NCBI GenBank assembly: GCA_026982375.1
Contig: JALSHF010000217.1
Coordinates: forward strand, 1 to 38,271
Length of the DNA: 38,271 nt
Direction of reading: 5' to 3'
Source: Emcibacter sp.
GTDB lineage: Bacteria; Pseudomonadota; Alphaproteobacteria; Sphingomonadales; Emcibacteraceae
The translations under genes and the position numbers were made by a program. This document shows positions 1-38,271 of this stretch, in pieces. Numbering within the stretch: position 1 is the stretch's first letter; each line of letters begins with the position of its first letter. The notes beneath the pieces are model-generated. The model was not told the DNA's origin. It did not search any database and saw only the letters and a program-made list of their open reading frames with translations.

Positions 1-122
1 GCGGCTTCGGCTAAAATGCTCTGCACGGAACGCCCTTCATTCTGCCTTTGCCAGCCCACAAGGCCGGCCCCGAAAAACTCCAGAGTCAATTTAAACCGGA
101 ATATGGGATTTTCTTCCGTCAT
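1..122 (-). CDS. truA: tRNA pseudouridine synthase A, N-terminal part (runs off window start)
   Basis: Reverse complement reads MTEENPIFRFKLTLEFFGAGLVGWQRQNEGRSVQSILAEA, matching the TruA N-terminus; ATG overlaps the fmt stop (ATGA). Confidence 0.85.
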   Translation of the reverse strand, partial: MTEENPIFRFKLTLEFFGAGLVGWQRQNEGRSVQSILAEA

Positions 123-1036
123 GAGAAGATTGTCCCCGGCGGCAAGGGCAAACCCCGAAGGAGATCATCCGCCTCCATCGGCCCTTTTCCGGCCCGCTGG
201 GCTTTTAAAATACGTAAAGCTTTACCATCACCGCAAGCAATGATCATGGGCGCTTTGATGAGCTGTCCTGCGGGCCCGGTTCCCTCTGTCACTTCGGCTT
301 GCAGAATTTTTATGCGTTCATCCCCTGCCATGCCATAGGCCCCGGGAAAGGGGCTGAGCCCGTGAATATGATTGCGCAATTCTTCGGCGGGCCTCTGCCA
401 GTCTATGCGCGCTTCCTGCTTATCAATTTTATGGGCATAGCTTATGCCTTTGTCATCCTGATGCACCGGGATTAATGCGCCGGAGACATAGCCTTCGATT
501 GCGGGAAGGATAGCTTCCGCGCCCAGAGATTTTAATTTGTCATGCAGGATGCCCGTGGTATCGGTCGGCAAAATATTGATGCGCCGTTCCAACAGGACGG
601 GGCCGGTATCAAGCCCGGTCTCCATCACCATAATATTAACGCCGGTCACCTTGTCGCCCGCCATGATTGCCCGATGGATCGGGGCGGCCCCGCGCCAACG
701 GGGCAGGAGGGAGGCATGGATATTCAGGCAGCCATATTTTGGCGCGTCCAAAATTTCTTTGGGCAGTATCAGGCCGTAAGCCACCACAATCGCAAGGTCT
801 AAATCCAGATTTTTGAATTTTTGCTGTTCTTCTGCTGATTTCAGGCTTTGGGGGGTAAAGACCGGAATATTCAGATCTTCTGCATGCTTTTGCACAGGCG
901 AGGGACGTTCTTTTTTGCCGCGTCCCGATCTGCTGGGCGGCTGGCAATAGGCCGCCGCAATATCATGGCCCGCGTCATATAGCGCCTGCAATATATCAAC
1001 GGAAAATTCAGGCGTACCCATGAAGGCGATGCGCAA
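119..1036 (-). CDS. fmt: Methionyl-tRNA formyltransferase
   Basis: MRIAFMGTPEFSVDILQAL start, NIHASLLPRWRGAAPIHRAIMAGD motif; adjacent to def. Confidence 0.97.
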   Translation of the reverse strand: MRIAFMGTPEFSVDILQALYDAGHDIAAAYCQPPSRSGRGKKERPSPVQKHAEDLNIPVFTPQSLKSAEEQQKFKNLDLDLAIVVAYGLILPKEILDAPKYGCLNIHASLLPRWRGAAPIHRAIMAGDKVTGVNIMVMETGLDTGPVLLERRINILPTDTTGILHDKLKSLGAEAILPAIEGYVSGALIPVHQDDKGISYAHKIDKQEARIDWQRPAEELRNHIHGLSPFPGAYGMAGDERIKILQAEVTEGTGPAGQLIKAPMIIACGDGKALRILKAQRAGKGPMEADDLLRGLPLPPGTIFS

Positions 1037-1039
1037 GAG

Positions 1040-1552
1040 CTAATCCTCCTCTTTAACCAGTTTTTTGACCTTGCGTACGGCGATTCCTCTTTTCAAGCTG
1101 GAAAGATAATCGATAAAAACGACCCCGTTCAGATGATCTATCTCATGCTGGATGCAAGTGGCAAGAAGGCCCGTGGCATGAATTTGCTGTTCCGCGCCGT
1201 GATAATCAAGGTAAGAAATTTTGCATGCAGCCGGTCGTTCAATATCGGCATATTGTTCCGGCACGCTCAGGCAGCCTTCATTATAGACGGCCCTATCCTC
1301 TGATGCCCAGGTGATCACCGGATTGACATAATATTTCGGGTTGGGCGGTGCCTCTTCGTCCGATAAATCCATGACCAGAACGCGGATTGGCCGCCCCACC
1401 TGAATAGCCGCAAGGCCAATGCCCGGCGCGGCATACATGGTGTCCAGCATGTCATCCATGAGGGCACGCAAGTCATCATCCACAACGTCTGCCGGGGTAG
1501 AGACAGTCTTTAAAAGCGGGTCGGGTACGGTTACAATTGGTAATATGGCCAT
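1040..1552 (-). CDS. def: Peptide deformylase
   Basis: MAILPIVTVPDPLLK..., GIGLAAIQVG, EGCLSVP and QHEIDHLNGVVF motifs. The ORF-track start at 2350 is over-extended antisense to rmuC. Confidence 0.96.
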   Translation of the reverse strand: MAILPIVTVPDPLLKTVSTPADVVDDDLRALMDDMLDTMYAAPGIGLAAIQVGRPIRVLVMDLSDEEAPPNPKYYVNPVITWASEDRAVYNEGCLSVPEQYADIERPAACKISYLDYHGAEQQIHATGLLATCIQHEIDHLNGVVFIDYLSSLKRGIAVRKVKKLVKEED

Positions 1553-1660
1553 AATTTCCTGATCTATCCTTTGTACTTTCAACTTGTAGGTAATATGATA
1601 CGCCTCAATCGTCAAGTAGAAGGCGCAAATTAGTAAGAGGCAGCATAGGGGAGTTTTAAT

Positions 1661-2797
1661 ATGGATCAGATGAGCTTGGTCATCGCAACAGGGGGCGCCG
1701 CCGCATTGGGGCTTGGCCTGATCATCATCATTATGCTGGTTCGGGGCATGGCGCGTGATAACCGGGAGATGGCCCGGCGACTGGAAGAAAACCGCAGCAA
1801 CGCCAACAGTCAGATGCAGCATATGATGCAGGTCACCGCCGCCCTCGAAGGCCGTTTGGGTCAGATGTCGGATCAGGCCACCAAAGAGGCCGCAGAAATG
1901 AATCGCACCTTGGCAGAGCGGCTGGACAAGGTCAGCCAGCGTATGGGGGAAAGTCTGGAGAAGACCAATAAAAACACCACGGACAGCCTTGGCGACCTGA
2001 AAAGCAGGCTGGCGGTTATTGATGAGGCACAGAAAAACATCACCGCCCTGAGTGGTCAGATGGTGGGCTTGCAGGATATCCTGTCCAACAAGCAGGCGCG
2101 CGGGGCTTTCGGGGAGATTCAACTGCAGGATCTGGTGAGCCAGATTCTGCCGCCCAATGCTTACGGCTTTCAGGTTCAGATGGGTAATGGCAAGCGGGCC
2201 GATTGCCTGATCAAACTGCCCAATCCGCCCGGCTCCATTGTGGTGGATGCCAAATTTCCGCTGGAAAGCTATCACGGGTTGCGTAATGCAACAAATGAGG
2301 CAGAGACCAAATTGGCCAGCAGTAATTTCAGAACAGATATTTTGAAGCATGTGAAAGATATTTCAGAAAAATATATCATCAACGGCGAAACGGCAGAATC
2401 AGCCTTGATGTTTTTGCCCAGTGAAGCCGTCTATGCGGAACTGCATGCAAATTTTTCGGCAGTTGTCGAAAAATCTTACCGCGCCAGAGTCTGGATTGTC
2501 AGCCCGACGACCTTGATGGCGACGTTAAATACGGTCAGGGCCGTCCTGAAAGACGCCCGCATGCGCGAGCAGGCCGGTGTCATTCAAACGGAAGTCGGCA
2601 TATTGATGGAAGATGTATCGCGGTTGGATGAACGGGTCGGGAAATTACGTACCCATTTCCATCTGGCAGAAAAAGACATCGGCATGATTGAAACATCAGC
2701 CCGGAAAATCACCAGCCGGGGAGAAAGAATCGAAGGGCTGCAACTGGAAGAAAGCGAAAGTCCGGAAGTCGCCCTGACCCCTGAAAAGATACTTTGA
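1661..2797 (+). CDS. rmuC: DNA recombination protein RmuC
   Basis: N-terminal TM, coiled coil, then RGAFGEIQLQDLVSQILP ... VVDAKFPLESY ... FLPSEAVYAEL ... PTTLMATLNTV, typical of RmuC. Confidence 0.93.
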   Translation: MDQMSLVIATGGAAALGLGLIIIIMLVRGMARDNREMARRLEENRSNANSQMQHMMQVTAALEGRLGQMSDQATKEAAEMNRTLAERLDKVSQRMGESLEKTNKNTTDSLGDLKSRLAVIDEAQKNITALSGQMVGLQDILSNKQARGAFGEIQLQDLVSQILPPNAYGFQVQMGNGKRADCLIKLPNPPGSIVVDAKFPLESYHGLRNATNEAETKLASSNFRTDILKHVKDISEKYIINGETAESALMFLPSEAVYAELHANFSAVVEKSYRARVWIVSPTTLMATLNTVRAVLKDARMREQAGVIQTEVGILMEDVSRLDERVGKLRTHFHLAEKDIGMIETSARKITSRGERIEGLQLEESESPEVALTPEKIL

Positions 2798-2822
2798 AAG
2801 CAGAATAGACGATGACGAGAAT

Positions 2823-2860
2823 AAAAAACCTGACCGGATTTCTGCGGTCAGGTTTTTTTT
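2823..2860. terminator. Bidirectional rho-independent terminator between rmuC and the convergent MCP gene
   Basis: AAAAAACCTGACCG-gatttctg-CGGTCAGGTTTTTTTT: perfect 14-bp stem with A/T tracts on both sides. Confidence 0.93.
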
Positions 2861-2865
2861 ATATC

Positions 2866-4179
2866 TTAACTTATTTTGACAATAAATTCATTTAAATCAT
2901 CCTGGAGGGAAGAAGTTTTTTCCGACATAGCCTTCACGGTATCGAGCATTTCAATAGCGGCAGCCTCGGTTTCATCTGCCCCGCCATTCACCTCGTCAAT
3001 ACGCCGGCTGGCCTCTTCGGTGCTTCCGGCGGCCATTTGGGCGCTTTGGCTGATTTCGTTGGTCGCCGCAGATTGCTCTATCATGGCGTTATTGATGCTG
3101 TGGGAGATGTCATTCACCTGGTCTATTTTCTCGCCAATATGCGTTACGGTACCAATGGCCATTTTGGTCACACTCTGAATTTTCTGGAGCTGGCTGGTGA
3201 TTTGATTGGTCGCTTCAGCGGTTTTCTGGGCGAGGCTTTTGACTTCGTTGGCGACCACGGCAAATCCCTTGCCCGCATCACCGGCGCGCGCTGCTTCAAT
3301 CGTGGCATTCAGGGCGAGAAGGTTGGTCTGACCGGAAATTTCCGTGATAATATCCAGAATTATTGAAATTCGCTCCACCTCTTTGGAGAGTTCTGAAATA
3401 GCCTCATTGGTTTTGCCAACATCGGTCACTGTTTCAGTAATCAGGCCGCTTGAGCGTTCAACCTGATGGGTGATTTCGCCGATGGAACTGCTGAGCTCCT
3501 CTGCGGCGCTTGCCACGGTTTGCACGCTTGATTGTGTTTCATTGGCCGACTTTACGGCATGATTACAGAATTGTTTGGTATGATTGGCGGTATCCGACAT
3601 GGCGGTGGCTTTTGGGGCTAAGTCCGTTGATGAGACGATCATATCTTTAACGTTGGTGATAAATTTTTCCGTCATGTTTTTGACAATACGGTCTTTATCC
3701 TGAATTTGAGTGATGACGTCATTGATCGCTTTGCTGTGACGCAGGAATTCCCCGCCCATGCCTTCCGGCAGTATTCGGCGGTAATATTCACCGTCCCGAA
3801 CCGCATGCATGACTTCGCCGGCTTCTGACATGAAACACTGAACCACATTGAGGAAATTATTAAGTTCTTCAGCAATCTTTCCTGTTTCTGAATTGCTGTC
3901 ATGATCGGTAATTCTGGCTTCCAAATCACCTTTAAGCACGCGATCGAAAACATCTAAAAGAGGGGAACTGTCTGACGGAACAGTTATGTGGTGTTCATTT
4001 TTTTGTCCAATGGTGCTAATGGCGGCCACAAGTTCCAGCAGGTCTGGATTGCCGGAAAATTCTTGCAGGGAATTGGGGTTGCTACCTGAGGCAACCTCAT
4101 GACAAATAGCGGTGAGATACTGGATATCTGCCGGATTGATGTGATTAGGGCCACTTTTTTTTCTTGAAAAGATACTCAT
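2866..4179 (-). CDS. Soluble methyl-accepting chemotaxis protein (no evident TM, HAMP-like N-terminal segments)
   Basis: Signalling-tip motif ISGQTNLLALNATIEAARAGDAGKGFAVVANEVKSLAQKTAEATNQI; HAMP-like VLKGDLEARI; no long hydrophobic segment. Confidence 0.92.
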   Translation of the reverse strand: MSIFSRKKSGPNHINPADIQYLTAICHEVASGSNPNSLQEFSGNPDLLELVAAISTIGQKNEHHITVPSDSSPLLDVFDRVLKGDLEARITDHDSNSETGKIAEELNNFLNVVQCFMSEAGEVMHAVRDGEYYRRILPEGMGGEFLRHSKAINDVITQIQDKDRIVKNMTEKFITNVKDMIVSSTDLAPKATAMSDTANHTKQFCNHAVKSANETQSSVQTVASAAEELSSSIGEITHQVERSSGLITETVTDVGKTNEAISELSKEVERISIILDIITEISGQTNLLALNATIEAARAGDAGKGFAVVANEVKSLAQKTAEATNQITSQLQKIQSVTKMAIGTVTHIGEKIDQVNDISHSINNAMIEQSAATNEISQSAQMAAGSTEEASRRIDEVNGGADETEAAAIEMLDTVKAMSEKTSSLQDDLNEFIVKIS

Positions 4180-4219
4180 TTACTTCTGCCTTTTATTGTT
4201 TTTAATTGTATTTTACGGG

Positions 4220-4756
4220 TCAAGCTGCGGCATTTAACGAGAATATATATTCCGCATAGGATAGTTCTTTCTGACTTAGAAAATTATTAAAACTATCAAG
4301 CGCTGCCTGCATGCCGGCTTTCGGATTGGAATGGCTTTTTTCAATTGTGACCAGTTCTTTATAATAAGCCTGCATCTGCTGGACAATTTTCCTGTTCGGG
4401 CTTCGGCGGCTGGAATGATAGCCAACATGATTACCCATCAGATCATAGGTTGGCACCACATGGGCTAAAACCCAATAATGATCGCCGCTTCTGTGCATAT
4501 TAAAGACATAGGCAAAAATTTCTTTGCGTTGTTGCAGCGTCTCCCAGAAAAGTTTGAAAATACATTGGGGCATGTCCGGGTGCCGGATAAGGTTATGGGG
4601 CTGGCCCAGAATTTCATCCCGGTTATAGCCGCTCATCTCTTCAAATAATTTATTGGCGTAGGTGATTTTACCTTTTAAGTCAGTTTTGCTGACAATTAAT
4701 TCATCTTCTGGAAAATATATTTCATTGCCTGTGGGGGTAATATTTTCTTTAGACAT
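4220..4756 (-). CDS. PAS-domain protein of the Aer (FAD aerotaxis sensor) type
   Basis: GQPHNLIRHPDMPQ and GDHYWVLAHVVP match the PAS core of E. coli Aer; encoded just upstream of the soluble MCP in the same direction. Confidence 0.88.
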   Translation of the reverse strand: MSKENITPTGNEIYFPEDELIVSKTDLKGKITYANKLFEEMSGYNRDEILGQPHNLIRHPDMPQCIFKLFWETLQQRKEIFAYVFNMHRSGDHYWVLAHVVPTYDLMGNHVGYHSSRRSPNRKIVQQMQAYYKELVTIEKSHSNPKAGMQAALDSFNNFLSQKELSYAEYIFSLNAAA

Positions 4757-4983
4757 TTTTAAACCCTTTTTGTTTTTTTATAGAAAAGCCTTATGTGGTA
4801 TAACTTTATAGAAGGCTAAATTTATATTAAACCTCTTAAACAATGGTTAAAATGATTAAAATGATTGTTATTGTAATAATGATTAAGGTAATGAATATGA
4901 TGATGGGTGCGCTCGGCAGCTGCGGAATGTAAATGCCTTACACCGTGCTTCGGAACGCCGCACCCGCGTCAGGGGAATGCAGT

Positions 4984-5592
4984 TTAAAAGGGACGCCGGG
5001 ATTTGAGGGCGGCTGTCAAAGTACCATCATCCAGATAATCCAGTTCCCCGCCAACAGGCACGCCGTGGGCAAGGCGGCTGATCATTGCCGCCGTATCTTT
5101 CAATCTGTCCGTAATATAATGGGCCGTGGTTTGGCCATCAACAGTGGCATTGGTGGCAATGATGACTTCTGTGATATCGCCGCCGCGAACTCTTTCGACG
5201 AGAGAAGATATATTCAAATCATCCGGACCAACGCCGTCCAATGCGGATAAGGTGCCGCCAATGACGTGATAGCTTCCGCGGTATGATCCGGATCTCTCCA
5301 GGGCCCATAAATCAGCCACATCCTCGATAACGCAAATGCTGCTGTGATCACGGCCCGGATTGTCACAGATATGGCAAGGGTCTGATGTGTCCAGATTTCC
5401 GCAGGTGCTGCAGGGGTTCACATGCTCTGCCACCTCTGCCAATGCGGTGGACAGGGGACGCATCACTGTGTCTTTTTTCTTGATCAATTGCAACGCCGCC
5501 CTTCGGGCGGAACGGGGGCCAAGCCCGGGCAGCTTTGACAGGAGCTGGATCAGCTGATCAAGTTCGGATCCATAAGACGCCTTGCGATACAA
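4984..5592 (-). CDS. recR: Recombination mediator protein RecR
   Basis: [40 protein letters not shown] zinc finger, Toprim [13 protein letters not shown]. Confidence 0.97.
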
Positions 5593-5618
5593 ATGATTTA
5601 CCTTCAGCTATGAAATTG

Positions 5619-5942
5619 TTAAAAGGGCAGCTTAAAACCTTCGGGTAATTGCATGCCGCCGGTGATTTTTGCCATCTCGTTCTGGGAATATTCTTCTGTT
5701 TTGCGTTTTCCATCATTAAAAGCGGCCACGATCAGGTCTTCAACCATTTCCGCATCATCACCGTTGAAAAGTGAGGGATCGATTTTCAGGCTTTTCATGT
5801 TTCCCTTGCCATTAAGGGTTACAGATACAAGCCCGCCGCCGGATTGGCCGGTGCATTCGGCTTTTTCCAATGCCGCTTGCATTTCGGACATTTTGCCCTG
5901 CATTTCCTGAGCCTGTTTCATCATTTTACCAAGGTTTGTCAT
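5619..5942 (-). CDS. YbaB/EbfC family nucleoid-associated protein
   Basis: MTNLGKMMKQAQEMQGKMSEMQ..., 107 aa, between dnaX and recR. Confidence 0.95.
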   Translation of the reverse strand: MTNLGKMMKQAQEMQGKMSEMQAALEKAECTGQSGGGLVSVTLNGKGNMKSLKIDPSLFNGDDAEMVEDLIVAAFNDGKRKTEEYSQNEMAKITGGMQLPEGFKLPF

Positions 5943-5986
5943 ATTTTCTCCAAATGGTGGTTATCTTTTGGGCTTTAATGTTAAGT

Positions 5987-7837
5987 TTAATCAAGGCCAA
6001 ATTCATCTTCGTCAACCAGAAAGCTCTCAGCAGAAAAATCAGCCGAGCCATCATCCAGAATCGCAAATTCATCTAGCCTCTTTCGAATATCAGAAATTTT
6101 GGCCCCGGGGAATCGTTCCAGCAGGCTTTTGATAATGGGGTTGGTCATGAGGCGGGCTTTCAGCCGCCGATTATTTTCCAGATCCTGCTCACGCAGTGTG
6201 TCATCCCCCTGTTCGGTGGTAAGGGAAATGACCCAATGTCTATTGGTCCATTGTTTGAGCAGACTGATCATGCGTCCGGTCAGATCCTTTGGGGCCTGTT
6301 GTTTCAGGCGGATATCAAGGCGGCCCGGCGCAAAGCTTTCCAAATGGGCATTGTCATTAAGCTGAAAGGCGATGACGGCTTCATTATGGCGTTCAAAAAG
6401 AGCCACAAAATCTTCGAAACTATTCGGGTTTGCCTCATAATCCTGTTGAATATCCGGCAAAACATCAGGTAAAATATTTGAGGCGAGGACACGGGCCTGC
6501 CCATTGCTGCGGATCACATGAAAAGCTTTGGGGGCATTACCGTCATTGCCGTTTTGGGGCGCGTTTTGGGGCGCGTTTTGGGACGACTGCTGCGTTGGGT
6601 GGCCCCCAATATTCTGTCCCCCAGTATTTGGTGCGGGTGCTGCCGTGCCGCCAGTTTGCGGAGAATTTTTTAATTGTTTGATCATATCGCCCGGCGTGGG
6701 TAATTTGGCCGCATAGGTCATGCGCACAAGCACCATTTCGGCGGCGGCGAGCGGGGAGGGCGCCAAGCGAACCTCATCAAGTCCTTTCAGCAGCATTTGC
6801 CAGCTTCGGGTCAGGACAGGCATGCTCAGAGCGGCGGCCATCAATAGACCCTCTGTGCGTTCGGCTTCGGATGTGACGACATCTTCCCCGGCATCCGGCA
6901 CGACTTTCAGGCGGGTAAGCCAATGGGTTAATTCCAGCATATCGCTTAAAATAACTTCCGGATCCGCGCCGTGATCATACTGGTGACGCAATTGGGTAAG
7001 GGCCTCTGCCGTATCCCCCTTCATGATGACTTTATACAGGTCAAGAACCTGCGTGCGGTCGGCAAGGCCCAGCATATCGCGAACCTGCTGTTCGTCCACG
7101 TTACCGGCCCCGTGGGCAAAGGCCTGATCCAGCAGGCTCAAGCCATCGCGCACCGATCCTTCGGCGGCTCTGGAAATCATGGCAAGGGCGCTATCTTCTA
7201 TGTCACATTTTTCCAGCTTGGCGATTTTTCTGAAATGGCTGTTGAGCTGTTCGATGGAGATGCGTCTCAAGTCAAACCGCTGACACCGGCTCAGCACAGT
7301 AACCGGAACCTTGCGAATCTCCGTCGTGGCAAAGATGAATTTGACATGGGCCGGTGGCTCTTCCAGTGTTTTTAACAGCGCGTTAAAGGCATTGCGGGAC
7401 AGCATGTGGACTTCGTCAATGATATATATTTTGAAACGTGCCGAGACAGAGGCATAGCGAACCCCTTCGATAATCTCGCGGATGTCATCGACGCCTGTGC
7501 GGCTGGCGGCGTCCATTTCCATCACATCAACATGGCGGGATTCAGCGATGGATTTACAATTTTCACAGTCACCGCAGGGGGCGATGGTTGGCCCGCCTGT
7601 ACCGTCTTTGCCGATACAATTCAAGGCTTTGGCGATAATGCGGGCCGTGGTTGTTTTGCCGACACCGCGCACGCCGGTCAGGATAAAGGCATGGGCCAAA
7701 CGCCCGGTTTCAATGGCATTGGACAATGTGCGTACCATGGCGCCCTGTCCAATAAGTTCATCAAAATCAACCGGACGATATTTGCGCGCCAGAACGCGGT
7801 AGTTTTCATCTGCAGTGCTGTTGGGCGTTTCTGCCAT
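5987..7837 (-). CDS. dnaX: DNA polymerase III subunit gamma/tau
   Basis: YRVLARKYRPVDFDELIGQ, Walker A GVRGVGKTTTARIIAKALNC, zinc-binding cysteines, EVHMLSRNAFNALLKTLEEPP. Confidence 0.97.
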   Translation of the reverse strand: MAETPNSTADENYRVLARKYRPVDFDELIGQGAMVRTLSNAIETGRLAHAFILTGVRGVGKTTTARIIAKALNCIGKDGTGGPTIAPCGDCENCKSIAESRHVDVMEMDAASRTGVDDIREIIEGVRYASVSARFKIYIIDEVHMLSRNAFNALLKTLEEPPAHVKFIFATTEIRKVPVTVLSRCQRFDLRRISIEQLNSHFRKIAKLEKCDIEDSALAMISRAAEGSVRDGLSLLDQAFAHGAGNVDEQQVRDMLGLADRTQVLDLYKVIMKGDTAEALTQLRHQYDHGADPEVILSDMLELTHWLTRLKVVPDAGEDVVTSEAERTEGLLMAAALSMPVLTRSWQMLLKGLDEVRLAPSPLAAAEMVLVRMTYAAKLPTPGDMIKQLKNSPQTGGTAAPAPNTGGQNIGGHPTQQSSQNAPQNAPQNGNDGNAPKAFHVIRSNGQARVLASNILPDVLPDIQQDYEANPNSFEDFVALFERHNEAVIAFQLNDNAHLESFAPGRLDIRLKQQAPKDLTGRMISLLKQWTNRHWVISLTTEQGDDTLREQDLENNRRLKARLMTNPIIKSLLERFPGAKISDIRKRLDEFAILDDGSADFSAESFLVDEDEFGLD

Positions 7838-7989
7838 TGGGTTTTATATCCATGCTAAATCATTTGCGCCACTATAAAACTACGGGGACAAATTTGCCAG
7901 CAGTGAGTTGTTTTTTTGTGGAAAATAAAGCCAGAAAAGGGAATAGAGAAGGCAGTATATAGAGTAGAAAAATTTAAGTGAGAGATTGG

Positions 7990-8080
7990 ACAACCCAAAA
8001 TATCCCGTTACGGCTGCTCCCTTCCGGGCCTGACCGGATTGGCGGGTCTTTTGTCCGCCAACCTCTCGGGCGCATATATG
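7990..8080 (-). ncRNA. ffs: Small (4.5S-type) signal recognition particle RNA
   Basis: Reverse complement contains GGTCAGGCCCGGAAGGGAGCAGCCGTAACGG, the conserved SRP RNA apical domain, upstream of dnaX. Ends are approximate. Confidence 0.93.
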
Positions 8081-8184
8081 GTCTTTTTTTGAAATAAGAT
8101 CAAGTCAGTTATGCGCAGGGGTGGAAAAAAAATATTGCCTGTGGCAGTCTCAAATTAAATTTTTCCCAATTCGATGGATATTAT

Positions 8185-9132
8185 ATGACGGATAATTGTA
8201 TTTTTGCCGGCTTTCCCCTTGACCCTGCGGATCATGTCAGGGGCAATGAAAAATGGCTTTCTGAAAAACTTGAGGCACAATCCAGTCGTTTCTTACTCTA
8301 TGCACGTGGGCGGCCTTTAATGAATATTTCTGAAGATCTGAAACCTGCGTTTAAAACAGCGGATAATATCAAAGCCATTGCGGTCATGGATGGGATTAAT
8401 GGGGGTGGGAATTGGGATAATATTGACTGGACTTTCCTCGGCATTGATGGGGACGCGGCTATTTTCGCAGTTGCGATAACGGGCAAGCCGGATATTGCGC
8501 ATGATGAAAAATTCATTGATCTTCGGTCTGTGGCGCTCCAGCTTGGCGCGGATGGCTTCAATGCTGTTCCGTCTTTGCTGGGCCGGGGCAAGATGTTGCT
8601 TGACTGGAATGGCCGGCGGCATTTCTGTTCTGGCTGCGGCCATAAAACGCGGGCCGAGCGCGGTGGCTACTTGCGAAAATGCCTGAATGAAGCCTGCAAG
8701 GCGGAGCATTTTCCCCGCACGGACCCGGTTGTCATCATGTTTGTGGTTTCGGGCGATAAATGCCTTTTGGGCCGGGGCAAGGGATGGCCGGAAGGTAATT
8801 ATTCTGCGCTGGCGGGCTTTATGGAACCGGGCGAGTCCATAGAAGAGGCCGTGCGGCGAGAGATTTTTGAGGAAACCGGTATTAAAACAGGGCGCGTCAG
8901 CTATGTTAAAAGCCAGCCCTGGCCTTTTCCTTCTTCCCTGATGATCGGCGTTCGGGCCGAGGGCTTGACCCGGAAAATCACCCTTGATGAGGATGAACTT
9001 GAGGATGCGGACTGGTTTGACAAGGCTTATTTGCGGGAAATTCTTGCGAGCGGCGGCAGCGCCTCTTTTAAAATTCCGCCCAAAATTGCCCTCGCGCGTT
9101 ATTTACTGGATGGGTGGTTGCAGGAAGAATAA
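8185..9132 (+). CDS. nudC: NAD(+) diphosphatase (NADH pyrophosphatase), Nudix family
   Basis: Zinc ribbon CSGCGHKTRAERGGYLRKCLNEACKAEHFPRTDPVVIM and Nudix box GFMEPGESIEEAVRREIFEETGI. Confidence 0.94.
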   Translation: MTDNCIFAGFPLDPADHVRGNEKWLSEKLEAQSSRFLLYARGRPLMNISEDLKPAFKTADNIKAIAVMDGINGGGNWDNIDWTFLGIDGDAAIFAVAITGKPDIAHDEKFIDLRSVALQLGADGFNAVPSLLGRGKMLLDWNGRRHFCSGCGHKTRAERGGYLRKCLNEACKAEHFPRTDPVVIMFVVSGDKCLLGRGKGWPEGNYSALAGFMEPGESIEEAVRREIFEETGIKTGRVSYVKSQPWPFPSSLMIGVRAEGLTRKITLDEDELEDADWFDKAYLREILASGGSASFKIPPKIALARYLLDGWLQEE

Positions 9133-9190
9133 GACTATTATACTAATGATATAAATCGTTTGTAACATCAAAGAAATTAAGAAAGAAGAA

Positions 9191-9607
9191 ATGATGGAAA
9201 AATCACGCCTGACCTATCAAGGCACCGTCTTCCCTTGGCATTGTGATCATATGGAGCATATGAATGTTATGTATTATGTCGGGAAATTTGACGAGGCCTC
9301 ATGGAGCCTTTTCTCCGACATAGGACTTACGGCGCGGCGGATGCGGGATGAGAAAAAGGGCATGGTCGCCGTGGAGCAGAATATTCAGTATAAGGGCGAA
9401 CTGATGGCGGGGGATGTGGTTGCTGTCTATAGTGAAATTATCAAACTTACTGATAAATCAGCGACATTTCGTCATGAAATGCGCAATGTGGACACCGGTA
9501 ACATAGCGGCCATCACCACCCTGACCGGATTATATTTTGACCGGGTCGCTCGCAAGGCCATCAATCTGCCCGATGATATCAAGACAAAATTACAGGATAT
9601 GCTTTAA
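9191..9607 (+). CDS. Acyl-CoA thioesterase, 4HBT hotdog family
   Basis: WHCDHMEHMNVMYYVGKFDEASW matches the 4HBT active-site region; 138 aa. Confidence 0.85.
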   Translation: MMEKSRLTYQGTVFPWHCDHMEHMNVMYYVGKFDEASWSLFSDIGLTARRMRDEKKGMVAVEQNIQYKGELMAGDVVAVYSEIIKLTDKSATFRHEMRNVDTGNIAAITTLTGLYFDRVARKAINLPDDIKTKLQDML

Positions 9608-9642
9608 TCATGGCCCGGGGGCGGGTTAAAGAGGAATGACCA

Positions 9643-10503
9643 TTATTTTCTGTCGAGTCTGTATCGTGCGGCGGGATAGCTGCCCAATATGCGGAATTCA
9701 TTGGTGAAAAACCCTAATTCTTCAAAGGCATGTTTCACCGCATCATCATTGGGATGGCCTTCTATGTCGGCATAAAACTGGGTTGCCACGAAAGCGCCGT
9801 TTATCTGATAGCTTTCCAGTTTGGTCATATTGACGCCGTTGGTGGCAAAGCCGCCCATAACTTTATACAAGGCGGCGGGGACATTACGCACCTGGAAAAC
9901 AAAACTTGTCATTGTCATGCTGTCCGTCGGGATGTTTGACAAAGCTTCGCGCGCAAAAATGACGAAGCGTGTTGTGTTATGGTCGGCGTCCTCAATATCC
10001 CTTTTAAGACTCTGCAATCCATAAATCTCGCCGGCGAGAGAAGAGGCAATGGCCCCGATTGTGGGGTCTTGTAATTCTGAAATCAATCTGGCGGCCCCGG
10101 CCGTATCGGAATAGACATCTGGCTCCAGGCCCCAGTTCAATAGATTTTTTCGGCATTGGCCAAGGGCTTGTTCGTGGCTGCGAACGGTTTTGAGACTGGC
10201 CATGCTCGCGCCGGGCGCAGCGAGAAGATGATGATTAATCCGCTGAAAATACTCGCCAATGATATGCAGGGAAGAATGAGGGATCAAATGATGGATGGCG
10301 GCCACGCGGCCCGCCACAGAATTTTCAATGGGGATCATGGCATATTTTGCCTTGCCCTCCGCCACGGCGGCGAAGACATCCTCGAAAGTATGACAGGGCA
10401 GGGCGGTCATGTCGGGAAATACGTTAAGGCACGCCAGATTGGAATAGGCCCCCGGCTCACCCTGAAAAGCAATATTATTCTCTGGATTTGATGTTTTTGG
10501 CAT
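9643..10503 (-). CDS. pheA: Prephenate dehydratase
   Basis: NIAFQGEPGAYSN, IPIENSVAGRVAAIHHL, SHEQALGQCR, TTRFVIFAR, ACT-domain ESYQINGAFVATQFYADIEGH. Start set at MPKTSNPENN. Confidence 0.94.
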   Translation of the reverse strand: MPKTSNPENNIAFQGEPGAYSNLACLNVFPDMTALPCHTFEDVFAAVAEGKAKYAMIPIENSVAGRVAAIHHLIPHSSLHIIGEYFQRINHHLLAAPGASMASLKTVRSHEQALGQCRKNLLNWGLEPDVYSDTAGAARLISELQDPTIGAIASSLAGEIYGLQSLKRDIEDADHNTTRFVIFAREALSNIPTDSMTMTSFVFQVRNVPAALYKVMGGFATNGVNMTKLESYQINGAFVATQFYADIEGHPNDDAVKHAFEELGFFTNEFRILGSYPAARYRLDRK

Positions 10504-10737
10504 TTTTCTACCTTGTTGAATTTTGAGGCAGTATTTAGAAATGACCATGGACTGTCAAATAATTTCAGGAATAACTTGTCATTTTTACTGCTTAATAGGT
10601 TAACAAGTCTTGTGTCTGTCAAAAAACAATAGTAAACAGATGACTATAAGAGGGTAAGTACAGTTATGTTAGGGATTTTTTAATCTGGATTATTGTACTT
10701 TAGGTAATATTGGACATTTAACCTGCGAGGAAAAACA

Positions 10738-11349
10738 GTGAATTCCTTTGAGCTGAATAAAATTGCATTGGCATTGTTATTAACGGTGCTGGTCATATTT
10801 GGAATTAGTGGCCTGAGTAAGGTCATATTTAAAGAGGAGGTCATGACGTCACATGCCTTTCCCATAGAGGTAGAGGCCGCGGATGAGGCCGTAGCCGCCG
10901 TCGCAGAAGTCGTGGAAGGGCCGTCACTGGCGGAAATTATGGCTGCGGCATCTGTTGAAAAAGGCAAAAAGGTTTTCAAGAAATGCAAGGCTTGTCATAC
11001 AACGGATAATGGCGGCAAGAATTTGGTCGGACCAAACCTGTGGGATATTGTTGGCCATGCCAAAGGTGCAAGGGAAGGCTTTGTCTTTTCCAGCGCGATG
11101 AAGAGCGCAGGCGGCGATTGGACCTATGAGGATTTATACGCCTTTTTGAAGAAACCCTCTGCTTTTGTCCCTAAAACAAAAATGAGCTTCGCCGGACTGA
11201 AGAAATCTTCTGATCGGGCCAATGTCATTGCCTATATGCGGTCTTTAAGTGACGCGCCTGTTGATCTGCCGGTTGTGGCAGCCGAAGAAATTTTGCCAGA
11301 AGAAACTGAGGTGGCTCCTGAAGCAGCGGCAGAGCTGCCGCAAGAGTGA
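10738..11349 (+). CDS. Membrane-anchored class I cytochrome c (CycM/c552-like)
   Basis: N-terminal TM ALALLLTVLVIFGISGL, CKACH haem motif, GPNLWDIVG, distal TKMSFAG ligand; GTG start. Confidence 0.9.
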   Translation: MNSFELNKIALALLLTVLVIFGISGLSKVIFKEEVMTSHAFPIEVEAADEAVAAVAEVVEGPSLAEIMAAASVEKGKKVFKKCKACHTTDNGGKNLVGPNLWDIVGHAKGAREGFVFSSAMKSAGGDWTYEDLYAFLKKPSAFVPKTKMSFAGLKKSSDRANVIAYMRSLSDAPVDLPVVAAEEILPEETEVAPEAAAELPQE

Positions 11350-11369
11350 TTTTGCTTCCTGAACAGACG

Positions 11370-11403
11370 AAAAAAGCTGCCTGGAATTCAGGTGGCTTTT
11401 TTT
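11370..11403. terminator. Bidirectional rho-independent terminator between the cytochrome c and convergent NlpC/P60 genes
   Basis: AAAAAAGCTGCCTG-gaatt-CAGGTGGCTTTTTTT; stem forms with G-U wobbles. Confidence 0.85.
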
Positions 11404-11412
11404 ATTTCTACT

Positions 11413-12270
11413 TTATATCTCTAGGCGTTTGATGAAGCGTAAAGGCGGTTCGTCAGTTTGAAAGCTGATGATGTCGATCACGTCCCTCAAGGGATCAATG
11501 CTCACCCGCATATGATGGGCATTGGCATGCAGAAGATGCATGTCATCCAACATGAAGCCAACATGACCGGGGAAAAAAGCAATATCCCCATTTTGGGGAA
11601 TATCGTCATCTGATAATGGCGTGCCGATCATTTCTGCCTGAAGGTCGCTGTCGCGCGGGGCTGAGATGCCGGCGGCCGACAGAGCCAGTTGAATAAGGCC
11701 GGAACAATCAATACCCATGCTGCTTTTCCCGCCCCAAAGATAGGGCGAGTAAAGGAATTTCAGGGCTTCTGATACGGGGTCAGTGCCAGAAATATTGCTG
11801 ATATGTGTGGCATAGATCCAATTGTTATCCACCAGTTGAACAAAACCATTCTTTGGCACATCGTTGATGACAGACACATCGGACATCATGAAAATTTTAC
11901 CAATGGGCGGTGATTTGGGGTCTGGCTCCGGGAAAATATAGGTGCACAGGCTCGTCACATGGTGGGTTGTGGGAAAAATATCCGGACTTAACGCGTCAAC
12001 GCGGCAATATCCAACATATTTGTCGCGACTTGCCTGACCCCATGCCCAGCCATCCAGAATCTCATAAACCGTGAAATGCTCGCCGTAAAGAAGCTGGGTA
12101 TTTGTGTTTGATTTTATATCAGGGCGGTTATGAAGATTGGTCAGGCCGTGAACCAGTTGGTAATCATTGCCGCTGCAGAATTTCTCGGCCGTAACCTTTC
12201 CTTCGAGAGAACGTGCAGCCAGATCACCCCGCGCGGGCGTAATCCTTGGATCCAGTACAAGGTCAGACAT
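11413..12270 (-). CDS. NlpC/P60 (C40) family peptidase with N-terminal SH3-like region
   Basis: PYLWGGKSSMGIDCSGLIQLAL catalytic Cys motif, GDIAFFPGHVGFMLDDMHLLHANA His motif. Confidence 0.9.
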   Translation of the reverse strand: MSDLVLDPRITPARGDLAARSLEGKVTAEKFCSGNDYQLVHGLTNLHNRPDIKSNTNTQLLYGEHFTVYEILDGWAWGQASRDKYVGYCRVDALSPDIFPTTHHVTSLCTYIFPEPDPKSPPIGKIFMMSDVSVINDVPKNGFVQLVDNNWIYATHISNISGTDPVSEALKFLYSPYLWGGKSSMGIDCSGLIQLALSAAGISAPRDSDLQAEMIGTPLSDDDIPQNGDIAFFPGHVGFMLDDMHLLHANAHHMRVSIDPLRDVIDIISFQTDEPPLRFIKRLEI

Positions 12271-12337
12271 TATTATTCCCTCATTATTTTTTCTATAGCA
12301 TTCTTAATATGGGCCATGTGATATTTTAGGCAATATT

Positions 12338-12688
12338 TTATTCGTTGGTTTGTTTGTTGGCCTTTTCCATTGTTTCGGCAAAATCGGTTAAAAATACCGC
12401 CCCTTTTACCGTACGCTGAATGAGAACATTTCTTTTGTCTGTTTCATCCCTTGCGCGTTTGGCAAACCCTAAAATACTCAAAGAATCAATGGCTCTGGTA
12501 ATGACGGGTTTGGAGACATCCAGTGATTTGGCAAGCCCCCGAACCGTATGCGGCCCGTTTTCCAGATATATTCTCAGCAAAAGGGCCAGCTGACGCGAGG
12601 TCAGGTCAGGCCCTTTGGATTTAACCGTATCTGTCAAGGTCTGCAGCCATAGCCTTAACCCTTTGTGCCCGCCTAAATCAATATTCAT
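12338..12688 (-). CDS. MarR-family winged-helix transcriptional regulator
   Basis: TSRQLALLLRIYLENGPHTVRGLAKSLDVSKPVITRAIDSLSILGFAKRARDETDKRNVLI. Confidence 0.85.
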   Translation of the reverse strand: MNIDLGGHKGLRLWLQTLTDTVKSKGPDLTSRQLALLLRIYLENGPHTVRGLAKSLDVSKPVITRAIDSLSILGFAKRARDETDKRNVLIQRTVKGAVFLTDFAETMEKANKQTNE

Positions 12689-12760
12689 CCGTTAATCCAC
12701 AGTCCTTTTATTTTTCAAATATTGCCTGTATATAATATTTTCTGCAACTTGTTTTAACCA

Positions 12761-14152
12761 TCACTTGCAAAAGCTGTTCTTTAAATATGAATAGACAGTT
12801 CTCAGGCCCATGGCTTCGCCGCCCTGCGGGCGTCCCGGTTGCGCGCTGGCATTCCAGGAGAAGACATCGAAATGAACCCATTTTTCAGGTTTGGACACAA
12901 AATGCTTTAGAAATAATGCCGCCATAATTGCGCCGCCGAATGGGCTTGACCCCATATTGCTTATATCTGCGCAGTTTGATTTAAGGTCAGGGGCATAGGG
13001 GGCATAGAGCGGCATACGCCATATCGGGTCATTTTCCTCAGCGGAATATTGTGCCAGATCGTGGGCAAGCTCATCGCCGTCCGTGAAAAAAGGAACAATG
13101 GCGGGGCCCATGGCCACCCGCGCCGCGCCGGTCAGGGTGGCAAAATCCAGTATGAGATCAGGATTGTCTTTGGATGCCAGAGCCAAGGCATCGCATAGAA
13201 TCAGGCGGCCTTCTGCGTCGGTATTATCCACTTCGACTGTGGTGCCTTTATAGGTTTTGATAATATCGCCGGGCCTGAAGGCGTCGCTGGAAATATTATT
13301 CTCCACTGCTGGTATCAGGAGGCGCAAACGCACATCAAGGCCGGTTTCCATTATCATTTGCGCAAGCCCCAAGGTGTGGGCCGCGCCGCCCATATCCTTT
13401 TTCATATGCCGCATACCGGAAGACGGCTTTAAATCCAGACCGCCGGTGTCAAAACAGACGCCCTTGCCGACCAGGGTTAATTTGGGCGCAGTCTTTCTGC
13501 CCCAGCTCATATCCAGCAGGCGCGGCGTGTTGGCGGCGGCCCGCCCCACAGCGTGAATAGTGTTATAGCCTTTAAGCAGCAAGTCATCACCGACGGTTTC
13601 CGTAAAATCGGCGTCATATTTATCCGCCATATCTTTCATGACGGTTGACAGGTGGCTCGGCCCCATATCACAGGTGGGGGTATTGACCAGATTGCGTACC
13701 AGCGTAATGGCGCTGACCGTGGCGTTGATTTCATTAAGGTCATCGTCATTTTTCAGAACCAAAGTGGCTTTGCGGCTATTTTTCTTGCCCAGATAGTGAT
13801 CAAATTTATATTGTGCCAGCGCCCAGCCAATGGCCGGATGTTTTGGATCATTTTCACTTTCAAGGCGGTATTTGCCTTCGGGCAGACTGGTGGCCAAGGG
13901 GGCAAGGCACCAAAGATCTGGCGTTTCATTATTTTCCGGATCATCACCAAATCCGATAGCTATCGCAGCTAATTCACCGGATGCGCCCACAAGCTTAAGG
14001 ATTTCCCCTTTGTCCGCCTTAAAGCCATTATCCTTTGCCCATCTGGCCTGCATTGGCGGCAGAGACTTGAGCCAGGTTTCAAGGCTTGCCGCGGATATGA
14101 TATATATGGGGATTGCCGTATCATAATTTTTAATTGTCAGATATTCACTCAT
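12761..14152 (-). CDS. Leucyl aminopeptidase family protein (M17)
   Basis: LVGKGVCFDTGGLDLKPSSGMRHMKKDMGGAAH and NTDAEGRLILCDAL motifs; start set at MSEYLTIKNYD. Confidence 0.93.
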   Translation of the reverse strand: MSEYLTIKNYDTAIPIYIISAASLETWLKSLPPMQARWAKDNGFKADKGEILKLVGASGELAAIAIGFGDDPENNETPDLWCLAPLATSLPEGKYRLESENDPKHPAIGWALAQYKFDHYLGKKNSRKATLVLKNDDDLNEINATVSAITLVRNLVNTPTCDMGPSHLSTVMKDMADKYDADFTETVGDDLLLKGYNTIHAVGRAAANTPRLLDMSWGRKTAPKLTLVGKGVCFDTGGLDLKPSSGMRHMKKDMGGAAHTLGLAQMIMETGLDVRLRLLIPAVENNISSDAFRPGDIIKTYKGTTVEVDNTDAEGRLILCDALALASKDNPDLILDFATLTGAARVAMGPAIVPFFTDGDELAHDLAQYSAEENDPIWRMPLYAPYAPDLKSNCADISNMGSSPFGGAIMAALFLKHFVSKPEKWVHFDVFSWNASAQPGRPQGGEAMGLRTVYSYLKNSFCK

Positions 14153-14165
14153 TAACAAATGCCCA

Positions 14166-14864
14166 TCACAAATCGCAGCTTTGAACAGTGATGTCCGCAA
14201 ATGACCGTCGTTCCGAGATAATCGTGAAACGATATTCTTTGTCCTGAACAACGACCGTATGATAAAGCGGCAACGGGCCGCTTGCTTCCTGTGTCTCACC
14301 GCCCGGCAAGGTAAAGCTTGCCGTTACGGGCTTTAAAGGATCAAACCATGCTTCCGGATTGCCGTCCTCATTAACGGTCGGGCTGCCCTTCGCCGTGATG
14401 GTGATCAGGCCGCGATAAAAACTGATGCTGCCATTTTTGGCTTGTGATACGGGCGTATGAATGACAATTCTTTTTGCCAGCGCCGCTTCAGTACATTTGG
14501 CATCTTTCGACATGCCGGCAATCAGGCTGTTCATTCTTTGCGGACTTATGCCATCCGACACCTTTTGGTTAATGGTCAGCAGAAGATTCTGGATGGCCTC
14601 ACTGGGTAAAAGCTTTTGCATTTTATTCAAGGCGGCTTCCGTATTGCCAAGCTCAATGCGCAAATTCTCCAGATCGGCGGTTTGCTGGTCGAATTTTTCA
14701 CTATTATAGGCCATATTGCGCAGGGCTATTTTCTGTCCTGTGTCAAAGGCGAAATAGCTGCTGCCGATGAGAATGGAAAGAATAATAATGAATTTGAAAA
14801 ACGTCCAAAATCTCTGACTGCGGCGTTTCTGGAGTTCTTTTCTATGGGCTAGGCCGAGTGACAT
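14166..14864 (-). CDS. Uncharacterised single-pass membrane protein with periplasmic coiled coil
   Basis: Basic N-terminus, TM FFKFIIILSILIGSSYFAF, coiled coil, C-terminal beta-rich segment; family not recognised. Confidence 0.7.
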   Translation of the reverse strand: MSLGLAHRKELQKRRSQRFWTFFKFIIILSILIGSSYFAFDTGQKIALRNMAYNSEKFDQQTADLENLRIELGNTEAALNKMQKLLPSEAIQNLLLTINQKVSDGISPQRMNSLIAGMSKDAKCTEAALAKRIVIHTPVSQAKNGSISFYRGLITITAKGSPTVNEDGNPEAWFDPLKPVTASFTLPGGETQEASGPLPLYHTVVVQDKEYRFTIISERRSFADITVQSCDL

Positions 14865-14992
14865 ATGATACAAACTTCCCACTGGTTGAATTTAACAAAC
14901 GGACTTTAAACCAGAACAATCTATTTCTCAATAGATTGGTTCTTTTTTGTTTGGCTTTCCAAGCTATTAACAGCAGGGCTGTGGTTATCAAT

Positions 14993-16288
14993 TCAGATAT
15001 TCAAGGCCTGATCCAGATCGGTGATGATGTCTTTGATGTCTTCGATGCCGACGGACAGGCGGATGACGTCGGGGCCGGCCCCGGCGGCGATCTGTCCGGC
15101 CTCATCCAGTTGCCGGTGCGTGGTGGACGCGGGGTGAATGATCAGGCTGCGGGTATCGCCAATATTGGCCAGATGCTTGAATAATTTTACGCCTTCGACC
15201 ATTTTAATTCCGGCATCATAACCACCTGTCAGGCCGAAGGTCATCACAGCCCCGCCGCCTGCCGGCATGTATTTCTGTTGCAGGGCATGATAATCATCAC
15301 CCTCCAGTCCGGCGTAGGATACCCATGATACTTTGTTATGCCTTTGCAGAAACTGTGCGATATTGAGCGCATTGTCACAATGGCGCTGCATGCGCAGGGG
15401 CAAGGTTTCGATACCATTGAGGATATAAAAGGCATTTTGCGGCGACAGACATTGGCCAATATCGCGCAGGCTCAAGACCCGGCAGGCAATGGCAAAGGCG
15501 ATATTGCCCATGGCGGCTCCGAAGACATCACCAATGACCATGCCGTGATAGCTGTTGCAGGGCGCGCTCAGGGTTTTATATTTGTCACGTGATTCAGGGG
15601 CCATCCAGTCGAATTTTCCGCTGTCGACAATGACGCCGCCAATGCTGTTGCCTTGCCCGCCGAGGAATTTGGTCAGGCTGTGAACCACAATATCCGCGCC
15701 ATGCTCGATAGGGCGGCATAAATAGGGGCTGGCCAGCGTATTATCGACAATCAGGACAATGCCGGCCGCATGGGCAACCTCGGCAATGGCGGCAATATCC
15801 GTGACCACGCCGCCCGGATTGGCGAGGCTCTCTATGAAGATGGCTTTCACCCTATCATTCATGGCGGCTTTAAAGCTTGCCGCTGTGGGGTCAACAAAAG
15901 TCGTTTTCCAACCGAATTTTTTAAAACTTTCCCCCAGTTGATTGACCGAACCACCATAAAGCTTGTTGGCGGCGAGGATTTCATCGCCCGGCTCCAGCAA
16001 GGTATGGAATACTGTAAATTGCGCCGCATGACCGCTGGAGACCGCCAGTGCCGCCGTGCCGCCTTCGAGGGCCGCAACACGATTTTCCAAAACCGCCACT
16101 GTCGGGTTGGTGAGTCGGCTGTATATATTGCCAAATTCCGTAAGATTAAACAGATTGGCCGCCTGCTGCGCCGTGGTGAACTCGTAGGAGGCGGTCTGAT
16201 AAATCGGTGTCGCGCAAGCGCCCGTGGCAGGGTCGGCTTGTTGTCCGGCATGTATGGCTAATGTTGAAAAGCTATAGTTTTCAGTCAT
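14993..16288 (-). CDS. metY: O-acetylhomoserine sulfhydrylase / aminocarboxypropyltransferase
   Basis: FSTLAIHAGQQADPATGACATPIYQTASYEF, YSRLTNPTVAVLENRVAALEGG, PLP-lysine VVHSLTKFLGGQG. Confidence 0.93.
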   Translation of the reverse strand: MTENYSFSTLAIHAGQQADPATGACATPIYQTASYEFTTAQQAANLFNLTEFGNIYSRLTNPTVAVLENRVAALEGGTAALAVSSGHAAQFTVFHTLLEPGDEILAANKLYGGSVNQLGESFKKFGWKTTFVDPTAASFKAAMNDRVKAIFIESLANPGGVVTDIAAIAEVAHAAGIVLIVDNTLASPYLCRPIEHGADIVVHSLTKFLGGQGNSIGGVIVDSGKFDWMAPESRDKYKTLSAPCNSYHGMVIGDVFGAAMGNIAFAIACRVLSLRDIGQCLSPQNAFYILNGIETLPLRMQRHCDNALNIAQFLQRHNKVSWVSYAGLEGDDYHALQQKYMPAGGGAVMTFGLTGGYDAGIKMVEGVKLFKHLANIGDTRSLIIHPASTTHRQLDEAGQIAAGAGPDVIRLSVGIEDIKDIITDLDQALNI

Positions 16289-16411
16289 TTATCTCGTGTC
16301 CTTATGTTGTGGCTATTTTAAAGGGCGTAAAAGCATGTATTTAAAGTGGCTTAGAAAGTGGTATCATGGTACCATGGTTGTAACTATATGAATTTATAAC
16401 AATATTTCCCG

Positions 16412-16439
16412 TTGACATTCAAGAAATTACTGGCATATT
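16412..16439 (+). promoter_or_regulatory. Putative sigma-70-type promoter for rplM-rpsI
   Basis: TTGACA, 16-nt spacer, CATATT (4/6 match to TATAAT), upstream of rplM. Confidence 0.6.
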
Positions 16440-16502
16440 GCGCAAGTTTTATGGCGCGATGTTATTTTTAATTCGCGCTGAATTTGATTTAAGGAAAATG
16501 AG

Positions 16503-16970
16503 ATGAAAACCTACTCTGCGACGCCAGCAGATATTGAGAAAAAATGGTTCGTCATTGACGCCGAGGGAATTATTCTTGGTCGTATGGCAGCTATCATTGC
16601 TACTCGTCTGCGCGGCAAACACAAGCCTACATTTACGCCTCACATGGATGATGGCGATAATATCATTGTTATCAATGCTGAAAAAGTCAAGCTTTCCGGC
16701 AAGAAAATGGATGACAAGATTTATTATTGGCATACGGGTCATCCCGGCGGGATCAAACAGCGCACGCCGCGTGATATCCTCGAAGGCGATCATGCGGAAC
16801 GTGTGGTTGTTCAGGCTGTGAAACGGATGCTGCCAAGCGGGCCTCTCGGCAGTGAGCAGATGAAGAATTTGCGGGTTTTTGTCGGGCCGGAACATACACA
16901 TGCCGCCCAGAACCCAGAGGTTATTGATGTGGCAGCAATGAATATCAAGAATACAAGGAGCAGGGCATAA
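16503..16970 (+). CDS. rplM: 50S ribosomal protein L13
   Basis: [52 protein letters not shown]. Confidence 0.98.
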
Positions 16971-17479
16971 TGGCTGAAGAAAAGAAAACGCTGGAAGATC
17001 TGAAGGATATTACTTCAGAAGTCAAGGCCAAGGCTGTTGCGGCTCAGGAAACCGATGGTGAGACTGTCGCTGTTGAGCCAAAAATCGACGCGCAAGGCCG
17101 CTCATATGCAACGGGCAAGCGTAAAGATGCGGTTGCCCGCGTCTGGATCAAGCCGGGTAAAGGCCTGATCACGATCAATGGCCGGGACCAAAAAATTTAC
17201 TTTGCCCGTCCAACGCTGCGCATGGTTGTTAATCAGCCTTTCGGCGTGACATCCCGCGTGGGCCAGTTTGATGTGATTGCAACGGTTAAGGGCGGCGGCC
17301 TGTCCGGTCAGGCCGGGGCGGTACGTCATGGCATTTCAAAGGCATTGACATATTACGAACCTGATTTGCGTCCGGCCTTGAAAGCCAATGGCTTCATGAC
17401 CCGCGATGCTCGCGTAGTTGAACGTAAAAAATACGGCAAAGCCAAAGCCCGCAAGAGCTTCCAGTTCTCCAAACGTTAA
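16970..17479 (+). CDS. rpsI: 30S ribosomal protein S9 with N-terminal extension
   Basis: [20 protein letters not shown] ... [22 protein letters not shown] overlap with rplM. Confidence 0.98.
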
Positions 17480-17508
17480 GACAGAAACGCGAAATTACTC
17501 AATTAAAC

Positions 17509-17539
17509 AAAAGGCTTGCATATTATGCAGGCCTTTTTT
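17509..17539 (+). terminator. Rho-independent terminator of rplM-rpsI
   Basis: AAAAGGCTTGCAT-att-ATGCAGGCCTTTTTT. Confidence 0.85.
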
Positions 17540-17674
17540 GCATTCTGAAAACATTCAAAAAATGGTGTATTCCCTAACATACCCGGTTCTGATTATAATG
17601 AGTCAACCAAACACCAATATTCTGCCAGTCCTGATACATTGGCCTGTTTTCTGGGCGCATCCCTCATTGACAGA

Positions 17675-18082
17675 TTAGACTTTCAGGAGGGCTTTAAAAG
17701 TTTCATCAATAGTGTTCAGGGTTTTGAGATTAGCTTTATAGGCCTGGCTGGCTTTGATGAGCTCTGCAATTTCTGTGGGAAATGATACATTGGGAACATT
17801 AACAAGGCCGCCTTCTCCGGCAAATGAGGAAGAGGGGTCATATACAGACAGGCTCGCAGGGGAAACCGGTATGGTCGTGGCTCGCGTTCCGCCCGTGGGA
17901 AGCGACGTCTGTTCAACGCGCTGGGGCGTGTAACCCGCTTTGAAAGCCTGCCCGGCAACGGTAGCTCCCTGACTTTGTGGGGAAGACTTGACCTGTGAAT
18001 TGACAATGTTGTTTGCCGCCGCATTAAGGCGGCTGCTTGATGCTATTAATCCTGAAACACTGGTCTGTATTGCCTTAAACAT
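17675..18082 (-). CDS. FlgC-like flagellar basal-body rod domain protein
   Basis: SGLIASSSRLNAAANNIVNSQV (rod N-terminal motif) and FPTEIAELIKASQAYKANLKTLNTIDETFKALLKV (rod C-terminal motif). Confidence 0.8.
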   Translation of the reverse strand: MFKAIQTSVSGLIASSSRLNAAANNIVNSQVKSSPQSQGATVAGQAFKAGYTPQRVEQTSLPTGGTRATTIPVSPASLSVYDPSSSFAGEGGLVNVPNVSFPTEIAELIKASQAYKANLKTLNTIDETFKALLKV

Positions 18083-18275
18083 TTTGTTCTTCTTCAGCTT
18101 CTCCGCTCCCCTTGATTTTCTTAAAGGGAGGACATTTCTGCGGTATCGTCATCTATTCAAGGGAAAGGATATTTCCAATGGATAGATAGCGCGATTCTGG
18201 TAACTTTACCGGGGGAGTTCTAAAATTATCTTAATAAAAGATAAATTTTTCATTGTTCATGAAATGCGCTTGCTT

Positions 18276-21200
18276 TTAACTTTGCGCGGTCTTGTCTTGG
18301 GCTGCCTGGGCCAGGGCGCTTGCCAGATTTAATGACCCCTGCAGACGGTTCGCTATTTTTGACCATTTGCGCACATAAACCAATTTGTGGTCAGGGCGCA
18401 GTTTTATGATGGTCGATTGATTAGACATAAATTCCACAAGCCCGGCCGGATTGGCGAATTTTGCCCCTCGAAAAGTGACAATGGCGCCTTTGGGGCCGGT
18501 ATCAATTTTCTCAATGCCGGCGAGACGACAGAAATACTTGATAAGAATGATCCGCAGTAAATGTTCGACCTCCTCCGGCAAATCGCCAAATCTGTCGATC
18601 AGTTCGGCGCCAAAGGCGTCTATTTCCCGCCGATCATTCAAATCCGCCAGACGGCGGTAAAGGGACATACGCAGATTAAGGTCAGGCACGTAACTCTCTG
18701 GAATCAATACCGCCGCGCCCACATTGATTTGCGGTGACCAGATGCCATCTATTTCGTCATCCGCAATACCTGTTTTCGCATTGGCGACGGCTTCTTCCAG
18801 CATATGCTGGTAAAGTTCCATGCCGACTTCTTTGATGTGACCGGATTGTTCCTGCCCAAGCAGGTTTCCGGCACCGCGAATATCGAGGTCATGACTGGCA
18901 AGGGTAAAGCCCGCGCCCAGCGTATCCAGCGTTTGCAGCACTTGAAGGCGTTTTTCGGCTTGCTTCGTTGGCAGCCTGCGCGGCTCTAGCGTAAGATAGG
19001 CATAGGCCCGGGTTTTCGACCGCCCCACCCGCCCGCGCAGCTGATAGAGCTGGGCAAGGCCAAACATATCGGCCCGATGAATGATCATGGTGTTGGCCGT
19101 GGGTATATCCAGACCGGATTCGACAATAGTGGTGGAGATCAGAACATCATATTTACCGTCATAGAAAGCATTCATGATATCTTCAATCTGGGTGGGGGAC
19201 ATTTGGCCATGGGCCGTGGCACATTTGACTTCCGGCACATGTTCGCGCAAAAGATCTTCGATATCTTTTAAGTCCGATACCCTTGGGCAGACATAAAAAC
19301 TCTGTCCGCCCCGGTAATATTCCCTGAGCAAAGCTTCGCGGATTACCATACTGTCCATGGGCAGGACAAAGGTGCGAATGGCCAGCCGGTCTACAGGCGG
19401 CGTGGCAATCAGGCTCAGACCACGCATGCCGTTCATGGCCAGTTGCAGCGTGCGCGGTATGGGCGTCGCCGTCAAAGTCAGCACATGGACGTTATGCTTC
19501 ATTTTTTTCAGGCGTTCTTTGTGACCCACGCCAAAATGCTGTTCTTCATCAATGATGATCAGGCCAAGGTTTTTAAAATTTATGGTTTTACCGAGCAGGG
19601 CATGGGTGCCAATGACAATCTCGCAGGTGCCTTGGGCCAGCTCTTCGCGGGTTAATTTCTGGTTTTTGGAGGTCACCAGTCTGGACAGATGGCCAATCTT
19701 GACCGGCAGCCCCCGGAAACGATCCGTAAAGGTTTTATAATGCTGGCGGGCCAGCAGTGTTGTCGGGGCAATGATGGCCACCTGAAAACCTTCCATCACG
19801 GCAAGGAAAGCGGTTCGCAAAGCTATTTCTGTCTTGCCAAAACCCACATCGCCGCAGATAAGCCTGTCCATGGGTTTGCCGCCGGACAGATCGCCAATCA
19901 CATCCGCAATGGCGCGTAGCTGATCATCGGTCTCATTATAGGGAAACCGCGCGCAAAATTCATCATATAATCCTTCCGGCGGCTGAATGACCGCCCCTTT
20001 GCGCAAGGCCCGCTGGGCGGCGACCTTGATCAGTTCATCGGCCATATCCCGAATGCGTTTTTTGAGCTTGGCTTTGCGCCCCTGCCATGCCGCCCCGCCG
20101 AGCTTGTCCAGCTGGCCGTCACTGCCTTCGGCTCCGTACCGGCTTAATATTTCAATATTTTCCACGGGGACATATAATTTATCGCCGCCGTGATAGGTCA
20201 GATGAACGCAGTCATGGGCGGCCCCGTTCACGTCAATGGTGACGAGCCGCTCATAACGGCCAATACCATGATCCATATGCACCACAAGATCGCCGGGGGT
20301 GAGGGCAGAGGCCTCTTGAATAAAATTTTCAGCCTTGCGTGATTTTCGAACTTTACGGACGAGGCGATCCCCCAGAATATCCTGTTCTGAGATGATGACG
20401 ACATCATCTGTCTCAAAACCATGTTCCAGCGGCAGAATAATCAGGCCCAGAACATCGGTGGATAATTTTTTGCAATTGGCCCATTTATGTATGATTTTAT
20501 GGTTTGGCATGCCATGTTCGCCCAGCACTGCGGCCAACCTGTTTTGCGATCCTGCGCTATAGGAGGCGATCATAACCTGTTTGCCGGTGCCTTGCCGTTC
20601 CGTGCAATGGCGGCGCAGCGCATCATAGACATTCAGCGTTTGATCATTCTGTTTATGATTTCTTTCTGGCGAAAAATCCCGGCCAACCTTGCCGTCGAGT
20701 ACCATATGATTGACATCCGGCGGGGCGTGAAAGCTGGTGAATTGATGGATTTTCCGGTCTTCACAATAGTTCTGCCATTGCTGCGATGTCAGATAGAGCT
20801 TTTCGGGCGGCAGCGGTTTATAGGTTGAGAAACTGCTGGCGCGGCCCCTTATCGTTTGGTCATAGGCCTCTTTTCGGGTTTGATAATAATCCTTGATGGC
20901 GGCCAGACGATCGGCAAAAGCCTCCCCCGTCAGGGAATCCATGGTCACGGGGCAGTCCGGCAGATAATCGAACAGCGTTTCCAGTTTAAAATGAAAATAG
21001 GGCAGCCAATGTTCCATACCCTGATGCCTGCGGCCTTCCTTGATGGCCTCATACAGCGGGTCCTGATCCAGAATATTGCCGAATTGCCGCGTATAGGCCC
21101 CGCGAAACCGCCGGATGCTCTCTTCATCCAGCATAATCTCGCTCATGGGGACGAGGGTCATTTCTTCGATATTATCTGCTGTGCGCTGGCTGACGGGGTC

Positions 21201-21800
21201 AAACTGCCGCATGCTTTCAATGACATCGCCCCATAGATCAATGCGCACCGGACTGTCATGGCCCGAGGGGAAAATATCGATCAAACCGCCGCGAATGGCA
21301 AAATCACCATGTTCCATCACCGTGCTGGACCTTGCGTAACCATTGCGGATCAGGAAAGCTGTCAGATGCGCCACGTCAATCTGATCACCGACCATGGCGC
21401 AAAATGACAGATTTTTAAGACTGTCCCGTTCGGGTATCATCTGGGCGGCGGCATTGATGGTGGTGATGATCAGCCTTTTCCTGCCGGGCGGCGGCGGGGC
21501 GGCCAATTTGCTCAGGGTTGTCATGCGCTGGGCGCTGATATTCGGATTGGGCGATACCCGGTCATAGGGCAGGCAATCCCAGGCGGGAAATATTAAAATT
21601 TCCGTTTTAGGGGAGAAAAAAGCAACAAGATCCGCAAAATTATGCAGCCGCTGATCATCGCGGGCAATATGCAGCATATCGCCCTCTTTAGTATTTGAGG
21701 CATTTAATATCTGGGCAATGAACAAGGCGTCGCGGCCTTCAGGGGATTGGGCAATGACAAGGGGAACTTCGGCAGATATGAATTGATTTTGTTTATTCAC
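18276..21800 (-). CDS. mfd: Transcription-repair coupling factor
   Basis: 1174 aa; GDLVVHMDHGIGRYERL RNAP-interacting domain, helicase motifs GDVGFGKTEIALRTAF, IIDEEQHFGVGHKERLK, QLRGRVGRSKTRAYAYL. Confidence 0.98.
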   Translation of the reverse strand: MNKQNQFISAEVPLVIAQSPEGRDALFIAQILNASNTKEGDMLHIARDDQRLHNFADLVAFFSPKTEILIFPAWDCLPYDRVSPNPNISAQRMTTLSKLAAPPPPGRKRLIITTINAAAQMIPERDSLKNLSFCAMVGDQIDVAHLTAFLIRNGYARSSTVMEHGDFAIRGGLIDIFPSGHDSPVRIDLWGDVIESMRQFDPVSQRTADNIEEMTLVPMSEIMLDEESIRRFRGAYTRQFGNILDQDPLYEAIKEGRRHQGMEHWLPYFHFKLETLFDYLPDCPVTMDSLTGEAFADRLAAIKDYYQTRKEAYDQTIRGRASSFSTYKPLPPEKLYLTSQQWQNYCEDRKIHQFTSFHAPPDVNHMVLDGKVGRDFSPERNHKQNDQTLNVYDALRRHCTERQGTGKQVMIASYSAGSQNRLAAVLGEHGMPNHKIIHKWANCKKLSTDVLGLIILPLEHGFETDDVVIISEQDILGDRLVRKVRKSRKAENFIQEASALTPGDLVVHMDHGIGRYERLVTIDVNGAAHDCVHLTYHGGDKLYVPVENIEILSRYGAEGSDGQLDKLGGAAWQGRKAKLKKRIRDMADELIKVAAQRALRKGAVIQPPEGLYDEFCARFPYNETDDQLRAIADVIGDLSGGKPMDRLICGDVGFGKTEIALRTAFLAVMEGFQVAIIAPTTLLARQHYKTFTDRFRGLPVKIGHLSRLVTSKNQKLTREELAQGTCEIVIGTHALLGKTINFKNLGLIIIDEEQHFGVGHKERLKKMKHNVHVLTLTATPIPRTLQLAMNGMRGLSLIATPPVDRLAIRTFVLPMDSMVIREALLREYYRGGQSFYVCPRVSDLKDIEDLLREHVPEVKCATAHGQMSPTQIEDIMNAFYDGKYDVLISTTIVESGLDIPTANTMIIHRADMFGLAQLYQLRGRVGRSKTRAYAYLTLEPRRLPTKQAEKRLQVLQTLDTLGAGFTLASHDLDIRGAGNLLGQEQSGHIKEVGMELYQHMLEEAVANAKTGIADDEIDGIWSPQINVGAAVLIPESYVPDLNLRMSLYRRLADLNDRREIDAFGAELIDRFGDLPEEVEHLLRIILIKYFCRLAGIEKIDTGPKGAIVTFRGAKFANPAGLVEFMSNQSTIIKLRPDHKLVYVRKWSKIANRLQGSLNLASALAQAAQDKTAQS

Positions 21801-22114
21801 TTGATGATCTTAAGATAATCGACGGCTTGCAGCATTTCCATGACGTCATGCTGCAAATGATCGGGAACCTGTTTATCCTTGGTGATCCAGGCAACAATAT
21901 TGCCATCTGATTCCCGCAATAAATTTTCATAACGGTCTAACTGTTCAGAAGTAAGGCCGGCTATATGCGTGTCAGCAAAATGACCAAGCAGGATATCGGC
22001 CTCTTTTATTCCGCGATGCGCGCTTCTGAATTTCAGGCGTTTTATACGGATATCATGGGGTTCATCCGCGTCAATTTCAGGTTCAATAAAACCGGGAGCA
22101 TCAAATGAAGGCAT
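21797..22114 (-). CDS. sdhE: Succinate dehydrogenase FAD assembly factor SdhE
   Basis: IRIKRLKFRSAHRGIKEADILLGHFADTHI matches the SdhE RGxxE region; 4-bp overlap with mfd. Confidence 0.9.
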   Translation of the reverse strand: MPSFDAPGFIEPEIDADEPHDIRIKRLKFRSAHRGIKEADILLGHFADTHIAGLTSEQLDRYENLLRESDGNIVAWITKDKQVPDHLQHDVMEMLQAVDYLKIIK

Positions 22115-22201
22115 GGCAGTTACATTCTGTTGTGAGTTAACTCTTTAAGGTATAATGTGCTAGTGATAGGAAAAATAACAACCTGAATCAAATAGAAACG
22201 C

Positions 22202-24289
22202 ATGCGACCGGAAATTTTATATCCATTCTTTGCCGATACCGTTAGCCTCCCCGGTGTGGGGGGGCGGATTGCGAGCCTGCTTGAAAAAATTCTGGGCCGC
22301 AAACTGGCGGATATATTCTGGCATTTACCGGTGGATATCATCGATCGCAGGGCCTGCCCGCCCTTGTCGGAAATTAAATATGATCAGATTGTCACGGTGA
22401 AGGTCACCATTGATAAACATGACGCCCCGCCGCGCGGTTCGCGCCGGCCCTACCGCGTATGGTGTCATGATGACAGCGGCAGTTTGCAATTGATTTTTTT
22501 TCATGCGAAAGGCGATTATATCCTGCGGCAACTGCCCGTGGGGGAAGAGCGCCTGATTAGCGGCAAGATCGAAGTTTTTAACGAACAGCTTCAGATGAGC
22601 CATCCCGACTATATGGTTTCGCCGGACAAACAGGATGATATTCCGGATGTGGAACCCGTCTATCCCTTAACGGCAGGCATCAGCGGTAAGGTCATGACCA
22701 AAATTGTGCGCGGGGCCTTGGAAAAGCTGGTGCCATTGCCGGAATGGCAGGATATATCCCTGCGGTCACGGGAAGGGTGGCCCCCATGGATGGCGGCGGT
22801 GAAGGCGGCGCATATGCCGCAAAGCCACGGGGATTTACAGATGAACAGCCCCGCCCGCGCGCGGCTCGCTTATGATGAGTTTCTGGCCAATCAATTGGCT
22901 CTTGAAATTATGCGCCGTCACAATCAAAAGAAAAAGGGCCGTTCTTTGAAGGTCCGGGGGGCGTTAAGGGCGCAGCTGCTGAAAAATTTACCCTATCAAC
23001 TGACCAACGCCCAGACCCGCAGCATCAGCGAGATAGAAAAGGATTTGGCAGCGCCCTATGCCATGATGCGCTTGCTGCAGGGTGATGTAGGCAGCGGCAA
23101 GACAGTTGTGGCTCTGCTGGCCATGCTGATCGCTGTGGAAAATAACGCCCAGGCCGCCATGATCGCCCCGACGGAAATTCTGGCGCGGCAACATTATGTC
23201 AGTCTGCTTGACATGACGGCGGGTATGGACATCAATATTGCCGTTCTGACAGGCCGCGACAAAGGCCGGGCGCGGAAGAAAATACTGGATGACTTGCAGT
23301 CGGGAGAAATTGATATTCTGGTCGGCACCCATGCCCTGTTTCAAAAGGATGTGATTTATCATGATCTGGTTTTTGCGGTGGTTGACGAACAGCATCGTTT
23401 TGGGGTTGAGCAGCGCATGGCTTTATCTGCTAAGGGGCGCGGTGCTATGGATATGCTGGCCATGACGGCGACGCCAATTCCGCGAACTTTAACCTTGACG
23501 GCTTACGGCGACATGGATGGCTCGCGCCTTGACGAAAAACCGCCGGGGCGAAAGCCTGTGGATACCAGAATAATCCCCCTGGGCCGGCTTGATGACGTGG
23601 TTCAGGGGATTAAGCGCGCGCTTGCGGGGGGCAACAGGGCTTTCTGGATTTGCCCTTTGGTTGAGGAATCCGAAGTTCTGGATCTGGCCGCCGCCGAACA
23701 AAGACACCGCCATCTTGAACAGATTTTCGGGCCAAGGGTCGGGCTGGTTCACGGCAAAATGAAGTCCAAGGAAAAAGATGACGTCATGACGCGTTTTATC
23801 TCTGGTGATATTGACATATTGGTGGCCACGACGGTGGTCGAGGTTGGCGTGAATGTGCCGGAAGCCACCATCATGATTATTGAACATGCCGAAAGATTTG
23901 GCCTGTCGCAGCTTCATCAGTTGCGGGGCCGGGTTGGGCGCGGGCTGGCGCAATCCACGTGCCTGTTGCTTTACGGTAATCTGAGCGGTACGGCGGCAAA
24001 GGCGCGGCTGGAGATCATGCGGGAAACCGAAGATGGTTTTCGGATTGCCGAAGAAGATTTGCGCCTGCGCGGTGCCGGTGAATTGCTGGGGACCCGCCAA
24101 AGCGGTATGCCGGATTTTAAAGTGGCAACCCTCGAAGAAAACGGGCAATTGATTGGCGTTGCGCGGGATGATGCGCGGCTCATCATGGAAAAGGACCCCG
24201 AGCTTAAAAGCGAACGGGGGCAGGCTTTAAGAATATTATTGTATCTGTTTGAGCGAGACGAAGGCGTCAAATATCTGACATCAGGCTGA
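22202..24289 (+). CDS. recG: ATP-dependent DNA helicase RecG
   Basis: GVGGRIASLLEKILGRKLADIFWHLPVDIIDRR, GDVGSGKTVVALLAML, VDEQHRFGVEQR, QLRGRVGRGLAQSTCLLLY. Confidence 0.97.
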   Translation: MRPEILYPFFADTVSLPGVGGRIASLLEKILGRKLADIFWHLPVDIIDRRACPPLSEIKYDQIVTVKVTIDKHDAPPRGSRRPYRVWCHDDSGSLQLIFFHAKGDYILRQLPVGEERLISGKIEVFNEQLQMSHPDYMVSPDKQDDIPDVEPVYPLTAGISGKVMTKIVRGALEKLVPLPEWQDISLRSREGWPPWMAAVKAAHMPQSHGDLQMNSPARARLAYDEFLANQLALEIMRRHNQKKKGRSLKVRGALRAQLLKNLPYQLTNAQTRSISEIEKDLAAPYAMMRLLQGDVGSGKTVVALLAMLIAVENNAQAAMIAPTEILARQHYVSLLDMTAGMDINIAVLTGRDKGRARKKILDDLQSGEIDILVGTHALFQKDVIYHDLVFAVVDEQHRFGVEQRMALSAKGRGAMDMLAMTATPIPRTLTLTAYGDMDGSRLDEKPPGRKPVDTRIIPLGRLDDVVQGIKRALAGGNRAFWICPLVEESEVLDLAAAEQRHRHLEQIFGPRVGLVHGKMKSKEKDDVMTRFISGDIDILVATTVVEVGVNVPEATIMIIEHAERFGLSQLHQLRGRVGRGLAQSTCLLLYGNLSGTAAKARLEIMRETEDGFRIAEEDLRLRGAGELLGTRQSGMPDFKVATLEENGQLIGVARDDARLIMEKDPELKSERGQALRILLYLFERDEGVKYLTSG

Positions 24290-24961
24290 GGGTTTATCGT
24301 CTTTTTTTGGCAGGCGGCTTGGGTCCACGAGGCCGGCGGAGATAACATATTTTGCCCCTTCATCCGGAGTCATATCCAGATAGATAACATCCTTTCTGGG
24401 GACGAATAACAGAAAGCCGGATGTGGGGTTTGGCGTTGTCGGCAGGAAAACATTGACCACATCATCCTGCATTTTTGCCTGTACTTCGCCGGTATTCTCA
24501 CCGGAAATAAAAGCAATGGCCCAGATGCCTTTGCGCGGATATTCCACCAGAACCACATCCTGAAAACTGACGGCATCTTCGGAGATGACCGTTTCAAAAA
24601 TCTGCTTCAATGTATTATAAACGCTTCTGATGATTGGCATACGGTTAAGTATTTTTTCGCCGACCCGGATCAGGCTTTTGCCAAGAAAATTAGCGGCAAG
24701 AAAGCCGAGTGTCGTTAACATGAGAAAAAGGAAAACCAAGCCAATTCCCGGCAGAGGGAAAGGCAGATAAGTTTCAGGATTATAAGCCACCGGAATTAAT
24801 GGTTTGATATTGCGGTCAATTAAATCAATGAAAGCAAGGGCTAGATAAATGGTGATGCCCACAGGAGAGGCGACGACAAGACCGGTCAGGAAATAAGTTC
24901 TCAAACGCTGAAGTATGGTTTTTTCCGGTTTAACTTTTAAGGGGTCAGTCATATATTCCAA
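24281..24961 (-). CDS. DUF502 family membrane protein
   Basis: LRTYFLTGLVVASPVGITIYLALAFIDLID, GIGLVFLFLMLTTLGFLAANFLGKSLI, RMPIIRSVYNTLKQIFETV; next to recG. Confidence 0.9.
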   Translation of the reverse strand: MEYMTDPLKVKPEKTILQRLRTYFLTGLVVASPVGITIYLALAFIDLIDRNIKPLIPVAYNPETYLPFPLPGIGLVFLFLMLTTLGFLAANFLGKSLIRVGEKILNRMPIIRSVYNTLKQIFETVISEDAVSFQDVVLVEYPRKGIWAIAFISGENTGEVQAKMQDDVVNVFLPTTPNPTSGFLLFVPRKDVIYLDMTPDEGAKYVISAGLVDPSRLPKKDDKPSA

Positions 24962-25036
24962 TCTTGTAATTCAGGGCCATTGATTCATACATACCAGAAG
25001 AAAATAGGGTGCCACTATGGCATAAATATGTCTTTT

Positions 25037-26182
25037 CTAGAGTGTTTTTGTATACATACGGTAGTTTTTATAACGCCAACAACCGATGGTTTCCAGCATT
25101 TTGGAAAGGCGGCTATTATCCTCTAAAACCCAAGACAGTTCCGCATGGGTGCAGCCGGAATTGGCGGCATGAATTCGGCATTCTTCGATGAGGGCAAAGG
25201 CCATTGCACCGCCAACGGCGGTATTTTGAAATTCTTTTCGAACGCCCATCAAGGGGACGCGAACCGTTTTATAGGTTGGCCTGATCTTAAGGCGCCATAA
25301 CAGCTTGAAAATACCGAAAGGAAACAGGCTTCCCTTTATATCGGTGATGATTTCGTTCAGATTGGGCAGCGCGACCATCATCGCCATGGGCACCCCGTCA
25401 TATTCTGCGATATAGGCGAAATCCTCACGGATCAGGAGCTTCATATCTTTTACGGTTTTATTCAGCTCGGCTTCGGTAAAGGGCAAAGCCATCCAATTGC
25501 CCGACCAAGCATCATTAAAAATTTCGAGAATGGTTTTTAAATCCTGCTCGTAATTTTTCATATTTATGGGGCGTAGTCTGATTTTGCCGTCTCTCATGCT
25601 GCGGGTGATCATTTTTTTGATGGTCGGCGGCAGAACATCTTGGTCAAACTTCAGGTAATAAGCCCATAAATCCTTAATTTTCTCCATGCCATAATTGGTC
25701 ATCAAGTCTTGATAATAGGGCAGAGCATGGTTCATCATCAAACTTGGCGGCGTATCAAAACCATCAACAAGCATGCCCGCTTCTTCATTAATAGACAGGC
25801 TGAAGGGGCCAATCACCTTGTCACGGCCATTCTGTTTTAACCATTGGAATGCCGTGTCCAGAAGGGCGCCGGCAGCTTGATCGTCGTTGATACATTCAAA
25901 AAACCCGAAATGCCCGATTTTTTCATGATATTTCTGTTCCACCAACTCATCAATCTGGGCGCTGATCCGGCCCACAACCCGCTCCCCTTTGCAGGCCAGC
26001 CAGAATTTTGCGCGGGCATGTTTAAAATAAGGGTTTTTTGACGGATCCAAGACTTCCATGCGTTCCAATATCAGGGGCGCAACCCAATTGGGGTCATCTT
26101 TATAAAGATCCCAGGGCAATTTGACGAAGCGTTTCAGGTCCTGTTTGTTTGTCACCTCTTTTATGGTGATGGCTGATGTCAT
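25037..26182 (-). CDS. GNAT-fold acyltransferase family protein; candidate bacterial ceramide synthase (bCerS-like)
   Basis: FVKLPWDLYKDDPNWVAPLILERMEVLDPSKNPYFKHARAKFWLA ... VVGRISAQID ... GPFSLSINEEAGMLVDGFDTPPSLMMNHALPYY. The family call is fairly secure. The ceramide synthase role is inferred from the nearby SPT cluster. Confidence 0.6.
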   Translation of the reverse strand: MTSAITIKEVTNKQDLKRFVKLPWDLYKDDPNWVAPLILERMEVLDPSKNPYFKHARAKFWLACKGERVVGRISAQIDELVEQKYHEKIGHFGFFECINDDQAAGALLDTAFQWLKQNGRDKVIGPFSLSINEEAGMLVDGFDTPPSLMMNHALPYYQDLMTNYGMEKIKDLWAYYLKFDQDVLPPTIKKMITRSMRDGKIRLRPINMKNYEQDLKTILEIFNDAWSGNWMALPFTEAELNKTVKDMKLLIREDFAYIAEYDGVPMAMMVALPNLNEIITDIKGSLFPFGIFKLLWRLKIRPTYKTVRVPLMGVRKEFQNTAVGGAMAFALIEECRIHAANSGCTHAELSWVLEDNSRLSKMLETIGCWRYKNYRMYTKTL

Positions 26183-26192
26183 GTGAGTATCC

Positions 26193-27320
26193 TTATTCTT
26201 CAGTCAGCAAAATAAAACTCAAGCCCATGAGGGCAAAAAGAAAAAACGGCAGCCAGGCCGCAATCATTGGCGGCACGGCACCATATTGGCCCAGGGCCAC
26301 AAACAGGTTGTTGATAACAAAATAGCCAAACCCCATAGCGCCGGTCAACGCAATCCGGCCGAAAAGATTGCCGCCCCGATGCAGCCCGAAAGCCGCAAGA
26401 CCCGCCAGCAAAGGCATGAGCAGCGTGCTGAGCGGCGCGACGAATTTCTGATATAGCATGGTTTCAAAACTTGCCGTGTTATGGCCTTCTTTTTTAAGTT
26501 GCGTAATGGCGGTGCGCAGTCTCTGGATGCTAACGCGATCCGGCTTAAGGGCCAAGGCGATAAAACGTTTTGGCGGGATATCCGTATCCCAGATAAGATT
26601 TTCCATGGGGGTGACTTTTAAAGTTTTGATGTCAAATTCCTTGACCTCGAACATTGTCCATTTATCATCGCGGAATACAGCAAAATCGGCCTTGATCAGC
26701 GAGGTGATTCGCTTGTCCTTGTCCCGAATATACTGGGTCACCTTATCCAGAAGTAAAATGCTGCCATTACGGCTGGCACTTTCCGCCTTGATCAAATTAT
26801 TCCCATCCGTGACCCATGTGTCATAAACCGTGTCAGGGGCAGGAGGCAGGTCGGCGGCATATTTATTCTCTTTCCAGTTCTTGAGCTCTGCCTTGGCGTG
26901 AACAGCCACGGTTTCCGTAAATACAAAATGCAGGCTGGCAATCAATAAAGACATGAGAAGAAGGGGCGTTATTATTCTAAAGGCTGACCAGCCGGACGCC
27001 TTCATAATGATAATTTCGCTGTGGATATTCAGGCCCGCGAGGCTAATGATAGCGGCCAAAAGAGCGACGAAGGGGGAAAAGAGCGACAATAATGTAGGTG
27101 TTCGAAGTGTCACATAATGCCACAGATCAGCATTGACCGCACCGTCCCCGGCCAATATGTCGTCAGATTCAGACAAGAGGTCGAGCATTTGCAATGTGGC
27201 TACCAGACCGATTAATATGATGATATATCGGCTGATGAAAAGCTTGGCCAGATAAACGTCCATACTACCAGGATTGAAAATTCCGCCGAGATGGCCCGAA
27301 AATTTGATAAATCGTTCCAT
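26193..27320 (-). CDS. lptG: LptG-type LPS/lipid export permease (YjgP/YjgQ family)
   Basis: YLAKLFISRYIIILIGLVATLQMLDLL; SEIIIMKASGWSAFRIITPLLL; C-terminal TM block. Second gene after lptF. Confidence 0.85.
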   Translation of the reverse strand: MERFIKFSGHLGGIFNPGSMDVYLAKLFISRYIIILIGLVATLQMLDLLSESDDILAGDGAVNADLWHYVTLRTPTLLSLFSPFVALLAAIISLAGLNIHSEIIIMKASGWSAFRIITPLLLMSLLIASLHFVFTETVAVHAKAELKNWKENKYAADLPPAPDTVYDTWVTDGNNLIKAESASRNGSILLLDKVTQYIRDKDKRITSLIKADFAVFRDDKWTMFEVKEFDIKTLKVTPMENLIWDTDIPPKRFIALALKPDRVSIQRLRTAITQLKKEGHNTASFETMLYQKFVAPLSTLLMPLLAGLAAFGLHRGGNLFGRIALTGAMGFGYFVINNLFVALGQYGAVPPMIAAWLPFFLFALMGLSFILLTEE

Positions 27321-27321
27321 A

Positions 27322-28497
27322 TTAACTTACCGTCCGTAATCGTCTGATGATACGGCTTATGGCTTCCACCATAACCTCATAGATAATTTCAATACGGCGC
27401 AGCGGTAATCCGCCTACTTTATAGGCCCCGATATAATATAATCGCGCCGTGAGCAGGATGAAAATCACTGTCGGCAGCCAGATCACCAGCCAAGGGGAAA
27501 CCCCGCCCATAGCCGAGAAATTAAGGCCAAATTCCAGAAGTTTATGATAAACGAGCAGAATGATTACCCCGACGGTGATGCCAAGTGCCCGCCCGGATCT
27601 TTTGGCAACCAAACCCAGCGGAATGGCCAGAAACGGCACGATTAGAATTGAAAGTGCGCGGGCAATACGGGAATGAAGTGTCGCTATGATCGCGGGATCA
27701 TCACTTCCCCGCGCCTGCCAAAGCTCTATGATGGTCATTTCTTTTGCCTCTTGCCCCCGGTCACGGAAACTGGCAAAATTTGGCACATCCATGGGCAGGT
27801 CATGCATATCAAAATTGACGATATTAGGCCGGCTTTGGGTTAAATCCAGATCTATAATCATGCCATTATATACCCTCAAGATCAGAAAGCGTTGATCGGG
27901 AGAGACAAAAAAGCTGCCTCTTTCCGCGCTGATGGATTGAATTCGGCCATTGGCTGATTCTTTTTGAGCAAATATATTGATGAGCTCTCGTCCCGAATCC
28001 CGGGATTCCTCGATACGCAATGTCAGGCCATCGCCAAGATTTGTAAATTCCCCGGCTTTGATGCTGGCCCCTAATGCGCCGCTTCGCACATCAAAGACCA
28101 GACCTTGATAGGCGTATCGGCTATAGGGCTGGATGAAGCCAACGACGATGACATTTACGATAAGTAAGAATATGGCGATATAGAAAGTTGGCACGGCCAG
28201 ACGATTAAGACTCATCCCCGTGGCCAGCAAGGCGTCAAGTTCGCTGTTCAGCGCAAGTTTTCGTACCGCGAGAAGGACGCCTAAAAACATGGATAACGGC
28301 AAGACCAGCGTCAGATATTGCGGCATAAGATTGCCCAGCATGCGCCAGACAATATCAATCGGGCCGCCCTGATTAATCACAAAGTCAAAAAGACTGAGCA
28401 TTTTTTCCAATAAAAGCAATACAGCAGATATGCCCAAAGTCACCAATAGGGGCACAATTGTTTCTCGCAATATATATTTATCAATTTTTTTTAGCAT
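27322..28497 (-). CDS. lptF: LptF-type LPS/lipid export permease (YjgP/YjgQ family)
   Basis: IDKYILRETIVPLLVTLGISAVLLLLEKMLSLFDFV; NSELDALLATGMSLNRLAVP; ISAERGSFF; RIARALSILIVPFLAIPLGLVAKRSGRALGI. Confidence 0.88.
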   Translation of the reverse strand: MLKKIDKYILRETIVPLLVTLGISAVLLLLEKMLSLFDFVINQGGPIDIVWRMLGNLMPQYLTLVLPLSMFLGVLLAVRKLALNSELDALLATGMSLNRLAVPTFYIAIFLLIVNVIVVGFIQPYSRYAYQGLVFDVRSGALGASIKAGEFTNLGDGLTLRIEESRDSGRELINIFAQKESANGRIQSISAERGSFFVSPDQRFLILRVYNGMIIDLDLTQSRPNIVNFDMHDLPMDVPNFASFRDRGQEAKEMTIIELWQARGSDDPAIIATLHSRIARALSILIVPFLAIPLGLVAKRSGRALGITVGVIILLVYHKLLEFGLNFSAMGGVSPWLVIWLPTVIFILLTARLYYIGAYKVGGLPLRRIEIIYEVMVEAISRIIRRLRTVS

Positions 28498-28639
28498 TAA
28501 GTCGCTTTTGGTCTGGATTTAGCCTAATTTCCAACTTATAGCTTTTGATCTGCCAAGAATATAGCTAAAAGGAAAAATAATTTTTGCTTAATGACCTGTT
28601 TTTATGGTTTTTATAGGGCCAAAATAGAAAAAATAACAG

Positions 28640-29608
28640 TTGGAATCCGCGTTGGGAATTATTGCCATATTAAGTAGCCCGTCTTCTTTTGCCCATAATG
28701 GTGAAATGGAAAAAATTCGCACCATTATTGCAAGCGGGTCGGGTATTTTTCATTACGAAGTGGAAAAACATAAAGATATCGCCGAAGCCCTGACAAGGTT
28801 TCAGCAGGCGAATGTTGAAGCCATTGTCATTCTTGGGGATCGGGCGCTGACATCGGCAACTTTTGAGCATATTGTTGAGAAAAACCTGCTCAAAGGGATG
28901 GATATTCCTTTGGCGATTCTACCGGCGGGCGATAATAATATTGTTGCGGAAAATTTTGGCGCAAATCACCCGGAACCTCATCTTGCTTTAAAAAGCCTGC
29001 TGGAGAAGCATCAAAAAGGTAACTTGCCCGTAACAGAAATTCCGCTGATCAAACTGGAAGGCGTCAGGGGTGTTGGTTATCTTTACGGACTTTTCTTTTG
29101 TGCCGGTGAAGTGATTAAACAAAAGAATCTCTTTAAACGAAAAATATACGGAAAAAATTTATTTAAAGGCTTTCGTAATTGGCTGAATATAGTAATCCTC
29201 ATTCAATCCGCCTATCGCCGTTCCATGGGGAAAAATAAACTTGAAGAGGCTATCCGCATTAATCGAAATCAGCGCGGCGCCGTTGTCGGGCATTTTTTCA
29301 TGCTCCTGATCACGACCCTGGACAAATCTTTTTGGGGCGTGTCGACCCCGCATAACAAACAGCAGGATAAGGCGCATTTCATTAGTGTAGAAAATACCCC
29401 AAAAGCGATTTTGGCAACGGGCAAGCTGATGCTTGGCGGAAAATATGATGGTATTGACCATGTGGGCAACATCATTGCGGAAATTCAGCATGCCAGAATA
29501 GTGCTTCAGACACCGTTTGTTCTTGATGGCAGCTATTATGAAACGGATGAGACAGGCGAATTATTTGTCACTGTAACAAATCGCCTGAAATTCATCAAAT
29601 TAAGCTAA
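28640..29608 (+). CDS. Diacylglycerol/sphingoid-kinase-fold protein with divergent nucleotide loop; candidate ceramide kinase
   Basis: AIVILGDRALTSATFEHIVEK and IPLAILPAGDNNIVAENFG align by eye with DAGK GGDGT and PLGTGNDFAR motifs; PFVLDGSYYE near the C-terminus; TTG start. Confidence 0.65.
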   Translation: MESALGIIAILSSPSSFAHNGEMEKIRTIIASGSGIFHYEVEKHKDIAEALTRFQQANVEAIVILGDRALTSATFEHIVEKNLLKGMDIPLAILPAGDNNIVAENFGANHPEPHLALKSLLEKHQKGNLPVTEIPLIKLEGVRGVGYLYGLFFCAGEVIKQKNLFKRKIYGKNLFKGFRNWLNIVILIQSAYRRSMGKNKLEEAIRINRNQRGAVVGHFFMLLITTLDKSFWGVSTPHNKQQDKAHFISVENTPKAILATGKLMLGGKYDGIDHVGNIIAEIQHARIVLQTPFVLDGSYYETDETGELFVTVTNRLKFIKLS

Positions 29609-30829
29609 AATTCGCTTGGGTATATCCTGCAACAGGCCAAGTTTTGTGCCGACCAGAATGAATTTTTCCAGCATAAAGTCGATCTGCTCGTGATTATGAG
29701 CCGCAGAAAGACTACAGCGCATCAGATTTAATTTCTTTGGGGTTGCGGGCGGCAGGGCAAGGTTAACATAAACCCCTTCCTTGATCATTTCGCCCCAAAA
29801 AGCAATCGCCGTATCTTGCTCAGCTATAATGATGGCTGCGATCGGGCTTTCGCCTGTGGTGCCCATGTCAAACCCGGCCTGACTTAATCCATTGTTGAGC
29901 CGTCTTGAGTTGCTGAGTAATTTAGCGCGAAGATTGCTGTTGGCAATTAATTCCAATGCCTTGGTCGCAGAGGCGACAACGGACGGCGGCAGGGATGCCG
30001 TAAATATATAAGGGCGGCATACAAGGCGCAAAGCTTCGAATTTCGGGTTGTTGGAGACGCAATAGCCGCCAATCGTTCCCACCGACTTGCTAAAGGTGCC
30101 GACGATAAAGTCTATTTGATCCTCAACGCCCTGTTCCTGCGCGACGCCGCGTCCGGTTTCGCCGAATACGCCGATTGAGTGGGCTTCGTCAACAAGGACA
30201 AACGCGTTATGGGCCTTGGATATCCGGGTGAGCTCTTTTAAGGGTGCCTGATCACCAAGCATGCTGTATACGCCTTCCAAGACGACCAGAATTCCGGCTT
30301 GGGGATCATTCTTTCGGATACGGGTAAGCTTTTTGTCCAGATTATCCGCATCATTATGTTTGAAGCGCACGACAGTGGCATTGCCCATGGCGCAGCCATC
30401 ATAGATGCTGGCGTGACTGTCCGCATCGATAACGACATAATCCTTTGGGCCCGCTAGGGTCGCAATGATGCCAAGATTGGCCTGATAACCCGTAGAAAAA
30501 ACGATAGCATGCTGCGTATCATAGAATTTTTTAAGGGTATCTTCCAATTTTTTATGGCTGTTATAGGTACCATTCAGCATGCGAGACCCCGTCGTGCCGG
30601 TGCCTAAAGTAAGCAGGGCCTCCTGGGCGGCATCCATGCATTCCTGATTAAACGTCATACCCATATAATTATTGGTGCCGGCAAGGATGGTTTTCCGGCC
30701 ATTGATAATGGCGGTTGTTGGTGACAATACCTGTTCCATACTAACGGTGAAGGGGTTTGCCGCGCCCTTTGGAAGACTGTTATAGTCATTCAGGATCGAG
30801 TCAAATTTTTCAAAAAGATCAAATGTCAT
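29600..30829 (-). CDS. spt: Serine palmitoyltransferase (alpha-oxoamine synthase)
   Basis: GTFSKSVGTIGGYCVSNNPKFEALRLVCRPYIFTASLPPSVVASA and VYVNLALPPATPKKLNLMRCSLSAAH closely resemble Sphingomonas-type SPT; PLP-lysine motif present. Confidence 0.92.
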   Translation of the reverse strand: MTFDLFEKFDSILNDYNSLPKGAANPFTVSMEQVLSPTTAIINGRKTILAGTNNYMGMTFNQECMDAAQEALLTLGTGTTGSRMLNGTYNSHKKLEDTLKKFYDTQHAIVFSTGYQANLGIIATLAGPKDYVVIDADSHASIYDGCAMGNATVVRFKHNDADNLDKKLTRIRKNDPQAGILVVLEGVYSMLGDQAPLKELTRISKAHNAFVLVDEAHSIGVFGETGRGVAQEQGVEDQIDFIVGTFSKSVGTIGGYCVSNNPKFEALRLVCRPYIFTASLPPSVVASATKALELIANSNLRAKLLSNSRRLNNGLSQAGFDMGTTGESPIAAIIIAEQDTAIAFWGEMIKEGVYVNLALPPATPKKLNLMRCSLSAAHNHEQIDFMLEKFILVGTKLGLLQDIPKRILA

Positions 30830-31077
30830 TGTTCACTCAATAATTGTTTTACGATTTCGGCAAATTGGCCAACTGTTTCCAGATCCGGAAGCATGTTGAG
30901 AGGAACGGTAATGTCAAATTCATCTTCAATTTCAGACAAAATATCCATCACGTTCAGGGAATCAAGCTCCAGGTCAACGCTGAATAGGCTGTCTTTGGTA
31001 ATGGGGATATTTTTTTTATTAAAGGGAGCAATGAGCGTACAAATCTGCTCAAAAATTTCATCAATAGTTTGTGTCAT
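30826..31077 (-). CDS. Acyl carrier protein, probably dedicated to SPT
   Basis: LELDSLNVMDILSEIEDEFDITVP (phosphopantetheine DSL motif); 4-bp overlap with spt. Confidence 0.9.
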   Translation of the reverse strand: MTQTIDEIFEQICTLIAPFNKKNIPITKDSLFSVDLELDSLNVMDILSEIEDEFDITVPLNMLPDLETVGQFAEIVKQLLSEQ

Positions 31078-31132
31078 TTACATTTCCATCTGGAATATTC
31101 TTTGAAAATTGCACCCTGATTACAGGTGAACT

Positions 31133-32113
31133 TCACATCAAATTATTGTCTCTATACCATTTCAGGGTTTTTTTAAACCCTTGTTTTAAGGTGGTCTCAG
31201 GTTTCCAATTTGTCAGTTTCATAACATGTGGCCCCCGACATATCCAGTCCGAGTGGCATAATTCGTTAACTTTTTCGGGTGTGATCATGGGAATATAGCC
31301 AAATAATGTCGAAAATAAGACATTAATATGACCAAAAAATCTCAATATAAATCGGGGCAGAACGATATTAAAAGCATTTATATTCAATATGTTAGCAGCG
31401 GTTTCATACATTTCCTGATTGGAATATCCGTCTTTTTTTCCATCATCAACGTCAAGAATCTGGTCATGGCAGGCCTGATTTTCGCTTACCGCAATCAAGG
31501 CACGGGCCAGATCAGGCGCATAAATCCAAGAGGCTCTGTTATCCGCGCTGCCGGGCAGAATGGACATTCTATAAGAGACGGCCTTGAATATTTTCAGTGT
31601 CTCCTTGTCCTCTGGCCCATAAACCCCGGGAGGACGCAGGATGGTCCAGGGCATATCTCCCGCATGTTCGGTCAATATTTCTTCGCCTTTGCGTTTACTT
31701 TCAGCATATGCGGATAATTTTCTTTCCCGTGCGGCCAGTGATGACAATAAAATGAAATGAGGTTTTGCATGAGGTTTAGTTGCGGATTGGTGAATGACAT
31801 CCACCAGCGTTTTAACGGCGTGACTATTGATATGGTTAAAGTCATGTTTGGATCTGGCCTTGACCAGACCGGCAAGATGAAAAACAACATCGGTATTTTT
31901 GACGAGTTCCCCTAGGGCTTGCCGATTATCAAGATCACCTGATATCCAGTTGATTTTTTCTTTTTCCGGCTTTTCTTTTTTCGGCTTTTCTTTTTCCGGG
32001 CGGGGCCTGCGGGTCAGGGCATTGACCTGAAATCCCTGGGCGATGAGCTCATTTATTAAATGTTTGCCGACGAACCCTGTGGCTCCTGTCACTGCTGCAA
32101 TTTTTGTCATCAT
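31133..32113 (-). CDS. NAD-dependent epimerase/dehydratase (extended SDR); candidate CerR ceramide reductase
   Basis: AAVTGATGFVGKHLINELIAQGFQV Rossmann motif, DVVFHLAGLVKA, YAESKRKGEEIL (YxxxK), in the spt operon. SDR call is firm; CerR role is inferred from context. Confidence 0.75.
   Translation of the reverse strand: MMTKIAAVTGATGFVGKHLINELIAQGFQVNALTRRPRPEKEKPKKEKPEKEKINWISGDLDNRQALGELVKNTDVVFHLAGLVKARSKHDFNHINSHAVKTLVDVIHQSATKPHAKPHFILLSSLAARERKLSAYAESKRKGEEILTEHAGDMPWTILRPPGVYGPEDKETLKIFKAVSYRMSILPGSADNRASWIYAPDLARALIAVSENQACHDQILDVDDGKKDGYSNQEMYETAANILNINAFNIVLPRFILRFFGHINVLFSTLFGYIPMITPEKVNELCHSDWICRGPHVMKLTNWKPETTLKQGFKKTLKWYRDNNLM
31956..32000. repeat. 15-bp in-frame tandem repeat, 3 copies, inside the CerR-like gene
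   Basis: ttttctttttccggc / ttttcttttttcggc / ttttctttttccggg; encodes (P)EKEKPKKEKPEKEK. Confidence 0.9.
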
Positions 32114-32173
32114 AAGAAATGGTAATCCCTTTGATCAAGAGATTACCGCCATAAGTGTTTGTTCGTCAATGGT

Positions 32174-33913
32174 TTAGGTGAATAGTTCACCGGCCAGATA
32201 TTGCTGGCGGGCTTTCACGCGGCTTAATTTCCCCGATGAAGTACGCGGCAGGGAGCGCGGGGGAATCAAGGCAACGATCGGGGAAATCCCGATTAAGGCA
32301 TGAACTGTTTCCTTGATTCTATTTTCTATCGCGGCGCGTTCGGCCTCATCACGGGTGCGGCATTGTACCAGAATGGCAGGGGTTTCCTGATCCTGCTCAC
32401 CGGGAATGGAGACGGCGGCAATATCACCAGCGCGCAGATCATCCAACTGCTCTACAGCCCATTCGATGTCTTGGGGCCAATGGTTTTTGCCGTTGATAAT
32501 AATCAAATCCTTGATCCGGCCAATGATATAGAGGGAGCCTTCTTTCATGTAGCCCATATCGCCGGTATCGAGCCAGCCATCCTTGGACAGGCAAAGGTCT
32601 GTGGCCTCTTGATCCTGAAAATATCCTGCCATAACACTGGCACCGCGTACGCAGACCCGGCCAATTTGATATTCCCCGAGGTCACCATTATTATCATCCC
32701 GAATTTCAAGTTCATATTCAGGAATAGGAACGCCGCAGTTCACGACGCCGCGATAATTGGCACCACTGCCGTTTACCTTGAGCCCTTTTAGGGATTTTTC
32801 TTCACCGGTTAAGGCCTTCTCATCCACCAGATCAATTTCAAAGCCGGTATTCAATGGGGCGAAGCTAACGGCCAGCGTACATTCCGCAAGGCCATAGCTG
32901 GGCAGGAAAGTCGTGCTTCTGAAACCCACATCTTTGAAGGTTTCCTGAAATTGTGTCAAAACGTCAGGGCGGATCATATCACCGCCAATTCCCGCGACAC
33001 GCCAACTTGATAAATCCAGTTCGGCTATGGTGGTCGGGCTCACGCGGCGGGCGCAAATATCATAGCCGAAAGTCGGACTATAGGCGAGGGTGCCTTTGTT
33101 GCGTGAAATCAATTTGAGCCATTGTAAAGGCCGTCGGGCAAAGGCCTCGGTCGCCAAATAATCTGTTGTGACCTGATTGGCAATCGGTGACAGCAAAGTG
33201 CCGACCAGACCCATATCATGATAAAAAGGCAGCCAGGATACAACCCGGTCATTTTCATTCAGATCCATGCCGACATAGCCAATACCATAACTGTTTGCCA
33301 TTAATGATTTATGGGTAACGGAAACGCCGTGGGGGAAACGTGTGCTGCCGGATGAATATTGCAAATAGGCCAGATCTTCTGGTTTTGCGACATGCAGCGG
33401 AATAAATTTAATGTCTTTTGCCGAGGATTGTTCTTCGAATGTGGTCGAGGTTCCGACGAACTTCATTTTCAGGCCCGAGGTGGCTTCATCCAGTAAAGGC
33501 AGCATATAGGAGGCGGAAATAGCCACGGATGCGCCGCAGCTTTTCATTTGCTGATTAAGCTGGCTGGTATATCCCTCACGCCCCCCGAATGATGTGGGTA
33601 AAGGTAACGGGACGGGCAATAGTCCGGCATACTGGCAGCCGATAAAATAACAGACAAATTCATCACTTGTTTCGGCGATCAAGGCCACGCGGGAGCCTTT
33701 TTTAATGCCGAAATGGATGAAGCGCCGGCCAATTTCCTGCGCCTTCTTGCATATTTCGGCAAAAGTGATGCTGGTTTCAAGCTCGCCTCTGGGAGAATAA
33801 AAATTTAAGCCCCGAATGCCGCCTGCGGCATATTCAATAGCTTCCAAAAGGGTGCCGAAATCAGCGAACCTGCGGGGAAGAGTAGGGTCTTGTGTTGGTA
33901 AAGCTTTGCGCAT
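32174..33913 (-). CDS. Fatty acyl-AMP ligase / acyl-CoA synthetase family protein, probably loading the adjacent ACP
   Basis: DLAYLQYSSGSTRFPHGVSVTHKSLMAN, VSWLPFYHDMGLVGTLLSPI, YGLAECTLAVSF, GWLDTGDMGYM, IINGKNHWPQDIEW, PRTSSGKLSRVKARQQYLAG. Confidence 0.9.
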   Translation of the reverse strand: MRKALPTQDPTLPRRFADFGTLLEAIEYAAGGIRGLNFYSPRGELETSITFAEICKKAQEIGRRFIHFGIKKGSRVALIAETSDEFVCYFIGCQYAGLLPVPLPLPTSFGGREGYTSQLNQQMKSCGASVAISASYMLPLLDEATSGLKMKFVGTSTTFEEQSSAKDIKFIPLHVAKPEDLAYLQYSSGSTRFPHGVSVTHKSLMANSYGIGYVGMDLNENDRVVSWLPFYHDMGLVGTLLSPIANQVTTDYLATEAFARRPLQWLKLISRNKGTLAYSPTFGYDICARRVSPTTIAELDLSSWRVAGIGGDMIRPDVLTQFQETFKDVGFRSTTFLPSYGLAECTLAVSFAPLNTGFEIDLVDEKALTGEEKSLKGLKVNGSGANYRGVVNCGVPIPEYELEIRDDNNGDLGEYQIGRVCVRGASVMAGYFQDQEATDLCLSKDGWLDTGDMGYMKEGSLYIIGRIKDLIIINGKNHWPQDIEWAVEQLDDLRAGDIAAVSIPGEQDQETPAILVQCRTRDEAERAAIENRIKETVHALIGISPIVALIPPRSLPRTSSGKLSRVKARQQYLAGELFT

Positions 33914-34160
33914 ATATGTTTAAAATCACTCACATTGTAATGTGGATAGGTCCACCAGTTCATCAGATACAAACAATGTCAGTTTGTCTCCCTATTACAG
34001 TTCTTTTATCTTCGATACCTTTTGTCTGGCTGTATCGCAAGGGTTTTATTTCAAATTTAGCCGGGTCATATAATTTTATCACAGGTATTTTATAGGGTGT
34101 CACATCACTTTCCAACTTATTTCTTAAACCTTATTCTGTTGAGCTATTTGGTCAGATATT

Positions 34161-35060
34161 TTAGCCGGGTATTTTTAATGTGTTTTTTTCAGCAAGAAAA
34201 ATGCCGGTGAAAATAAATAATACGGATATGACATAGGTGATTTTCAAAGGTTCGTCCAGCCAGATATATCCGGATGCTATGCCGACAAGTGGCAGCATGT
34301 AAGTGCTATGGGAAACAAAGGTTGCGCCGGCCAAATGGGTTAAGTGAAATAATATAAGGGCCGCAATTCCCGTGGAGAAAATTCCCAGCGCGAATAAGGC
34401 ATACAGGGCGGAAGAGGTTGGCGAGATAGTCCAGGGCTCTTCGAAAAAAAGCGCAAGGGGAATAGTAATAAGAGCCGAGGAAATCAGCATGGCAGAGGAT
34501 GTGCTCAGCGAATTTTTATTCTTGAGCCTTCTGATGAGTACGCCTGACAGGGCATAAAAAAATGATGTGAGCAACAGGGCAAACAAGGCAAGATACAAAT
34601 TTACCGAGGCATCCAATCCGGATATTGTTCCGTAAAAAAGGCTGCTCACACCGATGATGCCGAAAATAATGCCCACCAGTTTGTTTGTTTTAAATTTTTC
34701 GTCATCGGTCATATAATGGGCGAGCAGGATGGTAAAGAGGGGCAAGAGTGACATGCATATGGCGGCAAGGGAGCTTTGAACATATTGCAGACCCCAGCTC
34801 ATCAGGAAAAAGGGCACCACGGCCCCGGCAAGGCCTATGATCGTGCAATGGCCCCAGTCGGAAAGCCTTTGCGGCAGCTTCACCCCCATTTTAAGGGCAA
34901 TCAGAGATATAACGGCGGCCCCAATCGCGGTACGCCCGGCAGCAATGGTTAACGGCGGTATGCTCTCCAGCGCAATTTTTACATACATATAGGCCGTCCC
35001 CCATAAGAGGGCGAGAAGGATCAGATAAATAAAATGGCTTGGAGCTCTGTTTTCAGTCAT
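34161..35060 (-). CDS. EamA/DMT-family transporter
   Basis: About 10 hydrophobic segments in two EamA-like halves: LILLALLWGTAYMYVKIALESIPPLTIAAGRTAIGA ... TFVSHSTYMLPLVGIASGYIWLDEPL. Confidence 0.88.
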   Translation of the reverse strand: MTENRAPSHFIYLILLALLWGTAYMYVKIALESIPPLTIAAGRTAIGAAVISLIALKMGVKLPQRLSDWGHCTIIGLAGAVVPFFLMSWGLQYVQSSLAAICMSLLPLFTILLAHYMTDDEKFKTNKLVGIIFGIIGVSSLFYGTISGLDASVNLYLALFALLLTSFFYALSGVLIRRLKNKNSLSTSSAMLISSALITIPLALFFEEPWTISPTSSALYALFALGIFSTGIAALILFHLTHLAGATFVSHSTYMLPLVGIASGYIWLDEPLKITYVISVLFIFTGIFLAEKNTLKIPG

Positions 35061-35085
35061 GCTACTCTGGTACTATCTTGTAATT

Positions 35086-35655
35086 ATGAATAATGAAAAA
35101 CGAAAAAAGCGATTGTTGACCCGTGAATATCTCCTTCGGGCAACCTATAGCTACCTGCAGAGATTTGCAACTACGGAAAAGAATCTGCGGCTCGTTCTGG
35201 ATCGAAAAGTCCGGAGGCAGTTGCCTGAGTTTGATTCAGAAGATTTATATATTCAGGCAAAAGTCTGGATTGATGAAATTGTTCAAAAGACCGTCGACCA
35301 GAAACTTGTAAATGATCGCTTGTTTGCCGAAGGCAGGGCCGCCTCGCTGATCAGAAGCGGTCATTCAAAAATGAAGGCCAGCCAGAAACTGCAAGCCAAA
35401 GGGGTCGCGCCGGATATGGTGATTGAAGTGATAGAGGAGCTTGCCGAACAATATGAAGATATGGACTTTGCGGCGGCGGTGAAATATGTTCGGAAAAGAA
35501 GATTTGGCGCTTTTTCTCTGCGCCATGAGGCGACTGAAGTTGTTGAAAAAGAATTGGCCAGCATGTGCCGCGCCGGTTTTTCATATGGTACGGCGCGCAA
35601 GATATTAAAGATGACGCGCTCAGAATTAGAAGAAATCCTATACGCCGCCCCATAA
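35086..35655 (+). CDS. recX: RecX family regulatory protein
   Basis: DRLFAEGRAASLIRSGHSKMKASQKLQAKGVAPDMVIEVIEEL and RFGAFS..HEA...KELASMCRAGFSYGTARKIL; start set at MNNEKRKKRLLTREYL. Confidence 0.82.
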   Translation: MNNEKRKKRLLTREYLLRATYSYLQRFATTEKNLRLVLDRKVRRQLPEFDSEDLYIQAKVWIDEIVQKTVDQKLVNDRLFAEGRAASLIRSGHSKMKASQKLQAKGVAPDMVIEVIEELAEQYEDMDFAAAVKYVRKRRFGAFSLRHEATEVVEKELASMCRAGFSYGTARKILKMTRSELEEILYAAP

Positions 35656-35705
35656 CACAAGATTAAAGAAAAGGCTAAAACCGAAGGCGCAAAGCCCAAT
35701 AATTT

Positions 35706-36929
35706 ATGATGATAAAAGACTATAATAACGGCTTCAAGAATCCTGTGGCCTATAAGGTAGGGGCGGTATACAGCGGGCTGTTTATGTTCGTCGGCGCGGT
35801 TTTGCCTTTTTGGGCCTTATGGTTGTCAAAGATGGGCTTGACGCCCGGGGAAATCGGTTTTTTGATTGGTTTTCCGGCTTTTCTGAAAGTTCTGTCCGCC
35901 CCCTTTGTCGCCCAGTTATGTGATAAATGGGGCATGACGCGCCGGCCTATGATGGTATTGATGGCGCTTTCTGTTATATTTTTCTGCGGCTATTTCTTCA
36001 GCCGTAGTTTTATGGCCTTTGTTCTGGTGACCCTTGTTTTCAGCCTCGCATATTATTCCGTATCTCCTTTGGTTGAAAGCTATGCGGTTCGGACATGCGA
36101 TAGATATAATCTGCAATATGGCCGGTTGCGCTCAGTGGGCTCAATTGTTTTCATCATCACTTCTGTTTTATTTGGCATTTATCTTGACCATTCCGGCTAT
36201 GATAATTTTCTGTATTTTTGCCTTGGCAGTCTGGTTCTGACGTTTATTGCTATTTTTCTGCTGCCAAAAGATGGCCGAAAATTTCCGGCCCCTGATTTCA
36301 AACCGGTTAAGAGTGGCCCTGAATCACCCATTAGGGATCAGGTGCCGTTAAGATTTCTTTTGACCAGTCAGCAGTTCATTATGTTTCTTGTTGTGATCAG
36401 CCTGATTCAGATGAGCCATGGCTTTATGTATGTTATGGGCAGTTACCATTGGGCGGCTCAGGGCATTAATAATGAGACCATCGGTTTGCTATGGAGCATC
36501 GGGGTTGTTGCGGAGATACTGGTGTTTATTTTCGCGGGTAAAATCATCACGCGTATTCGCCCCATGTATATTTTAGGGGTTATCGGCATATTCGGGGCTG
36601 TGCGCTGGGGGATTATGGCCTTGACATCATCAGTGCCACTATTGATGCTATTGCAGACATTTCACGGGTTAACTTATGGCGCGGCGCATCTGGTTGCCAT
36701 GTATTATTTATCAACCCGCGTTCCAGACCAATATTTCACGACGGCGCAATCTTTATATAGTTCGATACCGATGGGCCTGTCCATTGGGGTGGTCATGCTA
36801 TTGTCAGGCCCCTTGTATGATGGGTTTGGCGGTCAGGCATATTTCTTCATGGCGGCGCTGTGCTTTCTGGTATTATTTGTCGCCAGATATGTGCGGCGCA
36901 TTGATCATGATGTTCTTCGCATAAAATAA
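35706..36929 (+). CDS. MFS transporter, HcaT/MFS_1-like
   Basis: 12-TM pattern; KVGAVYSGLFMFVGAVLPFWALWLSKMGLTPGEIGFLIGFPAFLKVLSAPFVAQLCDKWG; YGRLRSVGSIVFIITSVLFG. Confidence 0.88.
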   Translation: MMIKDYNNGFKNPVAYKVGAVYSGLFMFVGAVLPFWALWLSKMGLTPGEIGFLIGFPAFLKVLSAPFVAQLCDKWGMTRRPMMVLMALSVIFFCGYFFSRSFMAFVLVTLVFSLAYYSVSPLVESYAVRTCDRYNLQYGRLRSVGSIVFIITSVLFGIYLDHSGYDNFLYFCLGSLVLTFIAIFLLPKDGRKFPAPDFKPVKSGPESPIRDQVPLRFLLTSQQFIMFLVVISLIQMSHGFMYVMGSYHWAAQGINNETIGLLWSIGVVAEILVFIFAGKIITRIRPMYILGVIGIFGAVRWGIMALTSSVPLLMLLQTFHGLTYGAAHLVAMYYLSTRVPDQYFTTAQSLYSSIPMGLSIGVVMLLSGPLYDGFGGQAYFFMAALCFLVLFVARYVRRIDHDVLRIK

Positions 36930-37051
36930 TCGCAGGTTTTTGAACGAAGGCCATTAAACAAAATGGACTTTAAATCATTCATGGCTTGCAGTCCGGTCAA
37001 AGGCAGACTATTTTGCCAGCAGAATTAAAGACATTTTTTAGGAGCTTCCCC

Positions 37052-37930
37052 ATGCTAAAAGGATCGATCACCGCCCTTGTTACCCCGTTCCGCAATGGAC
37101 AGGTTGATGAAAAGGCGCTGCGTAAGCTGGTGAACTGGCAGATTGACCAAGGAACCAGCGGCCTTGTGCCTTGCGGCACGACAGGAGAATCCCCGACGTT
37201 AAATCATGATGAACATCACCTCGTGACGGAAATCTGTATTGAAGAGGCCGCCGGCCGCGTAGCTGTTATTGCCGGATGCGGGTCAAATTCAACGGAGGAA
37301 GCCATAAGTCTGCTTGCCCATGCCAAGGCGGCCGGGGCAAATGCGGGTTTGATCGCCATGCCCTATTATAACAAACCCAATCAGGAGGGGCTGTTTCAGC
37401 ATTTCAAAGCCCTGAGTGATGCGGTGGAATTGCCTTTGATTATATATAATATTCCGGGCCGTTCGGTGGTTGATATGTCGGTGGGCACAATGGCGCGTTG
37501 TTTTCGTGAACTGAAGAATGTTATCGGGGTCAAGGATGCCACGGGCAATGTGGCGCGGGTGCCATTGCAGCGCATGGCCATGGGGACGGACTTTTTGCAG
37601 CTTTCCGGCGAAGATCAGACGGCCCTTGGTTTTAATGTCCACGGCGGGGTGGGCTGCATTTCAGTGACGTCAAATGTTGCCCCGAAAATGATGTCGGACT
37701 TTCAAAATCTGTGCCTGTCGGGCGATTTTGCGGCAGCGCTTGAAATTCAGGATAAATTGACCGACCTGCATCACGCCTTGTTTGTTGAGCCAAACCCGGG
37801 GCCGGTCAAATATGCTCTGTCATTATTGGGTGTTTGTACGGCGGATATGCGCCTGCCCATGGTCCCCGTTAGCGCAGAGACACAGGCCATGGTAAAGGCG
37901 GCCATGGTTCGCGCCGGATTGCTGGCATAA
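37052..37930 (+). CDS. dapA: 4-hydroxy-tetrahydrodipicolinate synthase
   Basis: [80 protein letters not shown] ribosome-binding site upstream. Confidence 0.97.
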
Positions 37931-37937
37931 GAGACCA

Positions 37938-38271
37938 ATGGCAAAAGCAAAAGCAAAATCTTCTGGAAAATGGGTTAATGGCAAGCGGACAATCGCCGTT
38001 AACCGCAAGGCCCGTTATAATTATTTCATTGAGGAAGATTTTGAGGCCGGCATTATCCTTACCGGAACCGAGGTGAAGTCCCTGCGTGCGGGGGAGGCGA
38101 ATATCACCGATGCTTATGCCGAAGCCAAAATGGGCGAGATATTTCTGATTAATGCCTATATCAAGGAATATGCCATGGGCAATCGTTTCAACCATGAAGC
38201 GCGAAGGCCCCGTAAGTTACTTATGAAACGGCGTGAAATTGGCAAAATTGCCGCCGCCATTCAACGCAAGG
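37938..38271 (+). CDS. smpB: SsrA-binding protein SmpB (truncated by window end)
   Basis: [58 protein letters not shown]. Confidence 0.96.

Follow-up and report, generated by a model that had tools for sequence, protein, structure and literature searches.

Ceramide synthesis genes beside sphingolipid-type lptF/lptG and a putative pseudokinase in an Emcibacter genome without LpxC and LpxB

Results

A likely variant of the phosphosphingolipid cluster already described was present in Emcibacter sp. (contig JALSHF010000217.1, assembly GCA_026982375.1), combining ceramide synthesis with probable sphingolipid-type Lpt export in an LPS-free host, and probably operating without phosphoglycerate. It spans positions 25037-33913 (~9 kb) of the window, by which we mean the whole 38,271-nucleotide stretch of DNA analysed. 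The host is an Emcibacter-like marine alphaproteobacterium, and Sphingomonas-type genomes fall in the same order. A preliminary description had placed a serine palmitoyltransferase (SPT), an acyl carrier protein (ACP), an extended SDR, a fatty acyl-AMP/CoA ligase and a GNAT protein here on one strand, in agreement with the open reading frame (ORF) coordinates, and had proposed a complete ceramide pathway. The ceramide reading stood, and all five functional classes of the Caulobacter pathway (AasR, CerR, AcpR, SPT and CerS) proved to be encoded on profile, fold and synteny evidence; its extent was too narrow, because an lptF/lptG pair and a kinase-like gene also belong to the cluster, making it larger than a ceramide pathway. 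Genes unlisted in that description were lptG and lptF, between cerS and spt, and a gene with a lipid-kinase fold on the plus strand. The features are as follows:

25037..26182, minus strand: cerS, tandem GNAT N-acyltransferase (Pfam GNAT, predicted fold, synteny)
26193..27320, minus strand: lptG, sphingolipid type (TIGR04408, tree)
27322..28497, minus strand: lptF, sphingolipid type (TIGR04407, tree)
28498..28639, no strand: divergent intergenic region of 142 bp separating the kinase-like gene from the lptF operon (ORF coordinates)
28640..29608, plus strand: CpgB-like kinase homologue, putative pseudokinase (fold, motif loss, tree, dN/dS)
29600..30829, minus strand: spt, serine palmitoyltransferase (NF047599, PDB ranking, active-site residues)
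30826..31077, minus strand: acpR, acyl carrier protein (Pfam PP-binding, DSL serine, synteny)
31133..32113, minus strand: cerR, extended SDR, predicted ceramide (3-keto) reductase (Pfam Epimerase, NDUFA9-like matches, synteny)
32174..33913, minus strand: aasR, fatty acyl-AMP ligase, probable acyl-ACP synthetase (NF006624, synteny)

lptF, lptG and cerS lie in one operon with cerS as its third gene, and the spt and ACP genes overlap by 4 bp. The kinase-like gene is convergent with spt, their 3′ tails sharing 9 bp, and the region 28498-28639 is presumably a promoter region from which the kinase-like gene and the lptF operon are both transcribed, a divergent arrangement that was conserved in the loci read across the order. 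The gene order fits the published Caulobacter crescentus set, aasR-cerR-acpR-spt ... lptF2-lptG2-cerS (PMC11324152). Because the order is kept in relatives, clustering by chance is excluded.

Genes for ceramide synthesis

The SPT passed the serine palmitoyltransferase model NF047599 with 611.4 bits (cut-off 500) and fell below the cut-offs of the bioF model (324.8 against 426), the glycine C-acetyltransferase models (315 and 291 against 460 and 493) and the ALAS model. Its top PDB sequence matches were likewise serine palmitoyltransferases (2x8u, 502 bits; 2jg2, 475 bits), with cysteate acyltransferase at 196 bits, KBL at 216 and BioF at 172. A better match to KBL or BioF, which the preliminary description had named as grounds for abandoning the SPT assignment, was thus not what the searches returned, and the model cut-offs together with the PDB ranking rule out either identity for this alpha-oxoamine synthase. 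Additionally, the catalytic residues were unchanged in the alignment (Lys of GTFSKS, His of DADSHASIYDG, Asp of VDEAHS and Arg of the PPATP...RCS loop), and a homologue at E <1e-100 was found in 97 of 101 genomes of the order.

The neighboring ACP matched Pfam PP-binding (40.1 bits, cut-off 20.8) and carries the DSL serine, and its gene adjoins spt in loci read across the class Alphaproteobacteria; by family and place it is the dedicated AcpR. What had been termed a fatty acyl-AMP/CoA ligase reached 801 bits against the fatty acyl-AMP ligase model NF006624 (cut-off 600), and its gene holds a conserved place beside spt-acp-cerR, so that by family and place it is best read as an AasR-type acyl-ACP synthetase. 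The SDR (Pfam Epimerase, 98.6 bits; motifs GATGFVG and YAESK) also has conserved synteny, and its relatives with solved structures include complex-I NDUFA9 subunits, a relationship already published for CerR (PMC11087976). Taken by family, structural relatives and synteny, it is CerR, an NDUFA9-like extended SDR.

For the GNAT protein (Pfam GNAT, 26.7 bits, cut-off 20.7), a sequence search of the PDB gave no match, and relatives were found by fold comparison only: the AF2 model (pLDDT 93) had tandem GNATs as its best PDB folds. A homologue was present in 98/101 genomes of the order; the gene is syntenic with lptF/lptG in relatives and adjoins the SPT cassette in nearly all loci read in the order. 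Relatives of this GNAT occur in many phyla. Judged by family, predicted fold and synteny, the protein is the bacterial ceramide synthase CerS.

LPS genes and the two types of LptF/LptG

Neither LpxC nor LpxB was detected in the host genome (97.5% complete), and each was found in 0 of the 101 sampled genomes of the order, of which 99 encode LptD and 94 LptF/LptG. The host has a single LptF (TIGR04407, 258 bits, cut-off 230) and a single LptG (TIGR04408, labeled LPS export permease LptG in NCBIfam; 273.8 bits, cut-off 240), both in this cluster. In the LptF tree the window copy was parted from the LPS type with 100% support and a branch length of 1.73, and in the LptG tree it grouped with spt-linked LptG, apart from LPS-set LptG, again with 100% support. 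Both reconstructions placed every LPS-set sequence on one side and every sphingolipid-linked sequence on the other (100% support), and the window pair grouped with spt/cerS-linked pairs of LPS-positive genomes. On this two-type split of the families, the window lptF/lptG are of the sphingolipid type (LptF2/LptG2-like). The absence of LpxC and LpxB, the sole pair and the tree placement rule out an ordinary LPS lptF/lptG lying beside the cluster by chance.

We scored 289 alphaproteobacterial genomes for SPT, LpxC and LptF/LptG copy number. At least four LptF/LptG genes were present in 14 of 15 genomes with both SPT and LpxC, whereas 21 of 24 with SPT and no LpxC had two or three, and none had four (Fisher p ~1e-9, a value that overstates independence because common descent underlies the patterns of SPT, LpxC and Lpt). 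Counted by family, the SPT-bearing genomes fell into 13 LpxC-negative and 10 LpxC-positive families. Among the exceptions, G079 has SPT and LpxC yet just two LptF/LptG genes, while G066 and G280 have SPT and CerS without LpxC or LptF/LptG, a pattern that implies other export routes or missed genes. In C. crescentus, lptF2/lptG2 adjoin cerS and a role in phosphosphingolipid transport was suggested without a test (PMC11324152); our literature search found no experiment showing sphingolipid transport by LptF2/LptG2, and nothing relevant linking LpxC absence with sphingolipids.

A degenerate lipid kinase homologue

The kinase-like protein keeps the lipid-kinase fold and the syntenic place of CpgB, between spt and lptF. 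Its AF2 fold matched those of sphingosine and diacylglycerol kinases, with E values as low as 7.6e-16, and its DAGK_cat score of 20.6 bits was below the cut-off of 23.6, compared with 46.8 for an intact relative. The GGDGT nucleotide-binding motif is missing, with ILGDRALTSA instead, and DGE is replaced by DGS. GGDGT, G-K/R/M-T-N and DGE were lost in most of the host's family (17 sequences), while GGDGT was kept in 27/27 other sequences, including one (G295) from that same family. These three nucleotide/metal-site motifs were lost together, in different ways in two sub-clades, and the loss was a single event on the tree (100/100 support). Sharing of the loss by 17 sequences from different assemblies rules out a sequencing or frame error, and a decaying pseudogene is ruled out by long open frames in relatives and purifying selection (dN/dS 0.07-0.20).

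Moreover, none of the degenerate-kinase genomes read had a gene at the CpgC position of the cluster. Ceramide phosphoglycerate in Caulobacter depends on two genes, CpgB and CpgC (PMC12275187). The kinase-like gene is a CpgB-like homologue of ceramide/diacylglycerol kinases and a putative pseudokinase, its inactivity suggested by motif loss. We found nothing relevant in the literature on bacterial ceramide pseudokinases.

Discussion

Gene identities, the lack of LpxC and LpxB, the single lptFG pair, its place in the trees and the loss of kinase motifs can be read from the sequences themselves. From these sequences we infer the lipid product, the Lpt substrate, kinase inactivity and the nature of the headgroup as follows. 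AasR would charge AcpR with a fatty acid, and SPT would condense acyl-AcpR with serine to 3-ketosphinganine; N-acylation by CerS and then reduction by CerR would give dihydroceramide, the order of both steps being that proposed for Caulobacter. LptF-LptG would act as a sphingolipid-type permease with a putative LptB and LptC and the retained LptD, through which a ceramide-based lipid would reach the outer membrane, replacing LPS. With the CpgB-like kinase presumably catalytically dead and the CpgC-position gene gone from the cluster, the Caulobacter phosphoglycerate headgroup is probably not made, and the ceramide is probably capped otherwise, for example glycosylated by genes elsewhere. A bolder version, which we regard as doubtful, would make the Lpt bridge of LPS-free alphaproteobacteria a dedicated sphingolipid exporter, with the dead kinase of the host family retained as an adaptor or regulator that binds ceramide and either passes it unphosphorylated to LptF/LptG or restrains SPT, and with a non-phosphoglycerate headgroup at the surface.

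Other readings accommodate parts of these data. The substrate of LptF/LptG could be a different surface glycolipid or polymer, with the pair adjoining cerS by descent only and sphingolipids taking another route, as the NCBIfam label of LPS export permeases and the two SPT-bearing genomes without LptF/LptG would allow; we consider this unlikely given that LpxC and LpxB are missing in 101/101 sampled genomes of the order, that the trees part the window pair from LPS-set LptF/LptG, and that copy number tracks the number of lipid classes. It is quite unlikely that the cluster is an ordinary Caulobacter-type one whose kinase is active with a divergent nucleotide site and whose product is ceramide phosphoglycerate: the CpgB fold and position are kept and selection is strong, but the joint loss of three motifs, differing between two sub-clades, the DAGK_cat score under its cut-off and the loss of the CpgC-position gene from the cluster all argue for inactivity. 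Cassettes of alpha-oxoamine synthase, ACP, SDR and ligase occur in other contexts, and this, together with the spread of GNAT relatives over many phyla, would suit a different acyl product such as a capsule lipid anchor or a sulfonolipid-like lipid. A non-ceramide product is nevertheless highly improbable here, since the SPT-specific model was passed, the PDB ranking put SPT first and cysteate acyltransferase far below it, and CerS adjoins the cassette in nearly all loci read in the order.

A 2024 study stated that no flippase or transporter of bacterial sphingolipids had been identified (PMC11087976). With the copy-number pattern and the division of both trees into two types, the Lpt2 proposal (PMC11324152) yields a sharp prediction for 23 families. 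Sphingolipid surface transport has a natural test bed in a genome that lacks LpxC and LpxB and has just the sphingolipid-type pair, the want of LPS genes making the host a clean place to study how these lipids reach the cell surface. Because models for LPS export accept their lptF/lptG, such genomes are at risk of being annotated wrongly as making LPS. The conserved putative pseudokinase also hints that such a protein may act in lipid metabolism without catalysis.

Comparison with known systems

The C. crescentus ceramide/CPG2 cluster, CC_1168-CC_1152, comprises aasR, cerR, acpR, spt, cpgC, cpgB, cpgA, lptF2, lptG2 and cerS. Emcibacter shares with it the five ceramide genes, the spt-acp-cerR-aasR order, lptF-lptG-cerS on one strand and a kinase-family gene between spt and lptF. 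In contrast, the Emcibacter cluster has no gene at the cpgC position, no CDP-alcohol transferase and no CofC/MobA-like gene, and its kinase motifs are lost; the genome lacks LpxC and LpxB and has a single lptFG pair, whereas Caulobacter has LPS and a second-copy lptFG. The window kinase shares family, fold and cluster place with the CpgB ceramide kinase (CCNA_01218; PMC10331486), but it lacks the GGDG that CpgB and human CERK have in common, and DGE is DGS.

Sphingomonas/Sphingobium-type LPS-free genomes, of the same order, are alike in having no LpxC or LpxB and in encoding SPT, CerS, LptD and one sphingolipid-type LptF/LptG pair, although gene order in their loci is looser and the kinase, where present, keeps GGDGT (loci L101, L110 and L182). 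With LPS transport by LptB2FGC-LptA-LptDE, the Emcibacter genome, itself without LpxC and LpxB, has the LptF, LptG and LptD families in common, but its LptF/LptG form a distinct subfamily.

The ceramide gene cluster

ORF calling resolved nine genes in and around the cluster, and the five that a preliminary description had assigned to a candidate ceramide pathway (SPT, ACP, SDR, ligase, and GNAT) were correct in both identity and coordinates.

Genes in and around the cluster (window coordinates, strand, product)
24281-24961, minus: DUF502 protein
25037-26182, minus: cerS, GNAT protein (predicted tandem GNAT fold, high confidence)
26193-27320, minus: lptG
27322-28497, minus: lptF
28640-29608, plus: CpgB-like kinase-fold gene
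29600-30829, minus: spt (NCBIfam SPT model)
30826-31077, minus: acpR, ACP carrying the DSL motif
31133-32113, minus: cerR, SDR resembling NDUFA9
32174-33913, minus: aasR, acyl-AMP ligase clearing the fatty acyl-AMP ligase model

The identification of the spt product as SPT rather than BioF or KBL was firm. Specifically, the protein scored 611 bits against the NCBIfam SPT model (cut-off 500) and under the respective cut-offs of the BioF, KBL, and ALAS models, retained the PLP lysine and substrate residues, and had serine palmitoyltransferases as its closest solved structures (2x8u/2jg2, Sphingomonas enzymes). Among named relatives, the closest, at 80-91% identity in CerS, were MAGs of marine origin filed under Emcibacter sp. 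or Alphaproteobacteria, which suggests that the organism is Emcibacter-like. The CerS-like GNAT family spans many phyla (Cloacimonadota, Zixibacteria, Anaerolineae, Myxococcus, Rhodopirellula; loci L081-L150), so that a GNAT gene alone is no proof of ceramide synthesis. The NDUFA9 resemblance of CerR has already been published (PMC11087976).

Between aasR and cerR was a terminator-like hairpin, GGTAATCTCTTGATCAAAGGGATTACC (32121-32147, minus strand), from which a clean T run was absent. A bacterial small SRP RNA (RF00169, 59.6 bits) was located at 7974-8070 on the minus strand, just past a dnaX-like gene (5987-7837).

LPS genes and LptF/LptG copy number

No LpxC match was found in the window's own genome (2.63 Mb, 97.5% complete), whose single LptF and single LptG both lie inside the window. 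LpxC and LpxB were each found in 0 of 101 genomes of the order, while the E. coli and Caulobacter positive controls matched as expected for LpxC, LpxB, and LptD. The same genomes encoded LptD (99/101), CerS (98/101), SPT at E < 1e-100 (97/101), and LptF/LptG (94/101, with exactly two copies in 80).

Across the class, SPT was above the cut-off in 39 of 289 genomes, 15 with LpxC and 24 without. At least four LptF/LptG genes were present in 14 of the 15, and two or three in 21 of the 24, the remaining three having none and not one of the 24 having four. LpxC-positive genomes without SPT nearly always had two; G022 and G246 had four each, and G246 contained an SPT fragment slightly below the cut-off. 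By Fisher's exact test, p was ~1e-9 for the association of LptF/LptG copy number with LpxC within the SPT genomes and 8e-13 for that of SPT with LpxC. Both values are optimistic owing to shared ancestry, although the genomes come from 13 LpxC-negative and 10 LpxC-positive families. Four genomes did not fit the copy-number pattern: G079, G066, G280, and G071, the last of which is incomplete.

Two of these, G066 (C1:1500000-1519900, L204) and G280 (C1:261000-280900, L205), had SPT and CerS with no LpxC or LptF/LptG matches, and are possible sphingolipid producers using another export route; G186, a third member of their family, has kept two LptF/LptG genes. LpxC-negative genomes of normal size in the class sample mostly had SPT, and many of the LpxC-negative genomes that lacked SPT were small and reduced.

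LptF and LptG fall into two types

Trees built from 58 LptF and 54 LptG proteins each split in two with 100% support. One side contained all sequences from LPS-only genomes and the remaining sets from genomes with both LPS and SPT. The other contained all spt- or cerS-linked pairs and all pairs read from LPS-free genomes. Several spt-unlinked sets from genomes with both LPS and SPT were typed after scores had been seen and are not independent evidence. The LptF groups set in advance (28 LPS-free, 4 spt-linked, and 13 LPS-only) separated perfectly alone. Because the trees split by type and the window pair was placed inside the spt/cerS-linked side, these proteins are, by phylogenetic placement, sphingolipid-type permeases, despite clearing models named for LPS export.

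A degenerate kinase and its missing neighbors

The gene between spt and lptF sits where Caulobacter has its ceramide kinase gene, cpgB (PMC10331486), and the encoded protein is predicted (pLDDT 90) to fold like diacylglycerol and sphingosine kinases. In the window protein and 16 relatives from its family, GGDGT was replaced by GDRAL, GDKAL, or GGQAL/I, the G-K/R/M-T-N motif was altered, and DGE had become DGS, DGC, or DGR. GGDGT was intact in 27/27 other kinase sequences, including that of G295 from the same family, and the kinase tree required one change for the motif loss (100/100 support; long stem, 1.36). These substitutions point to a dead kinase, that is, a putative pseudokinase. It is not decaying, given a within-genus dN/dS of 0.07-0.20, and, speculatively, may be retained for ceramide binding or pathway regulation.

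Locus comparison showed that the genomes with a degenerate kinase were those without the gene at the CpgC position, which was equated with CpgC by position and had no Pfam family match in either locus listed.

Genes missing beside the degenerate kinase (comparison loci)
L175:11086-12078 and L176:10852-11829: CpgC-position gene, motif YGSCLRTG, conserved beside the kinase in >20 genomes
L175:9448-10023: DUF2141 protein, encoded between the lptF and kinase genes and regularly present in the sphingolipid cluster of the order

The Wzx/MatE-like flippase that the order's cluster carries was also missing from these genomes, as was a fatty-acid-hydroxylase-like gene, except for one match in G301. In Caulobacter, addition of the first phosphoglycerate requires both CpgB and CpgC (PMC12275187). 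Loss of the motifs and of the neighboring genes forms a consistent story, not a statistical association, because it represents one evolutionary event.

Proposed pathway and comparison with C. crescentus

In the pathway we propose, AasR would charge AcpR, SPT would form 3-ketosphinganine, and CerS and CerR would finish dihydroceramide. The LptF/LptG pair, with LptD, would take the finished lipid, probably bearing a headgroup other than phosphoglycerate, to the outer membrane, replacing LPS.

The C. crescentus ceramide genes are aasR, cerR, acpR, and spt (CC_1165-CC_1162) and cerS (CC_1154), and its phosphosphingolipids require CC_1161-CC_1158, CC_1153, and CC_1152; CC_1156/CC_1155 are second LptF/LptG copies, for which the authors suggested sphingolipid transport, without test (PMC11324152). 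According to locus comparison, the arrangement seen in the window is kept from family to family within the order and also outside it, in further families of the Alphaproteobacteria. Matched by protein family and gene order, the core is common to the C. crescentus cluster and the window, and lptF, lptG, and cerS form one operon in the window.
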